Made by a program: the position numbers and the translations under genes. From assembly GCA_009693055.1 (NCBI GenBank), contig SHYA01000001.1, positions 248,001 to 312,000 of the forward strand: a stretch of 64,000 bases of DNA, given 5' to 3'. Each line of letters starts with the position of its first letter. Positions within the stretch are counted from its first letter, which is position 1. The notes under the pieces are model-generated. The model did no database searches, was not told where the DNA came from, and saw nothing but the letters and a program-made list of their open reading frames with translations. Below, one piece after another: positions 1 through 64,000 of this stretch. This DNA comes from Dehalococcoidia bacterium (GTDB taxonomy: Bacteria; Chloroflexota; Dehalococcoidia; Lucifugimonadales; SHYT01).

Positions 1-265
1 GCCAGCCACACGCCGGTGCCCCTCCGCCCACGCCTGCCGCTCCGATGTTAGCGTTGGCCTGCCCACTTTTGTCATCCCGAGTCCCGACGTGTCGGCACCA
101 GGAATCTCTGCACACCGCTTCTCACGTTTGCGCACGTCCCTCGCCCCCGCCGGAGCACGCCGAGGGGCCACAGGCCCCTCGGGCACCCCGCTTGCCGGAG
201 CAGACGCTGCCAAGAATAGCCCTTCCCTGTCACCGTCACCTGCATATCCAGCGGACAGGCTGTCC
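1..265. other. Non-coding stretch downstream of ffh
   Basis: I see no convincing gene here. The ORFs that cross it on the plus strand are antisense shadows of ffh. The only structure seen is a perfect GC-rich hairpin, listed separately. No rpsP (S16), a frequent ffh neighbour, can be recognised before the window edge. Confidence 0.5.
160..182 (-). terminator. GC-rich hairpin downstream of ffh
   Basis: A perfect 10-bp inverted repeat, CCGAGGGGCC and GGCCCCTCGG, has a 3-nt loop and lies about 85 nt past the ffh stop. No T-tract follows on the minus strand, so it is not a textbook intrinsic terminator. The CCGAGGGG wording recurs at 30.2, 36.0 and 58.9 kb, so it may equally be a dispersed palindromic repeat (family B). 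Confidence 0.35.
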
Positions 266-1612
266 TTACCTTTGCAGCATCCGCGCCAGGTCCACGTTGC
301 GCCCCTTGGACTTTGCGAACTGCTTCATCACCTTCTGCATCTCGCGGAACTGGTTCAGGAGCTGGTTCACCTCCTGCACCGTCGTGCCGCTCCCCTGCGC
401 GATGCGCCGCCTGCGCGACCCGTTCAGCACGTCCGGGTCCCGCCGCTCCTTCCGCGTCATGGAGAGCACAATCGCCTCCACCCGCCTGATCTTCTTCTCG
501 TCCAGGTTCGCCTCCGCCAGCCGCTTCTTCAGCCCGCCGATGCCCGGCAGCAAGTCAAAGAGTTGGTTGAGCGAGCCGATCTTCTTCATGGCGCGGAGCT
601 GCTCCAGAAAGTCCTCAAGGTCGAACTTGGCGCGGCGCAGCTTCTTCTCCAGCTCCTGCGCCTTCTCGGTGTCTATCGCCTGCTCCGCCTTCTCCACCAG
701 CGTCAGCACGTCCCCCATCCCGAGGATGCGCGAGGCCATCCGGTCGGGGTAGAACGGCTCCAGCGCGTCCGTCTTCTCGCCCGTCCCAATGAACTTGATC
801 GGCACGCCCGTGACCGCCGTGATGGAGAGCGCCGCGCCTCCGCGCGCGTCACCGTCCAGCTTCGCGAGCACCAGCCCGGTCAGCCCAAGCCGCTGGTGGA
901 ACTCCGTCGCCGCCTGCACCGCGTCCTGCCCCGTCATCGCGTCCACGACCAGCAGAATCTCGTGCGGCGAGACCGCCCGCTTGACCGCCTCCAGCTCCGC
1001 CATCAGCTCGTCGTCAATGTGCAGCCGGCCGCCCGTGTCCAGGATGACCCACGGAAGGCCCAGTTCCTTCGCCCGCTTCACCCCGTTCTCCGCCACCTTC
1101 ACAGCCGTGGACGTGACCGGCTCCGTGTACACCGGCGCGTCAAGCTGCTTGCCGAGCGTCATAAGCTGCTCCACCGCCGCCGGACGGCGCAGGTCGCCCG
1201 CCACCAACAGCGGCTGCGGCCTGCTCGGCGCGCGGCGCAGGTGCAGCGCCAGCTTCGCCGCCGTCGTCGTCTTGCCGGACCCTTGCAGCCCCACCAGCAT
1301 CACGACCGTCGGCGTCTGCGGCGAGGTGGTCAGCTTGTGCTCCCCGCCGCTCAGGACGGCCGCCAGCTCCTCGTTCACCACCTTCACCACGTGCTGCGCC
1401 GGGTTCAGCCCCTGCAGCAGCGGCGAGCCAACCGTCTTCTCCCGCACCTTCGCCACCAGGTCGCGAGCCACGCGGAAGTTCACGTCCGCTTCCAGCAGCG
1501 CCACGCGGACCTCCTTGAGCGCCTCGTCCACGTCCTTCTCGCCCAGGTGGCCCTTCCCGCTCAGTCGCTGGAAGACCGCCGTCAGCTTGCCAGTCAGCGT
1601 TTCAAATGGCAT
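266..1612 (-). CDS. ffh: Signal recognition particle protein Ffh (SRP54)
   Basis: This is the GTPase of the signal recognition particle. It binds signal sequences of nascent membrane proteins and docks with FtsY. The 448-aa length is typical. In order: an N-domain helical bundle (about residues 1-90); a G domain with P-loop GLQGSGKTT (about 108-116), DTGGR at 192-196 (usual form DTAGR, Ala to Gly) and TKLDGDARGG; and a Met-rich M domain with GSGTTVQEVNQLL near the end. The ATG is preceded by AGAGGGG at good spacing. It is transcribed alone on the minus strand from a recognisable promoter, and a family C repeat lies in its 5' leader. Confidence 0.96.
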   Translation of the reverse strand: MPFETLTGKLTAVFQRLSGKGHLGEKDVDEALKEVRVALLEADVNFRVARDLVAKVREKTVGSPLLQGLNPAQHVVKVVNEELAAVLSGGEHKLTTSPQTPTVVMLVGLQGSGKTTTAAKLALHLRRAPSRPQPLLVAGDLRRPAAVEQLMTLGKQLDAPVYTEPVTSTAVKVAENGVKRAKELGLPWVILDTGGRLHIDDELMAELEAVKRAVSPHEILLVVDAMTGQDAVQAATEFHQRLGLTGLVLAKLDGDARGGAALSITAVTGVPIKFIGTGEKTDALEPFYPDRMASRILGMGDVLTLVEKAEQAIDTEKAQELEKKLRRAKFDLEDFLEQLRAMKKIGSLNQLFDLLPGIGGLKKRLAEANLDEKKIRRVEAIVLSMTRKERRDPDVLNGSRRRRIAQGSGTTVQEVNQLLNQFREMQKVMKQFAKSKGRNVDLARMLQR

Positions 1613-1635
1613 AGTGTTCCCCTCTTAGTACCGCT

Positions 1636-1658
1636 CATCCTGAGCCTGTCGAAGGATG
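1636..1658. repeat. Dispersed palindromic repeat, family C
   Basis: The core CCTGAGCCTGTCGAAGG is flanked by CAT and ATG, giving local dyad symmetry. The same core recurs at 27.3, 27.7, 31.6, 32.9, 33.0 and 61.5 kb in both orientations. This copy sits in the 5' leader of ffh, between the promoter and the ribosome binding site. Confidence 0.8.
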
Positions 1659-1695
1659 GCCTCACGAATGCGAACGCCCCTGCAAGGCCTCAGCC

Positions 1696-1724
1696 ATTCT
1701 AGGCCAGCCGCAGAGCGCGGGCAA
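1696..1724 (-). promoter_or_regulatory. Promoter of ffh
   Basis: On the minus strand TTGCCC is followed after exactly 17 nt by TAGAAT. These are good matches to sigma-70 -35 and -10 boxes. The start codon of ffh lies about 80 nt downstream. Assigned by motif only. Confidence 0.5.
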
Positions 1725-1753
1725 CGTTCAAGCCCGATGAGGGAGTACTACGC

Positions 1754-2035
1754 ATGGCGAGCAAGGCGCCAGTGACATCCACTTCTCAGGGTTGGCTGGT
1801 TGACCGATTGCGCCGCCTCGGCAGGGAAGCCACCGTTTGCCTGCTGGCGGGCCTCATAGCGGGCGCTCTCGTGGGAGGCATCGGGGGACGTTTAGCCATG
1901 CGGGTCTCAGCGGCTGCCGGCGGGGACGAGATCGCGGGCCGCATCACCGAGGCCGAAGCCACTGTGGGAGACATCACTAACATAACTAGCGTCGCGCATC
2001 CCAAGCGTTTTGTATTATTGAAAATATGTCTCTAA
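1754..2035 (+). pseudogene. Truncated membrane-protein fragment
   Basis: The 93-aa ORF has one hydrophobic segment (about residues 27-50, rich in Gly/Ala) followed by GGRLAMRVSA and a GRITEAEATVGDI stretch. From memory this resembles the N-terminus of longer multi-pass hypothetical proteins of Chloroflexota and Actinobacteria, in which more membrane helices follow. Here the frame leaves that pattern after about residue 78 and ends in an unrelated tail, so I read it as a 5' fragment of a broken gene. A start at ATG 1754 is plausible but the ribosome binding site is weak. No function is assigned. Confidence 0.45.
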
Positions 2036-2111
2036 ACAAAAGCTCTTTCCGCATTCGGCCAGGGCCGCATGGCTTTGCCTCACTACATCAAGAAGGAAGC
2101 GCGGAGGCCCC

Positions 2112-4709
2112 GTGATCCCGCTTCGGCTCTCCCTGCGCAACTTCATGAGCTACCGGGACGCCGCCCCCGTCCTGGACCTGGAGGGCGTCCGCGTCGCCTG
2201 CCTCTGCGGCGACAACGGCCACGGCAAGTCCGCGCTCCTGGACGCCATCACGTGGGCCTTGTGGGGCGCCGTCCGCGGCGTCCCCGTCGGCACCCGCAGC
2301 CTCCGCACCGACGAGCTTGTCCACGCGGGCCAGACGGAAATGGGGGTCGCTCTGGACTTCCTCGCCGGCGAGACGCGCTACCGCGTTATCCGTAAGCACG
2401 GCAAAGCCACGCGCGGGCCCAACGCTGGCACTTCCCTGGACCTCCAGGTCGCCAGTGGCGCTGGACCGGACGGCTTTCGCTCCATCAGCGAAGGCTCCAT
2501 TGCCGCCACGCAGCGCAAGCTCACGCAAATCCTCCAGATGGACTACGAGACGTTTATCAACACCTCCTTCCTACTCCAGGGGCAGACGGACCGCTTCACG
2601 CGCGCAGAGCCGATGCGCCGGAAGGAGATCCTGGGCAACATCCTTGGCCTCTCCCTGTACGACAGTCTGGCGGCAAAAGGCCGCCTGCGGGCAGGCGAGG
2701 CCAAGGCGCGCCTTGAGCTGGCGGAGGCGGACCTGCTCCGGCTAGACCAGGATCTGCTCACGCGCCCGCAGGCAGAGGCCGAAGCGCGGCAGGCCCGGGC
2801 CGGGGTGGATGCCCTCGCGCCGCGCGTCTCCGCCAGCGGCCAGGCGGCGGAGGCAGTCCGCCTCCGGCTCGCCCTCCTGGACCGCAAAGCCCAGGAGGAG
2901 CGCCGTCTCCGGCAGGAGCTGGACCGCGCCCGCGCGAACCTGCGCGACCTCCAGGCCCTCTCCCAGCGCGTGGATGAGCAGCGATTCGCGTACGAGGCCG
3001 CCATCGCCCGGCGGGAAGCCACGTTTCGCGACGAGGCAGCTCTCCAAGAGACCCGCCGCCAGCTTGAGCAGGCGGAAGCCGCGTTCACCCGGCACCACGC
3101 GCTCCAGGGCTCCGTCCAGGAGCACCAGAAAACGGCCGCCGTGGCCCGCGCACGCCTGGAGGCCCAGCTTCGCGCCGCTCAGGAGCGCCTCGCCGAACTT
3201 ACCAAAGCGGCCTCCGCAGCAGGCGCGCAACGCGCTCTTGACGCTGCCCTTACCGCCCTCGCGGCACTGGACGGTGCGGGCGCTGCCCTACGCGCACGCG
3301 AGGATGCGTTTGTTTCCCTCCGTGCGGAGGAGATCCGCCTGGAGAGCGAGGGGAAGGCGCTCGCCGCGGAGGTCCGCTCGCTCAGGGACCGCCTCGCTCT
3401 GCTGGAGCACCACGAAGACCCGGTTTGTCCTCTCTGCGGCAACCGGCTGGGGCCGGACGGCCTGGCGCACCTACGTCAAGAGCATGAGCAGCGTGGGATC
3501 GCCCTGCGCCAGCAGCTTGACGAGGGGCAAGCCCTCCTCACGAGCCGCCGCGTACAGCTTCGCTCCCTTCAGCACGAGCTTGCGGAGTCCGAGGCCTCGC
3601 TCCTCCAGCAGCGGGAAGCCTCACTGAAAGACCGGGCACTCGCGCTTCGCGGCGTTGAAGAGGCCGGCGCAGCCGCCAACGCCCTCCCCGTCGCCCAGCA
3701 GGGCGCAGACACCCTCTCCGCCCAGCTCTCCTCGGGGGCATTTGCCGCAGAGGCCCAGCAGGCCCTCCGCCTGGCCGAGGCAGAGCTTGCGGCCCTTGGG
3801 TATAAGCCCGACCTCCTTCCCCAGCACCGCCAGCGGCTCGCTGCCCTGACCGACGCACCCGAGCGGTCACGCCTGCTGCGCGAAGCGGAACAGCGCCTGC
3901 CTTCCCTTAGGGAGGAGTTGGTCGCCCTCGCCGCACGGCTTTCGGAAGCCGCCCAATCCTTCCACGAGCTTGAGGGCGATCTCCGGCTCTTGGCAGCCGA
4001 GCTTCACGAACGCCCCGGCCTAGAGGCTGAGACGAGCCGCCTTGCCAGTGAGCACCAGGCCGCCCAGCAGCACCTCCAGGCCTCGCAGGCTGCCGTGGCC
4101 CACTGCGATGCCCGCCTGCACGAGCTGGATGCAAAAGAGCGCCAACGCCGAGAGACCCGGCAAACGGTGCGCGCCCTTCAAGACGACCGCGCCTCGTTCT
4201 CCCTCCTGGCGGACGCGTTTGGCCGCAACGGCCTTCAGGCGATGCTCATCGACGAAGTGCTGCCGGAGCTGGAGCAGGACGCGAACCAGCTCCTCTCCCG
4301 CCTCACCGACGGGCGGATGACGCTCCGCCTCCAGACCGAGCGGGTGACCAGGAGCGGCGAGCCTCGCGAAACGCTTGACCTGCTGGTCGGCGACGAGCTG
4401 GGGACCCGCTCCTACGACCTGTTCAGCGGCGGCGAGGCCTTCCGCATCAACTTCGCCCTCCGCCTGGCCCTCGCCCGGCTGCTCGCCCGCCGCGCCGGAG
4501 CGCCGCTCCGCACCCTGTTCGTCGACGAGGGATTCGGCACACAGGACGCCGCCGGCAGGGAACACCTCGTAGAGGCACTCCAGTCCATCCAGAGCGACTT
4601 TGACCTGATCATTGCCATCACACACCTTGAAGAGGTCAAGGAAGCCTTTCCCGTCAAGATAGAGGTCACCAAAGACGAGCGGGGATCGGTCTTCAGGTTA
4701 GTCGCCTAG
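2112..4709 (+). CDS. sbcC: SbcC/Rad50-type SMC ATPase
   Basis: This is the large subunit of the SbcCD (Rad50-Mre11) nuclease, which processes DNA ends and hairpins. The 865-aa protein has an N-terminal ABC half with Walker A GDNGHGKS (about residues 35-42), a long charged coiled-coil region, a zinc hook CPLCG near 439, a returning coiled coil, the ABC signature FSGGEAFRINFAL near 770, and Walker B LRTLFVDEGFGTQD near 800. The GTG start has GGAGG 4 nt upstream. SbcD normally precedes and overlaps sbcC, but none is present in the window; a broken fragment precedes it instead. The gene is isolated and faces the non-coding region before gyrB. Confidence 0.93.
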   Translation: MIPLRLSLRNFMSYRDAAPVLDLEGVRVACLCGDNGHGKSALLDAITWALWGAVRGVPVGTRSLRTDELVHAGQTEMGVALDFLAGETRYRVIRKHGKATRGPNAGTSLDLQVASGAGPDGFRSISEGSIAATQRKLTQILQMDYETFINTSFLLQGQTDRFTRAEPMRRKEILGNILGLSLYDSLAAKGRLRAGEAKARLELAEADLLRLDQDLLTRPQAEAEARQARAGVDALAPRVSASGQAAEAVRLRLALLDRKAQEERRLRQELDRARANLRDLQALSQRVDEQRFAYEAAIARREATFRDEAALQETRRQLEQAEAAFTRHHALQGSVQEHQKTAAVARARLEAQLRAAQERLAELTKAASAAGAQRALDAALTALAALDGAGAALRAREDAFVSLRAEEIRLESEGKALAAEVRSLRDRLALLEHHEDPVCPLCGNRLGPDGLAHLRQEHEQRGIALRQQLDEGQALLTSRRVQLRSLQHELAESEASLLQQREASLKDRALALRGVEEAGAAANALPVAQQGADTLSAQLSSGAFAAEAQQALRLAEAELAALGYKPDLLPQHRQRLAALTDAPERSRLLREAEQRLPSLREELVALAARLSEAAQSFHELEGDLRLLAAELHERPGLEAETSRLASEHQAAQQHLQASQAAVAHCDARLHELDAKERQRRETRQTVRALQDDRASFSLLADAFGRNGLQAMLIDEVLPELEQDANQLLSRLTDGRMTLRLQTERVTRSGEPRETLDLLVGDELGTRSYDLFSGGEAFRINFALRLALARLLARRAGAPLRTLFVDEGFGTQDAAGREHLVEALQSIQSDFDLIIAITHLEEVKEAFPVKIEVTKDERGSVFRLVA

Positions 4710-5240
4710 CTGAGCTCTTTGGGGAGAAGCCGCGGGATTGCGTGGAAAACTTCGCCTGCCTGCGGATAACTACTTCCCAAAAACACTTTTATGTCTACAG
4801 CTTGCTCACAAGGCTCCTCCATTTCCTCCTCCTCTTTCCCCGTTTCCCACCCGTCTCAGCAACTCTCTCCCTACCTGTCCACAGCTGCCCACTGCCTTTA
4901 CCGCGGCGGTCTCCTCGCTCACAGCGCTTCACCATGCGGTATCCACAGAATCCACGCTATCACCATCATCGTCTTCATACTCTTATCTAGGGTACTTAAG
5001 GTAAAGGGTATATAAGTAAGAAGGAATAGTGCTGCGTTGAGTTGGGGAAAGTAGTTAGAGGGAAAGCGAGGAAGGGGGAAAGGAAGTGTCATGGGGAAAC
5101 TAGTGCAAATGCATCACGCAGAGAGGGAAGAAAGGGGGCACGATAGGAACCGGTTCCAGGATTGCGCCCGGTGGTGCCAAACCCTCCCCACTACCGTGGC
5201 GCAATCGCTTTTCTGAGAGGCTCGCTCCGGTCTGCTTCTG
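4710..5240. other. 531-bp non-coding region with DnaA-box-like words
   Basis: No credible gene is seen; the short ORFs here are low-complexity. The plus strand is strongly pyrimidine-rich from about 4795 to 4935 and purine-rich from about 5000 to 5140. An AT-rich step lies between them, with TACTTAAGGTAAAGGG and TATATAAG. DnaA-box-like nonamers (consensus TTATCCACA) include GTATCCACA at 4939, TTATCCGCA (reverse strand, 4761-4769), TTTTCCACG (reverse strand, 4741-4749) and CTGTCCACA at 4875. A 12-bp palindrome GGAACCGGTTCC lies at 5146. It could be a replication-origin-like or other regulatory region; see findings. Confidence 0.4.
5160..5206. terminator. Hairpin just past gyrB
   Basis: The arms GATTGCGCC and GGCGCAATC are a perfect 9-bp inverted repeat, extended inside by CGGTGG/CTACCG with a bulge. 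The element begins 35 nt beyond the gyrB stop codon. On the plus strand it is followed by GCTTTTC; on the minus strand, the gyrB direction, there is no T-run. It is a candidate 3'-end structure of gyrB or part of the unusual intergenic region. Confidence 0.4.
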
Positions 5241-8376
<3,136 letters not shown>

Positions 8377-8790
8377 ATGAGCCTCATCATCCTGCTGACC
8401 CTCGTCGTCTGGGCTGGCGGCATCACCGCCTCCCTGGTGATGGCGCGCGACCTGCTGCGAGACAAGGCCGAGCTTGGCCGGGGGCCCCTTTGGCTGGAGG
8501 TGAAGACGAGAGGCGGCGCGTGCCTCGCCGCGGCCGGCGGGTTGGTCAGCCTGGCCGCGGTCGCCAGCATCACCTCCGACTTCCACAGCGTGTGGGTGTA
8601 CGTGCCGCCGGCGTGGCTCGCCTCCAGTATCCCGCTCATGCTCCCCACGGGCCGCGCCCCCCTCCTCAGGTTCCAGGTCTCCCACCTGACCCTTGTGGGG
8701 GTGTCCATCGCCCTCACCATCGCGTTCGGCCTCTCCATCGCCTTCTACCACCTGGCACGCCTCTTGCAGAGCCACCCGGAGTTCCTCTAG
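8377..8790 (+). CDS. Small multi-pass membrane protein, unknown
   Basis: The 137-aa protein has three to four hydrophobic helices: about residues 1-22, 48-68, possibly 72-92, and 105-128. A short cytoplasmic-looking loop rich in Arg/Lys/Asp follows the first helix. I do not recognise the family. ATG 8377 is chosen because GGAG lies 6 nt upstream and the protein then begins with a hydrophobic helix; the track start at 8308 would add 23 residues encoded by a hairpin. Its 3' end overlaps the convergent pentapeptide gene by 4 nt. The neighbouring oxidase cluster makes a respiratory role conceivable, but nothing in the sequence shows it. Confidence 0.6.
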   Translation: MSLIILLTLVVWAGGITASLVMARDLLRDKAELGRGPLWLEVKTRGGACLAAAGGLVSLAAVASITSDFHSVWVYVPPAWLASSIPLMLPTGRAPLLRFQVSHLTLVGVSIALTIAFGLSIAFYHLARLLQSHPEFL

Positions 8791-9281
8791 GGCCTGCCGC
8801 GCGAGCCGGGCTCTTTTCCCGTGCTCTCGTTGCTTCGCGGTGAAAGGTGCAGGACCGCGTCCTGCCTGCCGCGCGAGCCTCGTTTCTTCTTCGGTGCCTC
8901 TCCAATGCTGCTGGGCCCGTCATGGCGCACGCTCTCCAGCCCCTGGCACCGGCTCATGTCGCATGCGGCTACTGTAGTAGCCTCGAAGACGGCGCCGGAG
9001 AGGTTGGCACCGAAGAGCATGGTGCGGTAGAGATCGGCGCCCTCCAGGTCGGCGTCGGTCAGGTTGGCGCGGGTCAGGTTGGCGCGGGTCAGGTCGGCTT
9101 CGGACAGGTCAAGCCTCTCGTCGGGGTGCTCCTTGCACCATGCCTCTATCGCCTTCGCGCCCTGCTTCACCACCGCCACGTGCTTAGGGTTGGCCGCACC
9201 GTCCCCCTTCCCGCGCCGGAGAAGGGGGACAGGGGGGTTAGCGCCTGCCCTTGAGCCGAGCGAAGGGTCTCCTTTCGCCAT
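8787..9281 (-). CDS. Pentapeptide-repeat protein, probably truncated
   Basis: A helical N-terminal segment is followed by tandem A(D/N)LxxAxL pentapeptide repeats (about residues 60-90), which fold as a right-handed beta-helix. After the repeats comes GLESVRHDGPSSIG. From memory this linker occurs in proteins where it leads into a C-terminal TIR-type domain (GLE...GPSTI...). Here the family match stops at that point and a basic, out-of-family tail of about 37 residues ends the ORF. I therefore read it as a remnant that has lost its effector domain. Part of the N-terminal segment (NPPVPLLRRGKGDG) is encoded by a family A palindromic repeat. The start at ATG 9281 is uncertain. Confidence 0.55.
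   Translation of the reverse strand: MAKGDPSLGSRAGANPPVPLLRRGKGDGAANPKHVAVVKQGAKAIEAWCKEHPDERLDLSEADLTRANLTRANLTDADLEGADLYRTMLFGANLSGAVFEATTVAACDMSRCQGLESVRHDGPSSIGEAPKKKRGSRGRQDAVLHLSPRSNESTGKEPGSRGRP
9201..9240. repeat. Dispersed palindromic repeat, family A
   Basis: The arms GTCCCCCTTC and GAAGGGGGAC form a 10-bp stem, followed by AGGGGGGTTAG. It matches the layout of the copies at 9.37, 27.1, 27.8 and 29.26 kb. It lies in frame inside the pentapeptide-repeat ORF. Confidence 0.65.
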
Positions 9282-9368
9282 TGTACCGCCTGCCACACCC
9301 CAAACATGCGTCAGCCAAAGGTGAAGAGGGAGCGCGAGGAGGGCCGAGGGCCCCCTCGCCGTAAGTCT

Positions 9369-9402
9369 CCCCTTCCCTTGTAGGGAAGGGGCCAGGGGTT
9401 AG
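9369..9402. repeat. Dispersed palindromic repeat, family A, at the ctaB stop
   Basis: The arms CCCCTTCCCT and AGGGAAGGGG flank the loop TGT, followed by CCAGGGGTTAGG. The TTA of GGTTAGG is the complement of the ctaB stop codon, so this repeat supplies the end of ctaB. The hairpin lies directly downstream of ctaB and could also act as its 3'-end structure. Confidence 0.7.
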
Positions 9403-10322
9403 GTCGTAAAGAACACCCGGTCCAGCACCAGAACCAGAAAGTAGAGCGCCAGGTACGTGGTAGAGAACTTGTACAGGCGGCGGGTCAGTGCGGGGGTGGG
9501 GTTGCGATGCACGCGAGCCGCCAGGACAAGAAACGCCACGCCCAGCACCAGCGACCCTGCGAAGTACAGCGGCCCGAACAGGCCAAACGCCACCGGCAGC
9601 ACCGTCACCGCCAGCAGCGACACCGAGTACAGCAGCATCTGCCACGTCGTCTCATGCTCCCCCATTACCACGGGCAGCATCGGCACGCGTGCCTTCCTGT
9701 ACTCGTCCTTCACCATGAGCGCCAGCGCCCACGCGTGTGGCGGCGTCCAGAAGAAGATGGCGAGGAAGAGGAACACCGCGGCGGGCTCCAGCGAGCCGGT
9801 GACCGCGACCCAGCCTATCGTCGGGGGGAACGCCCCCGCCGCACCCCCGATGACGATGTTCTGCGGCGTCCGCCGCTTCAGGTACCAGGTGTACCCAAAG
9901 ACGTAGTAGAGGAACGCGAAGGCCGCCAGCACGGCGCTCAGGCCGTTGGCAAACACGGCAAACAGCGCGATAGACACAGCGCCGCACGCGACGCCGAACA
10001 CCAGCGCGCCCTGCTCGCTGACCCGGCGCGACGGGAGGGGGCGTTTGCGCGTCCGCTCCATCAGCGGGTCAATGTCGCGGTCCAGGTAGGAGTTCAGCGC
10101 ACTCGCGCCGCCCGCGCACAGGTAGCCGGCCGCCAGCGTGGCCACCGCCAGCCCGGCTGACAGGCCGCCGCGGTCTGCCGCCAGCATCCCCGCCAGCGTG
10201 GTGACCAGCAGCAGCACGATGATGTTCGGCTTGGTGAGCAGCAGGTAGGAGAGCACCGCCCGCTTCAACGAGCCGGCCGAGGGCCTGGGGGGCGCCCCGG
10301 CGGAGGCGACGGCCTTAGGCAT
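9399..10322 (-). CDS. ctaB: Protoheme IX farnesyltransferase (heme O synthase)
   Basis: This UbiA-family membrane prenyltransferase attaches farnesyl to heme b to give heme O, the first step to heme A for cytochrome oxidase. The first Asp-rich motif NSYLDRDIDPLMERT, the sequence TRKRPLPS and the second conserved region YLKRRTPQNIVIGGAAGA are visible among about eight to nine hydrophobic helices. The 307-aa length is normal. Its 5' end overlaps ctaA by 8 nt, so the two are translationally coupled in the order COX2-like small gene, ctaA, ctaB. The stop codon falls in a family A repeat. Confidence 0.95.
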   Translation of the reverse strand: MPKAVASAGAPPRPSAGSLKRAVLSYLLLTKPNIIVLLLVTTLAGMLAADRGGLSAGLAVATLAAGYLCAGGASALNSYLDRDIDPLMERTRKRPLPSRRVSEQGALVFGVACGAVSIALFAVFANGLSAVLAAFAFLYYVFGYTWYLKRRTPQNIVIGGAAGAFPPTIGWVAVTGSLEPAAVFLFLAIFFWTPPHAWALALMVKDEYRKARVPMLPVVMGEHETTWQMLLYSVSLLAVTVLPVAFGLFGPLYFAGSLVLGVAFLVLAARVHRNPTPALTRRLYKFSTTYLALYFLVLVLDRVFFTT

Positions 10323-11343
10323 GGGACGCCACTCCTTTGGGGGCTTCGCCCTTCCCTGGAAGGGCCGGCGAGGCTATCCGCACGCCCCAGAGCGAGCCCG
10401 CCGCCATCACGGCGACCGTGAACGTGAGCGACGCGATGACCAGGTGGCTCAGCCGCGCCCAGCCGGGCAGCAGGAAGAGGACGTTACTGGCCCCCAGGGC
10501 CACCTGGAGCGCGAACAGCGCCGCAAAGCCTCCCAGGAGCAGCAGCGGGGCAGCGTTCGCCGCACGCACGCGCCACGCGGTCCAGAGGGCGTACACGGCA
10601 AGCAGGCCCGTCGCAAGCGCCGCGTACCGGTGCAGCATGTGGATGTCCTGGAGCGCCCAGGAATCGCCTGGGGGGGGCGCCACGCCGCAGAACGGGTAGC
10701 TCAGGCATGCCAGCGGAGCGCCGGAGCGGTACACGTACGACCCGCTCAGCAGCAGCAGGTAGGTGAGGAGCGCCAGGAGGAGCATCGCCGTGCGCAGGTG
10801 ACGGTCGAGCCGGTGCCCGCGCAGCGCCGCCTTCAGCGGCTCGGTGACGCGCGTAGACCAGCCGCCGGAGCCGCACGTCAGGAGCGCCAGCACGCCGACG
10901 AACGCCATTGCGATCGCCGTGTGCGTGACCGCTACCCCGGCGTCAAGCTCGGAGAGCACGGTGGCGGCCCCAAAGATGATCTGGACGATGAGCAGCACGG
11001 GCGCGAACAGCGGCAGCAGGAGGGAGCGCCGGAAGCCGTGCTGGACGACAGCGGTGGCGGCCATGAGAACGACAAAGATGGAGGTGAGCGTGACCGACAG
11101 CCGGTGGAGGTACTCAATCCACGCCTTCACGTCCGCCGGCGGGATGACCCGCCCGTGGCACAGCGGCCAGTCCGGGCATCCAAGGCCGGAACCGGTCACG
11201 CGCACAATCCCGCCAAAGATGACCACCAGGAGCGCGGTCACCAGGCTGGCCGCGGCAAGGGACGGAAAGTGCTTGCAGCCCCACCGGTACAGCGAGGGTG
11301 GCGCCCATGCCAGCGGCCGGCCTGCCCCTGTGGGTCTGTCCAT
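10315..11343 (-). CDS. ctaA: Heme A synthase, CtaA/COX15 family
   Basis: This membrane protein converts heme O to heme A. The 342-aa product has about eight transmembrane helices in two pseudo-repeats. IVRVTGSGLGCPDWPLCHG and IEYLHRLSVTLTS belong to the first half; the Cys-pair loop CLSYPFCG and HMLHRYAALATG to the second, giving the His residues and Cys pairs of this family. It abuts the upstream small gene with no spacing and overlaps ctaB by 8 nt. A C8 run (10670-10677) encodes the Pro-rich loop near APPPGDSW. Confidence 0.94.
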   Translation of the reverse strand: MDRPTGAGRPLAWAPPSLYRWGCKHFPSLAAASLVTALLVVIFGGIVRVTGSGLGCPDWPLCHGRVIPPADVKAWIEYLHRLSVTLTSIFVVLMAATAVVQHGFRRSLLLPLFAPVLLIVQIIFGAATVLSELDAGVAVTHTAIAMAFVGVLALLTCGSGGWSTRVTEPLKAALRGHRLDRHLRTAMLLLALLTYLLLLSGSYVYRSGAPLACLSYPFCGVAPPPGDSWALQDIHMLHRYAALATGLLAVYALWTAWRVRAANAAPLLLLGGFAALFALQVALGASNVLFLLPGWARLSHLVIASLTFTVAVMAAGSLWGVRIASPALPGKGEAPKGVASHA

Positions 11344-11709
11344 TCAGTGGTCAGCGACGGCGTAGACCGCCGCGGCCAGCACCATCGCCCCCGGCAGCAA
11401 CGCCCACACCAGCTCCAGCCCCCGGTTGGTCCTAGCGGGGACCATGCCTTTAGGGCCGCCCGCCGTGACGCGCAGGGCGCTCCTCAGCACCAGCGCCTGG
11501 CTTCCCGCGATCAGCAGCGCGGCGAGCGCTAGCAGCACCCGCAGCGAGGTGTCGAGCGAGCCGGACGAGTTTGTGATGCGCGTCGGCAGAGGAGCCGCGA
11601 CCGCTGCGGCCACGCCCGCAACGGCGATAGCCACTCCGAGTAGGAAAAGCAGGGCAATCTGCCGGTTGAGCAATGCTGTTCTGTCCCTGTTTGCGGGGTG
11701 CGCATGCAT
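11344..11709 (-). CDS. Small membrane protein with COX2-like TM segment
   Basis: The 121-aa product has three predicted helices (about residues 16-38, 55-75 and 97-117). The segment NRGLELVWALLPGAM resembles the second-helix entry of cytochrome oxidase subunit II (N..LE..W...P), but no CuA domain is present. It is first in an operon with ctaA and ctaB, with its TGA directly adjacent to the ctaA ATG. A role in oxidase or heme A assembly is inferred from this position; the family is not firmly recognised. The minus-strand -10 box lies only about 19 nt before the ATG, so the mRNA leader must be very short. Confidence 0.65.
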   Translation of the reverse strand: MHAHPANRDRTALLNRQIALLFLLGVAIAVAGVAAAVAAPLPTRITNSSGSLDTSLRVLLALAALLIAGSQALVLRSALRVTAGGPKGMVPARTNRGLELVWALLPGAMVLAAAVYAVADH

Positions 11710-11727
11710 TTGCTAAGGCCACCTTCC

Positions 11728-11757
11728 ATTATACCCGCGCCCTACGAGCAAGCACAA
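11728..11757 (-). promoter_or_regulatory. Promoter of the ctaA-ctaB operon
   Basis: A perfect TATAAT lies on the minus strand at 11733-11728, with TTGTGC 18 nt upstream. The predicted transcript start is only about 10-12 nt before the first ATG, which suggests a leaderless or near-leaderless mRNA. Confidence 0.5.
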
Positions 11758-11964
11758 CCCGAAGGGCAGTGCCCCGTTCGCTTCGCCAGGACAGGCTCTT
11801 CGCGCCGAGGGAGCTTGGTCAGGTTTTCGTGAGCCGTTTCCGGCAGGAAGGCGGATTAGCTAACTCCCGGGGGCCTTTCACCTATGCGGGCAGCGCGGAA
11901 TGAGCAGAGATTCCCTTCGCAAGGGTAGGCCCCGGGCATACTTCAGATGAAGGACTTCCTCGGA

Positions 11965-11993
11965 ATGACAGGGGGCGGCGCTTGTCGTATAAT
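11965..11993 (+). promoter_or_regulatory. Strong promoter of the 12055 small gene
   Basis: ATGACA, then exactly 17 nt, then a perfect TATAAT. This is among the best promoter matches in the window and points at the 64-aa gene starting 62 nt downstream. Confidence 0.6.
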
Positions 11994-12054
11994 CCCCTCG
12001 CAGCGCGGAGGGCGTCGCCCACCCGCCTGACGAGTCCCCGGAAGGAGCCTGGCC

Positions 12055-12249
12055 ATGGAAGGCAAAGCATCAATCGTCTGGGTGCCTCTCGCGGCCGTGC
12101 TGGCCGCCGGCCTCATGCTGGGGGGCTTGGGGGCGCTGTTCACGGCGCTGGGAAACCAAGCGACCATTGGCATAGGCCTGGGGATCACCGTCTTCCTTCC
12201 CATCCTCGGCTACCTCTACTTGCGGAGCAAAGGCAGCAGCGGCTTCTAA
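12055..12249 (+). CDS. 64-aa two-helix membrane protein, unknown
   Basis: The small hydrophobic protein has two helices (about residues 8-30 and 36-56) joined by a short Gly/Asn turn, ending in a basic RSKGSSGF tail. GGAAGGAG lies 7-8 nt before the ATG. It has its own near-consensus promoter and a perfect terminator, so it is a complete monocistronic unit. It sits between the heme A synthesis operon and the oxidase structural genes, which makes a small oxidase subunit or assembly factor possible. That is context only; the sequence is not one I recognise. Confidence 0.7.
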   Translation: MEGKASIVWVPLAAVLAAGLMLGGLGALFTALGNQATIGIGLGITVFLPILGYLYLRSKGSSGF

Positions 12250-12272
12250 GCGCTCACCGCACAGGCGTCATT

Positions 12273-12308
12273 AAAGAAGGGGCTGTCACTAGACAGCCCC
12301 TTCTTTGT
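12273..12308. terminator. Bidirectional intrinsic terminator
   Basis: The arms AAAGAAGGGGCTGTC and GACAGCCCCTTCTTT form a perfect 15-bp stem with loop ACTA, with T-rich flanks on both strands. It lies between the 64-aa gene and the convergent ctaG gene and can serve both. Confidence 0.9.
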
Positions 12309-12336
12309 TGCTCAGCCTCACTCCCAGACTCCGGTG

Positions 12337-13152
12337 TCAGCGTTCTTGATGCTGGGCGCGGTCTCGCACCGCCTCCTCCCTCTCAGCCTTGGCGAACCAG
12401 ACGAAGAACACTGCCCCAAAAACGGCGAAGAGGATAAAGGCGAAGGGGCCCCACATGATGGCGCCGCCTATCTGCTGGTCCATGTGGGCTGAGATACCGC
12501 CAATCCGAGGCGCCTCCATATAGTGATCATAGAGAGGCTTTCCCGCCAGCGTCAGGATGGCGGCCAGGAGCTTTTGCGGGAAGGCCACGGCGAACAGGTA
12601 GAAGAGCTGCCCGGCGTAGGAAAGCCGAGGGTGCTCCGGCAACGGGCTGAGCACCGGCCACCACAAAAGCAGCGCAACAAACAGGAAAAGGGCGTGCTGG
12701 AGGTAGTGTAAGCCGTGGACCTCCAACACACTGTTGTAGAAGACAGGAACGTGCCAGACGAGGAGGACGACGTTGAAGAGGACGCCGGCCACGATGGGCT
12801 TGGTGAGGACGCGGACGACCGGCTGGACCCACGCGAGCGTGGTGACCGGGCGGAGCAGCCATTCAGGCGTCCCAAGAAGAAGCAAGGGAGGCGCCGCCAG
12901 GAGCAGCAGAAGGTGCTGGCTCATGTGGGCCGTGAAGAGATAGTTCTCGCTCAGCCCGTGGAGCGGCGTGCCCTCCACAAGGCCTATGACGAGTAGGCCG
13001 AGGGTGAAGAAGATGGCCTTGCACCTGTCAAAGCGGTCAGCCCAACTGAACTCTTTACGGAGCGGCTCCACGGCAAAGAGGTAGAGCCCTTGGATGGCGA
13101 GGAGGATCGCCCACGCGGTAGGGTGCCACTCTTTCCAAGCGAACCATTCCAT
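12337..13152 (-). CDS. ctaG: Cytochrome c oxidase assembly protein, CtaG/Caa3 type
   Basis: The multi-pass membrane protein (271 aa, about seven helices) belongs to the Caa3_CtaG family that supports maturation of caa3-type oxidase, probably copper delivery. The conserved loop AHMSQHLLLLLAAPPLLLLG is clear. Further His-containing stretches (LVWHVPVFYNSVLEVHGLH and DHYMEAPRIGGISAHMDQQ) fit the family. It is the last gene of the oxidase operon read leftward and ends just before the bidirectional terminator. Confidence 0.9.
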   Translation of the reverse strand: MEWFAWKEWHPTAWAILLAIQGLYLFAVEPLRKEFSWADRFDRCKAIFFTLGLLVIGLVEGTPLHGLSENYLFTAHMSQHLLLLLAAPPLLLLGTPEWLLRPVTTLAWVQPVVRVLTKPIVAGVLFNVVLLVWHVPVFYNSVLEVHGLHYLQHALFLFVALLLWWPVLSPLPEHPRLSYAGQLFYLFAVAFPQKLLAAILTLAGKPLYDHYMEAPRIGGISAHMDQQIGGAIMWGPFAFILFAVFGAVFFVWFAKAEREEAVRDRAQHQER

Positions 13153-13214
13153 CGCCGCACCCCACCTACCAACGCCTCACCAGCGCGTGCCTCCTCAGAG
13201 GAGGGCGCCCGGCC

Positions 13215-13535
13215 CTAGACAAAAATGGTCTTGAACAGGGCGATCAGGCCGAGGACAATGCTCGCGGCCAGCAACAACGCCCCAACGAAGAAGCCGGAGA
13301 ACAGGCGGGAATCGTACCGCAGGTGCATGTAGAACATGACCACCAGTGCAAACTTCACGACGGAGAGGATGAAGAACACGGGAATAACGATATCGTTGAG
13401 GGCATTAATGTAGAGGAGGCCAATCTCAGCGACGGTGATGAGGCCGAGGGCTGCTGCCACCTTGGCGTAGGTGATGGGCGTGGGGTGCACGGGCTCCCGC
13501 CGGTGTGCTTGCGTCGTCTGCGTGTGCTGCGCCAT
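13215..13535 (-). CDS. coxD: Cytochrome c oxidase subunit IV
   Basis: This 106-aa subunit of the bacterial aa3/caa3 oxidase has three helices and the family signature VVKFALVVMFYMHLRYD. The start at ATG 13535 is chosen over the track's 13682 because AGGAG lies 7 nt upstream and the extra 49 residues are Ser/Arg-rich antisense-like sequence. It follows ctaE in the operon with 28 nt between them. Confidence 0.9.
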   Translation of the reverse strand: MAQHTQTTQAHRREPVHPTPITYAKVAAALGLITVAEIGLLYINALNDIVIPVFFILSVVKFALVVMFYMHLRYDSRLFSGFFVGALLLAASIVLGLIALFKTIFV

Positions 13536-13563
13536 GGTTACGCTCCTGCTGAGTCCTAGACCG

Positions 13564-14178
13564 TCACTGTCCGCCGGCCACGCCCGAGAGGTAGACGACC
13601 GTGAAGATGACGATCCACACGATGTCAACGAAGTGCCAGTACAGGCCGGCGATGTCCACGACGTGGTTCTTGTCGGCGCCAAGTTTGCCCCTGAGCGAGA
13701 GGATGAAGAGGCTGAGCAACCAGACGACGCCGATGGTGACGTGGGCGCCGTGGAAGCCGGTCAGCGTGAAGAAGGTGGTGCCGAACAGATTGGTCCTGGG
13801 CGTCAAGCCTTCGTGGGCAAACGCCTGGAACTCAAAGACCTGGAAGCCCAGGAACGTGGCGCCCAGGATGGCGGTGCACAGCACCCAGGTGCGGAAGGCG
13901 CGGTAGTCACCACGGGTGTGGGCTGCCAGCGACAGGACAAACATGAAGCTGCTCATGAGCAGCACGAAGGTGCTGATAGAGGTGACGGGAATGTCCAGGA
14001 TCTCCTGTGGCGTGGGCCCCGTCACGCTCTTCCCGAAGTGGATGAGGTACGTGGCGATGAACGAGCCGAAGAAGAGGCAGTCGGACGCCAGGAAGAGCCA
14101 CATGAGGAGCTTCCGGTTGTCCAGCCCCGTGCTCGTCGGATGCTCTGGCGCGTGCTGCGCTTGCGCTCGTTGACTCAC
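13564..14178 (-). CDS. ctaE: Cytochrome c oxidase subunit III
   Basis: This 204-aa subunit III is of the short five-helix type. GLDNRKLLMWLFLASDCLFF, FFTLTGFHGAHVTIGV and DIAGLYWHFVDIVWIVIF are the family signatures. It does not bind redox cofactors but supports proton uptake and stability of subunit I. It lies 24 nt from ctaD in the same operon. Confidence 0.95.
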   Translation of the reverse strand: MSQRAQAQHAPEHPTSTGLDNRKLLMWLFLASDCLFFGSFIATYLIHFGKSVTGPTPQEILDIPVTSISTFVLLMSSFMFVLSLAAHTRGDYRAFRTWVLCTAILGATFLGFQVFEFQAFAHEGLTPRTNLFGTTFFTLTGFHGAHVTIGVVWLLSLFILSLRGKLGADKNHVVDIAGLYWHFVDIVWIVIFTVVYLSGVAGGQ

Positions 14179-14202
14179 TGCGACCTCGTCTCCTAGATGC
14201 CT

Positions 14203-16053
14203 CTAGTGGCGTTCCTGCTTCAAGGCAGGCTGCCGGTACCAGCCAAACACGCTGACCGCCGCGAAAGCGACGCCGACCATGATGACTGAGTAGTGGTAAA
14301 CCAGGCCGTAAGCCGCAATCATCAGGCCGGCGGAAACCAGCAGCGGCCAGTAGGAAGGGTTCGGGATGTGGATTGCCTCATGGCCGGCGGTGTGCTCCTG
14401 GCCGTGGCCGTTGGCGCCGCCCGCGGGAACAGGGAGAGCGTGGGGATGCTTCTGCTCCCAGAAGGCGTCCAGGCCGTGGACGGTCGGGATGGTGTCAAAG
14501 TTGTGCTCAGGCGGTGGTGATGCGATGGACCACTCCAATGTGCGGGCGTCCCACGGGTCGTTCCCTGCCCGCTCGCCCTTGCGAACCGAACGGGTGAAGT
14601 TGTGCATGAAGACCAGAATCCCGGCGAGGAGGAAGAACACGCCGGTGGTGGCCACCATGTTCCAGGCGTCCCACCCCATGCCCTCCGCGTAGGTGTACTG
14701 CCGGCGCGGCATACCGTCCAACCCCAGGAAGTGCATGGGCATGAAGGTCACATTGAACCCGATGAAGATAAGCCAGAAGCTCAATTGCCCCAGCTTTTCG
14801 CTTAACAATCTGCCCGTCGCCTTTGGAAACCAGTAGTAGATACCCGCGAAGATGCCGAAGATGGAGCCGCCGAAGAGGACGTAGTGGATGTGGGCCACGA
14901 TGAAGTAGGTGTCCTGCTGCTGCCCGTCTGATGGGGAGGCGGCGTGCATGAGGCCGCTCAGACCGCCAATGATGAACATGGCCACAAAGCCGAGGGCGAA
15001 CAGCATGGGAGTGGTGAACCGGATAGAGCCGCCCCACAAGGTCCCAATCCAGTTGAAGATCTTGACCCCCGTGGGCACGGCGATGGTTATGGTGGTGAGC
15101 GTGAAGAGGGTGTTCGCCACCGGCCCCATGCCTACGGTGAACATGTGGTGCGCCCAGACCATCCAGCCCATCACGCCTATGGATATACCCGAGAAGACGA
15201 TGAACCGATAGCCGAAGAGCGGCTTGCGGGAGAAGACGGGCAGTACCTCGGAGACGATGCCCATCGCCGGGAGGATCAGGATGTACACCTCGGGGTGGCC
15301 GAACACCCAGAACAAATGCTGCCACAGGATAGGGGTGCTGCCTGCCGCGACGTTGAAGAAGTTGAAGCCCCACGTGCGGTCAAAGACCAGCTCGATGAGG
15401 GCCACGGTGATGACGGGGAAGGCCGTGATGAGGAGCATGGCGACCACGAGGGTCATCCAGGTGAACACCGGCATGCGGGTAAGCGACATGCCCGGCGCCC
15501 GCATGTTGACGATAGTGACGATGAAGTTCAGAGCCGCGGCGGTGGAAGAGATGCCGAGAAGCATCAGGCTGATCGCCCAGAAATCCACGCCGTTGCCCGG
15601 GTTGTGGGACAGGCCGGTCAGCGGAGAGTAGGCGAACCAGCCGGCGTTGAGGGCTCCTCCCAGGAACCAGCTTGTGTTCAGCATGACGCCGCCGGCAAGG
15701 AACAGCCAGTAGCTGAAGGCGTTCAGGCGGGGGAACGCCACGTCCCGTGCGCCGATCTGGAGTGGGATGATGATGTTAAAGAACGCCGCACTCAGCGGCA
15801 TGACGCCCAGGAAGATCATGGTGGTCCCGTGCATGCTGAAGAGCTGGTTGTAATTGTCCGCAGGGATGAGCCCTTGCTCTGGCGCGGCCAGCTGGAGGCG
15901 CATCACGAGCGCCTCTATGCCGCCAAACAGGAAAAAGATGAACGCAGTGACGCCGTACAGGGCGCCAATCTTCTTGTGGTCAACGGTCGTGACCCACGAC
16001 TGCACGCCGGCCCAGAATGCGCTCCGCGGGTATGCAGCCGTAGCAGTAGCCAT
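14203..16053 (-). CDS. ctaD: Cytochrome c oxidase subunit I (A-type heme-copper oxidase)
   Basis: This is the catalytic subunit, 616 aa with at least 12 helices, holding the low-spin heme and the heme-CuB centre that reduces O2. Seen: the heme ligand region MHGTTMIF; the CuB/Tyr motif FGHPEVYILILP, whose Glu marks the A1-type D-channel; the CuB pair WAHHMFTVG; the K-channel region TGVKIFNW; and the heme ligands AHIHYVLFGG. A His-rich hydrophilic stretch and extra helices at the C-terminus follow the core. It sits between ctaC and ctaE. Confidence 0.97.
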   Translation of the reverse strand: MATATAAYPRSAFWAGVQSWVTTVDHKKIGALYGVTAFIFFLFGGIEALVMRLQLAAPEQGLIPADNYNQLFSMHGTTMIFLGVMPLSAAFFNIIIPLQIGARDVAFPRLNAFSYWLFLAGGVMLNTSWFLGGALNAGWFAYSPLTGLSHNPGNGVDFWAISLMLLGISSTAAALNFIVTIVNMRAPGMSLTRMPVFTWMTLVVAMLLITAFPVITVALIELVFDRTWGFNFFNVAAGSTPILWQHLFWVFGHPEVYILILPAMGIVSEVLPVFSRKPLFGYRFIVFSGISIGVMGWMVWAHHMFTVGMGPVANTLFTLTTITIAVPTGVKIFNWIGTLWGGSIRFTTPMLFALGFVAMFIIGGLSGLMHAASPSDGQQQDTYFIVAHIHYVLFGGSIFGIFAGIYYWFPKATGRLLSEKLGQLSFWLIFIGFNVTFMPMHFLGLDGMPRRQYTYAEGMGWDAWNMVATTGVFFLLAGILVFMHNFTRSVRKGERAGNDPWDARTLEWSIASPPPEHNFDTIPTVHGLDAFWEQKHPHALPVPAGGANGHGQEHTAGHEAIHIPNPSYWPLLVSAGLMIAAYGLVYHYSVIMVGVAFAAVSVFGWYRQPALKQERH

Positions 16054-16150
16054 AGCTAACTCCTGGGGCCTCTCGTGGAACTTTCGTAGCCCTGTGTCAC
16101 TTTGTGTTCAGCCCCTCAACTCCGTGAATGCGCGATAGAGAACTGCAAGA

Positions 16151-17188
16151 CTACTGCAGGCTTTGAAGGTAGGCCGCGAGCGCCTTGAGCTCGTCTTCCG
16201 TGAACTTGCCCTTGGTGATCAGTGTGCCCATGAGGTTGCCTGGCTTCAGGTCGTTCGGATCGCTGAGCCACTTTATCAAGTTGGCTTCGGTGTTGTCCAG
16301 CATGCCCGCTGCGATGGTGGTGCGGCTTCCCACATGCGTAAGGTTAGGCCCTGCCTTGGCGTTGGCGTTGGTGCCCATGACGGTGTGGCAGGCGAGGCAC
16401 AGCCCCTTGCCCATGAAGAGCTGTTCGCCCGTGGCGGCCAGTCCGGAGGTTGGCCGCGCGGGCTCCTTCTGCTTGGCCACCCAGGCGGCGAATCCGTCGT
16501 CGGTGTCCACAACGGCCCGGAACCGCATGAAAGCGTGCGACTCACCACAGAACTCGGCGCAGTGGCCGTAGTATTCTCCTGGCTCCGAACCTTGGAGCCA
16601 CATCCTGTTTGCTCGGCCCGGGACGACGTCCACCTTGCCGCCCAGCTTGGGGATCCAGAAGCTATGGATGACGTCGGGGCTCTTCAGCGTGAACACAACC
16701 TTCTTGTCGACCGGCATGTGGACCTCGTTGGCGGTGGTCACTCCAAGCGCGGGGTAGTTGAACTCCCACCACCACTGGTGCGCGACGACCTCAACTTCCA
16801 GGTCGCCTTGCTCTGGAACGTCATAGATCCGCCAGAGCGTGATGAGGGTGGGGACCGCGACGATGGCCATGATGACGGCGGGAGCAATGGTCCAGCCGAT
16901 CTCCAGTCGCGAGTGACCGTGCACCTGAGGGGGGATGGCATCGCCCGGACGCGCGCGGAAACGGAAGACGGCGAAGACGAAGGCCCCTTCTACGATGATA
17001 AAGACGAAGACCGCAGCCCAGAAGATCCACCAGAAGAGGTTGAGCTGGTCCTCAGCGACTTTGCCGCTGGCGTCAAACGTGGACATGTTGTGGTCAGGAG
17101 TATAGCCCGCCAGTAGGATCCACGCGAGAAAGGCGCCGGGAACCACGATCGCCGCAATGAGCGGCAGCAGCCACTTGCGCCGGTTCAA
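16151..17188 (-). CDS. ctaC: Cytochrome c oxidase subunit II with fused cytochrome c (caa3 type)
   Basis: The 345-aa protein has two N-terminal helices, a cupredoxin CuA domain (HSFWIPKLGG, then CAEFCGESHAFM) and a C-terminal c-type cytochrome domain with the heme motif CLACH and a distal Met. This is the caa3 architecture: electrons pass from an external cytochrome c through the fused domain to CuA. I choose the TTG codon at 17188 because AGGAGG lies 5 nt upstream; the longer ORF from 17308 adds 40 non-family residues. It is the first gene of the oxidase operon, about 110 nt after a good promoter. Confidence 0.93.
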   Translation of the reverse strand: MNRRKWLLPLIAAIVVPGAFLAWILLAGYTPDHNMSTFDASGKVAEDQLNLFWWIFWAAVFVFIIVEGAFVFAVFRFRARPGDAIPPQVHGHSRLEIGWTIAPAVIMAIVAVPTLITLWRIYDVPEQGDLEVEVVAHQWWWEFNYPALGVTTANEVHMPVDKKVVFTLKSPDVIHSFWIPKLGGKVDVVPGRANRMWLQGSEPGEYYGHCAEFCGESHAFMRFRAVVDTDDGFAAWVAKQKEPARPTSGLAATGEQLFMGKGLCLACHTVMGTNANAKAGPNLTHVGSRTTIAAGMLDNTEANLIKWLSDPNDLKPGNLMGTLITKGKFTEDELKALAAYLQSLQ

Positions 17189-17298
17189 GACGACCTCCTG
17201 CCGAATGCCCGGCACCGTCCCAGGCGAGGCCCCAAATGTGGGGACATTCACGTGCCCAGCGGGCGCACCACCACCCCTTCCCAACGGCCCAGCGGTAA

Positions 17299-17327
17299 GA
17301 TATATCACACTCGGTAAGCCAGGTCAA
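17299..17327 (-). promoter_or_regulatory. Promoter of the cytochrome oxidase operon
   Basis: On the minus strand TTGACC, 17 nt, TATATC. It lies about 110 nt before the ctaC start and there is no other gene between. Confidence 0.6.
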
Positions 17328-17453
17328 CCTCCGCGTTGCTCAGCGGGTGCTCGGAAGGGGCCCACAGGCGGGAATCGAAACCTCTCGCCTGACCGCTTGC
17401 TTAGGGGCCGCGACCGCGCGACAATAGCCGAGGAGGGATCCGAAAGGAGAGCT

Positions 17454-17654
17454 ATGCGTGGGTTGGTGGGGTTACCTGAGCTCCTCGTCATCTTGGTGGT
17501 CGTGCTGCTCCTGTTTGGCGCCACTCGGCTGCCGAAGCTCGCCAAGTCCCTGGGTGAAGCGGTGCATGAGTTCCGCAAGGGTACTGAGGAAGAGCAGCCT
17601 CAACAACGGCGAAAAACCAAGGCGCACACGAAAGACACCTCGAACGAGGCTTAA
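17454..17654 (+). CDS. tatA: Sec-independent translocase protein TatA/TatB-like
   Basis: This 66-aa protein has the Tat signature: a short N-terminal hydrophobic helix (LVILVVVLLLFGA), the FG..RLPKL hinge, an amphipathic helix (AKSLGEAVHEFRKG) and a charged tail. TatA forms the pore for folded proteins. ATG 17454 has AAAGGAGA just upstream; the track ORF from 17157 runs through the ctaC promoter and is not used. No tatC lies beside it. It could be TatA, TatB or a bifunctional form. Confidence 0.9.
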   Translation: MRGLVGLPELLVILVVVLLLFGATRLPKLAKSLGEAVHEFRKGTEEEQPQQRRKTKAHTKDTSNEA

Positions 17655-17748
17655 CGCGCCCGGGTTCTTCTTAAAGAGCGTCTCGTTCGTGCTTATCCCA
17701 GCCCTGTTGTGAGAAGCCCGGCGAGTCCGTTGACGTGAGAGAGGTGGG

Positions 17749-18324
17749 ATGCTCCGGCGAGGACTGAGGCTGCCAGCCGGCTACCCGAGAAGGGTTGCGG
17801 AAAGGGCTGGCCCGCGCGCAGGCTCGCCCACGTTCGTCGCGATAGACTTTGAAACAGCGGGCTACCAGCCCGACAGCGCGTGCGCCGTTGCGGTGGTCCG
17901 GGTTGAGGGGGGGCAGGTGGTCCGCCGGGAAGTGCGCTTGTTGCGTCCTCCGCGTCAGGAGGTCCTTTTTAGTCACCTGCACGGGATAACGTGGGCGACG
18001 GTTGCGCACAAGGAGACCTTCGTGCAAAGCTGGCCGTCTCTGGCGGAGCTGCTGGAGGGGGCGCAGTTCCTGGCCGCCCACAACGCCGCGTTTGACCGGG
18101 GGGTTCTGAGCGCCTGCTGCGCGGCGGCTGGCCTTGAGGCCCCTGCCTTGCCGTTTGTGTGCACCGTGCGGCTTGCCCGGCGCGTATGGGGCATCTATCC
18201 CACCAGGTTGCCGGACGTCTGCGCCCGCCTGGGTCTTCCCCTGCACCACCACAATGCGCTCTCCGACGCCGAGGCGTGCGCCGGAATAGTCGTGGCGGCC
18301 CTGCGTCAGGGCGCGCGGTTCTGA
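17749..18324 (+). CDS. DEDDh 3'-5' exonuclease (DnaQ/epsilon-like)
   Basis: An RNase T/DnaQ-fold exonuclease domain of about 160 residues. The four acidic positions are visible: AIDFETAG (Asp33, Glu35), AHNAAFDRGVL (Asp near 114) and the His/Asp of HHHNALSDAEACA near the C-terminus. Such stand-alone proteins proofread DNA or trim RNA; the substrate is not evident. The N-terminal about 27 residues are basic and not part of the fold, so an internal start is possible. It converges on the PAP2 gene with only 7 nt between the stops. Confidence 0.85.
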   Translation: MLRRGLRLPAGYPRRVAERAGPRAGSPTFVAIDFETAGYQPDSACAVAVVRVEGGQVVRREVRLLRPPRQEVLFSHLHGITWATVAHKETFVQSWPSLAELLEGAQFLAAHNAAFDRGVLSACCAAAGLEAPALPFVCTVRLARRVWGIYPTRLPDVCARLGLPLHHHNALSDAEACAGIVVAALRQGARF

Positions 18325-18331
18325 GGGCTTG

Positions 18332-19180
18332 CTAGCCGCGCTTGGGCCAGGCGGAGGATGGCGCGCCGAACACCTGGGCGCGGTTGGCCGCGCGGGACGC
18401 GAGCCAGTACAGCCCCATCGCCACCACGACCACGGCCGCCCCGCCAACGGCGTCCAGCATGTAGTGGTTGCCCGTTCCCACAATGGTGAGAAAGGTGACG
18501 GAGGGGTAGAGGACGCCGGCAGCCTTAAGCCACCAGGGGCCGGTGTTCCAGAACATGATGCCGATGAGGAACGTCCAGCCGAAGTGCAGGCTGGGCATCG
18601 CGGCGTAGGCGTTGTAGTACGACTGCGCCTCGTGGCTTGTCAGAAAGCTCGGCCCGAACCGGAGCGCGGAATCCACAAAGCCGTGGTACGCCATCATCCT
18701 CGGTGGCGCGAGAGGGAAGATGGCGAAGACGACCAGTGCGATGCCAAAGGTCAGAAGGAAAGCGTTCCGATAGAAAACGTAGCGCCCCCGGTTGGTGTAA
18801 AACATGAAGATGGCGGCACTGGCGATAATCGGCCAGAAGGTGAGCATGTACAGCCAGTTGAACGTCTGGATGAGCCAGAGGGCGTGGTCAATCATCCAGC
18901 GCTGGAACTGCGTCTCCCACAGATTGAAGAGGGCTTTCTCAAACCGTACTAGGTTTTCAGCATTCAGGTACGCAACGAAAGCGGAATCCTCGTGAAAGAC
19001 CAGACGGCGGGTGAACAGGTAAGCGAAGTAGGCGGCGCCAACCAGAATCACTTCGCGGGCGAATGCCAGCCGCCCGGAGCTTAGAGCGTAGGCGGAGGAG
19101 GCCACCAAAGAGCGCAGCTCGGCCCCTCTACGGGCCCCCGCTGGACCTATCTGGGACAAAGGACCCCGCTCATGTCTCAT
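18332..19180 (-). CDS. PAP2/IPC-synthase-like membrane phosphatase, copy 1
   Basis: The 282-aa multi-pass protein is of the PAP2_3 (Aur1/inositolphosphotransferase-like) type. Motifs in order: FPLAPPRMM, AAMPSLHFGWT and GTGNHYMLDAVGG, corresponding to the PAP2 phosphatase motifs with the catalytic His pair and Asp. Five to six helices are visible. Likely reaction: phosphoester hydrolysis or phospho-headgroup transfer on a lipid in the cytoplasmic membrane; the substrate is unknown. It is the third and most downstream of three tandem paralogues read leftward, separated from copy 2 by 91 nt. Confidence 0.85.
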   Translation of the reverse strand: MRHERGPLSQIGPAGARRGAELRSLVASSAYALSSGRLAFAREVILVGAAYFAYLFTRRLVFHEDSAFVAYLNAENLVRFEKALFNLWETQFQRWMIDHALWLIQTFNWLYMLTFWPIIASAAIFMFYTNRGRYVFYRNAFLLTFGIALVVFAIFPLAPPRMMAYHGFVDSALRFGPSFLTSHEAQSYYNAYAAMPSLHFGWTFLIGIMFWNTGPWWLKAAGVLYPSVTFLTIVGTGNHYMLDAVGGAAVVVVAMGLYWLASRAANRAQVFGAPSSAWPKRG

Positions 19181-19271
19181 GAGGGTGAGCAGCCATCCTT
19201 AGACTCTGGTTCCAACCCCTGGAGCCCTCGCTTCTGAAACGTTGGTTTCTTTGAGAGGATACCTGGGCGTG

Positions 19272-20150
19272 TCAACTCCTGGGCCCTCTCGCGGCTTTGT
19301 CTGGCCACATCCGGGCGAGCGGCCTGAGGACCCCGCGCGACAACAGCGGCTCGGTCTTCGGGCGGCTGGGCAGAAGCGCCGCGTAGAGGAGTACGGAGGC
19401 CAAGACCATCACACCCGCGCCAACGGCGTCAAGCATGCAGTGGTTGCCTGTGCCGACTATGGCCAGGAAGGTGACGGTTGGGTAGAGAACGCCGGCAGCT
19501 TTGAGCCACAGCGGCCCTGTACGCCAGAACATGACGCCAAGAAGGAGCGTCAAGCCGAAGTGGATGCTGGGCATGGCAGCAAAGGCATTGAAATACACCG
19601 CGCCGTCTCTCGTGTTGTAGAACGCGGGCCCCAGCCGTTCGATAGCGTCAATGAACTCGTAGTGGGTCATCATGCGGGGCGGAGCTAGAGGGAACGCCAT
19701 AAAGATGAGGAGCGCGACTACGAAGGTGAGAAGCACGACGTTTCGGCAGTACCGGTACCGCCCTCTGTTAGTGAAGAACATGACGACAGCGGTCAATGCG
19801 ACCATGGGCCACAAGGTGATGATGTAGAGCCAGTTGAGGCTTCGGATCGCCCACGTGGCCTGGTCAATGAGATAGCGCTCAAAGGTGACCTCCCAAAGTC
19901 CGAAGAGTTTCTCCTCAAAAGCGATAAGGTGCTCTGCGTGCACGAACGCCACGAACTCCCAGTTTTCTTGGAACAGTAGCCTCCTGCTGAACATGTAAGC
20001 GAAATAGACGGCTGCAAAGAGCACCAACTCCCTACTGAACAGGAGGTGAGTGCGGGAGAACACAAGCACCCCCAGACGACGCCACCGGCCTGCAGGGGTC
20101 GTGACAGGGGGGGGGGGGGCTTTGAGGCTCGCGGCCCTTTCGTGTTTCAT
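19272..20150 (-). CDS. PAP2/IPC-synthase-like membrane phosphatase, copy 2, with C13 tract
   Basis: A paralogue of copy 1 (292 aa from ATG 20150) with the same motifs: FPLAPPRMM, AAMPSIHFGLT and GTGNHCMLDAVGAG. I choose ATG 20150 because it lies just 4 nt after the stop of copy 3, as expected for a coupled operon; the track start at 20261 lies inside copy 3. Codons 11-15 are encoded by a run of thirteen C residues (Ala-Pro-Pro-Pro-Pro), so a change of one base would abolish the frame close to the start. The C-terminus is basic and probably cytoplasmic. Confidence 0.82.
   Translation of the reverse strand: MKHERAASLKAPPPPVTTPAGRWRRLGVLVFSRTHLLFSRELVLFAAVYFAYMFSRRLLFQENWEFVAFVHAEHLIAFEEKLFGLWEVTFERYLIDQATWAIRSLNWLYIITLWPMVALTAVVMFFTNRGRYRYCRNVVLLTFVVALLIFMAFPLAPPRMMTHYEFIDAIERLGPAFYNTRDGAVYFNAFAAMPSIHFGLTLLLGVMFWRTGPLWLKAAGVLYPTVTFLAIVGTGNHCMLDAVGAGVMVLASVLLYAALLPSRPKTEPLLSRGVLRPLARMWPDKAARGPRS
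20107..20119. repeat. G13/C13 homopolymer at the 5' end of a PAP2 gene
   Basis: There are thirteen consecutive G on the plus strand (C on the coding strand), 31-43 nt into the coding sequence of PAP2 copy 2. It is the longest homopolymer I noticed in the window. Tracts like this are the hallmark of slipped-strand phase variation, but are also error-prone in sequencing. Confidence 0.9.
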
Positions 20151-20154
20151 CGCC

Positions 20155-21063
20155 CTAACGGCCGGGGCTTCGATCTGCTGCGGTCTGCCCGGTGGACGGC
20201 GCGGCGCGGTTTCCGCCCAGCCATTTGCTGAGGAACCCCTCGTAGAAGACGAGCGCCCCAAGGGTAAGGACGCCTCCGGCTACGGTGTCCAGGGCGAAGT
20301 GCATGCCGGTGGCGACGATGGCGAGGAAGGTCATGCTGGGATAAGGCACGCCGGCTATTTTAAGCCACCGCGGCCCGATGCGCCAGAACAGGATGCCGAA
20401 AAGGAGGCCCCACGCAAAGTGCAGGCTTGGCACCGCGGCAAAGGCGTTGTACCGGTCTTGGGCGGACTCGCTCAAGAGGGCGGAGGGACCGAGCTGCACC
20501 ACGGTGTCCACGAAAACGTACTGAGGGAGCATTCTCGGCGAAGCCACTGGGGCCAGCATGAAGACGACCAGCGCGACGGTGATGGTGATGAGGACGACGT
20601 TCCGGTAGAAGCGGTACCGGTCGCGGTTGAAGCAGTAGAGGACCACCGCTATGGCGGCGATGAGCGGCCAGAAGGTGAGGAAGTACACCCGGTTGAGCGC
20701 CCGGATGGCCCAAAGGGCGTTGTCCAGGAGCCAACCCTGAAGGTGTGCTTCCCATCGCGTGAAGCCCTTCGCCTCAAAATCGGCGAAGGCGATCCCGTTC
20801 CTACGCGCCACCTGTTCCGTGTCATGTCCAAAGACGAGCTTGCTGGTGAACAGGTAGAGGCCGTAAAGCCCAAGGTGGAGCAGCATCTCTCTAGCGAAGG
20901 CGAGCTTGCTCCACGGGAGGGGGGGGGCGAGCAAGGCGCGCAGCGTTGGCAGGGCACTTTCTCGCGCCCTTGAGGTGGCGGTGATGGACGTGCCGGTGTG
21001 CACCTGGCCCATATCAGCAGCTACATTCAGGTTGCATGCCGCAAGGCAATACGCATGCGGCAC
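20155..21063 (-). CDS. PAP2/IPC-synthase-like membrane phosphatase, copy 3
   Basis: This is the first gene of the tandem trio. Motifs APVASPRML, AAVPSLHFAWG and ATGMHFALDTVAGG are variants of those in copies 1 and 2 (Asn to Met in the last). The 302-aa ORF opens at a GTG; an ATG at 21012 would remove 17 residues, and neither has a clear ribosome binding site. A C9 tract near residue 45 sits in the same N-terminal zone as the C13 tract of copy 2. It is divergent from rel. Confidence 0.8.
   Translation of the reverse strand: MPHAYCLAACNLNVAADMGQVHTGTSITATSRARESALPTLRALLAPPLPWSKLAFAREMLLHLGLYGLYLFTSKLVFGHDTEQVARRNGIAFADFEAKGFTRWEAHLQGWLLDNALWAIRALNRVYFLTFWPLIAAIAVVLYCFNRDRYRFYRNVVLITITVALVVFMLAPVASPRMLPQYVFVDTVVQLGPSALLSESAQDRYNAFAAVPSLHFAWGLLFGILFWRIGPRWLKIAGVPYPSMTFLAIVATGMHFALDTVAGGVLTLGALVFYEGFLSKWLGGNRAAPSTGQTAADRSPGR
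20919..20927. repeat. G9/C9 homopolymer in PAP2 copy 3
   Basis: Nine consecutive G on the plus strand, in the region encoding APPLPW near the N-terminus of the first PAP2 paralogue. It is shorter than the C13 tract of copy 2 but in an equivalent position. Confidence 0.85.
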
Positions 21064-21359
21064 AGGGCGCGTCGATGTGGGAGGCTCCAGGCTGTCCGAA
21101 TCGGCTCAGACCATCCTATGGGCGGCAAGCTCCTATTGCTGGCGGCTTCGGCCTAGTGTACCGGAAAGACTGGGCGGAAGGAAGAGACCTGGGGCAACAG
21201 GCCTGCTCGTCCTTGGCGTCCTTCGGTGCGGGAGATATGAGGACTGGCACGCTTGAAGGCTGCGCCTTCCGCACTGCACAGCACACCCGGGGTGCCGCAG
21301 GCGCGCGTCGGTTCGGGGCTGTCTGGGGTGCCGTATACTGAGGGCAAAGAGGGGCAGGT
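21064..21359. other. Divergent intergenic region PAP2/rel
   Basis: No gene is seen. Near the rel end lies TATACT (21334-21339), a good -10 box about 20 nt before the rel ATG, with no clear -35. The rest is plain GC-rich DNA with short ORFs that look like chance. Confidence 0.45.
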
Positions 21360-23588
21360 ATGGCGGCAACCATCGAGTCGCTCGTTGAGAAAGCGGACTC
21401 CTACCTGCAACCAGACAAGGCGCGGCTGGTGCGGGAGGCGTACGAGTTCGCCCGCGCGTGCCACGAAGGCCAGAAACGCCTCTCCGGCGAGCCGTACATC
21501 TCCCATCCTCTTGAGACCGCCCTCATCCTTTCCGACCTGTCCCTGGACGCCGATACGCTGGCCGCCGCCCTGCTCCACGACGTGATTGAGGACTGCGGCG
21601 TGAGCAAGGAGGACCTGGCCGCCAAGTTTGGCGCCCAGGTCGCAACCCTGGTGGACGGCGTGACTAAGCTGGCGCATCTGGAGTTGCACCAGGGTGCAGT
21701 CCAGGCGGCTGTCGGCAAGGACGGCAAGCGGGCTGGCGAGCACCTTCAGGCTCAGGCGGAGAGCCTCCGCAAGATGCTCGTGGCCATGGCGCAAGACATC
21801 CGCGTGGTGCTCATCAAGCTGGCGGACCGGCTGCACAACATGCGCACCCTAGAGGCGCAGCCGCTGGAGCGGCGCGTGGCCATCGCCCAGGAGACGCTGG
21901 ATATCTACGCCCCGCTGGCGCATCGCCTGGGGATCTGGGACCTCAAGTGGCAGCTTGAAGACCTTGCCTTCCGGCACCTGCAGCCGGAGGAATACCGGCA
22001 CGTCGCCCGGCTGCTGGCGACGAAGCGGGCGGAGCGCGAGGCCTACATGGACCAGGCGTGCCGCCAGTTGCAGGAGGCGCTTCGACAGGAGGGCGTTACC
22101 GCGGAGGTGTACGGCAGGCCGAAGCACCTATACAGCGTGTACCGGAAGGTGCAGAAGTACGCGGAGCTGGGCAAGGATTTTGACGAGATCTACGACCTGT
22201 ACGCCTTGCGGGTGCTGGTGAAGCCGCAGGCCGACTGCTACAACGCCCTGGGCGTCGTTCACACGCGCTGGCGCCCGATGCCCGGCCAGTTTGACGACTA
22301 CATCGCCAACCCAAAGGCCAACCGGTACCAGGCCCTGCACACCACCGTGATGGGTGAAGGGGGCACGCCGTTTGAGGTGCAGATCCGGACGTCCGAGATG
22401 CACCAGGTCGCAGAGTACGGCGTCGCGGCCCACTGGCGGTACAAGGAGGGGAGCGCTGGAAAAGACCCGCACTTTGAGGAGAAGATGACCTGGCTCCGGC
22501 AGCTCCTGGAGTGGCAGCGTGAGGTGGCGGGGGCGGGGGCCGAGGAGTTCGTGGAGTCGCTCAAGACCGACCTGTTCCGCGACCAGGTCTTTGTGTACAC
22601 GCCAGGGGGGGACATCAAGGAGCTGCCCGTGGGGGCGACACCGCTGGACTTCGCTTACTTGGTGCACACCGACCTGGGGCACCGGTGCATCGGCGCCAAG
22701 GTCAACGGGCGCCTGGTGTCGCTGGACCACCAGCTCCAGAACGGCGACACGGTGGAGATCATGACCAGCAAGCTGGCGCGCGGGCCCAGCCTGGACTGGC
22801 TCAACCCGGAGCTGGGATTTCTGCGGACCGCCTCCGCCATGGGGAAGGCGCGGCAGTGGTTCCGCCGCCAGGAGCGCGCCGCGAGCCTGGAGCGCGGCAA
22901 AGACCTGCTCCAGCGGGAGCTGAGACGGCTTGGCCTGCATCATGCGGAAGCCGAGGTCGCGCGCCTGCTCCGGTACGATAACCCCGAGACGCTGCTGGAG
23001 GAGCTTGGCAACGGCACGCTGGGCATCGGCAAGGTGTCCTCTCGGCTGACGGCCGGCGAGGAGTCCGCGCAAATACCAACGGTCAAGCCGACGGTGGAGC
23101 CGACCCGCACGCCGCGCGGCATCCGCGTGCTGGGGGTTGGCGACCTGCTCACCCGCATCGCGCGGTGCTGCTCGCCGCTTCCCGGCGACGAGATTGCCGG
23201 GTATATCACCCGGGGCGCGGGCGTCACGGTGCACCGCAAGAGCTGCCCGAACATCGCGAACGAGGACGAGCCGGAGCGTGTTGTGCCCGTGACGTGGGGC
23301 CCGTCCAAGGACATGTACGCGGTCACAGTCGGCGTCGCGGCGTGGGACCGGGTGGGCCTGCTGCGGGACATCACCACGCTCGTTGCCGCCGAGGGGGTGA
23401 ACATCACCTCCTCGTTGGTGGAGACGGTACCGGACGGGACGGCGCTGATCACGCTCTCCCTGGAGACCACCGGCATCGCGCAGCTCCGCAAGCTGTTCAC
23501 CAAGCTGGAAACGGTCAAGGGCGTGACCAGCGTGGCGAGGGCAGGCGCGGCCGCGCCCGCAAAGACGAAGGGCTCGGGGCGCGGGTAG
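21360..23588 (+). CDS. rel: (p)ppGpp synthetase/hydrolase, RelA/SpoT family
   Basis: A long RSH protein of 742 aa. In order: HD hydrolase domain with HEGQKRLSGEPYISHP and LLHDVIED (about 70-78); synthetase domain with YDLYALRVLV, a DDYIANPKANRYQALHTTV region and EVQIRTSEMHQVAEYGVAAHW; TGS domain; a zinc-finger-like CC...HRKSCPN segment; and a C-terminal ACT domain. It makes and degrades the starvation alarmone (p)ppGpp. The charge-determining synthetase motif reads QFDD at about 309-312, rather than the RxKD usual for bifunctional enzymes or the ExDD of synthetase-only RelA. The HD site looks intact. Confidence 0.95.
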   Translation: MAATIESLVEKADSYLQPDKARLVREAYEFARACHEGQKRLSGEPYISHPLETALILSDLSLDADTLAAALLHDVIEDCGVSKEDLAAKFGAQVATLVDGVTKLAHLELHQGAVQAAVGKDGKRAGEHLQAQAESLRKMLVAMAQDIRVVLIKLADRLHNMRTLEAQPLERRVAIAQETLDIYAPLAHRLGIWDLKWQLEDLAFRHLQPEEYRHVARLLATKRAEREAYMDQACRQLQEALRQEGVTAEVYGRPKHLYSVYRKVQKYAELGKDFDEIYDLYALRVLVKPQADCYNALGVVHTRWRPMPGQFDDYIANPKANRYQALHTTVMGEGGTPFEVQIRTSEMHQVAEYGVAAHWRYKEGSAGKDPHFEEKMTWLRQLLEWQREVAGAGAEEFVESLKTDLFRDQVFVYTPGGDIKELPVGATPLDFAYLVHTDLGHRCIGAKVNGRLVSLDHQLQNGDTVEIMTSKLARGPSLDWLNPELGFLRTASAMGKARQWFRRQERAASLERGKDLLQRELRRLGLHHAEAEVARLLRYDNPETLLEELGNGTLGIGKVSSRLTAGEESAQIPTVKPTVEPTRTPRGIRVLGVGDLLTRIARCCSPLPGDEIAGYITRGAGVTVHRKSCPNIANEDEPERVVPVTWGPSKDMYAVTVGVAAWDRVGLLRDITTLVAAEGVNITSSLVETVPDGTALITLSLETTGIAQLRKLFTKLETVKGVTSVARAGAAAPAKTKGSGRG

Positions 23589-23612
23589 AGGTGGGAGAGG
23601 CTGAACGGCGCC

Positions 23613-23623
23613 TGTGCTATACT
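23613..23623 (+). promoter_or_regulatory. Extended -10 promoter of rpsT
   Basis: TGTGCTATACT, an extended -10 box (TGn plus TATACT), lies about 84 nt before the rpsT start. No convincing -35 was found. The same TGTGC-TA..AT layout precedes the FmdB-type gene at 33.8 kb. Confidence 0.5.
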
Positions 23624-23706
23624 GCGTCCCGCGTGGTTTTCAATTGGCTGGGCCCGTGAGTACCCTGCCCCGCAGCACGTTCCCAGGCTCATTTTGAGGA
23701 GGCATT

Positions 23707-23967
23707 GTGCCAAGCGACAAGTCGCACCGTGTGTCCGTGAACAAGGCCGCACAGAACAAAATTGTCCGAAGCGCGGCCCGCACGGCCCAGAAGAAGGGCC
23801 TCTTGGCGGCCCAAGAAGCCAGTCCCAGCGCCGCGGCTGACGTGAAAACGGCGATCGCCGCAATGGACCGCGCCGCGCGCAAGGGGATCGTCCACCGGAA
23901 CAAGGCGGCCCGCGCCAAGTCGCAGCTCATGCGCGCCCTTAACGCCGGCCAGTCCAAAAGCGCCTAA
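23707..23967 (+). CDS. rpsT: Small ribosomal subunit protein S20
   Basis: An 86-aa basic helical protein that binds 16S rRNA. The C-terminal half, with AARKGIVHRNKAARAKSQLM, is the S20 signature. The start is GTG, with GAGGAGG a few nucleotides upstream. It is monocistronic, as S20 genes often are. Confidence 0.95.
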   Translation: MPSDKSHRVSVNKAAQNKIVRSAARTAQKKGLLAAQEASPSAAADVKTAIAAMDRAARKGIVHRNKAARAKSQLMRALNAGQSKSA

Positions 23968-24067
23968 CTCGCCTTCAGGCGTCTTCCCCAGCGGTGCGTA
24001 GGACAGGCGTGCGTTCGTGCGTTGGCTCTGATGATTTGGGGTTTGGGGAGGGCGGAGCAGGGAGCAG

Positions 24068-24517
24068 ATGGCCAAGCCACGGAAGCACGCGGTCGCCCTG
24101 GTCATTCTCAAGCCGCGAAGCGCCAGGTTAGCGCTCGTCGTGCTCCGCCCCGCGGACGATGAAGAGTTGCCTGGGATTTGGGGGCTGCCCGCCGGGTCGG
24201 TGAAACGGGACGAGACACCCGAGGCCGCCGCTCTGCGCGTGGGCCGCGAGAAGCTGGGCCTCGTCCTCCGGCTCAAACGCCCCCTTGCAGTTGGCGAGCA
24301 GGAGCGGCCCGCCTACACGCTGACGATGACCGTGTTCTCCGCCGAGATTGCCGCGGGCAAGCCCCCACTGCCCAACAGGCGCGGAGGTCCTGCGGTCACG
24401 ATGTACGAGGACTGGCGGTGGGCGGAGGACGGCGTTCTCCAGGAGGGGGCGATGCGCGGCTCCCTCTGCTGTCAGCTCTACCTTCAGCACCGGCGCCAGG
24501 CCGCAGCCCCTTCGTGA
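24068..24517 (+). CDS. Nudix-fold protein with degenerate Nudix box
   Basis: The 149-aa protein has a Nudix-like fold pattern: GIWGLPAGSVKRDETPEAAA, then RVGREKLGL where the consensus is REUxEExGU. Of the three catalytic metal-binding Glu, only one appears kept (R-V and E-K replace R-E and E-E). The protein may be inactive as a hydrolase, act as a sensor, or use other residues. It lies upstream of thiI with 67 nt between; co-transcription is possible. A clean ATG follows a GGAGCAGGGAGCAG leader. Confidence 0.7.
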   Translation: MAKPRKHAVALVILKPRSARLALVVLRPADDEELPGIWGLPAGSVKRDETPEAAALRVGREKLGLVLRLKRPLAVGEQERPAYTLTMTVFSAEIAAGKPPLPNRRGGPAVTMYEDWRWAEDGVLQEGAMRGSLCCQLYLQHRRQAAAPS

Positions 24518-24584
24518 TAGAGTCGTAACGACAACCTGGCTTTCCAGGCGCCGCGCACCGGTCCACCGAGGGGGCAACGATTCC

Positions 24585-25784
24585 GTGCAGCCGCTTGTCG
24601 CCGTCCACTACTTCCACGAGATCGCGCTGAAGGGCGGGAACCGCCGCATGTTCGTGCGGCAGGCGGCGGGTAACCTTAGGCGGGCCATTGTGGGGACAGG
24701 CTCGCGAATGATCGCGAGCGCCGAGATGAGCGCCAACCTTTCGTATCCGGGCGATGAGCGCTGGGCGGCTCCGGACGGGCTGAAGGAGCGGCTGGAGCAC
24801 GTCATCGGTGTGGAGCGTTTCGCGCGCGCCTACCCCGTCTCCGCGAGCATGGACGCCATCCGCGAGGGGGTGCGCGAACTCCTTCGCGGGCGCGAGTTGC
24901 CCGAGAGCTTTCGCATCAGCGCAAGCCGCGCGGACAAGGCGTTCCCGGTGACCTCTCCCGACATGAACGTGCAGCTTGGCGACATGGTCCGCCGCGAGAC
25001 GGGGATGAAGGTGGACCTTGAGCAGCCAGGGCTGAACGTCCATGTCCTGGTGCGGGCGGGAGCCGCCTACCTGTCGTTGGAGGAGTTCCGCGGCCTGGGG
25101 GGGATGCCCGTGGGGGTGAGCGGCAACGTGGTCGCGCTCCTGTCAGGGGGCATCGACTCGCCCGTGGCGGCCTTCCAGACGATGCTGCGCGGCTGCCACG
25201 TCACCCTCGTCCACTTCCACAGCTTCCCGCTGGTGGCGGGAACGTCGCGGGAGAAGGCGAAGGAGCTGGCGGAGATGCTCACCCGCTACCAGTTCTTCTC
25301 GCGGATGTACCTCGTGTCGCTGGCGGATATCCAGAAGCGCATCTTGGTAGCCGCGCCTCAGGACTACCGGGTGGTGCTGTACCGGCGCTTCATGCTGCGG
25401 ATCGCGGAGGCGCTGGCGTTAGAGGAGGGGGCGCTGGCGCTGGTGACGGGCGACAGCGTGGGCCAGGTGAGCTCACAGACGCTGGAGAACATGCTCGCCA
25501 TCAACGCAGTGATGAAGCGGCTGCCGGTGCTGAGGCCGTTCGTCACGGCGGACAAGGAAGAGATTGTGCGGCACGCGCGGCGCCTCGGCACGTACGAGAC
25601 GTCCATCCAGCCGGACGAGGACTGCTGCTCGCTGTTCGTGCCGCCGCACCCGGTGACGCGCGCCACGCCAGAGCTGGCCGCTGCAGCGGAGGCGTCGCTG
25701 GATGTGGACGCGCTCGTGCGCGAGGCGATCGCGGGCGCGGAGCGGTGGGAGGCCAAGTGGCCCCGACCTGCCGGGGAGCGGTAG
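24585..25784 (+). CDS. thiI: tRNA 4-thiouridine synthetase ThiI
   Basis: Adenylates U8 of tRNA and inserts sulfur; in many bacteria it also feeds thiazole synthesis for thiamine. The 399-aa protein has an N-terminal ferredoxin-like plus THUMP region (to about residue 165) and a PP-loop domain with LSGGIDSPVAAF. VTGDSVGQVSSQTLENM and a Cys-Cys-Ser-Leu-Phe-Val-Pro-Pro-His-Pro stretch follow. There is no C-terminal rhodanese domain, so the sulfur relay must use the short-type mechanism. The GTG at 24585 is chosen from the family start; the track ORF (24348) overlaps the Nudix gene out of frame. Confidence 0.93.
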   Translation: MQPLVAVHYFHEIALKGGNRRMFVRQAAGNLRRAIVGTGSRMIASAEMSANLSYPGDERWAAPDGLKERLEHVIGVERFARAYPVSASMDAIREGVRELLRGRELPESFRISASRADKAFPVTSPDMNVQLGDMVRRETGMKVDLEQPGLNVHVLVRAGAAYLSLEEFRGLGGMPVGVSGNVVALLSGGIDSPVAAFQTMLRGCHVTLVHFHSFPLVAGTSREKAKELAEMLTRYQFFSRMYLVSLADIQKRILVAAPQDYRVVLYRRFMLRIAEALALEEGALALVTGDSVGQVSSQTLENMLAINAVMKRLPVLRPFVTADKEEIVRHARRLGTYETSIQPDEDCCSLFVPPHPVTRATPELAAAAEASLDVDALVREAIAGAERWEAKWPRPAGER

Positions 25785-25855
25785 CCGCCGCGCACCGCCT
25801 TTACGCCCGCGCCGCCCTGCGCTAAGCTACGGACAGCCCCGCTGAGGAGACCGCC

Positions 25856-27175
25856 GTGACGTTCAAGGCGCCCCGTGGCACTAAAGACCTTCTCCCGGAG
25901 CAGCAGCCCCTCTGGCGGCACGTAGAGCAGACTGCGCAGGGGGTGGCGCGCCGCTTTGGGTACCAGCGGATAGATACGCCGATGTTTGAGGACGCGCACC
26001 TGTTTGTCCGCGGCGTCGGCCAGGGGACCGACATCGTGGAGAAGGAGATGTACGTCTTCAAGGACCGCAGCGACGACGAGCTGGCGCTGCGCCCTGAGGG
26101 CACCGCCCCGGTGTGCCGCGCCTACCTGGAGCACGGGATGGCCTCGCTGCCGCAGCCCGTCCGGCTCTACTACGTCTGCCCCATCTTCCGCTACGAGCGG
26201 CCCCAGGCCGGGCGCTACCGCCAGCATCACCAGTTCGGCGTGGAGGCGATCGGCGACGCCGACCCCGCCGTGGACGCGGAGGTGATTGAGCTGGGCTGGC
26301 GGCTGGTGGAACAGCTTGGGTTGAAGGACCTGTCGCTCGTGATGAACGGCATCGGCGACAAGGCGTGCCGCCCCGCGTACCTGGAGTCGCTGCGGGCGCA
26401 CTACGGCACGCGCCTGAGCGAGGTGTGCCCCGACTGCAAGCTCCGCTACGAGAAGAACATCCTGCGCACGCTGGACTGCAAACGGACGGACTTCAAGTGC
26501 CAGGAGGCGGCGGATACCGCGCCCCGCATCGCGGAGCGCCTCTGCGACGCGTGCCGCGAGCACTGGATGCAACTCACGCAGTACATCGGGGCGCTGGGCA
26601 TCCCGTACCGGGTGGAGCACCGGCTGGTGCGCGGCCTGGACTACTACACACGCACCGTGTTTGAAATCCAGCCCCGCGAGGAAGGCGCCCAGAGCACCAT
26701 CCTGGCGGGAGGCCGCTACGACGGGCTCATTGAAGAGCTGGGCGGCAGGCCCACGCCGGGCATCGGGTTTGGGACGGGGATTGAGCGGCTGGTCGCCAAC
26801 CTCCAGCGGTCAGCCGAAGGTGGAGACAAGCAGGTGACCGCCCCCGCGCCGGACACGCTCGTGGCCTACCTGGGCGCGACGGCCAAGGAGCAGGCGCTCA
26901 AGCTCGCGTCGGAGCTGCGGCGGCAGGGCGCGAACGTGGTGCTGGCGCCGGCGGGCAAGAGCCTGAAGGGCCAGATGCGCCACGCCTCCGCGCTGGGCGC
27001 GCGCGCAGTCCTCATCCTCGGCGACGAGGAGCTGGCGTCCGGCACCGTCACCTTCAAGGACATGGCGAGCGGCGAGCAGAAGCGGGTGCCGCGGGCGGAG
27101 GTGGGGGAGGCCCTTAAAGACCTCACCCCTCTCCATACAATGGAGAGGGGTAATGAGCATGGACAAGGAACGTAA
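25856..27175 (+). CDS. hisS: Histidyl-tRNA synthetase
   Basis: Class II aaRS of 439 aa. Motif 2 region RPEGTAPVCRAY, HQFGVEAIG, the histidine-specific GLDYYTRTVFEI, motif 3 AGGRYDGLIEELGG, and the C-terminal anticodon-binding domain are visible. The GTG start is preceded by GAGGAGA. The normal domain ends near EVGEALKDL; the last about 16 residues (TPLHTMERGNEHGQGT) are encoded by a family A palindromic repeat that has run in frame into the gene. A weak promoter (TTTACG, 17 nt, TAAGCT) lies just upstream. A degenerate copy of the hisS 3' end follows. Confidence 0.95.
   Translation: MTFKAPRGTKDLLPEQQPLWRHVEQTAQGVARRFGYQRIDTPMFEDAHLFVRGVGQGTDIVEKEMYVFKDRSDDELALRPEGTAPVCRAYLEHGMASLPQPVRLYYVCPIFRYERPQAGRYRQHHQFGVEAIGDADPAVDAEVIELGWRLVEQLGLKDLSLVMNGIGDKACRPAYLESLRAHYGTRLSEVCPDCKLRYEKNILRTLDCKRTDFKCQEAADTAPRIAERLCDACREHWMQLTQYIGALGIPYRVEHRLVRGLDYYTRTVFEIQPREEGAQSTILAGGRYDGLIEELGGRPTPGIGFGTGIERLVANLQRSAEGGDKQVTAPAPDTLVAYLGATAKEQALKLASELRRQGANVVLAPAGKSLKGQMRHASALGARAVLILGDEELASGTVTFKDMASGEQKRVPRAEVGEALKDLTPLHTMERGNEHGQGT
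27121..27150. repeat. Family A palindrome forming the hisS 3' end
   Basis: CCTCACCCCT leads into an 11-bp stem, CCCCTCTCCAT/ATGGAGAGGGG, with loop ACA. It is translated in frame as the C-terminal tail of HisS. Confidence 0.85.
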
Positions 27176-27189
27176 GCATCCAAAAGCAG

Positions 27190-27255
27190 GACCGTGGTGC
27201 TCATCCTGGGTGGGAACGAGAGGGCGTCGGGGGCGGTGAGTGTGAAGAGCCTGTG
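27190..27255 (+). pseudogene. Remnant of a second hisS 3' end
   Basis: Translating this stretch gives TVVLILGGNERASGAVSVKSL and a stop. It closely parallels RAVLILGDEELASGTVTFKDM, about 35 codons before the end of the intact hisS. It lies only about 15 nt past the hisS stop and behind the family A repeat, so it looks like a diverged leftover of a duplicated or recombined hisS terminus. Confidence 0.5.
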
Positions 27256-27330
27256 ACAAGGGAGCAAACGCGGGTGGGGCGGGAGGAGGCGAGGCTGCGC
27301 GGCTTACCTCAAGTGGGAGGCACCCCATCC

Positions 27331-27357
27331 CGTTCGCCCTGAGCCTGTCGAAGGGCG
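27331..27357. repeat. Dispersed repeat, family C
   Basis: CGTTCGCCCTGAGCCTGTCGA and following bases, the family C core plus its GTTCGCCC arm. It lies in the leader of the GIY-YIG gene. Confidence 0.8.
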
Positions 27358-27378
27358 TCAGAACAGTGAGGACACGCC

Positions 27379-27720
27379 ATGAGTTTCCGGGCCTACATCC
27401 TGCTGTGTGCTGATAATTCGTACTACACCGGCCACACTGACAACCTTGAAACGCGAGTCGTTGCTCATGAGCGCGGAGAGATCCCTGGGTATACGTTCAC
27501 TCGGAGGCTTGTCCATTTAGCTTTCGCCCAGGATGTTCCTACGCGAGCGGAAGCTATTTCGGCGGAGCGGCAGATAAAGGGTTGGGGTCAACGAAAGAAG
27601 GAAGCGTTGATTAAGGGCGAGTGGGAACGGTTGCCGGAGTTGGCCAAGTCCTCATTTGGAACGCGGAAGGTGATTACAAAGCAAGGACACCCTTCGACAA
27701 GCTCAGGGCGAACGGAATAA
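27379..27720 (+). CDS. GIY-YIG nuclease superfamily protein
   Basis: The 113-aa single-domain protein resembles the small YhbQ/UvrC-N-like family. YILLCADNSYYTGHT, NLETRVVAHERG and the KGWGQRKKEALIKGE segment fit the GIY-YIG fold, with the two Tyr, Arg and Glu positions present. The cellular role of these proteins is poorly defined. The last about 10 residues (HPSTSSGRTE) are encoded by a family C repeat, so the native C-terminus has been replaced or extended. The gene lies between two repeats in a repeat-rich zone. Confidence 0.85.
   Translation: MSFRAYILLCADNSYYTGHTDNLETRVVAHERGEIPGYTFTRRLVHLAFAQDVPTRAEAISAERQIKGWGQRKKEALIKGEWERLPELAKSSFGTRKVITKQGHPSTSSGRTE
27689..27716. repeat. Family C repeat at the GIY-YIG gene 3' end
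   Basis: CCCTTCGACAAGCTCAGGGC and following AACGG; translated in frame as PSTSSGRTE before the stop. It is inverted relative to the copy at 27331. Confidence 0.85.
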
Positions 27721-27808
27721 GGGCGCACCGCCTTACAATTAAGATGGCTTCCACCAGACCACCGTGGACTTGACACCTCCATTTGTCTGAAGTCGTTCAA
27801 ACACATTT

Positions 27809-27845
27809 CCCCTCTCCACATGGTGGAGAGGGGTTAGGGGTGAGG
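27809..27845. repeat. Family A palindrome upstream of pcrA
   Basis: The stem CCCCTCTCCAC/GTGGAGAGGGG with loop ATG is followed by TTAGGGGTGAGG. It lies in the 140-bp gap before pcrA, ending 15 nt before its start codon, so it probably forms part of the mRNA leader. Confidence 0.85.
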
Positions 27846-27859
27846 TTCAAAAGATACCA

Positions 27860-30190
27860 ATGACAGAAACCCACCAGCAAACAACTGACGGAGCGACTGC
27901 TTCCCCCGCCCTCGCCCTCCTCGCCGGCCTCAACCCGGCGCAGCGGGAGGCGGTGGAGCACCTGGAGGGGCCGCTGCTCATCGTGGCGGGGCCCGGCTCC
28001 GGCAAGACGCGCGTCATCACCCACCGGATCGCGTACCTGGTGCGCATCGTGGGCGTGAGCCCGCACCGGGTCTGCGCCGTCACGTTCACGAACAAGGCGG
28101 CCAAGGAGATGCGCGAGCGGCTGGCGCGGCTGCTCGGTCCCGACCTGTCGGGGCGGCTGACCGCGGGGACGTTCCACGCGCTCTGCGCCCGGATATTGCG
28201 GCGAGACGGCGCGGCCATCGGCCTCTCGCGTGACTTCGTCATCTACGACACGGACGACCAGCAGGCGGTGCTCAAGCGCGCATTTGAGGCGGAGGACGTG
28301 GACCCCAAGCGCTTCGCCGTGGGCGCGGTGCGCGCCGCGATCTCGCGCGCCAAGGCGCAGCTCATCGGCGTGGAGGCGTTCGGCAACCAGGCCGCGTCGC
28401 CGTACGACCACGTCGTGCACCGGGTGTACGCCCGCTACCAGGCGATGCTTGTCCAGAGCCAGGCGGTGGACTTTGACGACCTGCTGTACAAGACGTACCT
28501 CCTCTTTCACGACCACCCGGAGGTGCTGGCGCGGTATCAGGAGCGGTACCTGCACCTGCTGGTGGACGAGTTCCAGGACACCAACGTGGTGCAGTACGCG
28601 CTGGCGCGGCAGCTCGCGGGCAAGTACCAGAACATCTGCGTGGTGGGCGACCCGGACCAGGCTATCTACTCGTGGCGGCACGCGGACGTGCGGAACATCC
28701 TGAACTTCCAGCGAGACTTCCCGGCGGCCAAGACGGTCCGGCTGGAGACGAACTACCGCTCCACGCCGTACCTGCTCCAGGCGGCGCAGGGGGTCATCGT
28801 GGCGAACCGGCAGCGGATTGAGAAGGCACTGGTGCCGGCCAAGAGCGGCGGCGTCCCCGTCGTGGTCACGGAGGCGTACAACGAGGAGGAGGAGGCGCAA
28901 TGGGTGGTGCGCGAGGTTGACCGGCTGCGCCGCGACGAGGGGTTCCGGTACTCGGACTGCGCCGTGCTCTATCGAGTAAACGCGCAGTCGCGCCCGTTTG
29001 AGGAGGCGTGCCTGCGCTACGGCATCCCGTACAAGCTCGTGGGCGCGCTCCGGTTCTACCAGCGCAAGGAGGTCAAGGACGCCATCGCGTACCTGCGGCT
29101 GGCGCTGAACCCCGCGGACGAGGTGAGCCTGGCGCGCGTGCTGAGCGTCCCCCCAAGGGGCATCGGGCAGAAGACGGCGGACGAGCTGGTGCGCTGGGCC
29201 CGCTCGCAGGGGTGCTCCACGGCGGAGGCGATCCACCGGGTGGCGGGCAGCCTCACCCCTAACGCCGCTCCATATAATGGAGCGGCGGAACGAGGAGAGG
29301 GCAAGGGGGAGAGGTCAGTGGATGCGGCAGGCGAAATCCCTGTCCCTCGCACGGCCCGCGCCGCGCTCGCCCGCTTCTCTGAGCTGCTGCGCGAGATGAC
29401 GAAGGCCGCGATCAAGCTCACGCCTCTGGAGGTGCTGGATCTAGTGCTGGAGCGAGTGGGGTACAAGGAGTTTTTGCTGAAACAGCCCGCGGACGGCGCC
29501 CAGGACGGCGAGGAGCGGTGGGACAACGTCCAGGAGCTGCGCGCGCTGGCGAGTGAGTCCTCCGACCTGCCGCCGCCCGAAGGGCTGGCCACGTTCCTGG
29601 AGCGCGTCGCGTTGGTCTCCGACCAGGACAACCTCGACGAGGCGAAGGAGGGGCTGACGCTTATCACGTTGCACCAGGCGAAGGGGCTTGAGTTCCGCTC
29701 CGTGTTCCTGGTGGGGATGGAGGAGGGGCTGCTGCCGCACACGCGCTCCATGGACTCGCCGGAGGAGCTTGAGGAGGAGCGCCGCTTGTGCTACGTGGGC
29801 ATGACCCGCGCGGAGGAGCGGCTGTACCTGGTGCGGGCGTTCCGCCGCCACATGGCGGGAGGGAGCAGCGCCTCGCTGCCGTCCCGCTTTCTGCGGGACG
29901 TGCCGGTGGAGGCCATGACGCAGCCGGGGGCGCTTGCACGCACGACGCCTCAAGAGCCGCGCCTGACGCGCCGGGAGCGCGCGGCGCTGGCCGGCGAGGG
30001 GCGCCCCGCGGAGCCGCTGCCCGACAAGCCCGCCCTGCGCCCGGGCGACCACGTGCGCCACGAAAAGTTCGGCGAGGGCGTGGTGGCCAGCTTCCAGCCC
30101 TCCGGCTCCGATCACGAGGTGACGGTGGCGTTTGACCAGAACGGCGTCAAGCGGCTGTTGTACTCCGTGGCGCCGCTGGAGAAGCTGTAG
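27860..30190 (+). CDS. pcrA: UvrD/PcrA-type DNA helicase
   Basis: Superfamily 1A 3'-5' helicase of 776 aa for repair and removal of blocked proteins. Motifs: Q-motif LNPAQREAVEHLEGPLLI, Walker A AGPGSGKTRVI, Walker B VDEFQDTN, GDPDQAIYSWRHA, TNYRST, LITLHQAKGLEFRSVFL, VGMTRAEERLYL. The C-terminus ends in a Tudor-like module (GDHVRHEKFGEGVV...) as in PcrA. In subdomain 2B region there is an insert beginning at about residue 464, SLTPNAAPYNGAAERGEGKG, encoded by a family A repeat; it interrupts the sequence between AIHRVAG and ALARFSELL without breaking the frame. Confidence 0.95.
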   Translation: MTETHQQTTDGATASPALALLAGLNPAQREAVEHLEGPLLIVAGPGSGKTRVITHRIAYLVRIVGVSPHRVCAVTFTNKAAKEMRERLARLLGPDLSGRLTAGTFHALCARILRRDGAAIGLSRDFVIYDTDDQQAVLKRAFEAEDVDPKRFAVGAVRAAISRAKAQLIGVEAFGNQAASPYDHVVHRVYARYQAMLVQSQAVDFDDLLYKTYLLFHDHPEVLARYQERYLHLLVDEFQDTNVVQYALARQLAGKYQNICVVGDPDQAIYSWRHADVRNILNFQRDFPAAKTVRLETNYRSTPYLLQAAQGVIVANRQRIEKALVPAKSGGVPVVVTEAYNEEEEAQWVVREVDRLRRDEGFRYSDCAVLYRVNAQSRPFEEACLRYGIPYKLVGALRFYQRKEVKDAIAYLRLALNPADEVSLARVLSVPPRGIGQKTADELVRWARSQGCSTAEAIHRVAGSLTPNAAPYNGAAERGEGKGERSVDAAGEIPVPRTARAALARFSELLREMTKAAIKLTPLEVLDLVLERVGYKEFLLKQPADGAQDGEERWDNVQELRALASESSDLPPPEGLATFLERVALVSDQDNLDEAKEGLTLITLHQAKGLEFRSVFLVGMEEGLLPHTRSMDSPEELEEERRLCYVGMTRAEERLYLVRAFRRHMAGGSSASLPSRFLRDVPVEAMTQPGALARTTPQEPRLTRRERAALAGEGRPAEPLPDKPALRPGDHVRHEKFGEGVVASFQPSGSDHEVTVAFDQNGVKRLLYSVAPLEKL
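29251..29287. repeat. Family A palindrome inside pcrA
   Basis: CCTCACCCCTAA is followed by the stem CGCCGCTCCAT/ATGGAGCGGCG with loop ATA. The whole element is translated in frame. The arms carry compensating changes relative to other copies (CGCCGC and GCGGCG), so base pairing is kept. Confidence 0.9.
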
Positions 30191-30199
30191 AACGCCAGA

Positions 30200-30278
30200 A
30201 GGGGCCATTGGCCCCCTCTGGACTCCCCCAGAGAAATGTTGACGGGGGAGCCCGAGGGGGCTAGAGTCCCCTCGGCGT
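30200..30278. terminator. Hairpin cluster between convergent pcrA and mrfA-like genes
   Basis: There are three inverted repeats in 80 nt: AGGGGCC/GGCCCCT, CTCCCCC/GGGGGAG and CCGAGGGG/CCCCTCGG. The latter two share wording with 36.05, 37.55 and 58.93 kb (family B). The position between convergent genes suggests a shared 3'-end role; there are no T-tracts. Confidence 0.5.
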
Positions 30279-30282
30279 GACC

Positions 30283-32622
30283 CTACCTGTGCAACCCCAA
30301 CAGCGCCTTCAGAAGCGTGACCGCAACGCCCTTGTCTAGCGGGTGGTTGTTGTTGCCACACTTGGGGGAGTAGACGCAGCCTGGGCAGCCCGACTCGCAG
30401 GGGCAGTTGGCGATGACGTCCAGGGTGGCGCGCCACAGCTCCTCGATCCGCTCATAACCGCGCTCCGAGATGCCAACGCCGCCGGGGTGGCCGTCATAGA
30501 TAAAGATAGTGGCGGTGCCGGTGTCCGGGTGGAGGGGCGTGGAGACGCCGCCGATGTCACGCCGGTCGCACAGCGCGAACAGTGGCAGCACCCCAATGGC
30601 GGCGTGCTCCAGCGCGTGCAGCCCGCCCGCCAGGTCCTGCCGCTTGGCCATGAGGGCTTTGCGCGTGTCCTCCGGCAGGTCAAACCAGAGCGCCATCGTG
30701 CGGAAGTGGTGGGGCGGCAGCTCCAGCGGCTCGTCGCCGAGCACCTGGTCCTCGTACTGCGCGATCTTCTTGTAGCCCAGCACCTGGCTGACCACCTCCA
30801 CCTCGCCGTAGAACACCTCCGAGCCGTTGGGTGCCTTTTTCTGCTTGCCGGTGGTGATGATGCGGGTGTCCGTCAGCTCGCGGGCGAGGGTGTAGTACGG
30901 GGCGTCTGTGGCGCCCACGAAGGCGGTGCCGGTGAGCCGGTCCAGGCGGGAGACGAGAAGCGCCTCGCCCTGGTGGAGGTACACCGCGCCCGGGTGGAGC
31001 TGCGTGAAGGCGGACGACTCGCCGATGCCCTCCTCCAGCACGCGGCCCGTCGCCTCCTCCACGACCACGTAGGTGGTGGCGTCCGTGGCGCGCAGCCGCA
31101 CCGCCTGAGCGGGGTACGCGATGCGGGTGTCCGGGAACCAGCCCTCAGCGCCCTCACGGAGCAACTCGTCCCTGGCCAGCTCGTCCACGCACTGGCGGAA
31201 TGTGGGGCCGAACAGCGCCTCGTCCTGGGGCGTCAGCGGCGCCTCGTAGGCGGCGCAGAGCAGGTGCGGCTTGAGGATGTACGGGTTGCCGGGCGAGACG
31301 AGCGCGTGCTCCGGCGAGCGGCCAAAGAAGAACTCCGGGTGGCGCATCAGGTACTGGTCCAGCGGGTCGTTGCGGGCGACGAGGATCGAGAGGGAGGGAG
31401 CGCCGCGGCGGCCGCTGCGCCCTGCCTGCTGCCACGTGCTGGCGATGGTGCCCGGATAGCCGGTTAGCACCGTGGCGTCCAGCCGCCCGATGTCCACCCC
31501 CAGCTCAAGCGCGTTGGTAGCGACCACACCCTTCAGCGTTCCGTCAAACAATTCCCGCTCGATGCGGCGGCGGTCCTCCGGCATGTAGCTGCCGCGATAC
31601 GGGGCCACCTGGCGCGCCAGCGCCTGCCCTGAGCCTGCCGAAGGGGCCGCGCCGTCGCCCGCGTCTGCGGAAGCGTCGTGCTGGCGGAGCAGGTCAAGCA
31701 CGTGGCGGTACACCAGCTCGGCGGAGCGGCGCGAGCGCACAAATGTGATCGTCCGCACTTGCCGGCGTAGCAGCTCGTGGAACAGCAGGGTCGCCTCGCT
31801 GCCCGCGCTGCGCCGGCTCCCCTTCGCCTCGTCCTCCACCGGCGGGTTCCAGAAGCTGAACGTCTTGCCGCCGAACGGCGAGCCGTCCTCCTGCACCTCG
31901 GTGAACGGCAGGCCGGTGAGCGCTTCGGCCAGCTCCCTGGGGTTGCCGATGGTGGCGGAGGAGAGGATGAACTGGGGCGTCGCGCCATAGCGGTGGCACA
32001 CGCGCCGGAGGCGGCGCAGCAGATCCGCCATGTGCGAGCCGAACACGCCGCGGTAGATGTGTGCCTCGTCCACCACGACGTAGCGGATGCCCTGGAACAG
32101 CCGCGACCACATCCTGTGGTTGGGCAAGATGCCGAGGTGGAGCATGTCCGGGTTGGAGAGCACCACCTGGGCGCGGGCGCGGACACCCGTCCGGTCTTCG
32201 TGGGGCGTGTCGCCGTCGTAGATGGCGCACAGCACGCGCGACTGAGGCGGCACCAGGTCGTGCAGGTGCCGGAGCTGGTCCTGGGCGAGCGCCTTGGTGG
32301 GGAACAGGTACAGCGCTTGCGCGAGGCGGTCCTCCAGCGCCGCGGCGAGGACGGGGATGTTGTAGCACAGGCTCTTGCCCGTGGCCGCGGGCGTGGAGAC
32401 TACCACGTTGCGCCCCTCGGCGAGCGCGTCTATCGCCTGGGCCTGGTGCGTGTACAGGCGGGTGATGCCCCGGGCGCGCAGCTGTTCCCGCAACAGGGGG
32501 TGGAGGGGTGCGCACGGCTCCTGGAAGCGCGCCTCGCGGACCGGCACCTCCTGGGTATGCACCAACTGGCCCTTGTACCACGGCCGGTGACGCACCCAGT
32601 CCAGGAACGCTGCGGTGTTCAC
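30283..32622 (-). CDS. DEAD/DEAH-box helicase with C-terminal Zn motif (MrfA/YprA-like)
   Basis: Superfamily 2 helicase of 779 aa. Motif I STPAATGKSLCYN, DEAH-type VVDEAHIYRG, SAT (LSSATIGNP), and motifs V/VI ALELGVDIGRLD and QQAGRSGRRG are present. The C-terminal region ends with four Cys in CPCESGCPGCVYSPKCG, the DUF1998-like domain of MrfA, a 3'-5' helicase linked to mitomycin-type DNA repair. GTG 32622 is preferred; the track's extra 18 residues lie opposite the yraN remnant. A family C repeat is translated in frame (about residues 326-332) between motifs III and V. Confidence 0.9.
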   Translation of the reverse strand: MNTAAFLDWVRHRPWYKGQLVHTQEVPVREARFQEPCAPLHPLLREQLRARGITRLYTHQAQAIDALAEGRNVVVSTPAATGKSLCYNIPVLAAALEDRLAQALYLFPTKALAQDQLRHLHDLVPPQSRVLCAIYDGDTPHEDRTGVRARAQVVLSNPDMLHLGILPNHRMWSRLFQGIRYVVVDEAHIYRGVFGSHMADLLRRLRRVCHRYGATPQFILSSATIGNPRELAEALTGLPFTEVQEDGSPFGGKTFSFWNPPVEDEAKGSRRSAGSEATLLFHELLRRQVRTITFVRSRRSAELVYRHVLDLLRQHDASADAGDGAAPSAGSGQALARQVAPYRGSYMPEDRRRIERELFDGTLKGVVATNALELGVDIGRLDATVLTGYPGTIASTWQQAGRSGRRGAPSLSILVARNDPLDQYLMRHPEFFFGRSPEHALVSPGNPYILKPHLLCAAYEAPLTPQDEALFGPTFRQCVDELARDELLREGAEGWFPDTRIAYPAQAVRLRATDATTYVVVEEATGRVLEEGIGESSAFTQLHPGAVYLHQGEALLVSRLDRLTGTAFVGATDAPYYTLARELTDTRIITTGKQKKAPNGSEVFYGEVEVVSQVLGYKKIAQYEDQVLGDEPLELPPHHFRTMALWFDLPEDTRKALMAKRQDLAGGLHALEHAAIGVLPLFALCDRRDIGGVSTPLHPDTGTATIFIYDGHPGGVGISERGYERIEELWRATLDVIANCPCESGCPGCVYSPKCGNNNHPLDKGVAVTLLKALLGLHR
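31627..31647. repeat. Family C repeat inside the helicase gene
   Basis: CCCTGAGCCTGCCGAAGGGG and one more base. It is translated in frame within AAPSAGSGQALARQ, between the DASADAGDG linker and VAPYRGSY. Confidence 0.85.
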
Positions 32623-32642
32623 GCGGCCATTGTAGCCCCCCT

Positions 32643-32891
32643 CTGGTCTTTGTGGAGGTGAAGACGCGCCGGTCAACGCTCTTTGGGGCAGCGGAGGAGG
32701 CCGTCAGTCGCGCGAAGGGCCAACGGCTGCTCCGGTGCGCGGAGCACTACCTGGCCGAACGCCCGCTGGACGTGCCGTGGCGCGTTGACGTCGTGGCGGT
32801 CACCATCGACGAGAAGGGAACGAAGCCGTCGCGGGTGACGCTGGTGCAGAACGCCGTGACGGGAGACGCGAGGGATAAGCCGGAGCGGTAG
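32643..32891 (+). pseudogene. Beheaded UPF0102/YraN nuclease-fold gene
   Basis: An open frame encodes LVFVEVKTRRST, then EAVSRAKGQRLLRCAEHYL, then PWRVDVVAVTI and NAVT. This is the C-terminal two thirds of the YraN family (PD-(D/E)xK-like fold, commonly near ffh, rnhB and topA). The conserved N-terminal part (GxxGE...GYxIL...GEIDLIA) is absent: upstream codons of this frame are antisense to the helicase start. No start codon or ribosome binding site precedes it. The break lies at about 32630-32643, where the helicase gene begins divergently. Confidence 0.75.
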
Positions 32892-32924
32892 GTGCCCCTA
32901 GCAGGGTGCTAGAAAAGTCCGCGC

Positions 32925-33006
32925 CGCCCTTCGACAGGCTCAGGGTGAACGGAGTGGACGAGGCCGCGGCCATAGCGACCGCTCGTGCTGAGCTTGTCGA
33001 AGCACG
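32925..33006. repeat. Inverted pair of family C repeats
   Basis: One copy (CCCTTCGACAGGCTCAGGG) and one in reverse orientation (TGCTGAGCTTGTCGAAGCA) are separated by about 30 nt. Together they can form a long hairpin between the yraN remnant and the CDGSH gene. Confidence 0.85.
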
Positions 33007-33007
33007 T

Positions 33008-33217
33008 TCAAGAGTCCGCGACGACCTCCGACTTGAACTCCGCCGTGCGGTGTGCGCCGTCGCAGAACGGCTTTGTGGCGGAGTGGCCGCAGCGGCAAAG
33101 GGCGACCGCCGACCCTTCCGGCACCTTCATGGGCTGGTCGTTGGCGTCCAGCAACGTGATTGGCCCCCGGACGATGTAGGGGCCGTCTTTGCGGACCTTG
33201 ATCGATGTGTCTGCCAT
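33008..33217 (-). CDS. CDGSH iron-sulfur domain protein (mitoNEET-like)
   Basis: The 69-aa protein shows the motif CRCGHSATKPFCDGAH, the three-Cys one-His ligand set of the redox-labile [2Fe-2S] CDGSH domain. The N-terminal beta segment (KDGPYIVRGPITLLD) is typical of small bacterial members. Function in bacteria is unclear; iron-sulfur transfer or redox sensing is usual speculation. The ATG has AAGGAGGA upstream. It is a single gene on the minus strand, flanked by the family C pair. Confidence 0.92.
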   Translation of the reverse strand: MADTSIKVRKDGPYIVRGPITLLDANDQPMKVPEGSAVALCRCGHSATKPFCDGAHRTAEFKSEVVADS

Positions 33218-33361
33218 GCTGTTCCTCCTTGCGACAGGGTGCTAGCAGGCATTGTACCAGCATGGAGGGGCCCGCCACTTGCGCGGGACGGCCGTCTCGG
33301 CAATGATAGGGCCAGCACGCACGCGCCAGGGGCAGGGCGCGGTACGGGATAGGAGGAAGTG

Positions 33362-33808
33362 ATGGCGGGAAGCGCGACGAGCAAGAGGCTTCTCGGGTTG
33401 TGGAGGCTGGTATCGCTGAGGACGCAGGCGCCAGGCCGGCCCACAGAGTACCCGCTGGGCAAGAACCCGGTGGGCATCATCAGCTATTACCCGAGCGGGC
33501 ACATGTCGGTGCACCTGATGCGGCGCGGCCGGAAGCGATTTGCGTCGAACGATGCGCGGCAGGTAACGGTGGAGGAGAAGGCTGCGGCGTACGACAGCTT
33601 CGGGGCGTACTTCGGCAAGTTTGAGGTGAAGCCGAAGGAGAAGGCGGTGTACCACCTGGTGGAAGGGGCCTCCTTTCCCAACATGGTGGGGACGGCGCAG
33701 AAGCGGCTGTACGAGTTTAGGGGCAGGCGGCTGACCCTCCGCGCGATTGCGGACCTGCCGGAGGGCGGGCAGTCGGTCACGCAGGTGGTCTGGGAGCGCG
33801 CGGTCTGA
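33362..33808 (+). CDS. Lipocalin-like domain protein
   Basis: The 148-aa protein matches the lipocalin-like family pattern (LLGLWRLVSL at the N-terminus; GIISYYPSGHMSV; AYFGKFEV; VYHLVEGASFPNMVG; RRLTLRA near the C-terminus). It is predicted as an antiparallel beta barrel with no signal peptide. The ligand is unknown. ATG 33362 follows AGGAGG by 5 nt; the GTG codon just before it is less likely. Confidence 0.75.
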   Translation: MAGSATSKRLLGLWRLVSLRTQAPGRPTEYPLGKNPVGIISYYPSGHMSVHLMRRGRKRFASNDARQVTVEEKAAAYDSFGAYFGKFEVKPKEKAVYHLVEGASFPNMVGTAQKRLYEFRGRRLTLRAIADLPEGGQSVTQVVWERAV

Positions 33809-33834
33809 GGCGCTGGGGGCTTGCGCCGCGTCCC

Positions 33835-33845
33835 TGTGCTAGAAT
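33835..33845 (+). promoter_or_regulatory. Extended -10 promoter of the FmdB-type gene
   Basis: TGTGCTAGAAT lies 57 nt before the ATG at 33902 and shares the TGTGC prefix with the rpsT promoter. No good -35 was found. Confidence 0.45.
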
Positions 33846-33901
33846 GAGGCGGAAAGGCCATGGCGGCCGCACTCGGCAACCCAGCCGTGAAGAGAAGGGC
33901 C

Positions 33902-34261
33902 ATGCCTGTTTACGAGTACCGGTGCCAGCAGTGCAAACGGAAGGTGTCGGTGCTCTTTCGGAGCTTCTCGGACACCCGGGCGCCGTCGTGTCAGCATTGC
34001 GGCAGCGCCCAGCTCACGCGGCTCGTATCGCGGGTGACGGTGATGAAGACGTGGGGCGATTCGGTGAGGTTCCCCGGGGCAGAGGCGCTGGACGGCGCGG
34101 ACGAGGGTGACCCCGCGCAGATGACCGAGTGGATGAAGCAGATGAAGCGGGAGCTGGGCGACCCGGACCCGAAGCTCAACGAGTTGGACAAGCTGGACGC
34201 CGGCATTCCGCTGGACGATGCGGGTGGCGACGATGGCACTAGGGGCGACTCGGAGGATTAG
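33902..34261 (+). CDS. FmdB-type putative regulatory zinc-ribbon protein
   Basis: The 119-aa protein starts MPVYEYRCQQC and has a second knuckle CQHCG, making a zinc ribbon of the FmdB/CxxC_CxxC_SSSS family. It is followed by an acidic, probably disordered C-terminus (ADEGDPAQ, LDDAGGDDG). ATG 33902 is the family start; the track's 14 extra residues are not needed. The family's function is uncertain. Followed after 80 nt by thiE, with a structured element between. Confidence 0.85.
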   Translation: MPVYEYRCQQCKRKVSVLFRSFSDTRAPSCQHCGSAQLTRLVSRVTVMKTWGDSVRFPGAEALDGADEGDPAQMTEWMKQMKRELGDPDPKLNELDKLDAGIPLDDAGGDDGTRGDSED

Positions 34262-34266
34262 GGGAG

Positions 34267-34317
34267 CCGTCACGCCCCTGTTGCCGGACAAGTCCGATCG
34301 GCAGAGATGCGTGACGG
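34267..34317 (+). promoter_or_regulatory. Stable hairpin in the fmdB-thiE gap
   Basis: A perfect 9-bp outer stem, CCGTCACGC/GCGTGACGG, encloses an inner imperfect stem (CTGTTG/CGGCAG) and a GGAC/GTCC tip. It lies 25 nt before thiE. It does not match the TPP riboswitch conserved boxes as I know them and has no T-tract. It may be a terminator-like or cis-regulatory element. Confidence 0.4.
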
Positions 34318-34341
34318 CGAGACGACGGAGCGGAAACGGTT

Positions 34342-35394
34342 GTGACGACCTCAGAGAATGCCGCGCTCTCCCCGTATCTTGGCGCCCTCCGGCAGTCATT
34401 GCTGGAAGGTCTTATCCTGCTGGAAGGCGTGGTCAAGCAGCCCATCGGCTTGACGTACGACCTCAGGGCGGCGCGCTCCGCCTTGACGGTGGCGCTTGGC
34501 AGGGAGGAGGCGGAAGCGGAGGCCGATGGCGGCGAGGGGCACGACGCGGCGAGGCCGCTGCGCAGGCCCCGTCCGGCCGTCACGCTGGAGCAGGCGCTGC
34601 AGAGTCTCACGGCCACGCGCCGAACGCTGGGCGTGCTCGTGGATCTCGGCGGGGTTGAGCGCGGGTGGGCGAACCGCGCTACCAATGTGCTCACGCGCGC
34701 CGGCCAGCGTCTCGGGACGGAGCTTCGACAAAAGACGGCGGCGAAGGTGCGGGGCCTGTACGTGGTCTTGGACCCGCAGGCGGCGCGCGGCCGCGACACC
34801 CTCCAGCTTGCGGAGGCGGTGCTCGCGAACGGCGCGCGCATCATCCAGCTGCGGGACAAGCTCTCCGAGAAAGGCGTCCAGCTCCAGACGGCCAGGCGGC
34901 TGATGGAGCTGTGCGCCAAGCACGACGCGCTCCTCATCGTGAACGACCACGCCGACCTGGTGGCCGCCGCGAACGCGCACGGGCTGCACCTGGGGCAGAA
35001 GGACCTGCCCATCGAGGAGGCGCGCTGGGGGCTTTCCTGGGGGCAGCTCGTCGGTACCTCCAACGCCACGGTTGAGGAGGCGATGGCCTCGCAGCAGAAG
35101 GGCGCCGACTACGTGGCGGTAGGCGCGATGTTCCCCAGCCCCAGCAAGGACAACACGCGTCCTGCGGGCGTGGCCACGCTGCGGAAGGTCAAGGAGCAGG
35201 CCCAGGTGCCGCTGGTGGCGATCGGGGGCATCACGGAGGCGAACGTGGACGAGGTGCTGGCCGCCGGTGCGGACGCAATCGCGGTGGTGAGCGCGGTGCT
35301 CGGCGCGGGCGACCCTGGGAAAGCGGCTGCCAGGCTGAGCGAGCGGATTGAGCGGGCGCTGGCGGGGCGGGGCCCTGCGCCGGTCAATCGGTAA
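34342..35394 (+). CDS. thiE: Thiamine-phosphate synthase with helical N-terminal extension
   Basis: The C-terminal about 210 residues form the ThiE TIM barrel, which joins HMP-PP and thiazole phosphate. Seen: GLYVVLDP, IIQLRDK (diphosphate-binding Arg/Lys), LLIVNDHADLV, GLHLGQKDLP, GTSNATVEEA, YVAVGAMFPSPSKDN, and LVAIGGITEANV with a later AIAVVSAVL. About 130 extra N-terminal residues are helical and charged; their placement recalls the ThiD2-type domain seen fused to ThiE in some bacteria, but I cannot confirm it. The translin homologue follows after 8 nt. Confidence 0.9.
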   Translation: MTTSENAALSPYLGALRQSLLEGLILLEGVVKQPIGLTYDLRAARSALTVALGREEAEAEADGGEGHDAARPLRRPRPAVTLEQALQSLTATRRTLGVLVDLGGVERGWANRATNVLTRAGQRLGTELRQKTAAKVRGLYVVLDPQAARGRDTLQLAEAVLANGARIIQLRDKLSEKGVQLQTARRLMELCAKHDALLIVNDHADLVAAANAHGLHLGQKDLPIEEARWGLSWGQLVGTSNATVEEAMASQQKGADYVAVGAMFPSPSKDNTRPAGVATLRKVKEQAQVPLVAIGGITEANVDEVLAAGADAIAVVSAVLGAGDPGKAAARLSERIERALAGRGPAPVNR

Positions 35395-35402
35395 GGAGAC
35401 GG

Positions 35403-36041
35403 ATGGGACAGCACTCGGTGAGGCTGAACCAGCTGGCGCAGGAGGCGCGAAGCGCGCTGTCCGCGACGTTCAGCGCGCGAGAACCGGGGATACGCCTCTC
35501 GCGCGAGGCGATCCAGTCGTCCGCGACGGCCATCCGGGCGATCCACCGCGGCGAGTTTCCGCAGGCGGAGGAGCTGATCAAGGCCGCGGGCAACGCGCTC
35601 CAGCAGGCGGCCAAGCACCTGGCGCCGCACCCGGACATCTACTACGCGGGCTTTCTGGAGGACGCGCAGAAAGAGTACGCGGAGGCGCATATCACCCTGG
35701 CGCTGGTGAGCGGGGGGCCGTTGCGCGGCCCGCTCGACCTCGGCGTGGGGCACCCTCCGTACCTGAATGGGATGGGCGAGGCGGTGGGGGAGCTACGGCG
35801 GTACGTGCTGGACGCCTTGCGGAGCGGCGACCCGTCCCGGTGCGAGGGGCTGCTGGACACGATGGACGAGGTGTACACGATCCTGGTGACGATGGACTTT
35901 CCGGACGCGCTGACGCGGGGCCTGCGCCGCACCACCGACATGGTGCGCGGCGTGTTGGAGCGCACGCGGGGCGACCTGACGATGGCGATGCGGCAGCAGC
36001 GCCTTGAGGAGCGACTGGCGGGGTTGGAGAAGAGGGAATGA
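35403..36041 (+). CDS. Translin-family protein
   Basis: The 212-aa all-helical protein shows YYAGFLEDAQKEYAEA, LGVGHPPYLNGMGEAVGELR, CEGLLDTMDEVYTILVTMDF and RGLRRTTDMVRGVLERTRGD. This order and wording fit the translin/TRAX family, known as nucleic-acid-binding or RNase subunits in eukaryotes and archaea. Several Glu/Asp at the TRAX active-site positions appear present (EDAQKEYAE and MDEVY). It lies 8 nt downstream of thiE with a plausible GGAGAC ribosome site, so the two are co-transcribed. Confidence 0.8.
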   Translation: MGQHSVRLNQLAQEARSALSATFSAREPGIRLSREAIQSSATAIRAIHRGEFPQAEELIKAAGNALQQAAKHLAPHPDIYYAGFLEDAQKEYAEAHITLALVSGGPLRGPLDLGVGHPPYLNGMGEAVGELRRYVLDALRSGDPSRCEGLLDTMDEVYTILVTMDFPDALTRGLRRTTDMVRGVLERTRGDLTMAMRQQRLEERLAGLEKRE

Positions 36042-36046
36042 AGACG

Positions 36047-36105
36047 CCGAGGGGACTCCAACCCTCCTGCGACTTCGCTCAGGACAGGCTCTCGGGCTCC
36101 CCCGA
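36047..36105. repeat. Family B repeat, degenerate
   Basis: CCGAGGGGACTCC is followed by GGACAGGCTCTCGGGCTCCCCC. It shares wording with 30.2, 37.55 and 58.93 kb and lies between the translin and MOSC genes. Confidence 0.55.
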
Positions 36106-36131
36106 ACACGCACAGCGAGGTTGACGGCATA

Positions 36132-36662
36132 GTGGCGGGGCTGAGAGTCGGAAGTAAGGGCAAGGTTGCAAACCTTTTTCTGTGCCTCAAGCGGCGCGGG
36201 CCGCTGGTCGCGGTGCAGCAGGCGAGGGCGCTGCTGGGCTACGGCCTGGAGGGGGACTGCCACACCAAGCGCCGCCTGGACGCTCCCAACCAGGTGCTGC
36301 TGATGGACACGGGCGTGCTGAAGGCACACGGCTTGAAGCCGGGGCAGCTCAGGGAGCAGGTCACGGTGGACTTCCCGCCGCTGCACGCGCTGCCTGCGGG
36401 GAGTCTGCTGCGCGTCGGCCAGGCGGTGCTACAAATCTCGGGCCACTGCGTGCCGTGCCTGCACATCGGCGAGATGGCGGGCGTGAAGGATCCGGAGGCG
36501 TTCCGCCGGTCGCTGGAGAAGCAGCGGGGCATGCTGGCGTCCGTCGTGAGCGCGGAGGGCGATGGGTGGGTCCGCATGGGCGACTCGGTGGAGGTGCTCA
36601 GCGTGGAGCGGGAACCGGCGCGGGTGATGGAAGAAGCGAAGGGGAAGTCGCCGTACCGCTAG
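36132..36662 (+). CDS. MOSC domain protein
   Basis: The 176-aa protein has the MOSC beta-barrel pattern: GYGLEGDCHTKRRL, QVLLMDTGVLKAHGLKPGQL, QVTVDFPPL and a conserved Cys region (HCVPCLHIG). MOSC domains are found in molybdenum-cofactor sulfurases and handle metal-sulfur or Mo-pterin ligands. The GTG start lacks a strong ribosome site. The substrate cannot be told. Confidence 0.85.
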   Translation: MAGLRVGSKGKVANLFLCLKRRGPLVAVQQARALLGYGLEGDCHTKRRLDAPNQVLLMDTGVLKAHGLKPGQLREQVTVDFPPLHALPAGSLLRVGQAVLQISGHCVPCLHIGEMAGVKDPEAFRRSLEKQRGMLASVVSAEGDGWVRMGDSVEVLSVEREPARVMEEAKGKSPYR

Positions 36663-36737
36663 GAAGGGCTGCGCCCTTCACCCTTCACGCCGAAGGAAGT
36701 CACGGTAAGATAGAGACGAAGTTCCGGAAGGCAGGGC

Positions 36738-37526
36738 TTGCCCTGCACCCCATCACACCGAGGAAAGGCATCGCACGAAGATAAAGGGTTTCCCATTGGG
36801 CTCCTCCTCGCGCCGTTACTAGCAGTCCTGTTGTTTGCATGCACCGGTTCAAACAAAGCGGCACAGCACTTTGAGGCCGGGAACGGGCTGCAGGGACAGG
36901 GAAGGTTGCAGGAAGCGGTAGAGGAATACAGCAAGGCGCTCAAACTGGACCGCAAACTGGCGGTGGCGTATGCCAGCCGTGGGGCCACGGCCAACGCCAT
37001 GGGGAACTACCAGCAGGCGGTTGAAGACCTGAGCGAAGCCATTGGGCTGAACCCTGTGAATGCCGGCGCGTATAACGAGCGAGGGGTTGCGCACGCCGCT
37101 CTTGGTCAGCCTGAGCAGGCCGTTCAAGACCTGGACAACGCCCTGAGATTGGATCCCGGGCTTGCATCGGCGTGGAACAGGCGAGGCGAAGCTCACCGCG
37201 TTTTGGGTGAGTACCAGCGGGCCCGTCAAGACTTTGACGAGGCGATCCGGCTTGACCCCCAACTTGCTCCGGCGTACAACAGCCGCGGCCTGGTTCACTT
37301 CAGGCTCGGACGTGTGCTGCTCGCGATTCAAGACTACGACGAAGCGATCCGCCTGGAGCCGATGCTTGTGGCAGCGTACGACAATAGGAACGCCGCGTAC
37401 GACAGGATCAGCAAAAGTCAACAGGATATGCAGGAGGCCATGGCCGCCTTAGCCGCGAACCCGGGGGCCTTCCCCGGGTGTGCGCTTCGCGCCTGCTCCA
37501 CACGCTCGCCGTACGGTAGTCCTTAA
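36738..37526 (+). CDS. TPR-repeat lipoprotein
   Basis: After a short charged lead, LLLAPLLAVLLFACTGS is a lipoprotein signal with lipobox LFAC, so the mature protein starts at Cys and is membrane anchored outside. Then come about five to six tetratricopeptide repeats (for example AYASRGATANAMGNYQQAVE and AYNSRGLVHFRLGRVLLAI), a protein-protein scaffold. The TTG start at 36738 is uncertain. The tail after NPGAFPG is rich in Arg/Ser and merges into repeat-like DNA, so the native C-terminus may be lost. Confidence 0.75.
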   Translation: MPCTPSHRGKASHEDKGFPIGLLLAPLLAVLLFACTGSNKAAQHFEAGNGLQGQGRLQEAVEEYSKALKLDRKLAVAYASRGATANAMGNYQQAVEDLSEAIGLNPVNAGAYNERGVAHAALGQPEQAVQDLDNALRLDPGLASAWNRRGEAHRVLGEYQRARQDFDEAIRLDPQLAPAYNSRGLVHFRLGRVLLAIQDYDEAIRLEPMLVAAYDNRNAAYDRISKSQQDMQEAMAALAANPGAFPGCALRACSTRSPYGSP

Positions 37527-37550
37527 TCGCATAGCGGCCACGGCTTCTCG

Positions 37551-37574
37551 CCAGAGGGGGCGAACCCCCTCTGG
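37551..37574. repeat. Family B hairpin
   Basis: A perfect 10-bp stem, CCAGAGGGGG/CCCCCTCTGG, with loop CGAA, followed by the family wording GACTCCCC. It lies at the 3' end of the TPR gene and may serve as its terminator. Confidence 0.7.
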
Positions 37575-37682
37575 ACTCCCCGGAAGGGATCTCCGAAGAA
37601 TTTCAACTAGGCTGAGGAAAGCTTCGCCAGGTCCAGCAACTTCATGTATTCACCTCGGCTTGACACGCACCTCAATCGACAT

Positions 37683-37710
37683 GTAGGGGCAATTCATGAA
37701 TTGCCCCTAC
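37683..37710. repeat. 28-bp perfect palindrome
   Basis: The half-site GTAGGGGCAATTCA is followed directly by its exact reverse complement. It shares the outer GTAGGGGC with the next element 22 nt away. Confidence 0.9.
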
Positions 37711-37731
37711 ATAATCGGGGTGAGAGGAAAA

Positions 37732-37763
37732 GCGTAGGGGCGGCTCGAGAGCCGCCCCTACGC
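37732..37763. repeat. 15-bp-arm palindrome, twin of the preceding one
   Basis: The arm GCGTAGGGGCGGCTC and its exact complement are separated by 2 nt. The outer GTAGGGGC/GCCCCTAC is shared with the preceding palindrome, while the inner arms differ yet still pair. Confidence 0.9.
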
Positions 37764-37878
37764 AATGCCGTTACCATGTCGCCGCCGGACTCCCCGTTGC
37801 CCCTGCTGCGGCTTGACCTTTGCGCTGACAGCGATGACTCTCCAAACCGCGAGAAGGGTGAAGGGCCCTGCCCTTCTT

Positions 37879-38283
37879 CTAGCGCTTGGTCCACTGAGGC
37901 GCGCGGCGGGCGCCCTTGAGCCCGTACTTTTTGCGCTCCTTTTCGCGGGCGTCTCGGGTGAGGAAGCCCAGCGAGCGGAGCTGCGGTTTGAGGCCTTGGT
38001 CATAGGCGAGCAGCGCGCGGGCGATGCCGTGGCGCAGCGCGTCCGACCAGGCGCTGATGCCGCCGCCGTGCAGCTTGGCCACCACCGAGAACTGTTCCAG
38101 CATGTTGGTCGCCCGCAGCGGTTCAAGCGCCGTGGACTGCCACTCCGGCCAGGGGAACACCTCCGCCAGCGGCTTGCCGTTCACGCTGAGCACGCCGCCG
38201 CCCGGGTACAGCCGCACTTCCGCGATGGCGGTCTTTCGCTTGCCCGTGCCGTAGTAGTACTTGGGTGTCTGTTGCGTTGTCAA
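37879..38283 (-). CDS. rpsI: Small ribosomal subunit protein S9
   Basis: 134 aa, with YYGTGKRKTAIAEVRLYPG at the N-terminus and the basic tail KYGLKGARRAPQWTKR that reaches the P-site tRNA. The TTG start overlaps the rplM stop (TTGA), so the two are coupled. It is the last gene of the ribosomal super-cluster. Confidence 0.97.
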   Translation of the reverse strand: MTTQQTPKYYYGTGKRKTAIAEVRLYPGGGVLSVNGKPLAEVFPWPEWQSTALEPLRATNMLEQFSVVAKLHGGGISAWSDALRHGIARALLAYDQGLKPQLRSLGFLTRDAREKERKKYGLKGARRAPQWTKR

Positions 38284-38771
38284 GGTGTTGCTCCTTGCGA
38301 ACTGGACTCCTCGGGCTCCGCTTTGGCGGGCTGCTGCCGCATGGCGGCGAATTGTCCCTGGTGCGGGTGCTCAGAGCCAGCGTACACCCGTAACCGCTTG
38401 AGCATCCGCTCGCCAAGGGTGCTTCCGGGCAGCATCCCCTTCACCGCTAGGTAGATGATCTTGGAGGGGTTCTGCTTGACCAGCCTGTCCATGGGCGTCT
38501 CCTTCAGGCCGCCCGGGTAGCCGCTATGGTGGTAGTAAATCTTCTGCTTCATCTTCTTGCCGGTGACGCGGACCTTTGCCGCGTTGATTACCACCACAAA
38601 GTCCCCCGTGAGGAGGTGGGGTGTATAGATAGGACGGTGTTTGCCCTGAAGGACCCGGGCGATCTCCGTCGCCATGCGACCCAGCGGGCGCTCCGAGGCG
38701 TCCACCAGCCGCCACTGAGGCTCCATCTCTGCCGTCTTCGCCATGTAGGACTTCTGCCGTTTCACTGCCAT
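38280..38771 (-). CDS. rplM: Large ribosomal subunit protein L13
   Basis: 163 aa. L13 motifs WRLVDASERPLGRMATEIA, GDFVVVINAAKV, YYHHSGYPGGLKE and KGMLP are visible. ATG 38771 is chosen because AGGAG lies 6 nt upstream; the TTG 6 nt earlier is less likely. The usual L13-S9 pair is here attached to the alpha-operon end with truA. Confidence 0.96.
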   Translation of the reverse strand: MAVKRQKSYMAKTAEMEPQWRLVDASERPLGRMATEIARVLQGKHRPIYTPHLLTGDFVVVINAAKVRVTGKKMKQKIYYHHSGYPGGLKETPMDRLVKQNPSKIIYLAVKGMLPGSTLGERMLKRLRVYAGSEHPHQGQFAAMRQQPAKAEPEESSSQGATP

Positions 38772-38842
38772 GGGCAACTCCTGAAATCATTCAATCTGGG
38801 CCACCTGAGCCAGGTGGGGGGCTCGCACATCGGTGTTTCCCG

Positions 38843-39712
38843 TCATTGCACCACGCACAATCGGGTGCTCTGCTCGACATGCCGTCGTAGGGCCAGAGAG
38901 GGCGGGAAGTCCGCGTAGGCGATGCGCTTGAGCGTGAGTCCTCTGGCGGGCAGCGTCAGCGCGGACTGCTTCCGTTGCGGTCCGTCCACCAGGGCCGCGA
39001 ACTCCGCGTGGGTCATGCGGCCCAGCCCCACGTGGACCAAGGCCCCCGCCGTCCTGCGCACCTGGTGCGGCAGGAACGCGTTGGCCTCCAGGACGATGCT
39101 CACGAGGTGCTCATGGCGCTGCACCTGTGCGGTGAACACGTGGCGTACGGTCGGCTTGTGGCGCGCGTACTCCGCCGTGGTGAACGCGAAAAGGTCGTGT
39201 TCGCCCTCCAGCGTCCGTGCCGCGCGGTCCATAGCCACCTCGTCCAGCCCACGCATGGCCAGCGGGATGTGGTGCGCCGTCCTGCGGCGCAGCGGCGACG
39301 GGTAAGGGCCGTTCCAGATGGCGTACTCGTACACGCGGCTAAGGGCGTGCCTGCGCGGGTTGAACTCCCCGGGTGCTTCCCACGCCTCGCGCACCTTGAT
39401 GTCATCCGGCAGGTGAAAGTTCAGCGCAGCGCGCAGCACGTCCGTAGGGTACGCTTTGGTCGCCCAGAAGGTGACCACTTGCTCCTCAGCGTGGACGCCG
39501 GAGTCGGTGCGGCTTGCGCCCCACGTCTTCATCGGCGTCTCGTACAGCCGCTCAAGCGCCCGTTGCAGCTCTCCCTGGATGGAGGGCTTCCCGAACTGGA
39601 CCTGGAAGCCCTGATAGGCCGTGCCTTCGTACTCCAAGACCAGCGCGATCTTTCTGGCGCCTGGTAAGGCCAGGCTTGGAGAGGCGGCTCCGGGTCCATA
39701 CGTGCCGGTCAT
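38843..39712 (-). CDS. truA: tRNA pseudouridine synthase A
   Basis: Modifies U38-40 of tRNA anticodon stems. The 289-aa protein has the catalytic-Asp motif GASRTDSGVHA, LNFHLPDDIKV, RVYEYAIWNG, and LPHQVRRTAGALVHVGLG. It lies between rplQ (5 nt away) and rplM, a common place for truA in Gram-positive-type genomes. The leading 17 residues before ARKIALVLEYEG are not conserved. Confidence 0.95.
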   Translation of the reverse strand: MTGTYGPGAASPSLALPGARKIALVLEYEGTAYQGFQVQFGKPSIQGELQRALERLYETPMKTWGASRTDSGVHAEEQVVTFWATKAYPTDVLRAALNFHLPDDIKVREAWEAPGEFNPRRHALSRVYEYAIWNGPYPSPLRRRTAHHIPLAMRGLDEVAMDRAARTLEGEHDLFAFTTAEYARHKPTVRHVFTAQVQRHEHLVSIVLEANAFLPHQVRRTAGALVHVGLGRMTHAEFAALVDGPQRKQSALTLPARGLTLKRIAYADFPPSLALRRHVEQSTRLCVVQ

Positions 39713-39717
39713 CAGGA

Positions 39718-40116
39718 TCAGTCCACCAGCTGCAGCATCGCGATCGGCGCGGCGTCGCCGGGACGATAGCCAAGCTTCAGCAGGCGGACGTAGCCGCCCG
39801 GCCGATCCTTGAAGCGCGGCGCCAGCTCGCCGAACACCTTTTGGACGACTTCGTGGTCGGGTAAGAAGGCGTAGGCCTGGCGGCGAAGGTGCACTGCCTT
39901 GGCCTTGCTCTCCGGGGTCTCACCGGCCTGCAAAGCGGCCTGGGCGCGTTTGCCCAGGGTGATGAGCTGCTCCGCGATGGGCTTGACCGCCTTCGCCTTT
40001 GGCACGGTGGTGGTGATGCGTTCGTGCAGCACGAGCGACCTGACCTGGGACCGGAAAAGCGCCTGGCGCTGCGCCGTGGTCCGGCTAAGTTTGAAGGTAG
40101 ACTTTTGGTGCCGCAC
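39718..40116 (-). CDS. rplQ: Large ribosomal subunit protein L17
   Basis: 132 aa from GTG 40116 (VRHQKSTFKLSRTTAQRQAL). KAKAVKPIAEQLITLGKR and GGYVRLLKLGYRPGDAAPIA are L17 signatures. The start lies 2 nt after the rpoA stop; the G10 tract ending rpoA is the only purine-rich run near enough to act as its ribosome site. The long track ORF from 40500 is an out-of-frame reading through rpoA. Confidence 0.95.
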   Translation of the reverse strand: MRHQKSTFKLSRTTAQRQALFRSQVRSLVLHERITTTVPKAKAVKPIAEQLITLGKRAQAALQAGETPESKAKAVHLRRQAYAFLPDHEVVQKVFGELAPRFKDRPGGYVRLLKLGYRPGDAAPIAMLQLVD

Positions 40117-40118
40117 GG

Positions 40119-41129
40119 CTACCCCCCCCCCGCCGCTTCCGCAGCGGGAGCCTCGACCCCCGCAGGCAGCGGCAGGCCGCGTTCGCGCAGACGGTTCACC
40201 AGCTCGGTCAGCGACTTCTCGCCAAAGTTTCGGATGTGCTCCAGGTCTTCTTTCGAGCGCTCCAACAGCTCGCCCACCTTGTTGATGCCTGAGCGCTTGA
40301 GGCAGTTGAACGTGCGGGAAGAGAGCTCCAGTTTCTCGACCGGCATATTGAAGGCTTCCGGACTCAAGAAGGCGGCAACGCCGGAGATCACGGGAGGCGC
40401 TTCTTGCACTCCAGCTCGTTTCAAGAGCGCGAGGTGGTCCACCAGGATGGAAGACGCCTTTTGGACCGCGTCGGTCGGTGTTATCGTGCCGTCGGTCCAC
40501 ACCTCAAGGACCAGGCGGTCGTAGTCCGTCACCTGGCCCACCCGGGTGCGCTCCACGGCGAAGTTGATTTTCCTGACTGGGGAGAAGATGGCGTCCACCT
40601 GGAGCGTCCCTATGGGCAGATTCTCCCCATGCTGGGCGGGCACGTACCCCTTGCCCAGCTCAACGTTAAACTCCACGCGCAGCTTCCCCTGCGCAGAGTC
40701 CAGCGACGCGAGGTGGAGCTCGGGGTTCACGATCTCAAACTCCGGCGGCACGATGATGTCTCCCGCGGTCACGTCGCCCGGGCCAACGGCGTTGAGCTGT
40801 AACCGCCCCGGCATTTCGGCGAGGGGGCGCAGCCGGACCGCCTTCACGTTCTGGAGGAACTCCAACACGTCCTCCTTCATGTGGGGCAGGGTGGAGTACT
40901 CGTTCAGCACGCCTTCTATGCGGACCCACGTGACCGCGGCGCCTTCAAGGGAGCTGAGTAGCACGCGGCGCAACGGATTCCCAATGGTGACCGCGAACCC
41001 GCGAGGGAGCGGCTCCAACGTGAATTTGCCGTAGGTTGCCGTGGTCTCCACGGTGTCGAGCTTAGGCGCAAGCTCGTCCGCGGCCTTAACGTCCGGGTCG
41101 CTGGGCAGCACGATAACCGATTCAACCAT
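40119..41129 (-). CDS. rpoA: RNA polymerase alpha subunit
   Basis: 336 aa from ATG 41129 (a GTG 4 codons upstream is the track start). The N-terminal assembly domain has GFAVTIGNPLRRVLLSSLEG and KLRVEFNVELGKGYVPA; the C-terminal domain has LELSSRTFNCLKRSGINKVG and NFGEKSLTELVNRLRERGL, which contacts UP elements and activators. The end is Ala/Gly-rich, finishing in Gly-Gly-Gly from the G10 tract. Confidence 0.97.
   Translation of the reverse strand: MVESVIVLPSDPDVKAADELAPKLDTVETTATYGKFTLEPLPRGFAVTIGNPLRRVLLSSLEGAAVTWVRIEGVLNEYSTLPHMKEDVLEFLQNVKAVRLRPLAEMPGRLQLNAVGPGDVTAGDIIVPPEFEIVNPELHLASLDSAQGKLRVEFNVELGKGYVPAQHGENLPIGTLQVDAIFSPVRKINFAVERTRVGQVTDYDRLVLEVWTDGTITPTDAVQKASSILVDHLALLKRAGVQEAPPVISGVAAFLSPEAFNMPVEKLELSSRTFNCLKRSGINKVGELLERSKEDLEHIRNFGEKSLTELVNRLRERGLPLPAGVEAPAAEAAGGG
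40122..40131. repeat. C10/G10 homopolymer at the rpoA stop codon
   Basis: Ten C on the plus strand (G on the coding strand). It encodes the last three Gly of RpoA and runs directly into its TAG stop, 5 nt before the rplQ GTG. Confidence 0.92.
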
Positions 41130-41170
41130 GGACTTAGTCACCCCCCGTATGCGCAGGCGTTCTGGGCACG

Positions 41171-41797
41171 TTAGCGCGTATAGTGCTCCACAATGAGCCG
41201 CGCATCCATTTTGATGTCAGAATCTTCCGGCCTTGGCAAGCTGAGCACTTTGCCTTCAAGCGCAGCGGCGTCGCGGCTCAACCAGCCGGGCACCGTCTGC
41301 TTGGAGCCTTCTGCCAGCTTAGCCTTGGCAAAGGGCTTCTCCTTAGAGGCAGGCCGCCACGTCACGGTGTCGCCCGCCTTGACGAAGAAGGAGGGGATGT
41401 CTACCTTGCGCCCGTTCACCAGCATGTGTCCGTGTAGAACAAGCTGCCGGCCCTGGGCGCGTGAGTCGGAAAAGCCGAGCCGGAAGACCACGTTGTCCAG
41501 CCGGCGCTCAAGGAGCTGGAACAGGTACTGGCCGGTCACGCCCGGCTGCTTCTCCGCCATGTCCACGTACCGGGCGAACTGGCGCTCCATGATTCCGAAG
41601 GTGTAGCGGAGCTTCTGCTTCTCACGCTGTCGGATGCCGAACTCGGAGAGGCGGCGGCGCGTTGGGCGCTGGGAGCCGGGCGCCCGCCGATGCTTTTCTA
41701 TGGCGCAGTGCGGCGTGTAGCACCGCGCGCCCTTGAGAAACAGCTTTTCCCCAACCTGGCGGCAAAGGCGGCAAACTGGTCCGGTATAGCGTCCCAT
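41171..41797 (-). CDS. rpsD: Small ribosomal subunit protein S4
   Basis: 208 aa. An N-terminal zinc-binding form with CRLCRQVGEKLFLKGARC, followed by YTPHC. The S4 RNA-binding domain contains LERRLDNVVFRLGFSDSRAQ and LVLHGHMLVNGRKVDIPSF. It lies in the alpha operon between rpsK and rpoA. S4 is the classical autoregulator of this operon in other bacteria; no leader structure was looked for beyond what is stated. Confidence 0.97.
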   Translation of the reverse strand: MGRYTGPVCRLCRQVGEKLFLKGARCYTPHCAIEKHRRAPGSQRPTRRRLSEFGIRQREKQKLRYTFGIMERQFARYVDMAEKQPGVTGQYLFQLLERRLDNVVFRLGFSDSRAQGRQLVLHGHMLVNGRKVDIPSFFVKAGDTVTWRPASKEKPFAKAKLAEGSKQTVPGWLSRDAAALEGKVLSLPRPEDSDIKMDARLIVEHYTR

Positions 41798-41811
41798 GAA
41801 CCCTCTCTCTG

Positions 41812-42198
41812 CTAGACGCGCCTGCGCTTGGGCGGGCGGCAGCCATTATGCGGAATGGGCGTAACGTCCTTGATGCCGGTAACGATCAGCCCGACAGCCT
41901 GCAAGGAGCGGATGGCGGCCTCCCGCCCCGGGCCCGGGCCACGCACGTACACTTCCACCTGCCGGAGTCCCACCTCTTGGCCCTTTCGCGCGGTGCTCTC
42001 CGCAGCGCGTTGCGCGGAGAAGGCCGTCCCCTTGCGGGAGCCCTTGAACCCCTGCGCGCCGGCGCTGTTCCAAGCGATAACGTTTCCTTGCAGATCGGTG
42101 AGGGTGACCATCGTGTTGTTGAACGTGGACTGGATGTACATCCTGCCCACGGGCACCATCTTGCGGGCCCGCTTGCCTGCTCCTCTGCGTGGTGGCAT
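41812..42198 (-). CDS. rpsK: Small ribosomal subunit protein S11
   Basis: 128 aa. VHPVH-type motifs are replaced by the S11 set: [60 protein letters not shown] and the C-terminal [16 protein letters not shown]. It is located 51 nt past rpsM. Confidence 0.97.
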
Positions 42199-42249
42199 CT
42201 TCGCTTCTCTCCATCTGAACGATTTGCGGGGCGGCTGGTGTGGCCGCCG

Positions 42250-42630
42250 CTACTTCTTGGCGGCGGCGCGCGACCTGCCGGCTACGGTCTTGCGAGGGCC
42301 TTTGCGTCCCCGCGCGTTGGAGCGGGTCCGCTGGCCGTGGACCGGCAACCCGCGGCTGTGCCGGATCCCCTGGTAGCTCCGGATTTCAATCTTGCGGCGG
42401 ATGTTCATCTGCACCTCGCGCCGCAAATCCCCCTCGATTTTGAACTTCGCGATGATCTCGCGCAGCCGGGCCAAGTGCTCGTCGGACACCTCGCGCATCT
42501 TGGGGTTTCCCTGAATCCCCGCCTCGCGAGCCACGACCAGCGCCCTCGTCGGCCCGATGCCGAACAGGTACCGCAGCGCTATCGCCACGCGCTTGTTGTC
42601 TGGAAGGTTGATGCCCGCTATAATCGCCAT
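42250..42630 (-). CDS. rpsM: Small ribosomal subunit protein S13
   Basis: 126 aa from ATG 42630 (MAIIAGINLPDNKRVAIALR). Also YQGIRHSRGLPVHGQRTRSN and the basic tail. The track ORF from 42711 reads through rpmJ in another frame and is rejected as the start. It begins 5 nt after the rpmJ stop. Confidence 0.97.
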   Translation of the reverse strand: MAIIAGINLPDNKRVAIALRYLFGIGPTRALVVAREAGIQGNPKMREVSDEHLARLREIIAKFKIEGDLRREVQMNIRRKIEIRSYQGIRHSRGLPVHGQRTRSNARGRKGPRKTVAGRSRAAAKK

Positions 42631-42635
42631 CGCCG

Positions 42636-42749
42636 CTATCCTTGCCGTTGCTTGTGCTTTGGGTTGCTGCAGACCACCCGGACCACGCCGTGGCGCCGGA
42701 TGACCTGGCACTTTTGACAGCGCCGTTTAACCGATGGGGTAACCTCCAT
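42636..42749 (-). CDS. rpmJ: Large ribosomal subunit protein L36
   Basis: This 37-aa gene is too short for the ORF track. Reading the minus strand from ATG 42749 gives [20 protein letters not shown], then a [17 protein letters not shown] end. The zinc set C-x2-C ... C-x4-H marks the C+ form of L36. GGAGG lies a few nucleotides upstream. It sits in its usual place between infA and rpsM. Confidence 0.95.
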
Positions 42750-42781
42750 TAATCCTCCTGGGCCAGCCACCTGCGCCGACG

Positions 42782-43003
42782 TTACCGGAAGCGGTAGGTC
42801 ACTCGTCCCCGTGCAAGGTCGTAGGGGGAGAGCTCCACCAGCACGCGGTCACCGGGCAGCACGCGGATAAAGTGCATTCTGATTTTCCCCGAGGCGTGGG
42901 CCAACACCATGTGGCCGTTCGCCAGCTTCACCTTGAACATGGCGTTGGGAAGCGACTCCTCCACAACTCCTTCTACCTCAATGGTATCTTCCTTCTTCGC
43001 CAT
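42782..43003 (-). CDS. infA: Translation initiation factor IF-1
   Basis: 73 aa with an S1-like OB fold: [63 protein letters not shown] 43003 lies 8 nt after the map stop; the GTG four codons earlier overlaps map and is less likely. Confidence 0.97.
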
Positions 43004-43011
43004 GCGGCTGG

Positions 43012-43842
43012 TCACACCTCCTCGCGAGCCGTCAGGACCTGAGGCCCTTCCGGTGAGATGTGCACCGTGTGTTCAAAGTGCGCGGAGAGGCTGCCGTCCT
43101 TGGTGACGACGGTCCAGTTGTCGCCCAGCAGCCGGGTCTCCCATCCGCCGATGTTGAGCATGGGCTCAATGGCGATGGTCATGGACGGCTGCAGCACCAA
43201 ACCCTGGCCTGGGGTGCCGAAGTTGGGCACGTTGGGGTCCTCGTGGAGGGCCCGTCCGATGCCGTGTCCAACGTATTCGCGCACCACGGAGAAACCGTGC
43301 GCTTCCGCCACGGACTGGACCGCGTAGCCGACGTCGCCCAGACGGGCGCCGGGCCGTGCGGCCTTCACGCCGGCCTCAAGCGCAAGCCGCGTGGTCTCCA
43401 CGAGCTCGCGGACCCGCGGGGGCGCCTCGCCGACGCACACGCTGACGGCGGAATCGCCATAGAAGCCGTCCACTACCGCGCCGACGTCCAGCTTGAGAAC
43501 GTCGCCCTCTCGCACGAGCCGTTTCCCGGGGATGCCGTGCACAATCTCCTCGTTGAGCGAGGTGCAGATGGTGGCGGGAAAGCCCCGATAGCCCAGGAAT
43601 GCCGGCTGGCCCCCCAGCCGCTTAATCTCGGCGGCGGCCAGCTCGTCCAGGTCGCGGGTGGACATGCCGGGCTTGACCGCGGCGAGCAGCGACGAGATGG
43701 TTTTCCCCACCACCCGTCCCGCCTGCCGCATGGCCTGGAGCTCCCTGGCTGACTTGAGGGTCACGCCAACGGGGCGCGCCGCCGCCGGTCTGGCGTCGTC
43801 GCGCTTGAACAATCGTTTGACGGCGGTATTACTCCGGGACAA
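43012..43842 (-). CDS. map: Methionine aminopeptidase, type I
   Basis: Removes initiator Met from new proteins. The five metal ligands are visible: Asp in [10 protein letters not shown] and FYGDSAV, His in [10 protein letters not shown], Glu in IAIEPML and Glu in AHFEHTV. The ORF starts at a TTG and carries about 26 residues (Arg/Ala/Pro-rich) before the conserved [16 protein letters not shown], so a later start (GTG before TLKSA) is possible. It is located between adk and infA as in other Gram-positive-type spc operons. Confidence 0.95.
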
Positions 43843-43938
43843 TGCACCCTCACTACACAGCAGCCATGCGGCGCTCTTCGCAGCGGCAGAAGCTGTATTC
43901 TACCATGTTTCCGCAGCCAAAGCAGCCGGAGGCCTCGG

Positions 43939-44577
43939 CTATCGGGCCAGCTTGGAGAGGACCTCCTCCTGGACCTTCTGAATGCTCTGCTTGCCGTCCA
44001 CCTGGCGCAGCACGCCCTTGCGCCGGTAGTACGCCACCAGCGGCGCGGTCTGCCGTTCGTACACCTCTACCCGCTTGCGGACCGGCTCGGGCTTGTCGTC
44101 GTCGCGCTGGAACAGCTCACCGCCGCACAGGTCGCAGCGGCCCGGCGCCTTGGGCGGGTTGGTGACCTGATGGTAGGGGGTCTGGCAGGAGCGGCACGTC
44201 AGCCTGCCGGTGAGCCTGTGCACCAACTCGTCCGCCGGCACCGCGATGTTCAGGGCCAACTGCACGCCGCGCGGCGCAAGCGCCTTGTCCAGCGCCTCCG
44301 CCTGCTCGCCCGTGCGCGGGAAGCCGTCCAGCAAGAACCCCCGCTGGCAGTCGTCCCGGCGCAGGCGCTTAAGCACCATGTTGATCACGACCTGGTCCGG
44401 CACCAGCAGCCCCTTCTCCATGTAGCTGCCGGCTTGCTTCCCGAGGGGGGTGCCCGAAGCGCGGTGCTCGCGGAGGAGGTTGCCGGAGGCGATGTGCGGC
44501 ACGCCCAGATGCCCGGCGATCGCCGCAGCCTGGGTGCCCTTTCCCGCACCCGGTGGTCCCATGAGCACGATGCGCAC
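43939..44577 (-). CDS. adk: Adenylate kinase
   Basis: 212 aa, AMP + ATP to 2 ADP. P-loop GPPGAGKGTQ, GFLLDGFPRTGEQAEALD, and a long LID domain with a zinc set CRSC ... CDLC, as in Gram-positive adenylate kinases. The GTG start has GGAGGGG upstream. It is located between secY and map. Confidence 0.97.
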   Translation of the reverse strand: MRIVLMGPPGAGKGTQAAAIAGHLGVPHIASGNLLREHRASGTPLGKQAGSYMEKGLLVPDQVVINMVLKRLRRDDCQRGFLLDGFPRTGEQAEALDKALAPRGVQLALNIAVPADELVHRLTGRLTCRSCQTPYHQVTNPPKAPGRCDLCGGELFQRDDDKPEPVRKRVEVYERQTAPLVAYYRRKGVLRQVDGKQSIQKVQEEVLSKLAR

Positions 44578-44633
44578 CGTGTCCCCTCCGAAAAGCCGGG
44601 CTGACCGCGGAAGCGGTCAAGCCGCGCGTGGCG

Positions 44634-45992
44634 TCAGCGAATGAATCCCTGGTACCGGCGCATAAGGAGCTGCGCCTCAAGCTGGCGCATGGTGTCCAGC
44701 GCCACGCCCACGACGATGAGGAGCGCGGTGCTACTGAGCTGGATGGCCTGAATGCCCGTGACCTTGCTCGCGATGTACGGCGTTATCGCAATGAAGCCTA
44801 AGAACAGCGCGCCGCCCCACGTGATGCGGATGATGACGCGGCTCAGGTACTCCTCCGTCGGCCTGCCGGGGCGAATGCCGGGAATGAACCCGCCCTGTTT
44901 CTGCAGGTTCTCTCCGATGTGCATCTGGGAGAAGGTGACCAGGGTGTAGAAGAAGGCGAACGCGACCACAAGGAAAAAGAGGATGACCCAGTACACGATG
45001 CTGTCCAGGCCCAGCAGGTCAACCACGCCCTGGGCGAACCTGCTGACCGCTCCGGTCTCGCCAGGCACCACGAAGTAGCTGGCCAGCGCGGCCGGCAGGA
45101 TGAGTAAGGAGAAGGCGAAGATCAGCGGGATCATGCCGGCTGAGTTGACGCGCAGCGGGATGTACGATGTACCCGCCGCTCTGCGCACGGTGCCGCCTCG
45201 GAACACCGTCCTTCCGTACTGGACCGGGATCTTCCGCTGCGCCTCCGTGAAGATGACGATAAGCGCGATTACCAGCAACCCCGCGATGCACAGCAGAAAG
45301 AGACCGGATACGTTGGTTCGGGAGGCAAAGGCGTTGTTCACGATGCTCGGCAGGCCGGACACGATGCCGCCAAAGATGATGATGGAGATGCCGTTCCCGA
45401 TACCCCGTTCGGTGATCAGCTCGCCCAGCCATACCAGGAACATCGTGCCTGCCACCATGGCGACGATCATGGTGAACATGCCGGCGCTTCCGCCGCCAAA
45501 GATATCGTTGGCGCCCAGCACCCCCGCCCGCTGGAAGATCAGGATCTGGCCGTACCCTTGCAAGGCCGCAATGGGCACCGTGGCGTAGTGGGTAAGCTGG
45601 TTCAGGCGGCGCCGCCCGTACTCGCCCTCTTTGGAGAGGGCTTTGAGCTGGGGGAGAATGGGTACGAGGATCTGCAGGATGATGGACGCGGTGATGTACG
45701 GATAGACACCCAGGGCAGCCACGCTCAACTTGCGGAGTGAACCGCCGCTGAACAGGTCGAGGAAGCTGAGTAACGAGGTGAATCCGCCTTGGCCGGAAAA
45801 CAGGTTGTTCAGAGCGGTGTGGTCTATCCCAGGGACTGGTACGTGGGCCGCGAAGCGGAAGACGAGCAGCATAGCCAGGGTGAACAGGATGCGCGCCCGG
45901 AGCTCTGGGATGCGAAACGCATCCACCACCGCCTGAAGGAGTGGTGGGCGTGCCGCAGCCGCTTCCGCGCCCTCCCTGGACTGGACTGCCAC
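44634..45992 (-). CDS. secY: Protein translocase subunit SecY
   Basis: 452 aa with ten helices forming the Sec channel. FAAHVPVPGIDH, plug and TM2 region, GYGQILIFQRAGVL, the cytoplasmic loop QRKIPVQYGRTVFRGG, and ENLQKQGGFIPGIRPGRPTEEYL (ribosome/SecA contact) are visible. The GTG start has GGATGAGG upstream. It lies 11 nt past rplO. Confidence 0.97.
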   Translation of the reverse strand: MAVQSREGAEAAAARPPLLQAVVDAFRIPELRARILFTLAMLLVFRFAAHVPVPGIDHTALNNLFSGQGGFTSLLSFLDLFSGGSLRKLSVAALGVYPYITASIILQILVPILPQLKALSKEGEYGRRRLNQLTHYATVPIAALQGYGQILIFQRAGVLGANDIFGGGSAGMFTMIVAMVAGTMFLVWLGELITERGIGNGISIIIFGGIVSGLPSIVNNAFASRTNVSGLFLLCIAGLLVIALIVIFTEAQRKIPVQYGRTVFRGGTVRRAAGTSYIPLRVNSAGMIPLIFAFSLLILPAALASYFVVPGETGAVSRFAQGVVDLLGLDSIVYWVILFFLVVAFAFFYTLVTFSQMHIGENLQKQGGFIPGIRPGRPTEEYLSRVIIRITWGGALFLGFIAITPYIASKVTGIQAIQLSSTALLIVVGVALDTMRQLEAQLLMRRYQGFIR

Positions 45993-46003
45993 GCTACCTC
46001 ATC

Positions 46004-46471
46004 CTACGCTGAGCGCTTCGGGAGAGGCAGTTCCACGGCGGAGCCGCCGGCCTCCTGGATTTTCTGCCGTGCCGAGGCGGAGAACCGGTGCGCGCTTACC
46101 TGAAGCGGTTTGGTGAGCGCGCCATCGGCCAGGACTTTGACGGGCGCCTTCCGGTCCTTCACGAGCCCCGCCTGAAAGAGCCAGTCCGGAGTCACCGGCT
46201 GGTCCGGCGCGGCCCTGCGGTCCAGCTCGCCCAGGTTCACGATGGCGTATTCGCGCCGGAAGTGGTTGGTGAATCCGCCTAGGGTGGGAGCGCGCTGTAC
46301 CAGAGGGAGCTGGTTCCCCTCAAAGCCGGGGTTCTGTTTGTTCTTCCGCGCCTGCTGCCCCTTGCGGCCCTTCCCGGAATAGCTGCCGCGCCCGCTACCG
46401 TCGCCGCGGCCGACCCGCCTGCGGTGCTTATGAGCGCCTGGGGGCGCTGGAATCTCGTGCTGTCTCACCAT
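46004..46471 (-). CDS. rplO: Large ribosomal subunit protein L15
   Basis: 155 aa, Gly/Lys/Arg-rich N-terminus (HKHRRRVGRGDGSGRGSYSG, GFEGNQLPLVQRAPTLGGF) that threads into 23S rRNA, and a C-terminal globular part with VKVLADGALTKPLQVSAHRF. Confidence 0.96.
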   Translation of the reverse strand: MVRQHEIPAPPGAHKHRRRVGRGDGSGRGSYSGKGRKGQQARKNKQNPGFEGNQLPLVQRAPTLGGFTNHFRREYAIVNLGELDRRAAPDQPVTPDWLFQAGLVKDRKAPVKVLADGALTKPLQVSAHRFSASARQKIQEAGGSAVELPLPKRSA

Positions 46472-46504
46472 CGTAAAGCTCCGTTGTGGAATACCGTATG
46501 GCCC

Positions 46505-46741
46505 TTAGGCCTCTTTGGGCGCGTCCTGCAAACCATTCTGGCGATGCTCTGCCCCCGTTGTCAACGACACCTTCACCAGGTGGCGGACCGCCAGAATCAT
46601 CCCGCGCACGGCAGGGGTGTCCGGCAACTCCACCGTCTGGTTCAGCTTACGGAGGCCAAGGGAGCGCACGGTCTCCTGCTGCCTGCGGGGCTTGCCGCTG
46701 GCGCTCCGTGTCCAGGTGACTCTCAGGCGTGTCTCAGCCAC
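46505..46741 (-). CDS. rpmD: Large ribosomal subunit protein L30
   Basis: 78 aa from GTG 46741 ([16 protein letters not shown], then RQQETVRSLGLRKLNQTVEL and DTPAVRGMILAVRHLVKV). The start overlaps the rpsE stop by 8 nt, which signals coupling. It carries a short non-conserved C-terminal tail. Confidence 0.94.
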   Translation of the reverse strand: MAETRLRVTWTRSASGKPRRQQETVRSLGLRKLNQTVELPDTPAVRGMILAVRHLVKVSLTTGAEHRQNGLQDAPKEA

Positions 46742-47306
46742 GGCGTGTCCGGTCCTCACGCGGCCCGCTGCGGGCAACCGCCTCAGCTCCCAGGGGCTGT
46801 AACCGCTTGGCGACTTCCTCTTGCGGCGTTCGCAGGGACGCGAGCGCTTCCAGGGTGGCCTTGGCGAGGTTGACCCGGTTGGGGCTGCCTAGTGACTTCG
46901 TCAGGATATCCTTGACGCCTGCCAGCTCTACGACCGCACGGACCGTCGCGCCGGCCACAACGCCGGTGCCGGGGACCGCCGGCCGAAGCACCACGTGGGA
47001 GGCGTCAAAGCGCCCCTCAACGTCGTGCGGGATGGTGGACCCCTGCAGCGGGATGGTGATCATGCCCTTGCGGGCCGCCGCAACCGCTTTGCGGACCGCG
47101 TCCGGCACGGCGTCCGCCTTGCCCAGCCCGAGGCCGACGTGCCCCTCGCCATCGCCCAGCGCGGCCAGCGCGTTGAACCGCATGTGCTTGCCGCCCGCCG
47201 TCACCTTGGTGATACGGCGGATCATCACCACCCGCTCCGTGGCGTGGGTCACACGCTCAGGGTTCATCTTGGGCGCCCTCTCGTAAAGGGACTTCTTTCC
47301 GCTCAA
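46734..47306 (-). CDS. rpsE: Small ribosomal subunit protein S5
   Basis: 190 aa. [38 protein letters not shown], and [20 protein letters not shown] are S5 signatures. It overlaps rplR by 4 nt and rpmD by 8 nt. The C-terminal tail after PQEEVAKRL is somewhat longer and basic. Confidence 0.97.
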
Positions 47307-47698
47307 AAGCGTAACCCTCCTTGGCGCGCCGCTTCGGCAAGGGCCTTGACGCGTCCGTGGTACTGGAAACCGCCGCGGTCAAACACGACGGCCTCTATGC
47401 CGTGCTCCTTTGCCCGCTTGGCCACCAGCGTGCCGACCGCGGTCGCCATGTCGGATTTGTTCTTGCCCTTTGCTCCCGCGCGCAGCTCTTCATCCAGGTC
47501 TGAGGCCTGCACGAGGGTCTTACCCGCCTCGTCGTCGATCACCTGCGCATAGATGTGCTGCAGGCTCCGGAACACGGCGAGCCGGGGCCGCGTGGCCAGT
47601 CCCGTGACCTTGCGGCGGACGCGCAGGTGCCGTCGCAGCCTCCGCTTGAGGGAGACATGTAGCTTGCCGACTCGCTTCGTGGCGCTGATGCTGCTCAT
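47303..47698 (-). CDS. rplR: Large ribosomal subunit protein L18
   Basis: 131 aa, binds 5S r[52 protein letters not shown] and [20 protein letters not shown] are visible. The N-terminus is Lys/Arg-rich. Confidence 0.97.
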
Positions 47699-47712
47699 CG
47701 TTTGTTCACCGT

Positions 47713-48261
47713 CTACTGCTTGCGGGCCGCGGCCTTGCCCGGCTTGAGGCGCAACACCTCGCCCGCGTACCGCACGCCCTTGCCCTTATAGCTGTCCGGC
47801 GGCCGCAGGGCCCGCAGTTGGGCCGCGACCTGCCCGACCTGCTGCTTGTCGCACCCGGTCACCGAGAGCTTGGTGGTGCCGGCAATCGCCACCTTGATGC
47901 CGGCAGGCGCCTTGAACAGCACCGGGTGGCTGTACCCGAGCAGGAAGGTGAGGTTGTCTCCAGCGCTCGACACCCGGTAGCCGGTGCCGGTGATCTCCAG
48001 GTCCTTTTGGTACCCCTTGGTCACGCCCAACACCATGTTGTTGATCAGCGCGCGGGTGAGACCGTGGAGGCTCCGTTCCAGCTTGGTTTCTCCCGAGCGC
48101 TGGACGGTGACGTGGCCGTCGGTGACCTGAACGTTCATTTCCGGCCGGAAGCGGGCGGTCAGGGTGCCCAGAGGGCCTGTGACCGTCACCTGGTTGTCCG
48201 GCCCCACCTCCGTTTTGACCTTCGGAGGGAGGACGACGGGGAGCTTACCGATGTGCGACAT
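47713..48261 (-). CDS. rplF: Large ribosomal subunit protein L6
   Basis: 182 aa with the tandem L6 fold: [40 protein letters not shown], and the C-terminal motif [20 protein letters not shown]. It lies 6 nt past rpsH. Confidence 0.97.
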
Positions 48262-48267
48262 ACCGGC

Positions 48268-48669
48268 TCACCATACCTTACAGAGGATCTCGCCGCCAAC
48301 ACCCTTGGCGCGGGCCTCCCGGCCGGTCATGATGCCCTGAGGCGTGGAAATGATGGTCATTCCCAGGCCGCCCTTCACTCTGGGGATCTCCCCCTTGCCC
48401 ACGTAGATCCGGCACCCTGGGCTGCTCACGCGCTCCAGGCCACGGAACGCGGCGGCCTTCTGCTCGTCGTAGCGAAGGGTTATTTTGAGCGACTTGGTGG
48501 GCTTGTTCGGCACAAGCTCCACGTCGCGCACAAACCCTTCGGCCTTTAGGATCTGCGCGACCGCGAGCCGGAGGCTGGACGCAGGGAGCATCAACATGCC
48601 CTGACGCCCGGCCGCGGCGTTCCTGATGCGCGTCAGCATGTCCGCTAGGGGGTCTGTTACACCGCTCAT
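48268..48669 (-). CDS. rpsH: Small ribosomal subunit protein S8
   Basis: 133 aa. DPLADMLTRIRNAAAGRQ, KSLKITLRYDE, and the C-terminal STPQGIMTGREARAKGVGGE motif that binds 16S helix 21. S8 is the usual autoregulator of the spc operon in other bacteria. Confidence 0.97.
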   Translation of the reverse strand: MSGVTDPLADMLTRIRNAAAGRQGMLMLPASSLRLAVAQILKAEGFVRDVELVPNKPTKSLKITLRYDEQKAAAFRGLERVSSPGCRIYVGKGEIPRVKGGLGMTIISTPQGIMTGREARAKGVGGEILCKVW

Positions 48670-48676
48670 ACGCTCC

Positions 48677-48886
48677 TCACCAACTCGCCTTGCGTACGCC
48701 CGGGATCTGGCCTTTCAGCGCCAAGCCGCGGAAGCAGATCCTGCACAGCCCAAAGTGCCGGATATAGCCACGAGGCCGCCCGCACAGGTAGCACCGGCTC
48801 CGGAATTTGGCCTTGTGCTCCAGCGCCTTGTGCTCCAGCTTGATCAGTTGGCTCTGCCACTTGACGACCTTGGCGTTTCTGGCCAC
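48677..48886 (-). CDS. rpsN: Small ribosomal subunit protein S14, zinc type
   Basis: 69 aa. [20 protein letters not shown] supplies the four zinc Cys of the type Z (short, C+) S14, followed by [16 protein letters not shown]. The GTG start is 23 nt downstream of rplE. Confidence 0.96.
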
Positions 48887-48909
48887 CGTAGTCCTCTTTC
48901 TGCGTCCGC

Positions 48910-49716
48910 TTAGGAGGCTGCCCGTGCGCCGTCGCGCGCAAACGGCATTCCCAGCAGTTCAAGCAGCCGGAATGCCTCGCGGTCGTTCCGGGCGTTCGTG
49001 ACGATGTTCACCTGCAGCCCGCGGATCTTGTCCACCTTGCCGTACTCAATTTCGGGGAAGATGATGTGCTCTCGGATGCCGAGCGAGTAGTTCCCGCGCC
49101 CGTCAAACGCGTCCCGCGGCGTGCCGCGGAAGTCGCGGATACGGGGGAGGGAGATGACGAGCAACCGCTCCAGGAAGGTGTACATCCGGTCGCTGTGCAG
49201 TGTGGCCATGACGCCGATGGGCTGGCCCCCGCGGAGCTTGAAGCCCGCGATGTCGCGCTTGGCCCGGGTCACCACCGGGCGCTGTCCCGTGATGAGCGCC
49301 AGGTCCTGCGAAGCCCGCTCCGCGGCGTTGGCGTTCGTCAGCGCCTCCCCAAGACCGATGTTGAGGACCACTTTCATCACCCGCGGGGCCTGGAGGTCGT
49401 TGGTGTACCCAAACTCCTTGCGGAGCGCCGGGCGGACTTGCTGTTGGTACCGCACCAGGAGCGACGGGATGACGCGGGGCTGAGGGGGGGCGGGAGGAGC
49501 CGGCTTGGCTTCCGGCGCCGCCTGCTTGCCCTGGGGCTGCCCTTGGGGCCGGCCCTTCTTTTCTCCGCCAGACGCTTGAGCACCCGGAGCTTGTTGCTCC
49601 TGCCTGCCCTGGCGCCCCTTTTGCTGTTGCTTGTCTCGGCCGGACGCCTGAGCGTCAGGAGCTTGCTGCTCCTGCCTGCCCTGGCGCCCCTTTGGCTGTT
49701 TTCCTTCGGTTGTCAT
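48910..49716 (-). CDS. rplE: Large ribosomal subunit protein L5 with long N-terminal extension
   Basis: The last about 185 residues are a normal L5 ([71 protein letters not shown]). The 268-aa ORF adds about 85 N-terminal residues rich in Gln, Gly, Lys and Pro with two imperfect copies of [17 protein letters not shown]. No start codon lies near the usual L5 N-terminus, so the extension is part of the protein. It is predicted disordered and positively charged; the role is unknown. Confidence 0.94.
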
Positions 49717-49737
49717 GGCGTTGCGTCCTTGAACGGG

Positions 49738-50055
49738 TTAGTCAACGGTCTCGTGGCATTTGTGGCAGGTGCGCACCTTGCGACCGTCCTCAAGAAAGCG
49801 GAAGCCTACGCGCGCACGCTTGCTGCAGCGCGGGCAGACCAGGGCCACCTTAGAGGCGGACATAGGCGCCTCCATACGGATGACACCGACCTGGCGGGTG
49901 CCGGACTGCTTTCCCTGGTGTTTCTTGACTATGTTGAGGCCTTCCACCACCAATCGTCCTTCCTTGGTGACCACGCGCATGACCTTGCCCTGCTTGCCGC
50001 GGTCTTTTCCACTCAGGATGTGGACGGTGTCCCCCTTGTGGATCTTCCAGGTCAC
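49738..50055 (-). CDS. rplX: Large ribosomal subunit protein L24
   Basis: 105 aa from GTG 50055 (VTWKIHKGDTVHILSGKDRG). KOW motif, GLNIVKKHQGKQSG, and the C-terminal CPRC ... CHKCHE pair typical of many bacterial L24. The start lies one nucleotide after the rplN stop; the track start 50244 is an out-of-frame reading of rplN. Confidence 0.96.
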   Translation of the reverse strand: MTWKIHKGDTVHILSGKDRGKQGKVMRVVTKEGRLVVEGLNIVKKHQGKQSGTRQVGVIRMEAPMSASKVALVCPRCSKRARVGFRFLEDGRKVRTCHKCHETVD

Positions 50056-50056
50056 G

Positions 50057-50431
50057 TTACACCACCTCAGGCGCCAGTGAGAGGATGCGGGTGTACCCTT
50101 TTTCCCGCAGCTCCCGGGCCACTGGCCCCATGATGCGGCTGCCCAGCGGGTCCTTTTTCTCGCCCAGGATGACCACCGCGTTGTCGTCAAAGCGGATATA
50201 GGTGCCGTCCGAGCGCGCGCAGTTCTTGGCGACGCGCACCACAACGGCGTGCGCCACCTTACCCGCCTTCACCGCGTCCGGGGCGTTGGGGATCGCCTCC
50301 TTGACGCTCACGGTGACGATGTCTCCAAGCCCGGCGTACCGGGCGTGGCCGTGCCCCGGGATGCCGATGCACATGACCTGCCGCGCGCCAGAGTTATCGG
50401 CGACGTTCATCCTGGTGTATCGCTGGATCAT
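50057..50431 (-). CDS. rplN: Large ribosomal subunit protein L14
   Basis: 124 aa from ATG 50431: MIQRYTRMNVADNSGARQVM, KEAIPNAPDAVKAGKVAHAV, FDDNAVVILGEKKDPLGSRI, MGPVARELREKGYTRILSLA. It overlaps rpsQ by 4 nt. Confidence 0.97.
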   Translation of the reverse strand: MIQRYTRMNVADNSGARQVMCIGIPGHGHARYAGLGDIVTVSVKEAIPNAPDAVKAGKVAHAVVVRVAKNCARSDGTYIRFDDNAVVILGEKKDPLGSRIMGPVARELREKGYTRILSLAPEVV

Positions 50432-50763
50432 GGCGTCCCTTCCTGAGCGGCGGCCTGGGCCTTGCCGCTCTCTTCGGCGCCGGGCTCGGGGGCGCCAAGC
50501 TCCAGCGCCATCACCGGCTTGGCGGCTCTGGCCAGCACGCTCTTGACCAACCACCGTTTGCTCTTTGACAGGGGCCGGACCTCCACAACCTGGACCAGGT
50601 CCCCCAGTTGGCACTCTTGCCGCGGGTCGTGGGCGTACAGCTTGGTTATGCGCCGGAGGGTCTTCTGGTACAGCGGATGGACCACCACACGCGGCACGGC
50701 GACCACAATCGTCTTCTGCATCTTGTTGCTGATGACGCGCCCTGTCCGAATCTTTTCTGCCAT
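50428..50763 (-). CDS. rpsQ: Small ribosomal subunit protein S17 with C-terminal tail
   Basis: 111 aa. The core to about residue 82 is normal S17 (GRVISNKMQKTIVVAV, HPLYQKTLRRITKLYAHD, GDLVQVVEVRPLSKSKRWLV). A Pro/Glu/Ala-rich tail of about 28 residues follows. It lies 2 nt from rpmC. Confidence 0.96.
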   Translation of the reverse strand: MAEKIRTGRVISNKMQKTIVVAVPRVVVHPLYQKTLRRITKLYAHDPRQECQLGDLVQVVEVRPLSKSKRWLVKSVLARAAKPVMALELGAPEPGAEESGKAQAAAQEGTP

Positions 50764-50765
50764 AG

Positions 50766-50963
50766 CTACCTTATCTCCAACGTCCGCTCGGTGAGTACCG
50801 TGTTCATGCGGGCGATGTCTTTTTGGAGTTTCTTAAGGTCGTGAATATTGGCGAGCTGGCGCGTCTCCCACCGAAAGCGCAAGTGGAGGAGGTCGCGGTA
50901 CGCGGTCTCCAACTCCAGCCGTATCTCGCCGTCGGACCTAGCGCGAATCTCCTCCATCTTCAT
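50766..50963 (-). CDS. rpmC: Large ribosomal subunit protein L29
   Basis: 65 aa, two-helix protein: [53 protein letters not shown]. It overlaps rplP by 4 nt. Confidence 0.96.
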
Positions 50964-51412
50964 TCCTTTGTCAGCCCCTCAACCGCTTCCGGCTCTTGCA
51001 GGTAGTCCGCACGGCCCACAATCCTGGTGGGGAAGGGGAGCTTGCCGGCGGCCTGGCGCAGGGCCTGCTGGGCCATCGTGGGCTGGATGCCGCTGATCTC
51101 GAAGAGGATGCGGCCGGGCTTGATGACGGCGACCCACTCCTCCGTCCCCGCCTTGCCTCCGCCCATGCGGGTCTCCAGCGGCTTCTTGCTGATCGGCTTA
51201 TCGGGGAACACGCGCACCCACATTTGGCCGCCGCGGCGCAGATAGCGCACGATGACGCGCCGTCCGGCCTCTATCTGGCGCGCGGTGAGCCAAGCCGGCT
51301 CCATCGCCTTGAGTCCGTACTGGCCGAAGTTCAGGACGGCGCCGCGCGTGGCGACGCCTTTCCTGCGCCCGCGCTGCGACTTGCGGTACTTGACGCGCTT
51401 AGGCTGGAGCAA
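50960..51412 (-). CDS. rplP: Large ribosomal subunit protein L16
   Basis: 150 aa from a TTG start. [60 protein letters not shown] and GRILFEISG are L16 signatures. The start overlaps rpsC by 14 nt. Confidence 0.96.
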
Positions 51413-52124
51413 TTGGCCCCTCCTTGCCCGGTTCCTCAGCGCGCACGGTGACCTGGATGGACGGCATGCGTTCCCCTTCCGGGACTTCCACGCCGGGCGG
51501 CAGCACGTCCCCCTTGTAGATCCAGACCCTGACGCCGATGCGGCCCATGACCGTGTGGGCTTCGCCGACGGCGAAGTCGATGTTGGCGCGGAGCGTGTGG
51601 AGCGGCACGCGACCGATCATTACCTTTTCGCGCCGCGCGATCTCGGCGCCTCCCAGGCGTCCCTGGCAGATGATCCTGACCCCCTTGGCGCCCGCCTGCA
51701 TGCAGCGCTGGGCGGTCTGCGCCATGGCGCGCCGATGGCCGACCCGCCGCTCAAGCTGTTCCGCCACGTTGCGGGACACGAGGGTGGCGTCCAGCTCGGG
51801 CTGCTTGACCTCCTGCACCGCGACGCGCACCTTGCTGGTGGTGAGCGTGTCCAGCTTCTTGCGCAACTCGTCCACCCGCTGTCCCTGCCGGCCGATGATG
51901 ATGCCCGGCCTGGCCGTCCATATCGTAACGGCGGCTTCCTGGGCGCTGCGCTCAATCTCCACCCGGCTGATGCTCCCCTCCGGATAAAAGCCCATCACCA
52001 TCCGGCGGAACTTCAGGTCCTCCTGGAGGACGTCCTTGAACGCGCGGGGCGTGGCGAACCACCGCGCCTGCCAGTCGGCGTTTATGCCCAGTCGAAAGCC
52101 GATGGGGTGCGTCTTATGTCCCAC
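51399..52124 (-). CDS. rpsC: Small ribosomal subunit protein S3
   Basis: 241 aa from GTG 52124 ([20 protein letters not shown]). KH domain [18 protein letters not shown], and the C-terminal [20 protein letters not shown] and [12 protein letters not shown]. The GTG matches the family N-terminus ([12 protein letters not shown]) and has GAGGAGA upstream; it overlaps rplV by 11 nt. Confidence 0.96.
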
Positions 52125-52461
52125 GGGGTCTTGTCTCCTCAACGATGACCGAGATGTGGCACGACCGCCGGGTCACCCTGCTGATGCGCCCGCGGGCCTG
52201 CGGACGGGATCGCCGGATTTTCAGGGCATCGTCCGCGTACGCCTTTAACACCTTCAGGTTCGCCGCATCCATCATGTGGTTGTTCTCCGCGTTTGCCACG
52301 GCCGACTGGAGCGTCTTGCGTACCGCCTGGGCTGCCGGGCTGGGCATGAACTGCAGCATGGCCGAAGCCTGGGCCACCCGTTTCCCCCGGATAAGGTCAA
52401 GGTACCGGCGCACCTTCTTGGGCGACATGCCAAAGTTTCTCGTGAGGGCTTGTACCGCCAT
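52114..52461 (-). CDS. rplV: Large ribosomal subunit protein L22
   Basis: 115 aa. [40 protein letters not shown], and the beta-hairpin loop [20 protein letters not shown] that lines the peptide exit tunnel. Confidence 0.97.
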
Positions 52462-52473
52462 CCTGCGTGCCCC

Positions 52474-52845
52474 CTAGCGTCCTGGCGCCGTCGGAGCGGG
52501 AGATCGGCCAGCCCTGGGCGGTCTGGAGGCCGGCGAAGCTGAGAGCGCCCCCGCCGGGCCGGCGCTCGCGGCGGCCGCGGCTATAACCTTGGAGGAGTGC
52601 CCGCGGAAGACCCGCGTGGGGGCGAACTCACCCAGCCGGTGCCCCACCATGTTCTCCGTGAAGAACACCGGGACGTGCCGGCGGCCGTCATGGACCGCGA
52701 TGGTGAGGCCAACCATGTCCGGCATCACCATGGACGCGCGCGACCAGGTCTTGATAATGACCTTCTCGCTGGACCGCTGGGCCGCTGTGACCCGCTTGGC
52801 CAGCTTGGCCTCTACAAAGGGCCCCTTCTTAACCGACCTGCCCAT
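52474..52845 (-). CDS. rpsS: Small ribosomal subunit protein S19 with C-terminal extension
   Basis: 123 aa. The core ([59 protein letters not shown]) is normal and ends near residue 90. About 30 residues of Ala/Ser/Pro/Arg-rich sequence follow. It overlaps rplB by 17 nt. Confidence 0.96.
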
Positions 52846-53677
52846 ACCCTATCCTTCGCCGTTTGATGATGAGCACGTTGCTCTTCTTATTGCGGCGGGT
52901 CTTGTGGCCGCGCGCCGGCTTGCCCCACGGGGTCTTGGGACCGGGCATGCCAATGGGGTTGCGCCCCTCGCCGCCTCCGTGCGGGTGCGCCCGGGGGCTC
53001 ATCGCCTTCCCGCGCACTTGGGGCCTGCGGCCCATCCACCTGCTGCGGCCCGCTTTGCCGATGACGATGTTCTTGTGGTCCACGTTCCCTAGTTGCCCGA
53101 TGGTGGCGTAGCCCGTGCTGATGATGCGCCGAATCTCGCCGGAGGGCAGGCGAACCTGGGTGTACCGCTCTTCCCTGGCCATGACTTGGGCCGCTCCGCC
53201 CGCGCCACGGACCAACTGGCCGCCGCCGCCGGGCTGGAGCTCGATGTTGTGCACCGTGGTGCCCACGGGAATGGAGCCGAGCGGCATGGCGTTGCCGACC
53301 TTGATGTCCGCCTCGGGGCCGGCCATGATGACCGCGCCAACCTCCAGCCCCGCCGGGCAGAGGATGTACCGGCGCTCGCCGTCCGGGTAGCTCAGAAGGG
53401 CCAGCCTGGGGGAGCGGTTGGGGTCGTACTCAATGGCGAGGACGGTTGCCGGCACGCCTTCCTTGTCTCGCCGTGAGAAGTCAATGACGCGGTACATCCG
53501 GTGGTGCCCGCCGCCGCGGTGGCGGACGGTGACCTTCCCCTCACGGTTGCGGCCTGCGTGCGTGCGCAACGGCTTTAAGAGGCGGCGTTCCGGCGTGGTC
53601 TTGGTAATTTCACTAAAGTCGGGCCGGACGACGCCCCGCTGGCTGGGAGTGACCGGCTTTAGCTTTTTGAGTCCCAC
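52829..53677 (-). CDS. rplB: Large ribosomal subunit protein L2
   Basis: 282 aa. [49 protein letters not shown], and the C-terminal [20 protein letters not shown] needed for peptidyl-transferase assembly. Confidence 0.98.
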
Positions 53678-53679
53678 GG

Positions 53680-53973
53680 TTAGATACCCTCAAACAGTGC
53701 TATCTTGTCGCCCGGCGCCAGGGTTACAATCGCCTTCTTCCACGTGCGCCCGTACACCTCGCGCTTGCCGAACCGCTTGGTCTTGATCGTGCCGCGCAAC
53801 GTGTTCACGGCGGTGACCTTGACCCCGAACGTCTTTTCCACCGCTTCCTTGATTCCGCCTTTTGTGGCGGTGCGCGCTACCTCAAACACGTATTTGCCCT
53901 GTCCCTGCAGGCGGGTGCTGTTTTCCGTCACCACAGGGCGGAGCAGCATAGCAGCGTACGTCCGGGTACTCAT
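53680..53973 (-). CDS. rplW: Large ribosomal subunit protein L23
   Basis: 97 aa from ATG 53973: [60 protein letters not shown]. Docking site for trigger factor and SRP at the tunnel exit. The track start (54015) overlaps rplD and is not used. Confidence 0.96.
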
Positions 53974-53989
53974 TGGAGTTCCGCCCCCA

Positions 53990-54649
53990 TCAAGAAGCTG
54001 CCAGCGCGAACGCACCTCGCCGAGGGCGCTGCGCCCACAGCTCTTCTATCCGTCTGACCGCATCGGTGGTCAGCAGAAGGTGATCGTAGGTCAACAAGTC
54101 TAGCACATTCAACGTGTCTACGGGGAGCGTCCGCACCCGCTCAAGGTTGCGGGCTGCGTGCACCACGCCGGGGTCGGGCGTTCGCGTGACCACCAGGCAG
54201 GAGCGGGGTACTCCCAGGGCCTTGAGGAGCGCTCCCATCTCCTTGGTCTTTCCGTTGGGCAGGGCGAGCTGCTCCACCAAGGTGTAGCTGTTCCGGCGCA
54301 CCTTTTCCGAAAGGAGGCTGAGCAGCGCTTGGCGGCGCATCTCCTTGGGTATGGCCTGGCGGTAGCTCCTGGGCTTGGGCGCGTGCGCGACGCCGCCGTG
54401 ACGCCACTGTGGCGAACGGGTGCTCCCCTGGCGGGCGCGCCCGGTCCCTTTCTGGCGCCAGGGCTTGCGCCCGCCGCCGGAGACCTCGCTGCGCGTTTTG
54501 GTGCTCTGCGTGCCGACCCGCTGGTTGGCGCGGTACGCCACCATGAGCTGGTAGAGCAAAGGCTGCCGAAGCGGCGCTCCAAACACCGCATCGCTTGCCT
54601 GGAAGGTTCCCGCAGCCTGGCCGTTGAGGCCCTTGATGGTCAGCTCCAT
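53990..54649 (-). CDS. rplD: Large ribosomal subunit protein L4
   Basis: 219 aa. [40 protein letters not shown] (tunnel loop), and the Rossmann-like C-terminal half with [21 protein letters not shown]4 autoregulates the S10 operon in other bacteria. Confidence 0.97.
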
Positions 54650-54651
54650 GG

Positions 54652-55350
54652 CTACTTTGCGGCCTCCCGAACGATGTCCTTGCGGATGATGAGGATGCCG
54701 CGGCTTCCTCCCGGCACCGCTCCTTTGAGGAACAACAGGTTGCGCTCCGGGTCCACCTTGACCACCTCAAGGTTGCGGACGGTGATCCGCTCGTCCCCCC
54801 AGTGGCCGGCCATGCGCATCCCCTTGAAGACGCGGCCCGCGTAGGTGGTGGAGCCGATGGAGCCGGGAGCGCGGTGGCGGTCCGATTGGCCGTGCGTCTT
54901 TGGGCCGCCCTTGAAGCCGTGCCGCTTCACCACGCCGGAAAAGCCATGTCCCTTGGACGTGCCGGTGACGTGCACGTGCTCCCCCGGCTTGAAAAGGCTC
55001 ACGTCAACCCGCTGGCCCACTTGCACGTCGCCCAGCCCGGTGGCGGGGACCTCGCGCAGGTGGCGGAACAGGTGCCCGGCGCGCCGCAGGTGTCCGACCT
55101 CCGGCAGCGTCAGCGGCTTTACGTCCTTCCGCTTCACGGCGCGCTTGATCGGCATCCCCTCCCGGAGGGTCACTGGGCGCAGCTCTTCAAAGCCGAGCTG
55201 TACCGCGGTGTAGCCGTCCCGCTCCTGCAGGCGGATCTGCGACACGGTGCACGGGCCCGCCTGAATGGCCGTCACGCCGACCAGGCCGCCCTGCTCCGTG
55301 AAGAGCTGGGTCATGCCGATCTTCTTGCCGATGAGGCCGCCAATTCCCAT
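54652..55350 (-). CDS. rplC: Large ribosomal subunit protein L3
   Basis: 232 aa. GKKIGMTQLFTEQG, HVTGTSKGHGFSGVVKRHGF, KTHGQSDRHRAPGSIGSTTY, and VFKGMRMAGHWGDERITVRN. It lies 2 nt from rplD and 4 nt from rpsJ. Confidence 0.98.
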   Translation of the reverse strand: MGIGGLIGKKIGMTQLFTEQGGLVGVTAIQAGPCTVSQIRLQERDGYTAVQLGFEELRPVTLREGMPIKRAVKRKDVKPLTLPEVGHLRRAGHLFRHLREVPATGLGDVQVGQRVDVSLFKPGEHVHVTGTSKGHGFSGVVKRHGFKGGPKTHGQSDRHRAPGSIGSTTYAGRVFKGMRMAGHWGDERITVRNLEVVKVDPERNLLFLKGAVPGGSRGILIIRKDIVREAAK

Positions 55351-55354
55351 ACGC

Positions 55355-55663
55355 CTACGTCTTTATCGTGATGTCAACGCCCGCGGGGACGTTGAGCCGC
55401 GAGAGCGCTTCCAGCGTGCGCGGTGTTGGGTTCAACAGGTCCACCAACCGCTTGTGGGTCTGGAGCTCAAAGTGCTCGCGCGAGTCCTTGTCGATGTGCG
55501 AGCTGCGAATGACGCAGAAGCGGCGGAGGCGCGTGGGCAGCGGGACGGGCCCGGACACCTGCGCGCCCGTGCGCTCCGCCGACTCCACGATCTGCCGGGC
55601 CGAAAGGTCAAGCAGCCGGTGGTCAAACGCCTTGAGTACGATGCGTATCCGCTCTGTGGCCAT
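55355..55663 (-). CDS. rpsJ: Small ribosomal subunit protein S10 (NusE)
   Basis: 102 aa. [60 protein letters not shown]. It follows fusA by only 27 nt, with no tuf gene between. Confidence 0.97.
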
Positions 55664-55690
55664 GACTCCCCCCGAAATTCGCTTCTTCTG

Positions 55691-57763
55691 TTATACCTTC
55701 ACGAGCAGCTGTTCGGCAACGCTGGCGGGGACCGGCTCGTAGCTTGAGAACTCCATGGTGTAGGAGGCGCGTCCCTGCGTGAGGGAGCGGAGCACGGTGG
55801 CATAGCCAAACGTCTCCGCGAGCGGGACCAGCGCGTCCACGACCTGGATGTTGCCCAGTCCTTCCATGTTTTGCACGCGGGCGCGCCGCCCATTCAGGTC
55901 GCCGAGCACTTCACCCAGGAACTCGCCCGGCGTCACCGACTGCACCTTCATGATGGGCTCCAGCAGGATGGGCCTTGAACGCCTCAGGCCCTCGCGCATC
56001 GCAATGAGCGCCGCCGCCTTGAACGCTATCTCAGAGGAGTCCACGGCGTGGTAGCTGCCGTCCACCAGCCGGACCATGACGTCCACGACCGGATAGCCGC
56101 CGAGGACGCCGCTGGCCAGGGCCTCCTTCACGCCGGCGTTGACCGGCGCGACGTACTCCCGTGGCACCGCCCCGCCGGTGATCTTGCTCTCAAACGTGTT
56201 CCCGGTGCCGCGCGGCTGGGGCTCCAGCTCCAGCCATACGTGGCCGTACTGGCCGCGGCCGCCGGACTGGCGGATAAAGCGGCCCTCCACGCGACACGGG
56301 GCCGTGATCGCCTCTCGGAAGGAGACGCGCGGCTTGCCGACGTTCGCCTCCAGGTGGAACTCGCGCCGCATCCGGTCCACCAAGATCTCCAGGTGCAGCT
56401 CGCCCATGCCGGCGATGAGCGTCTGGTTGGTCTCCTGGTCAAAGCGGACCACAAAAGTGGGGTCTTCGTCCGCGAGCTTGCGGAGCGCTTCGTCCAGCTT
56501 CTCCTGGTCCGCCTTGGTCTTTGGCTCCACCGAGACGGCGATGACCGGCTCCGGGAACTTCGGAGGCTCAAGCACCACGGGGGCGTCCTTCAGGCAGATC
56601 GTCTCGCCCGTGAACGTCCCCTTTAATCCGACCACCGCGCCGATGTCGCCGGCGGTCAGCTCGGGGACCTCTTCGCGAGCGCTGGAGTGCATGCGCACGA
56701 CGCGGCTAGCGCGCTCCACGGTGTCGCGCGACGCGTTGTACACCGCGCTCCCAGCCTTGATCGTGCCGGAGTAGACGCGCACGAAGACCAGACGCCCAAT
56801 GTACGGGTCAGTCTGAATCTTAAAGGCGAGCGCGCACAGCGGGCCCGAAGGGTCGGGGCCCAGCAGCACCGCGCCGCCCGTCTTGGGGTGAACGCCGGTC
56901 ACCGGCGGGGCATCGAGCGGAGCGGGCAGGTAGTCGACGATGGCGTCCAGCAACGGCTGGATGCCCACGTGCTGGAGCGCGGTGCCGCAGAAGACGGGCA
57001 CAATCTGCGCGTTGATGGTGGCCTTGCGCACTCCGGCCCGCAGCTCCTCTTCAGAGACCTCTTTGCCGTCCAGGTACTTGACCAGGAGCGCGTCGTCCGT
57101 CTCGGCCACCTTCTCCACCAGGTACTGGCGGAACTCGGCAGCCTGCTCCTTCATCTCCTCAGGGATGGGCTGCTCATCGGGCGCCTCGGTTTTGCCCATC
57201 TCGTAGACCAGTGCCTTCATTTTGACGAGGTCCACCATGCCGTGGAACGCCTGCTCGGCGCCCATGGGGATCTGAAGGGGGACGGGGTTGGCGTCCAGCC
57301 TGCGCCGGATCATCTCCACAGCGCCCAGGAAGTTGGCGCCCGCCCGGTCCATCTTGTTGATGAATGCCAGGCGGGGAACCTTGTACTTGTTCGCCTGCCG
57401 CCAGACCGTCTCCGTCTGGGGCTGTACGCCTGAAACGGCGTCAAAAATGACCACGGCGCCGTCCAGGATTCGCAGGCTTCGTTCCACTTCGGCGGTGAAG
57501 TCCACGTGTCCGGGTGTGTCAATGACGTTGATGTGGTGCCCCCGCCAGAGGCACGTGGTGGCGGCCGCCGTAATCGTGATGCCCCGCTCGCGCTCCTGGG
57601 GCATCCAGTCCATGACGGTGGTGCCTTCGTCCACGTTGCCGATCTTGTACGTGCGGCCCGAAAAGAACAGCACCCGCTCGGTGACCGTGGTTTTCCCGGC
57701 GTCGATGTGGGCGATGAACCCGATGTTACGGACCTCTTGCAGCGACATGGCGTTTGGGCACAA
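55691..57763 (-). CDS. fusA: Elongation factor G
   Basis: Translocation GTPase, 690 aa. G1 AHIDAGKTT, switch I around [45 protein letters not shown]; domains II-V follow, with the domain IV loop region GGRGQYGHV. The GTG start (57763) has GGAAGGA 4 nt upstream; ATG 57748 five codons later is an alternative that begins with the family-like [14 protein letters not shown]. Confidence 0.97.
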
Positions 57764-57798
57764 TCCTTCCTGGAGGAGTCAACGCAGGCCTGGGGCGT

Positions 57799-58266
57799 TT
57801 ACCAGCGGTAGTGGGCGAAGGCGCGGTTAGCCTCCGCCATGCGGTGGAGCTCTTCACGCCGCTTCGTGGCTGCCCCTTCTCCTCTGGCTGCATCCAGCAG
57901 CTCCTGCCCGAGCCGAATAGACATCGGCTTCCCCTTGCGTGCTCGGGCCGCCTGGATCAGCCAACGGGAACTGAGCGCGGTGCCCCGCTCTGGGCGAAGG
58001 GCCACCGGCACCTGGTAGGTGGCGCCGCCCACGCGGCGGGGCCGGACCTCCAGGAGGGGCGTTGTGTTCTTCATCGCCTCTTGCAGCACTTCAAGAGGGT
58101 TGCGCTTGGACTGAGCGCTCACGTAGTCCAAGGCCTGGTACATGATGCGCTGGGCGACGGTGAGCTTCCCGCGCTGGATGATGCGCCGCACGATGCGGGC
58201 TACCTCCACGTTGTTGTAGCGCGGATCGGGATTGACCTTCCGGGGCTCTGCGCGACGCCTTCTCAT
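57799..58266 (-). CDS. rpsG: Small ribosomal subunit protein S7
   Basis: 155 aa. [60 protein letters not shown] and [19 protein letters not shown]. It overlaps rpsL by 4 nt. The classical str-operon autoregulator. Confidence 0.98.
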
Positions 58267-58778
58267 TTCTTGGCTTCCGCTTTCTTAGCTCCCGCCTTTG
58301 GCGGAGCGGAGGCAGGCGCGCCCGCTGCAGGTGCTCCGCCCGGGGCCCCTGGGGTCTTGGCCGCGCCGCCGACCTTGGCGCCGTACTTGCTGCGCCCTTT
58401 CTTTCGATTGGCAACGCCCGCCGCGTCCAGTGCGCCTCGCACGATGTGGTACCGGACGCCCGGCAGGTCAGGCACGCGCCCTCCGCGGATGAGCACCACC
58501 GAGTGCTCCTGAAGGTTGTGGCCCTCGCCGGGGATGTACGCGGTGACCTCCACGTGGTTGGTCAAGCGCACGCGGGCGATCTTGCGCAACGCGGAGTTCG
58601 GCTTCTTTGGGGTCATGGTGCGCACGAGGACGCACACGCCACGCTTCTGAGGCGCGCCGCGGGCACGCCACTGGGTCTTGTTGGCCAGGGAGTTGGTGTG
58701 CCAGTGCAGGGCGGGCGCTTTGCTCTTTGTGCGGAGCGAGCGCCGTCCGAAGCGTACGAGCTGGTTCACTGTGGGCAC
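58263..58778 (-). CDS. rpsL: Small ribosomal subunit protein S12 with loop insert and tail
   Basis: 171 aa from GTG 58778 ([14 protein letters not shown]), which has GGAGG 7 nt upstream; the track start at 58799 is 7 codons too long. [18 protein letters not shown] and [19 protein letters not shown] carry the decoding-site and streptomycin-contact residues ([10 protein letters not shown] is wild type). A loop of about 20 residues is inserted after SKAPAL ([12 protein letters not shown]...), which I recall as typical of Chloroflexota S12. The last about 40 residues are Ala/Pro/Gly/Lys-rich. First gene of the cluster. Confidence 0.96.
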
Positions 58779-58816
58779 GAAAGTACCTCCGTTCCGCATA
58801 GCGCGGCCAAAAGAGT

Positions 58817-58845
58817 ATGCTACCGCGTATGCCGCAAGCTGTCAA
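58817..58845 (-). promoter_or_regulatory. Promoter of the ribosomal super-cluster
   Basis: On the minus strand a perfect TTGACA, exactly 17 nt, then TAGCAT, about 39 nt before the rpsL GTG. It is the only strong promoter I see for the 21 kb of ribosomal genes. Confidence 0.7.
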
Positions 58846-58951
58846 CGGTTTCCGTTCTTTTCTCGTGGGTCACTTTGCCGTTCATACTTCTCTCACTGCC
58901 GTTGGCCCGACCGGGAATTTATAGGGGGCGGAGCCCTCTCGTCCGGGGAGC

Positions 58952-58973
58952 CCGAGGGGACTCGTTCCCTCGG
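58952..58973. repeat. Family B hairpin
   Basis: CCGAGGGGA is followed by TTCCCTCGG (one mismatch) after a 4-nt loop, preceded by GTCCGGGGAGC. It is the same wording as at 30.25 and 36.05 kb. It lies between the divergent rpsL and amidohydrolase genes. Confidence 0.6.
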
Positions 58974-59041
58974 AAAAGCCACGAATGCGGGTGGGTGGCC
59001 TTCTGAGCAGTCGCAAGATCGTGGCGTGCAATAATGACGCC

Positions 59042-59905
59042 GTGCGCATTGACGCCCACGCCCACTGCTTCCCCAAGCGCTTTCTCACGCAGCGGAGCAG
59101 CCTGCTCGCCCGCGACGCGACCTTCGGGCTGCTGTACCGCGACGCGAAAGCCCGCATGGCGACCGCCGAGGATCTGGTCGCGGCGCTGGACGCCGCCCAG
59201 GTGGACGCGGCCGTGGTCGCTGGTATCGGCTGGACGGACCGGGAGCTGGCGCGGGAAGCGAACGACGCCGCGCTGGAGGCCGCCTCGCGCTACCCTGGCC
59301 GCCTCATCCCGTTCTGCTCCGTGAACCCCGCGTGGGGCGACGCGGCCCTGCGGGAAATGGAGCGGTGCGCTAAGGCGGGCACGCGTGGCGTCGGCGAGCT
59401 ACACCCGGACACGCAAGGGTTCCGCCTGGACGACATCCCGCTGCTCACTCCTTTCGCCGGGCTGGTGCGGCGGCTTGGCCTGGTAGTTCTGACGCACACC
59501 TCGGAGCCGGTGGGCCACCAGTACCCCGGCAAGGGGCGCACGACGCCGGAGCAGGTAGTGGCGTTCGCGCAGGCGTTCCCACAGGTGCGCCTTGTCTGCG
59601 CGCACTGGGGCGGCGGCCTCCCCTTTTACGCGCTGATGCCCGAGCTCGCCGCGACGCTTCGCAACGTGTACGTGGACTGTGCAGCCTCGCCGTTTCTCTA
59701 CCGGCCCCAGGTGTTCTCCACGGTCGCCGGCCTGCTGGGCGAAGACAGGGTGCTGTTCGGTTCCGACTTCCCGCTGCTGGGCTACGAGCGCGCGTTGGCC
59801 GACCTCCAGGCGGGCGGTCTCACCCTCAAAGCACGCCGGAAGGTGATGGGCGGGAATGCCGCGCGGCTGCTTGGCCTGTCCCCGAGGGGTCGCCGTGGCG
59901 CGTGA
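59042..59905 (+). CDS. Amidohydrolase-2 family TIM-barrel hydrolase
   Basis: The 287-aa protein starts MRIDAHAHCFPK with the HxH metal motif on strand 1; LTHTSEPVGH, CAHWGGGLPF and LFGSDFPLLGYERAL supply the further His and Asp ligands. Such enzymes are decarboxylases, lactonases or TatD-like hydrolases; the substrate is unknown. GTG 59042 is chosen because the fold begins there; no ribosome site precedes it and CAATAAT lies just upstream, so the mRNA may be leaderless. It overlaps the next gene by 11 nt. Confidence 0.85.
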   Translation: MRIDAHAHCFPKRFLTQRSSLLARDATFGLLYRDAKARMATAEDLVAALDAAQVDAAVVAGIGWTDRELAREANDAALEAASRYPGRLIPFCSVNPAWGDAALREMERCAKAGTRGVGELHPDTQGFRLDDIPLLTPFAGLVRRLGLVVLTHTSEPVGHQYPGKGRTTPEQVVAFAQAFPQVRLVCAHWGGGLPFYALMPELAATLRNVYVDCAASPFLYRPQVFSTVAGLLGEDRVLFGSDFPLLGYERALADLQAGGLTLKARRKVMGGNAARLLGLSPRGRRGA

Positions 59906-60484
59906 TGGGGGCGGCGAGCCGGTCCGTGCGTTCATCGCGGTTGAGCTGTCCGAGGAGGTGCGGCGCGCCCTGGCCGACGTCCAGCGGGCGATGCATCGTC
60001 ATCGTCAGGCCCCTTCGGGCGTGAAGTGGGTGGCGCCGGAGGCGATGCACCTGACGCTCAAGTTTCTGGGCGCTGTCCCTGCCGCCTCCGTAGGGCTGGT
60101 TGCGGACGCCATACGCGAGGCCGCCCGCGGCGTTGCCCCCTTCCAGGTTACGCTGGGTAGCACGGGCTGTTTCCCCAACCCTCAAGCGCCCCGCGTCGTG
60201 TGGGTGGCCCTGACCGGCGAGGTGGAGCAGCTCGTCCGGTTGGCGCAGGCGATTGAGCGCGCCGTGGCGCCGCTGGGGTTCCCGCCGGAGGGACGGCCCT
60301 TCTCGTCGCACGTCACGCTGGGCCGCGCCCGCGATGGCCTCTCCGATGACGAGCGCCGCCGCCTCGCTCCCCGGCAGTACCGCCCGCGTCCACGCGCGTG
60401 GAGGCCGTCAGCCTCATGTGCAGCGTTCTGCGCCCCCAGGGGCCGGAGTACACAAGAATGGCGAGGGCACCGCTCAAGGGTTGA
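59895..60484 (+). pseudogene. thpR: 2'-5' RNA ligase (ThpR-like), frameshifted
   Basis: The GTG at 59895 opens a frame with both catalytic motifs of the 2H phosphoesterase family: HLTLKFLG and HVTLGRAR. After RRLAPRQYRP the frame enters foreign sequence. In the next frame, from about 60400, the family C-terminus VEAVSLMCSVLRPQGPEYTR is present and stops at 60484. A single-base loss (or 2-base gain) at about 60380-60400 therefore breaks the gene, unless it is a sequencing error. The intact protein would be about 195 aa. It acts on RNA 2'-3' cyclic ends in other organisms. It overlaps the amidohydrolase by 11 nt. Confidence 0.8.
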
Positions 60485-60491
60485 TCTTGCG

Positions 60492-60519
60492 TTGACAAAT
60501 CAGAGGGGAAAGCGATACC
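60492..60519 (+). promoter_or_regulatory. Promoter of the trp operon leader
   Basis: A perfect TTGACA (60492-60497), then 16 nt, then GATACC. It lies just before the T-box leader and just after the restored thpR stop. The -10 match is weak. Confidence 0.5.
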
Positions 60520-60529
60520 GTGAAAGGCA

Positions 60530-60876
60530 AAGCCCAGATCGGGACGAGTACGCCTTCAGCGGGGCCACAGAGAGCCGGGTAGTGGTGGGAACTCGGCGCC
60601 AGCGCAAAGGCCGAATGGACCCGGGAGCTTCAGCCCGAACGGGCCTTCGCCCGTCTTTCCTGGTCACGGCCAGGCCGGCGGCAAGGCGCAAGTAGGCGCT
60701 GACGGAGCGGGCACCGTTATTGCAGCCCTAGGTGGCTACTCCCGATGACCATCGGGACTCACCGAACAGAGGCCCACGCCGACCTCGCGGCAGGCGTAGT
60801 CCTTCCGTGGAAGGACAAAGGCTGGGCGAACAGGGTGGCATCGCGGGAAAACCCGCCCCTGATGGGGCGGGTTTTT
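60530..60876 (+). promoter_or_regulatory. T-box riboswitch, tRNA-Trp-type, upstream of trpE
   Basis: The order and wording of a T-box leader are all present: GGGACGAGTA (AGTA bulge, 60547-60550); an AGAGAGCCGGGT stretch (60569-60580) with GTGGTGGGAACTCGGC, the distal Stem I; a specifier GAATGGACC holding UGG (60616-60618), the Trp codon followed by A; a Stem III hairpin GTCCTT..AAGGAC (60799-60816); the T-box GGGTGGCATCGCGGG (60833-60847); and a terminator. In the T-box, UGGC would pair with the GCCA end of a tRNA whose discriminator is G, as in tRNA-Trp. Uncharged tRNA-Trp is expected to stabilise the antiterminator and turn on trpE. Confidence 0.88.
60850..60876 (+). terminator. T-box-controlled intrinsic terminator
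   Basis: The stem AACCCGCCCC/GGGGCGGGTT with loop TGAT is followed by TTTTTGTTTG. It directly follows the T-box sequence and competes with the antiterminator; 22 nt before the trpE start. Confidence 0.93.
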
Positions 60877-60897
60877 GTTTGTTTAGTGAGGAGCGTG

Positions 60898-62367
60898 ATG
60901 TACCACCCGACGCTGGAAGAGGTTAAACGGCTTGCGGGCCGGGGCAACCTGGTGCCGGTCTACCGCGAGCTGAACGCCGACCTGGAGACGCCCGTCTCCG
61001 CGTACCTGAAGGTCGCGCGGCCGCCGTACTCCTTCCTGCTGGAGAGCGTGGAGGGCGGCGAACGGATCGCACGGTACAGCTTCATCGGCACCGAGCCGTC
61101 GTGGGTGCTCAAGACGGGGCCGGGCTGCCCGGGCGGCGCGATTGACCCCCTCGTGCCGCTGCAAAAGCGACTGGCGCGCTACAAGCTGGTGCCCGTGGCG
61201 GGGCTTCCGCGCTTTCACGGCGGCGTGGTCGGTTACCTGGGGTACGACGCGGTGCGGTACTTTGAGCCGCGCGTTCCAAAGCCATCCAAAGACACCCTCG
61301 GCCTGCCAGAGGCGGTGTTCATGCAGGCGGACACACTGCTGGTGTTTGACCACGTGCGCCACAAGATCAAGGTGGTGAGCCACGCAAAGCTGGACGGCGA
61401 CACGGACAGGGCGTACGCGCGGGCCGTGGCGCGTATTGAGCGGGTGGTCAAGCGGCTGGAGCGCCCCTTGCGCTTGTCCAAACGCCCAGCACTGCCAGGT
61501 AATCCCGCTCATCCTTCGACAAGCTCAGGACGAGCGGAGCACAAGTCTAACTTCACCCGCGAGGGTTACCACTTGGCCGTGCTGCACGCCAAGGAGTACA
61601 TCACTGCGGGCGACGTCATCCAGGTGGTGCTCTCCCAGCGGCTGGAGCGTCCCACGAGCGCGGGCTCGCTGGACATCTACCGGGCGCTGCGCGCGATCAA
61701 CCCGTCGCCGTACATGTACCACCTGGCCCTGGACGACTTCGCCGTCGTGGGCGCGTCGCCGGAGCTGCTGGTGCGCGTGGAGGACGGGTTGGTGGAGAAC
61801 CACCCCATCGCGGGCACGCGGCCGCGCGGCCAGACAGAGGAGCGGGACGCAGCCCTGGAGCGCGAGCTGCGCGCCAGCGAGAAGGAGCGCGCCGAGCACA
61901 TCATGCTGGTTGACCTGGGCCGCAACGACATCGGCTGCGTCAGCCGGCCGGGCACCGTCAAGGTCACGCAGCTCATGGACGTGGAGCGGTACTCCCACGT
62001 GATGCACCTGGTCTCCCACGTGGAGGGGGGGCTGCGCCCGGAGCTGAACGCCTTTGACGCGCTCCGCGCCTCGTTTCCGGCGGGTACCGTGTCCGGCGCG
62101 CCGAAGATCCGCGCTATGGAGCTCATCTCGAAGCTGGAGGGCCAGGCCCGCGGCACGTACGCGGGCGCCGTCGGTTACTTCAGCTTCTCCGGCAACATGG
62201 ACACCGCCATCGCCATCCGCACCCTGGTGCTTAAGGACGGCGTCGCGTACATCCAGGCGGGCGGCGGCATTGTGTACGACAGCGACCCGGAGGCGGAGTA
62301 CCAGGAGACGCTGCAGAAGGCGCAAGCGCTGCTCCGCGCCGTGGCCCAGGCGGAAGAGGGGCGGTGA
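60898..62367 (+). CDS. trpE: Anthranilate synthase component I
   Basis: Converts chorismate and ammonia/glutamine to anthranilate, the first step to tryptophan. 489 aa from ATG 60898 with GAGGAG upstream; the track start 60745 lies in the T-box leader. The feedback-inhibition motif LLESVEGGERIARYSFIG is present near the N-terminus. The chorismate domain shows DVIQVVLSQRLER, HPIAGTRPRG, LVDLGRNDIG, FPAGTVSGAPKIRAMELI. A family C repeat is translated in frame (HPSTSSGRAE, about residue 205) in the linker before the chorismate domain. Confidence 0.96.
   Translation: MYHPTLEEVKRLAGRGNLVPVYRELNADLETPVSAYLKVARPPYSFLLESVEGGERIARYSFIGTEPSWVLKTGPGCPGGAIDPLVPLQKRLARYKLVPVAGLPRFHGGVVGYLGYDAVRYFEPRVPKPSKDTLGLPEAVFMQADTLLVFDHVRHKIKVVSHAKLDGDTDRAYARAVARIERVVKRLERPLRLSKRPALPGNPAHPSTSSGRAEHKSNFTREGYHLAVLHAKEYITAGDVIQVVLSQRLERPTSAGSLDIYRALRAINPSPYMYHLALDDFAVVGASPELLVRVEDGLVENHPIAGTRPRGQTEERDAALERELRASEKERAEHIMLVDLGRNDIGCVSRPGTVKVTQLMDVERYSHVMHLVSHVEGGLRPELNAFDALRASFPAGTVSGAPKIRAMELISKLEGQARGTYAGAVGYFSFSGNMDTAIAIRTLVLKDGVAYIQAGGGIVYDSDPEAEYQETLQKAQALLRAVAQAEEGR
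61510..61537. repeat. Family C repeat inside trpE
   Basis: ATCCTTCGACAAGCTCAGGA with flanking CGAGCGG; translated in frame between the N-terminal domain and the chorismate-binding domain, so the protein keeps its reading frame. Confidence 0.9.
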
Positions 62368-62368
62368 C

Positions 62369-62950
62369 ATGCTGCTGCTTATCGACAACTACGACAGCTT
62401 CACGTACAACCTGTACCAGTACCTCTCGGAGCTGGGGGCCGACGTCGTGACCGTTCGCAACGACCAGGCCAGCGTGGAGGAGATTGAGCGCATGGCGCCG
62501 GAGCGGATCGTCATCTCGCCCGGCCCGTGCACGCCGCGTGAGGCGGGCATCTCCAACGACGTTATCCTCCGGTTGGGACCGCGTATCCCTACGCTCGGCG
62601 TCTGCCTGGGCCACCAGTGCATCGGCTACGCCTTTGGCGCGAGGGTGGACCGCGCCGGCGAAATCATGCACGGCAAGACGTCGCTCATCCACCACGATGG
62701 GAAGGGCGTGTTCCGCGGCCTGCCCAATCCGTTTGAGGCGATCCGGTACCACTCGCTGGTCATCTACCCGGAGATGCTCCCGCCCGAGCTTGAGGTGACC
62801 GCGCGCACGGAAAGAGGCCTTATAATGGGCGTGCGGCACCGCAGGTTTCCTATTGAAGGCGTCCAGTTCCACCCAGAGTCCATTATGACCAGCGTCGGCA
62901 AAGACCTGCTCAGGAACTTCCTGGCGATCCCTGTCCCCGCCGCACAATGA
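62369..62950 (+). CDS. trpG: Anthranilate synthase component II (glutamine amidotransferase)
   Basis: 193 aa from ATG 62369. Class I GATase: LLIDNYDSFTYNLYQYL, PGPCTPREAG, the nucleophile GVCLGHQCIGYAFG, and the His/Glu of GVQFHPES. Supplies ammonia to TrpE; PabA activity with a PabB is also possible. It begins one nucleotide past the trpE stop. Confidence 0.96.
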   Translation: MLLLIDNYDSFTYNLYQYLSELGADVVTVRNDQASVEEIERMAPERIVISPGPCTPREAGISNDVILRLGPRIPTLGVCLGHQCIGYAFGARVDRAGEIMHGKTSLIHHDGKGVFRGLPNPFEAIRYHSLVIYPEMLPPELEVTARTERGLIMGVRHRRFPIEGVQFHPESIMTSVGKDLLRNFLAIPVPAAQ

Positions 62951-62983
62951 AGCGCCGGAACGGCTGACAAGAGGTGATGTGCC

Positions 62984-63238
62984 ATGGATATGCGGACACT
63001 GGTCAAGCCGCACAAGGAGACGACGCGGAGCCTGTCGCACCGCCCTGACGAGGTGCTGCTCCTGTGGTACGCCGACTTGGGCCTGAAAGTGGACGACGCC
63101 GGTCAGGTGGACTACCACTGTCCCCAGTGCGGCAAGCTCCAGAGGGCTCCGTTGGAGGCGTTCCTGTCCGTGGGCGACCGCCGTGACCCGCGCTGCAACG
63201 AGTGCTGGGGCAGCGCGGAGGAGCACGGCGGCGAGTAG
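62984..63238 (+). CDS. Small zinc-ribbon protein in the trp operon
   Basis: 84 aa with two CxxC knuckles: CPQCG (about residue 46) and CNEC (about residue 73), probably one zinc site. The N-terminal half is helical with a conserved-looking HRPDEVLLLWYADLG. I do not recognise the family. AAGAGGTGATG precedes the ATG; it lies 33 nt after trpG. Confidence 0.75.
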   Translation: MDMRTLVKPHKETTRSLSHRPDEVLLLWYADLGLKVDDAGQVDYHCPQCGKLQRAPLEAFLSVGDRRDPRCNECWGSAEEHGGE

Positions 63239-63291
63239 CCGGAGAGCGCGCACGCAGACCACGCTCCAAAGAGGGCGAGAGGAGTGAAGGA

Positions 63292-63525
63292 ATGCCCGTT
63301 AAAGCGTACATCCTGATTACGGTGGACGCCCTGCGCACCCGCGAGGTGATGGAAGTGCTGAGAAAGGACAAACGCCTCCACACTGTCAATGAGGTGCTCG
63401 GCCCGTACGACATCGTGGTGGAGATCGAGTCGGAGCAGCTTGACGACGTGACCAAGATCCTGCGCGAGGACGTGCGGCCCGTCTCCGGCATCCGCAACAC
63501 GCTCACATGCGTGGTCGTGCGCTGA
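63292..63525 (+). CDS. Stand-alone Lrp/AsnC ligand-binding (RAM) domain protein
   Basis: 77 aa from ATG 63292 (GAGAGGAG upstream). AYILITVDALRTREVMEVLR, VNEVLGPYDIVVEIES and the C-terminal VRPVSGIRNTLTCVVV fit the ACT-like RAM fold of Lrp/AsnC regulators, with no DNA-binding domain. Such small proteins bind amino acids and may modulate enzymes or full-length Lrp partners. Its place between trpG and trpD suggests a link to tryptophan sensing (inference). Confidence 0.85.
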   Translation: MPVKAYILITVDALRTREVMEVLRKDKRLHTVNEVLGPYDIVVEIESEQLDDVTKILREDVRPVSGIRNTLTCVVVR

Positions 63526-63612
63526 GCAGTACGGCACCCGTCTCTCTGATGGCCCGAGGCAGGGGCGGTTTATGGGTAACCCCACGCGAACGGCCTGCCC
63601 AGGTGAAGAGCC

Positions 63613-64000
63613 ATGATCCGTGAAGCCATCGACGCCCTCGTCTCCGGCCGCTCGCTCACCGAACGGGAGGCCGCATCCGTCATGCAAGAGATCATGACCG
63701 GCCAGGCCACGCCCGCGCAGACAGGCGCGTTCCTCACCGCGCTCCGCATGAGGGGCGAGACCCCTGAAGAGGTGGCGGGGATGGCGCGTGTCATGCGAGA
63801 AAAGGCGCTGCGCGTGGACGTCCCTGGCCCGCTGGTGGACGTCGTCGGCACCGGCGGCGATGGGCGCGGCACGTTCAACATCTCTACCGCCGCCGCGTTT
63901 GTGGTCGCGGGCGCCGGCGTGCGCGTCGCTAAGCACGGCAACCGCGCCGCCTCCGGCACATGCGGCAGCGCCGACCTGCTGGAGGCGTGCGGCGTCAAAC
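63613..64000 (+). CDS. trpD: Anthranilate phosphoribosyltransferase (partial, runs off the window)
   Basis: The first 129 codons. [20 protein letters not shown], the diphosphate/Mg-binding [18 protein letters not shown], and the conserved [19 protein letters not shown] (usual form KHGNR..SS.SGSAD; the Thr-Cys here is a small departure). Adds phosphoribosyl to anthranilate. Start ATG 63613 with AGGTGAAGAG upstream. Continues beyond 64000. Confidence 0.95.

Follow-up and report, generated by a model that had tools for sequence, protein, structure and literature searches.

The trp Locus and Its Leader

The window (the whole stretch of 64,000 nucleotides that was analyzed) ends within a tryptophan biosynthesis operon, the first gene of which is preceded by a long leader (Table 1). 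The trpE start codon is preceded by GAGGAG, which serves as the ribosome-binding site. It is followed by trpG, two small ORFs and trpD, with trpC, trpF and trpB beyond the window on the same contig (trpF was recognized by eye). The operon order is trpE-trpG-orf-orf-trpD-trpC-trpF-trpB, with a putative 3′ extent. The first-pass annotation had placed trpE-trpG-trpD under the leader. These genes are present, but the order was incomplete, as it omitted the two small ORFs between trpG and trpD and the trpC-trpF-trpB genes beyond. The trpS (G000:C5:51606-52625) and trpA (G000:C3:92736-93473) genes lie off the operon contig, and a genome-wide search found no RF00230 match at either gene.

Table 1. 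Coordinates of the leader elements and operon genes in the window.
Feature	Coordinates	Strand	Basis
−35 box TTGACA	60492..60497	+	Sequence
Weak candidate −10 TACCGT, 18-nt spacer	60516..60521	+	Sequence; inferred
Stem I, five helices, 21 Rfam pairs	60532..60628	+	RF00230 alignment, MFE of segment alone, covariation in 25 leaders
AGUA (AGTA) of specifier loop	60547..60550	+	RF00230 alignment, segment fold
AGAGAG, AG bulge side of Stem I	60569..60574	+	RF00230 alignment, segment fold
UGG specifier codon (Trp)	60616..60618	+	Position per RF00230 and specifiers of the genome's Leu/Ile T-boxes
Stem II with insert and Stem IIA/B element (ACGG...CCGUUA)	60629..60719	+	RF00230 alignment
Stem III, enlarged interior (GCCCA/UGGGC)	60772..60827	+	RF00230 alignment, MFE
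Antiterminator: 5 bp, 7-nt bulge UGGCAUC, 5 bp	60831..60861	+	Segment MFE −15.2 kcal/mol, canonical shape
T-box sequence GGGUGGCAUCGCGGG (GGGTGGCATCGCGGG)	60833..60847	+	RF00230 alignment, tRNA-Trp comparison
Intrinsic terminator, 12-bp stem and U tract (T5)	60848..60876	+	Fold −23.3 kcal/mol, terminator scan
trpE, anthranilate synthase component I, ATG 60898	60898..62367	+	TIGR00564, 564.5 bits
trpG/pabA-type glutamine amidotransferase	62369..62950	+	TIGR00566, 252 bits
84-aa ORF with CPQC...CNEC	62984..63238	+	Homologues in L158 and L160, 46% identical
77-aa stand-alone Lrp/AsnC ligand-binding (RAM) domain protein	63292..63525	+	PF01037, E 5e-8
trpD, cut by window end	63613..64000	+	TIGR01245

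The −35 box conforms to the consensus. In most of the relatives' leaders, TTGACA or TTGAC is found at a similar spacing before Stem I, and a −10 resembling CTATACT usually comes next. The first-pass annotation had described a consensus TTGACA promoter; this stands for the −35 box, but the −10 is poor and a promoter scan of the leader found no sigma-70 promoter at 9/12. The candidate TACCGT occurs at equal spacing in the closest relative (L155) too, and GATACC (60514-60519) is an alternative, likewise poor. The leader RNA would start near 60525.

The leader region is crossed by open frames. The longest ORF in the trpE frame starts at ATG 60745 and overlaps the 3′ part of the leader only, whereas Stem I is overlapped by the read-through frame of an upstream thpR-like ORF (59856-60695). 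The earlier description of a trpE ORF running through the leader is thus accurate for the 3′ part and not for Stem I. These frames could be taken to mean that the region is a coding extension of trpE or thpR with no RNA leader at all. This is almost inconceivable, as TrpE homology begins at 60898 with a start, MYHPTLEEVK, that is kept in relatives, the thpR-like frame is without homology after about residue 163, and the base pairs of Stem I covary, as described below.

Across 60300-60484, the thpR-like ORF (RNA 2′,3′-cyclic phosphodiesterase) seems to be frameshifted at the point where homology is lost. The likely C-terminus (VEAVSLMCSVLRPQGPEYTRMARAPLKG-stop) is in another frame, with its stop at 60482-60484. 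Judging from the reading frames, the shift may be real decay or an assembly error. With the C-terminus ending there, 60485-60897 would be an intergenic leader.

Identification of the Leader as a T-Box

T-boxes are RNA switches that sense tRNA charging and turn genes on when the cognate amino acid is scarce. The T-box family RF00230 matches the leader at 60526-60863 on the + strand, over model positions 1-219/219, with 65.8 bits and an E-value of 4.7e-14 in the local Rfam search (2.8e-14 in the genome-wide search). The first-pass annotation had named an RF00230 hit with UGG as specifier as its supporting check, and this is what the search returned. The default Rfam scan of the whole window at the gathering score listed no match at all, because the 65.8 bits of the leader lie below the gathering score of 93; E-value mode was used instead. 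All four T-boxes of the genome score below this threshold, the leader ranking third among them. For the leader, the E-value decisively outweighs the sub-gathering score. The default cut-off of Rfam often hides the GC-rich T-boxes of this lineage.

With a motif descriptor (AGTA..CAGNGA..GAA-codon..GGTGGNANCNNG, including the distances between its parts), a single site is found in the window and none in 100 simulated 64-kb sequences drawn from a first-order Markov model. The descriptor was composed after inspection of the sequence; the Rfam match serves as the independent test. The position of the leader, ahead of trpE at 60898, is that of a T-box leader, found before a biosynthesis, synthetase or transport gene. 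The elements named in the first-pass annotation, from TTGACA through to the terminator with T5, all lie where it had placed them and in the order that it gave.

The terminator ahead of trpE is a feature that other trp attenuators would likewise have, acting through a leader peptide with Trp codons or through TRAP binding. Such an attenuator in place of a T-box is exceedingly improbable given the full-length T-box match and the covariation, and the Rfam search of the leader gave no match to a Trp-leader family.

Specifier Loop and Fold of the Leader

The specifier codon follows GAA (60613-60615) and precedes A60619, with GAATGGACC spanning 60613-60621. In the RF00230 alignment, AGUA lies opposite GAA-UGG-A in the specifier loop, and in the minimum free energy (MFE) fold of the Stem I segment both strands of this loop are essentially unpaired. 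The alignment and the segment fold both place UGG within the specifier loop, in agreement with its proposed role as the Trp specifier. The Stem III-like hairpin noted in the first pass is also present. The canonical base of Stem I is absent from the MFE fold of the whole leader; segment folding was used as the informative alternative. A long, GC-rich leader that is folded without tRNA can miss this base.

The leader resembles class I of RF00230 in its specifier loop, AG bulge, Stem II, Stem IIA/B, Stem III, antiterminator and terminator. It differs in being GC-rich, in the long inserts of Stems II and III and in its sub-gathering score.

Match to tRNA-Trp and the Proposed Switch

The tRNA-Trp of the same genome has the anticodon CCA and the 3′ end CGCTCCT-G-CCA. 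Its discriminator is therefore G73, and its terminal GCCA is complementary to UGGC at 60836-60839, so that the variable base of the T-box fits tRNA-Trp as had been claimed. The 12-bp terminator hairpin folds at 60848-60875 and runs into the U tract. In the segment folds it shares 60848-60861 with the antiterminator, making the two hairpins mutually exclusive. As the terminator precedes the ribosome-binding site of trpE, control at the level of transcription is the natural reading.

In the proposed mechanism, the UGG specifier would pair with the CCA anticodon of tRNA-Trp. When this tRNA carries no amino acid, the GCCA at its free 3′ end would pair with UGGC in the antiterminator bulge and stabilize the antiterminator, which would block the terminator and allow the polymerase to reach trpE. 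Charged tRNA-Trp would be unable to stabilize the antiterminator, and transcription would end at the terminator.

The poor −10, the low Rfam score (third of the four in the genome) and the long inserts are what might be expected of a degenerate T-box that no longer switches, in which a weak promoter or the large inserts of Stems II and III leave the genes constitutive or shut off. Nonetheless, the key elements are all intact, the complementarity of antiterminator and terminator is kept, and inserts of a similar kind occur together with an identical UGG/UGGC in L155, the closest relative. Degeneration is thus very unlikely.

Relatives and Covariation

A trpE match was obtained in 50 genomes of the same order, and in 38 of them RF00230 is matched at most 5 kb upstream of trpE on the same strand. 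The other 12 have no listed upstream match under strict filters. At least one of these (G007, locus L169) carries UGG/UGGC 1.4 kb upstream of trpE, indicating that the strict filters lose some leaders. Some of the relatives' T-boxes adjoin trpE, and many lie about 1.1-1.3 kb upstream. At L174, the one such locus examined, trpS sits between the T-box and trpE (TIGR00233, 332 bits), which provides independent support for tryptophan. This locus has the specifier, T-box base and downstream trpE in common with the window, but the genome of the window carries its trpS on a separate contig. Across the relatives, UGG is accompanied by UGGC, or in a few leaders by UGGU.

For 25 Trp leaders, 94.9% of the cells in Stem I are paired, compared with 82.2% when shuffled and 29-57% when slid. 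Two-sided changes are seen at 16 of the 21 pairs (64 cells), the pairs being taken from the Rfam consensus. AGUA and AGAGAG are invariant in the aligned leaders. The relatives' leaders were gathered by a regular expression requiring AGTA, CAGNGA and GAATGG[AG], which misses other motifs; the invariance of these columns is therefore not independent evidence. The covarying pairs of Stem I fall outside the required columns.

In a quick survey of 80 named trpE loci, covering the 700 bases upstream of each, T-box cores turned up almost exclusively in records whose titles name Chloroflexi groups. The nearest named relatives of the window's trpE are from Chloroflexi and Dehalococcoidia MAGs.

Known Systems and Significance

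It has been reported that T-boxes of Dehalococcoides are tied to tryptophan biosynthesis, being located upstream of trpE and a trpB-like gene (Wels et al. 2008, PMC2494555), and a 2013 survey lists the Chloroflexi among the T-box phyla (PMC3766115). By their published description, Dehalococcoides CBDB1 and D. ethenogenes 195, also Chloroflexi, likewise have a Trp T-box upstream of trpE (PMC2494555), while the genome of the window is of a different, uncultivated lineage. Since trpE T-boxes of Chloroflexi were published in 2008, the leader is a further case of a known arrangement.

The full-length RF00230 match, the match to tRNA-Trp and the covariation among relatives bear out the original proposal of a tRNA-Trp T-box before trpE. 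With a probability of about 0.97, the leader is a canonical T-box of class I that acts on transcription, senses tRNA-Trp and controls the trpE-G-orf-orf-D-C-F-B operon. It indicates how an uncultivated bacterium probably controls its tryptophan synthesis.

The three other T-boxes of the genome serve as internal controls. One, with CUC, precedes the ilvB operon (ilvB...ilvC-leuA, with ilvC and leuA recognized by eye); the other two, each with AUC, precede ileS and cimA. All three have UGGU, which fits A73 of tRNA-Leu(GAG) and tRNA-Ile(GAT). They read Leu, Ile and Ile, as expected from the downstream genes.

Additional Features of the Operon

The 84-aa ORF has no match in Pfam or NCBIfam. Its CPQC...CNEC motif is zinc-ribbon-like, and it adjoins the RAM-domain ORF in L158 and L160 too. 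The 77-aa RAM-domain protein is encoded inside the trp operon and is without a DNA-binding domain. Among the loci compared, it has homologues in L158 and L160, where they are also downstream of trpE. It is conceivable, though doubtful, that two layered sensors serve the operon, with the T-box responding to tRNA-Trp charging and the RAM protein binding an amino acid. The protein may then act on enzyme activity or on expression. Within trpE, a palindromic repeat-like stretch, CTCATCCTTCGACAAGCTCAGGACGAGCGG, lies in frame at 61510-61542, between the two domains of the encoded protein.
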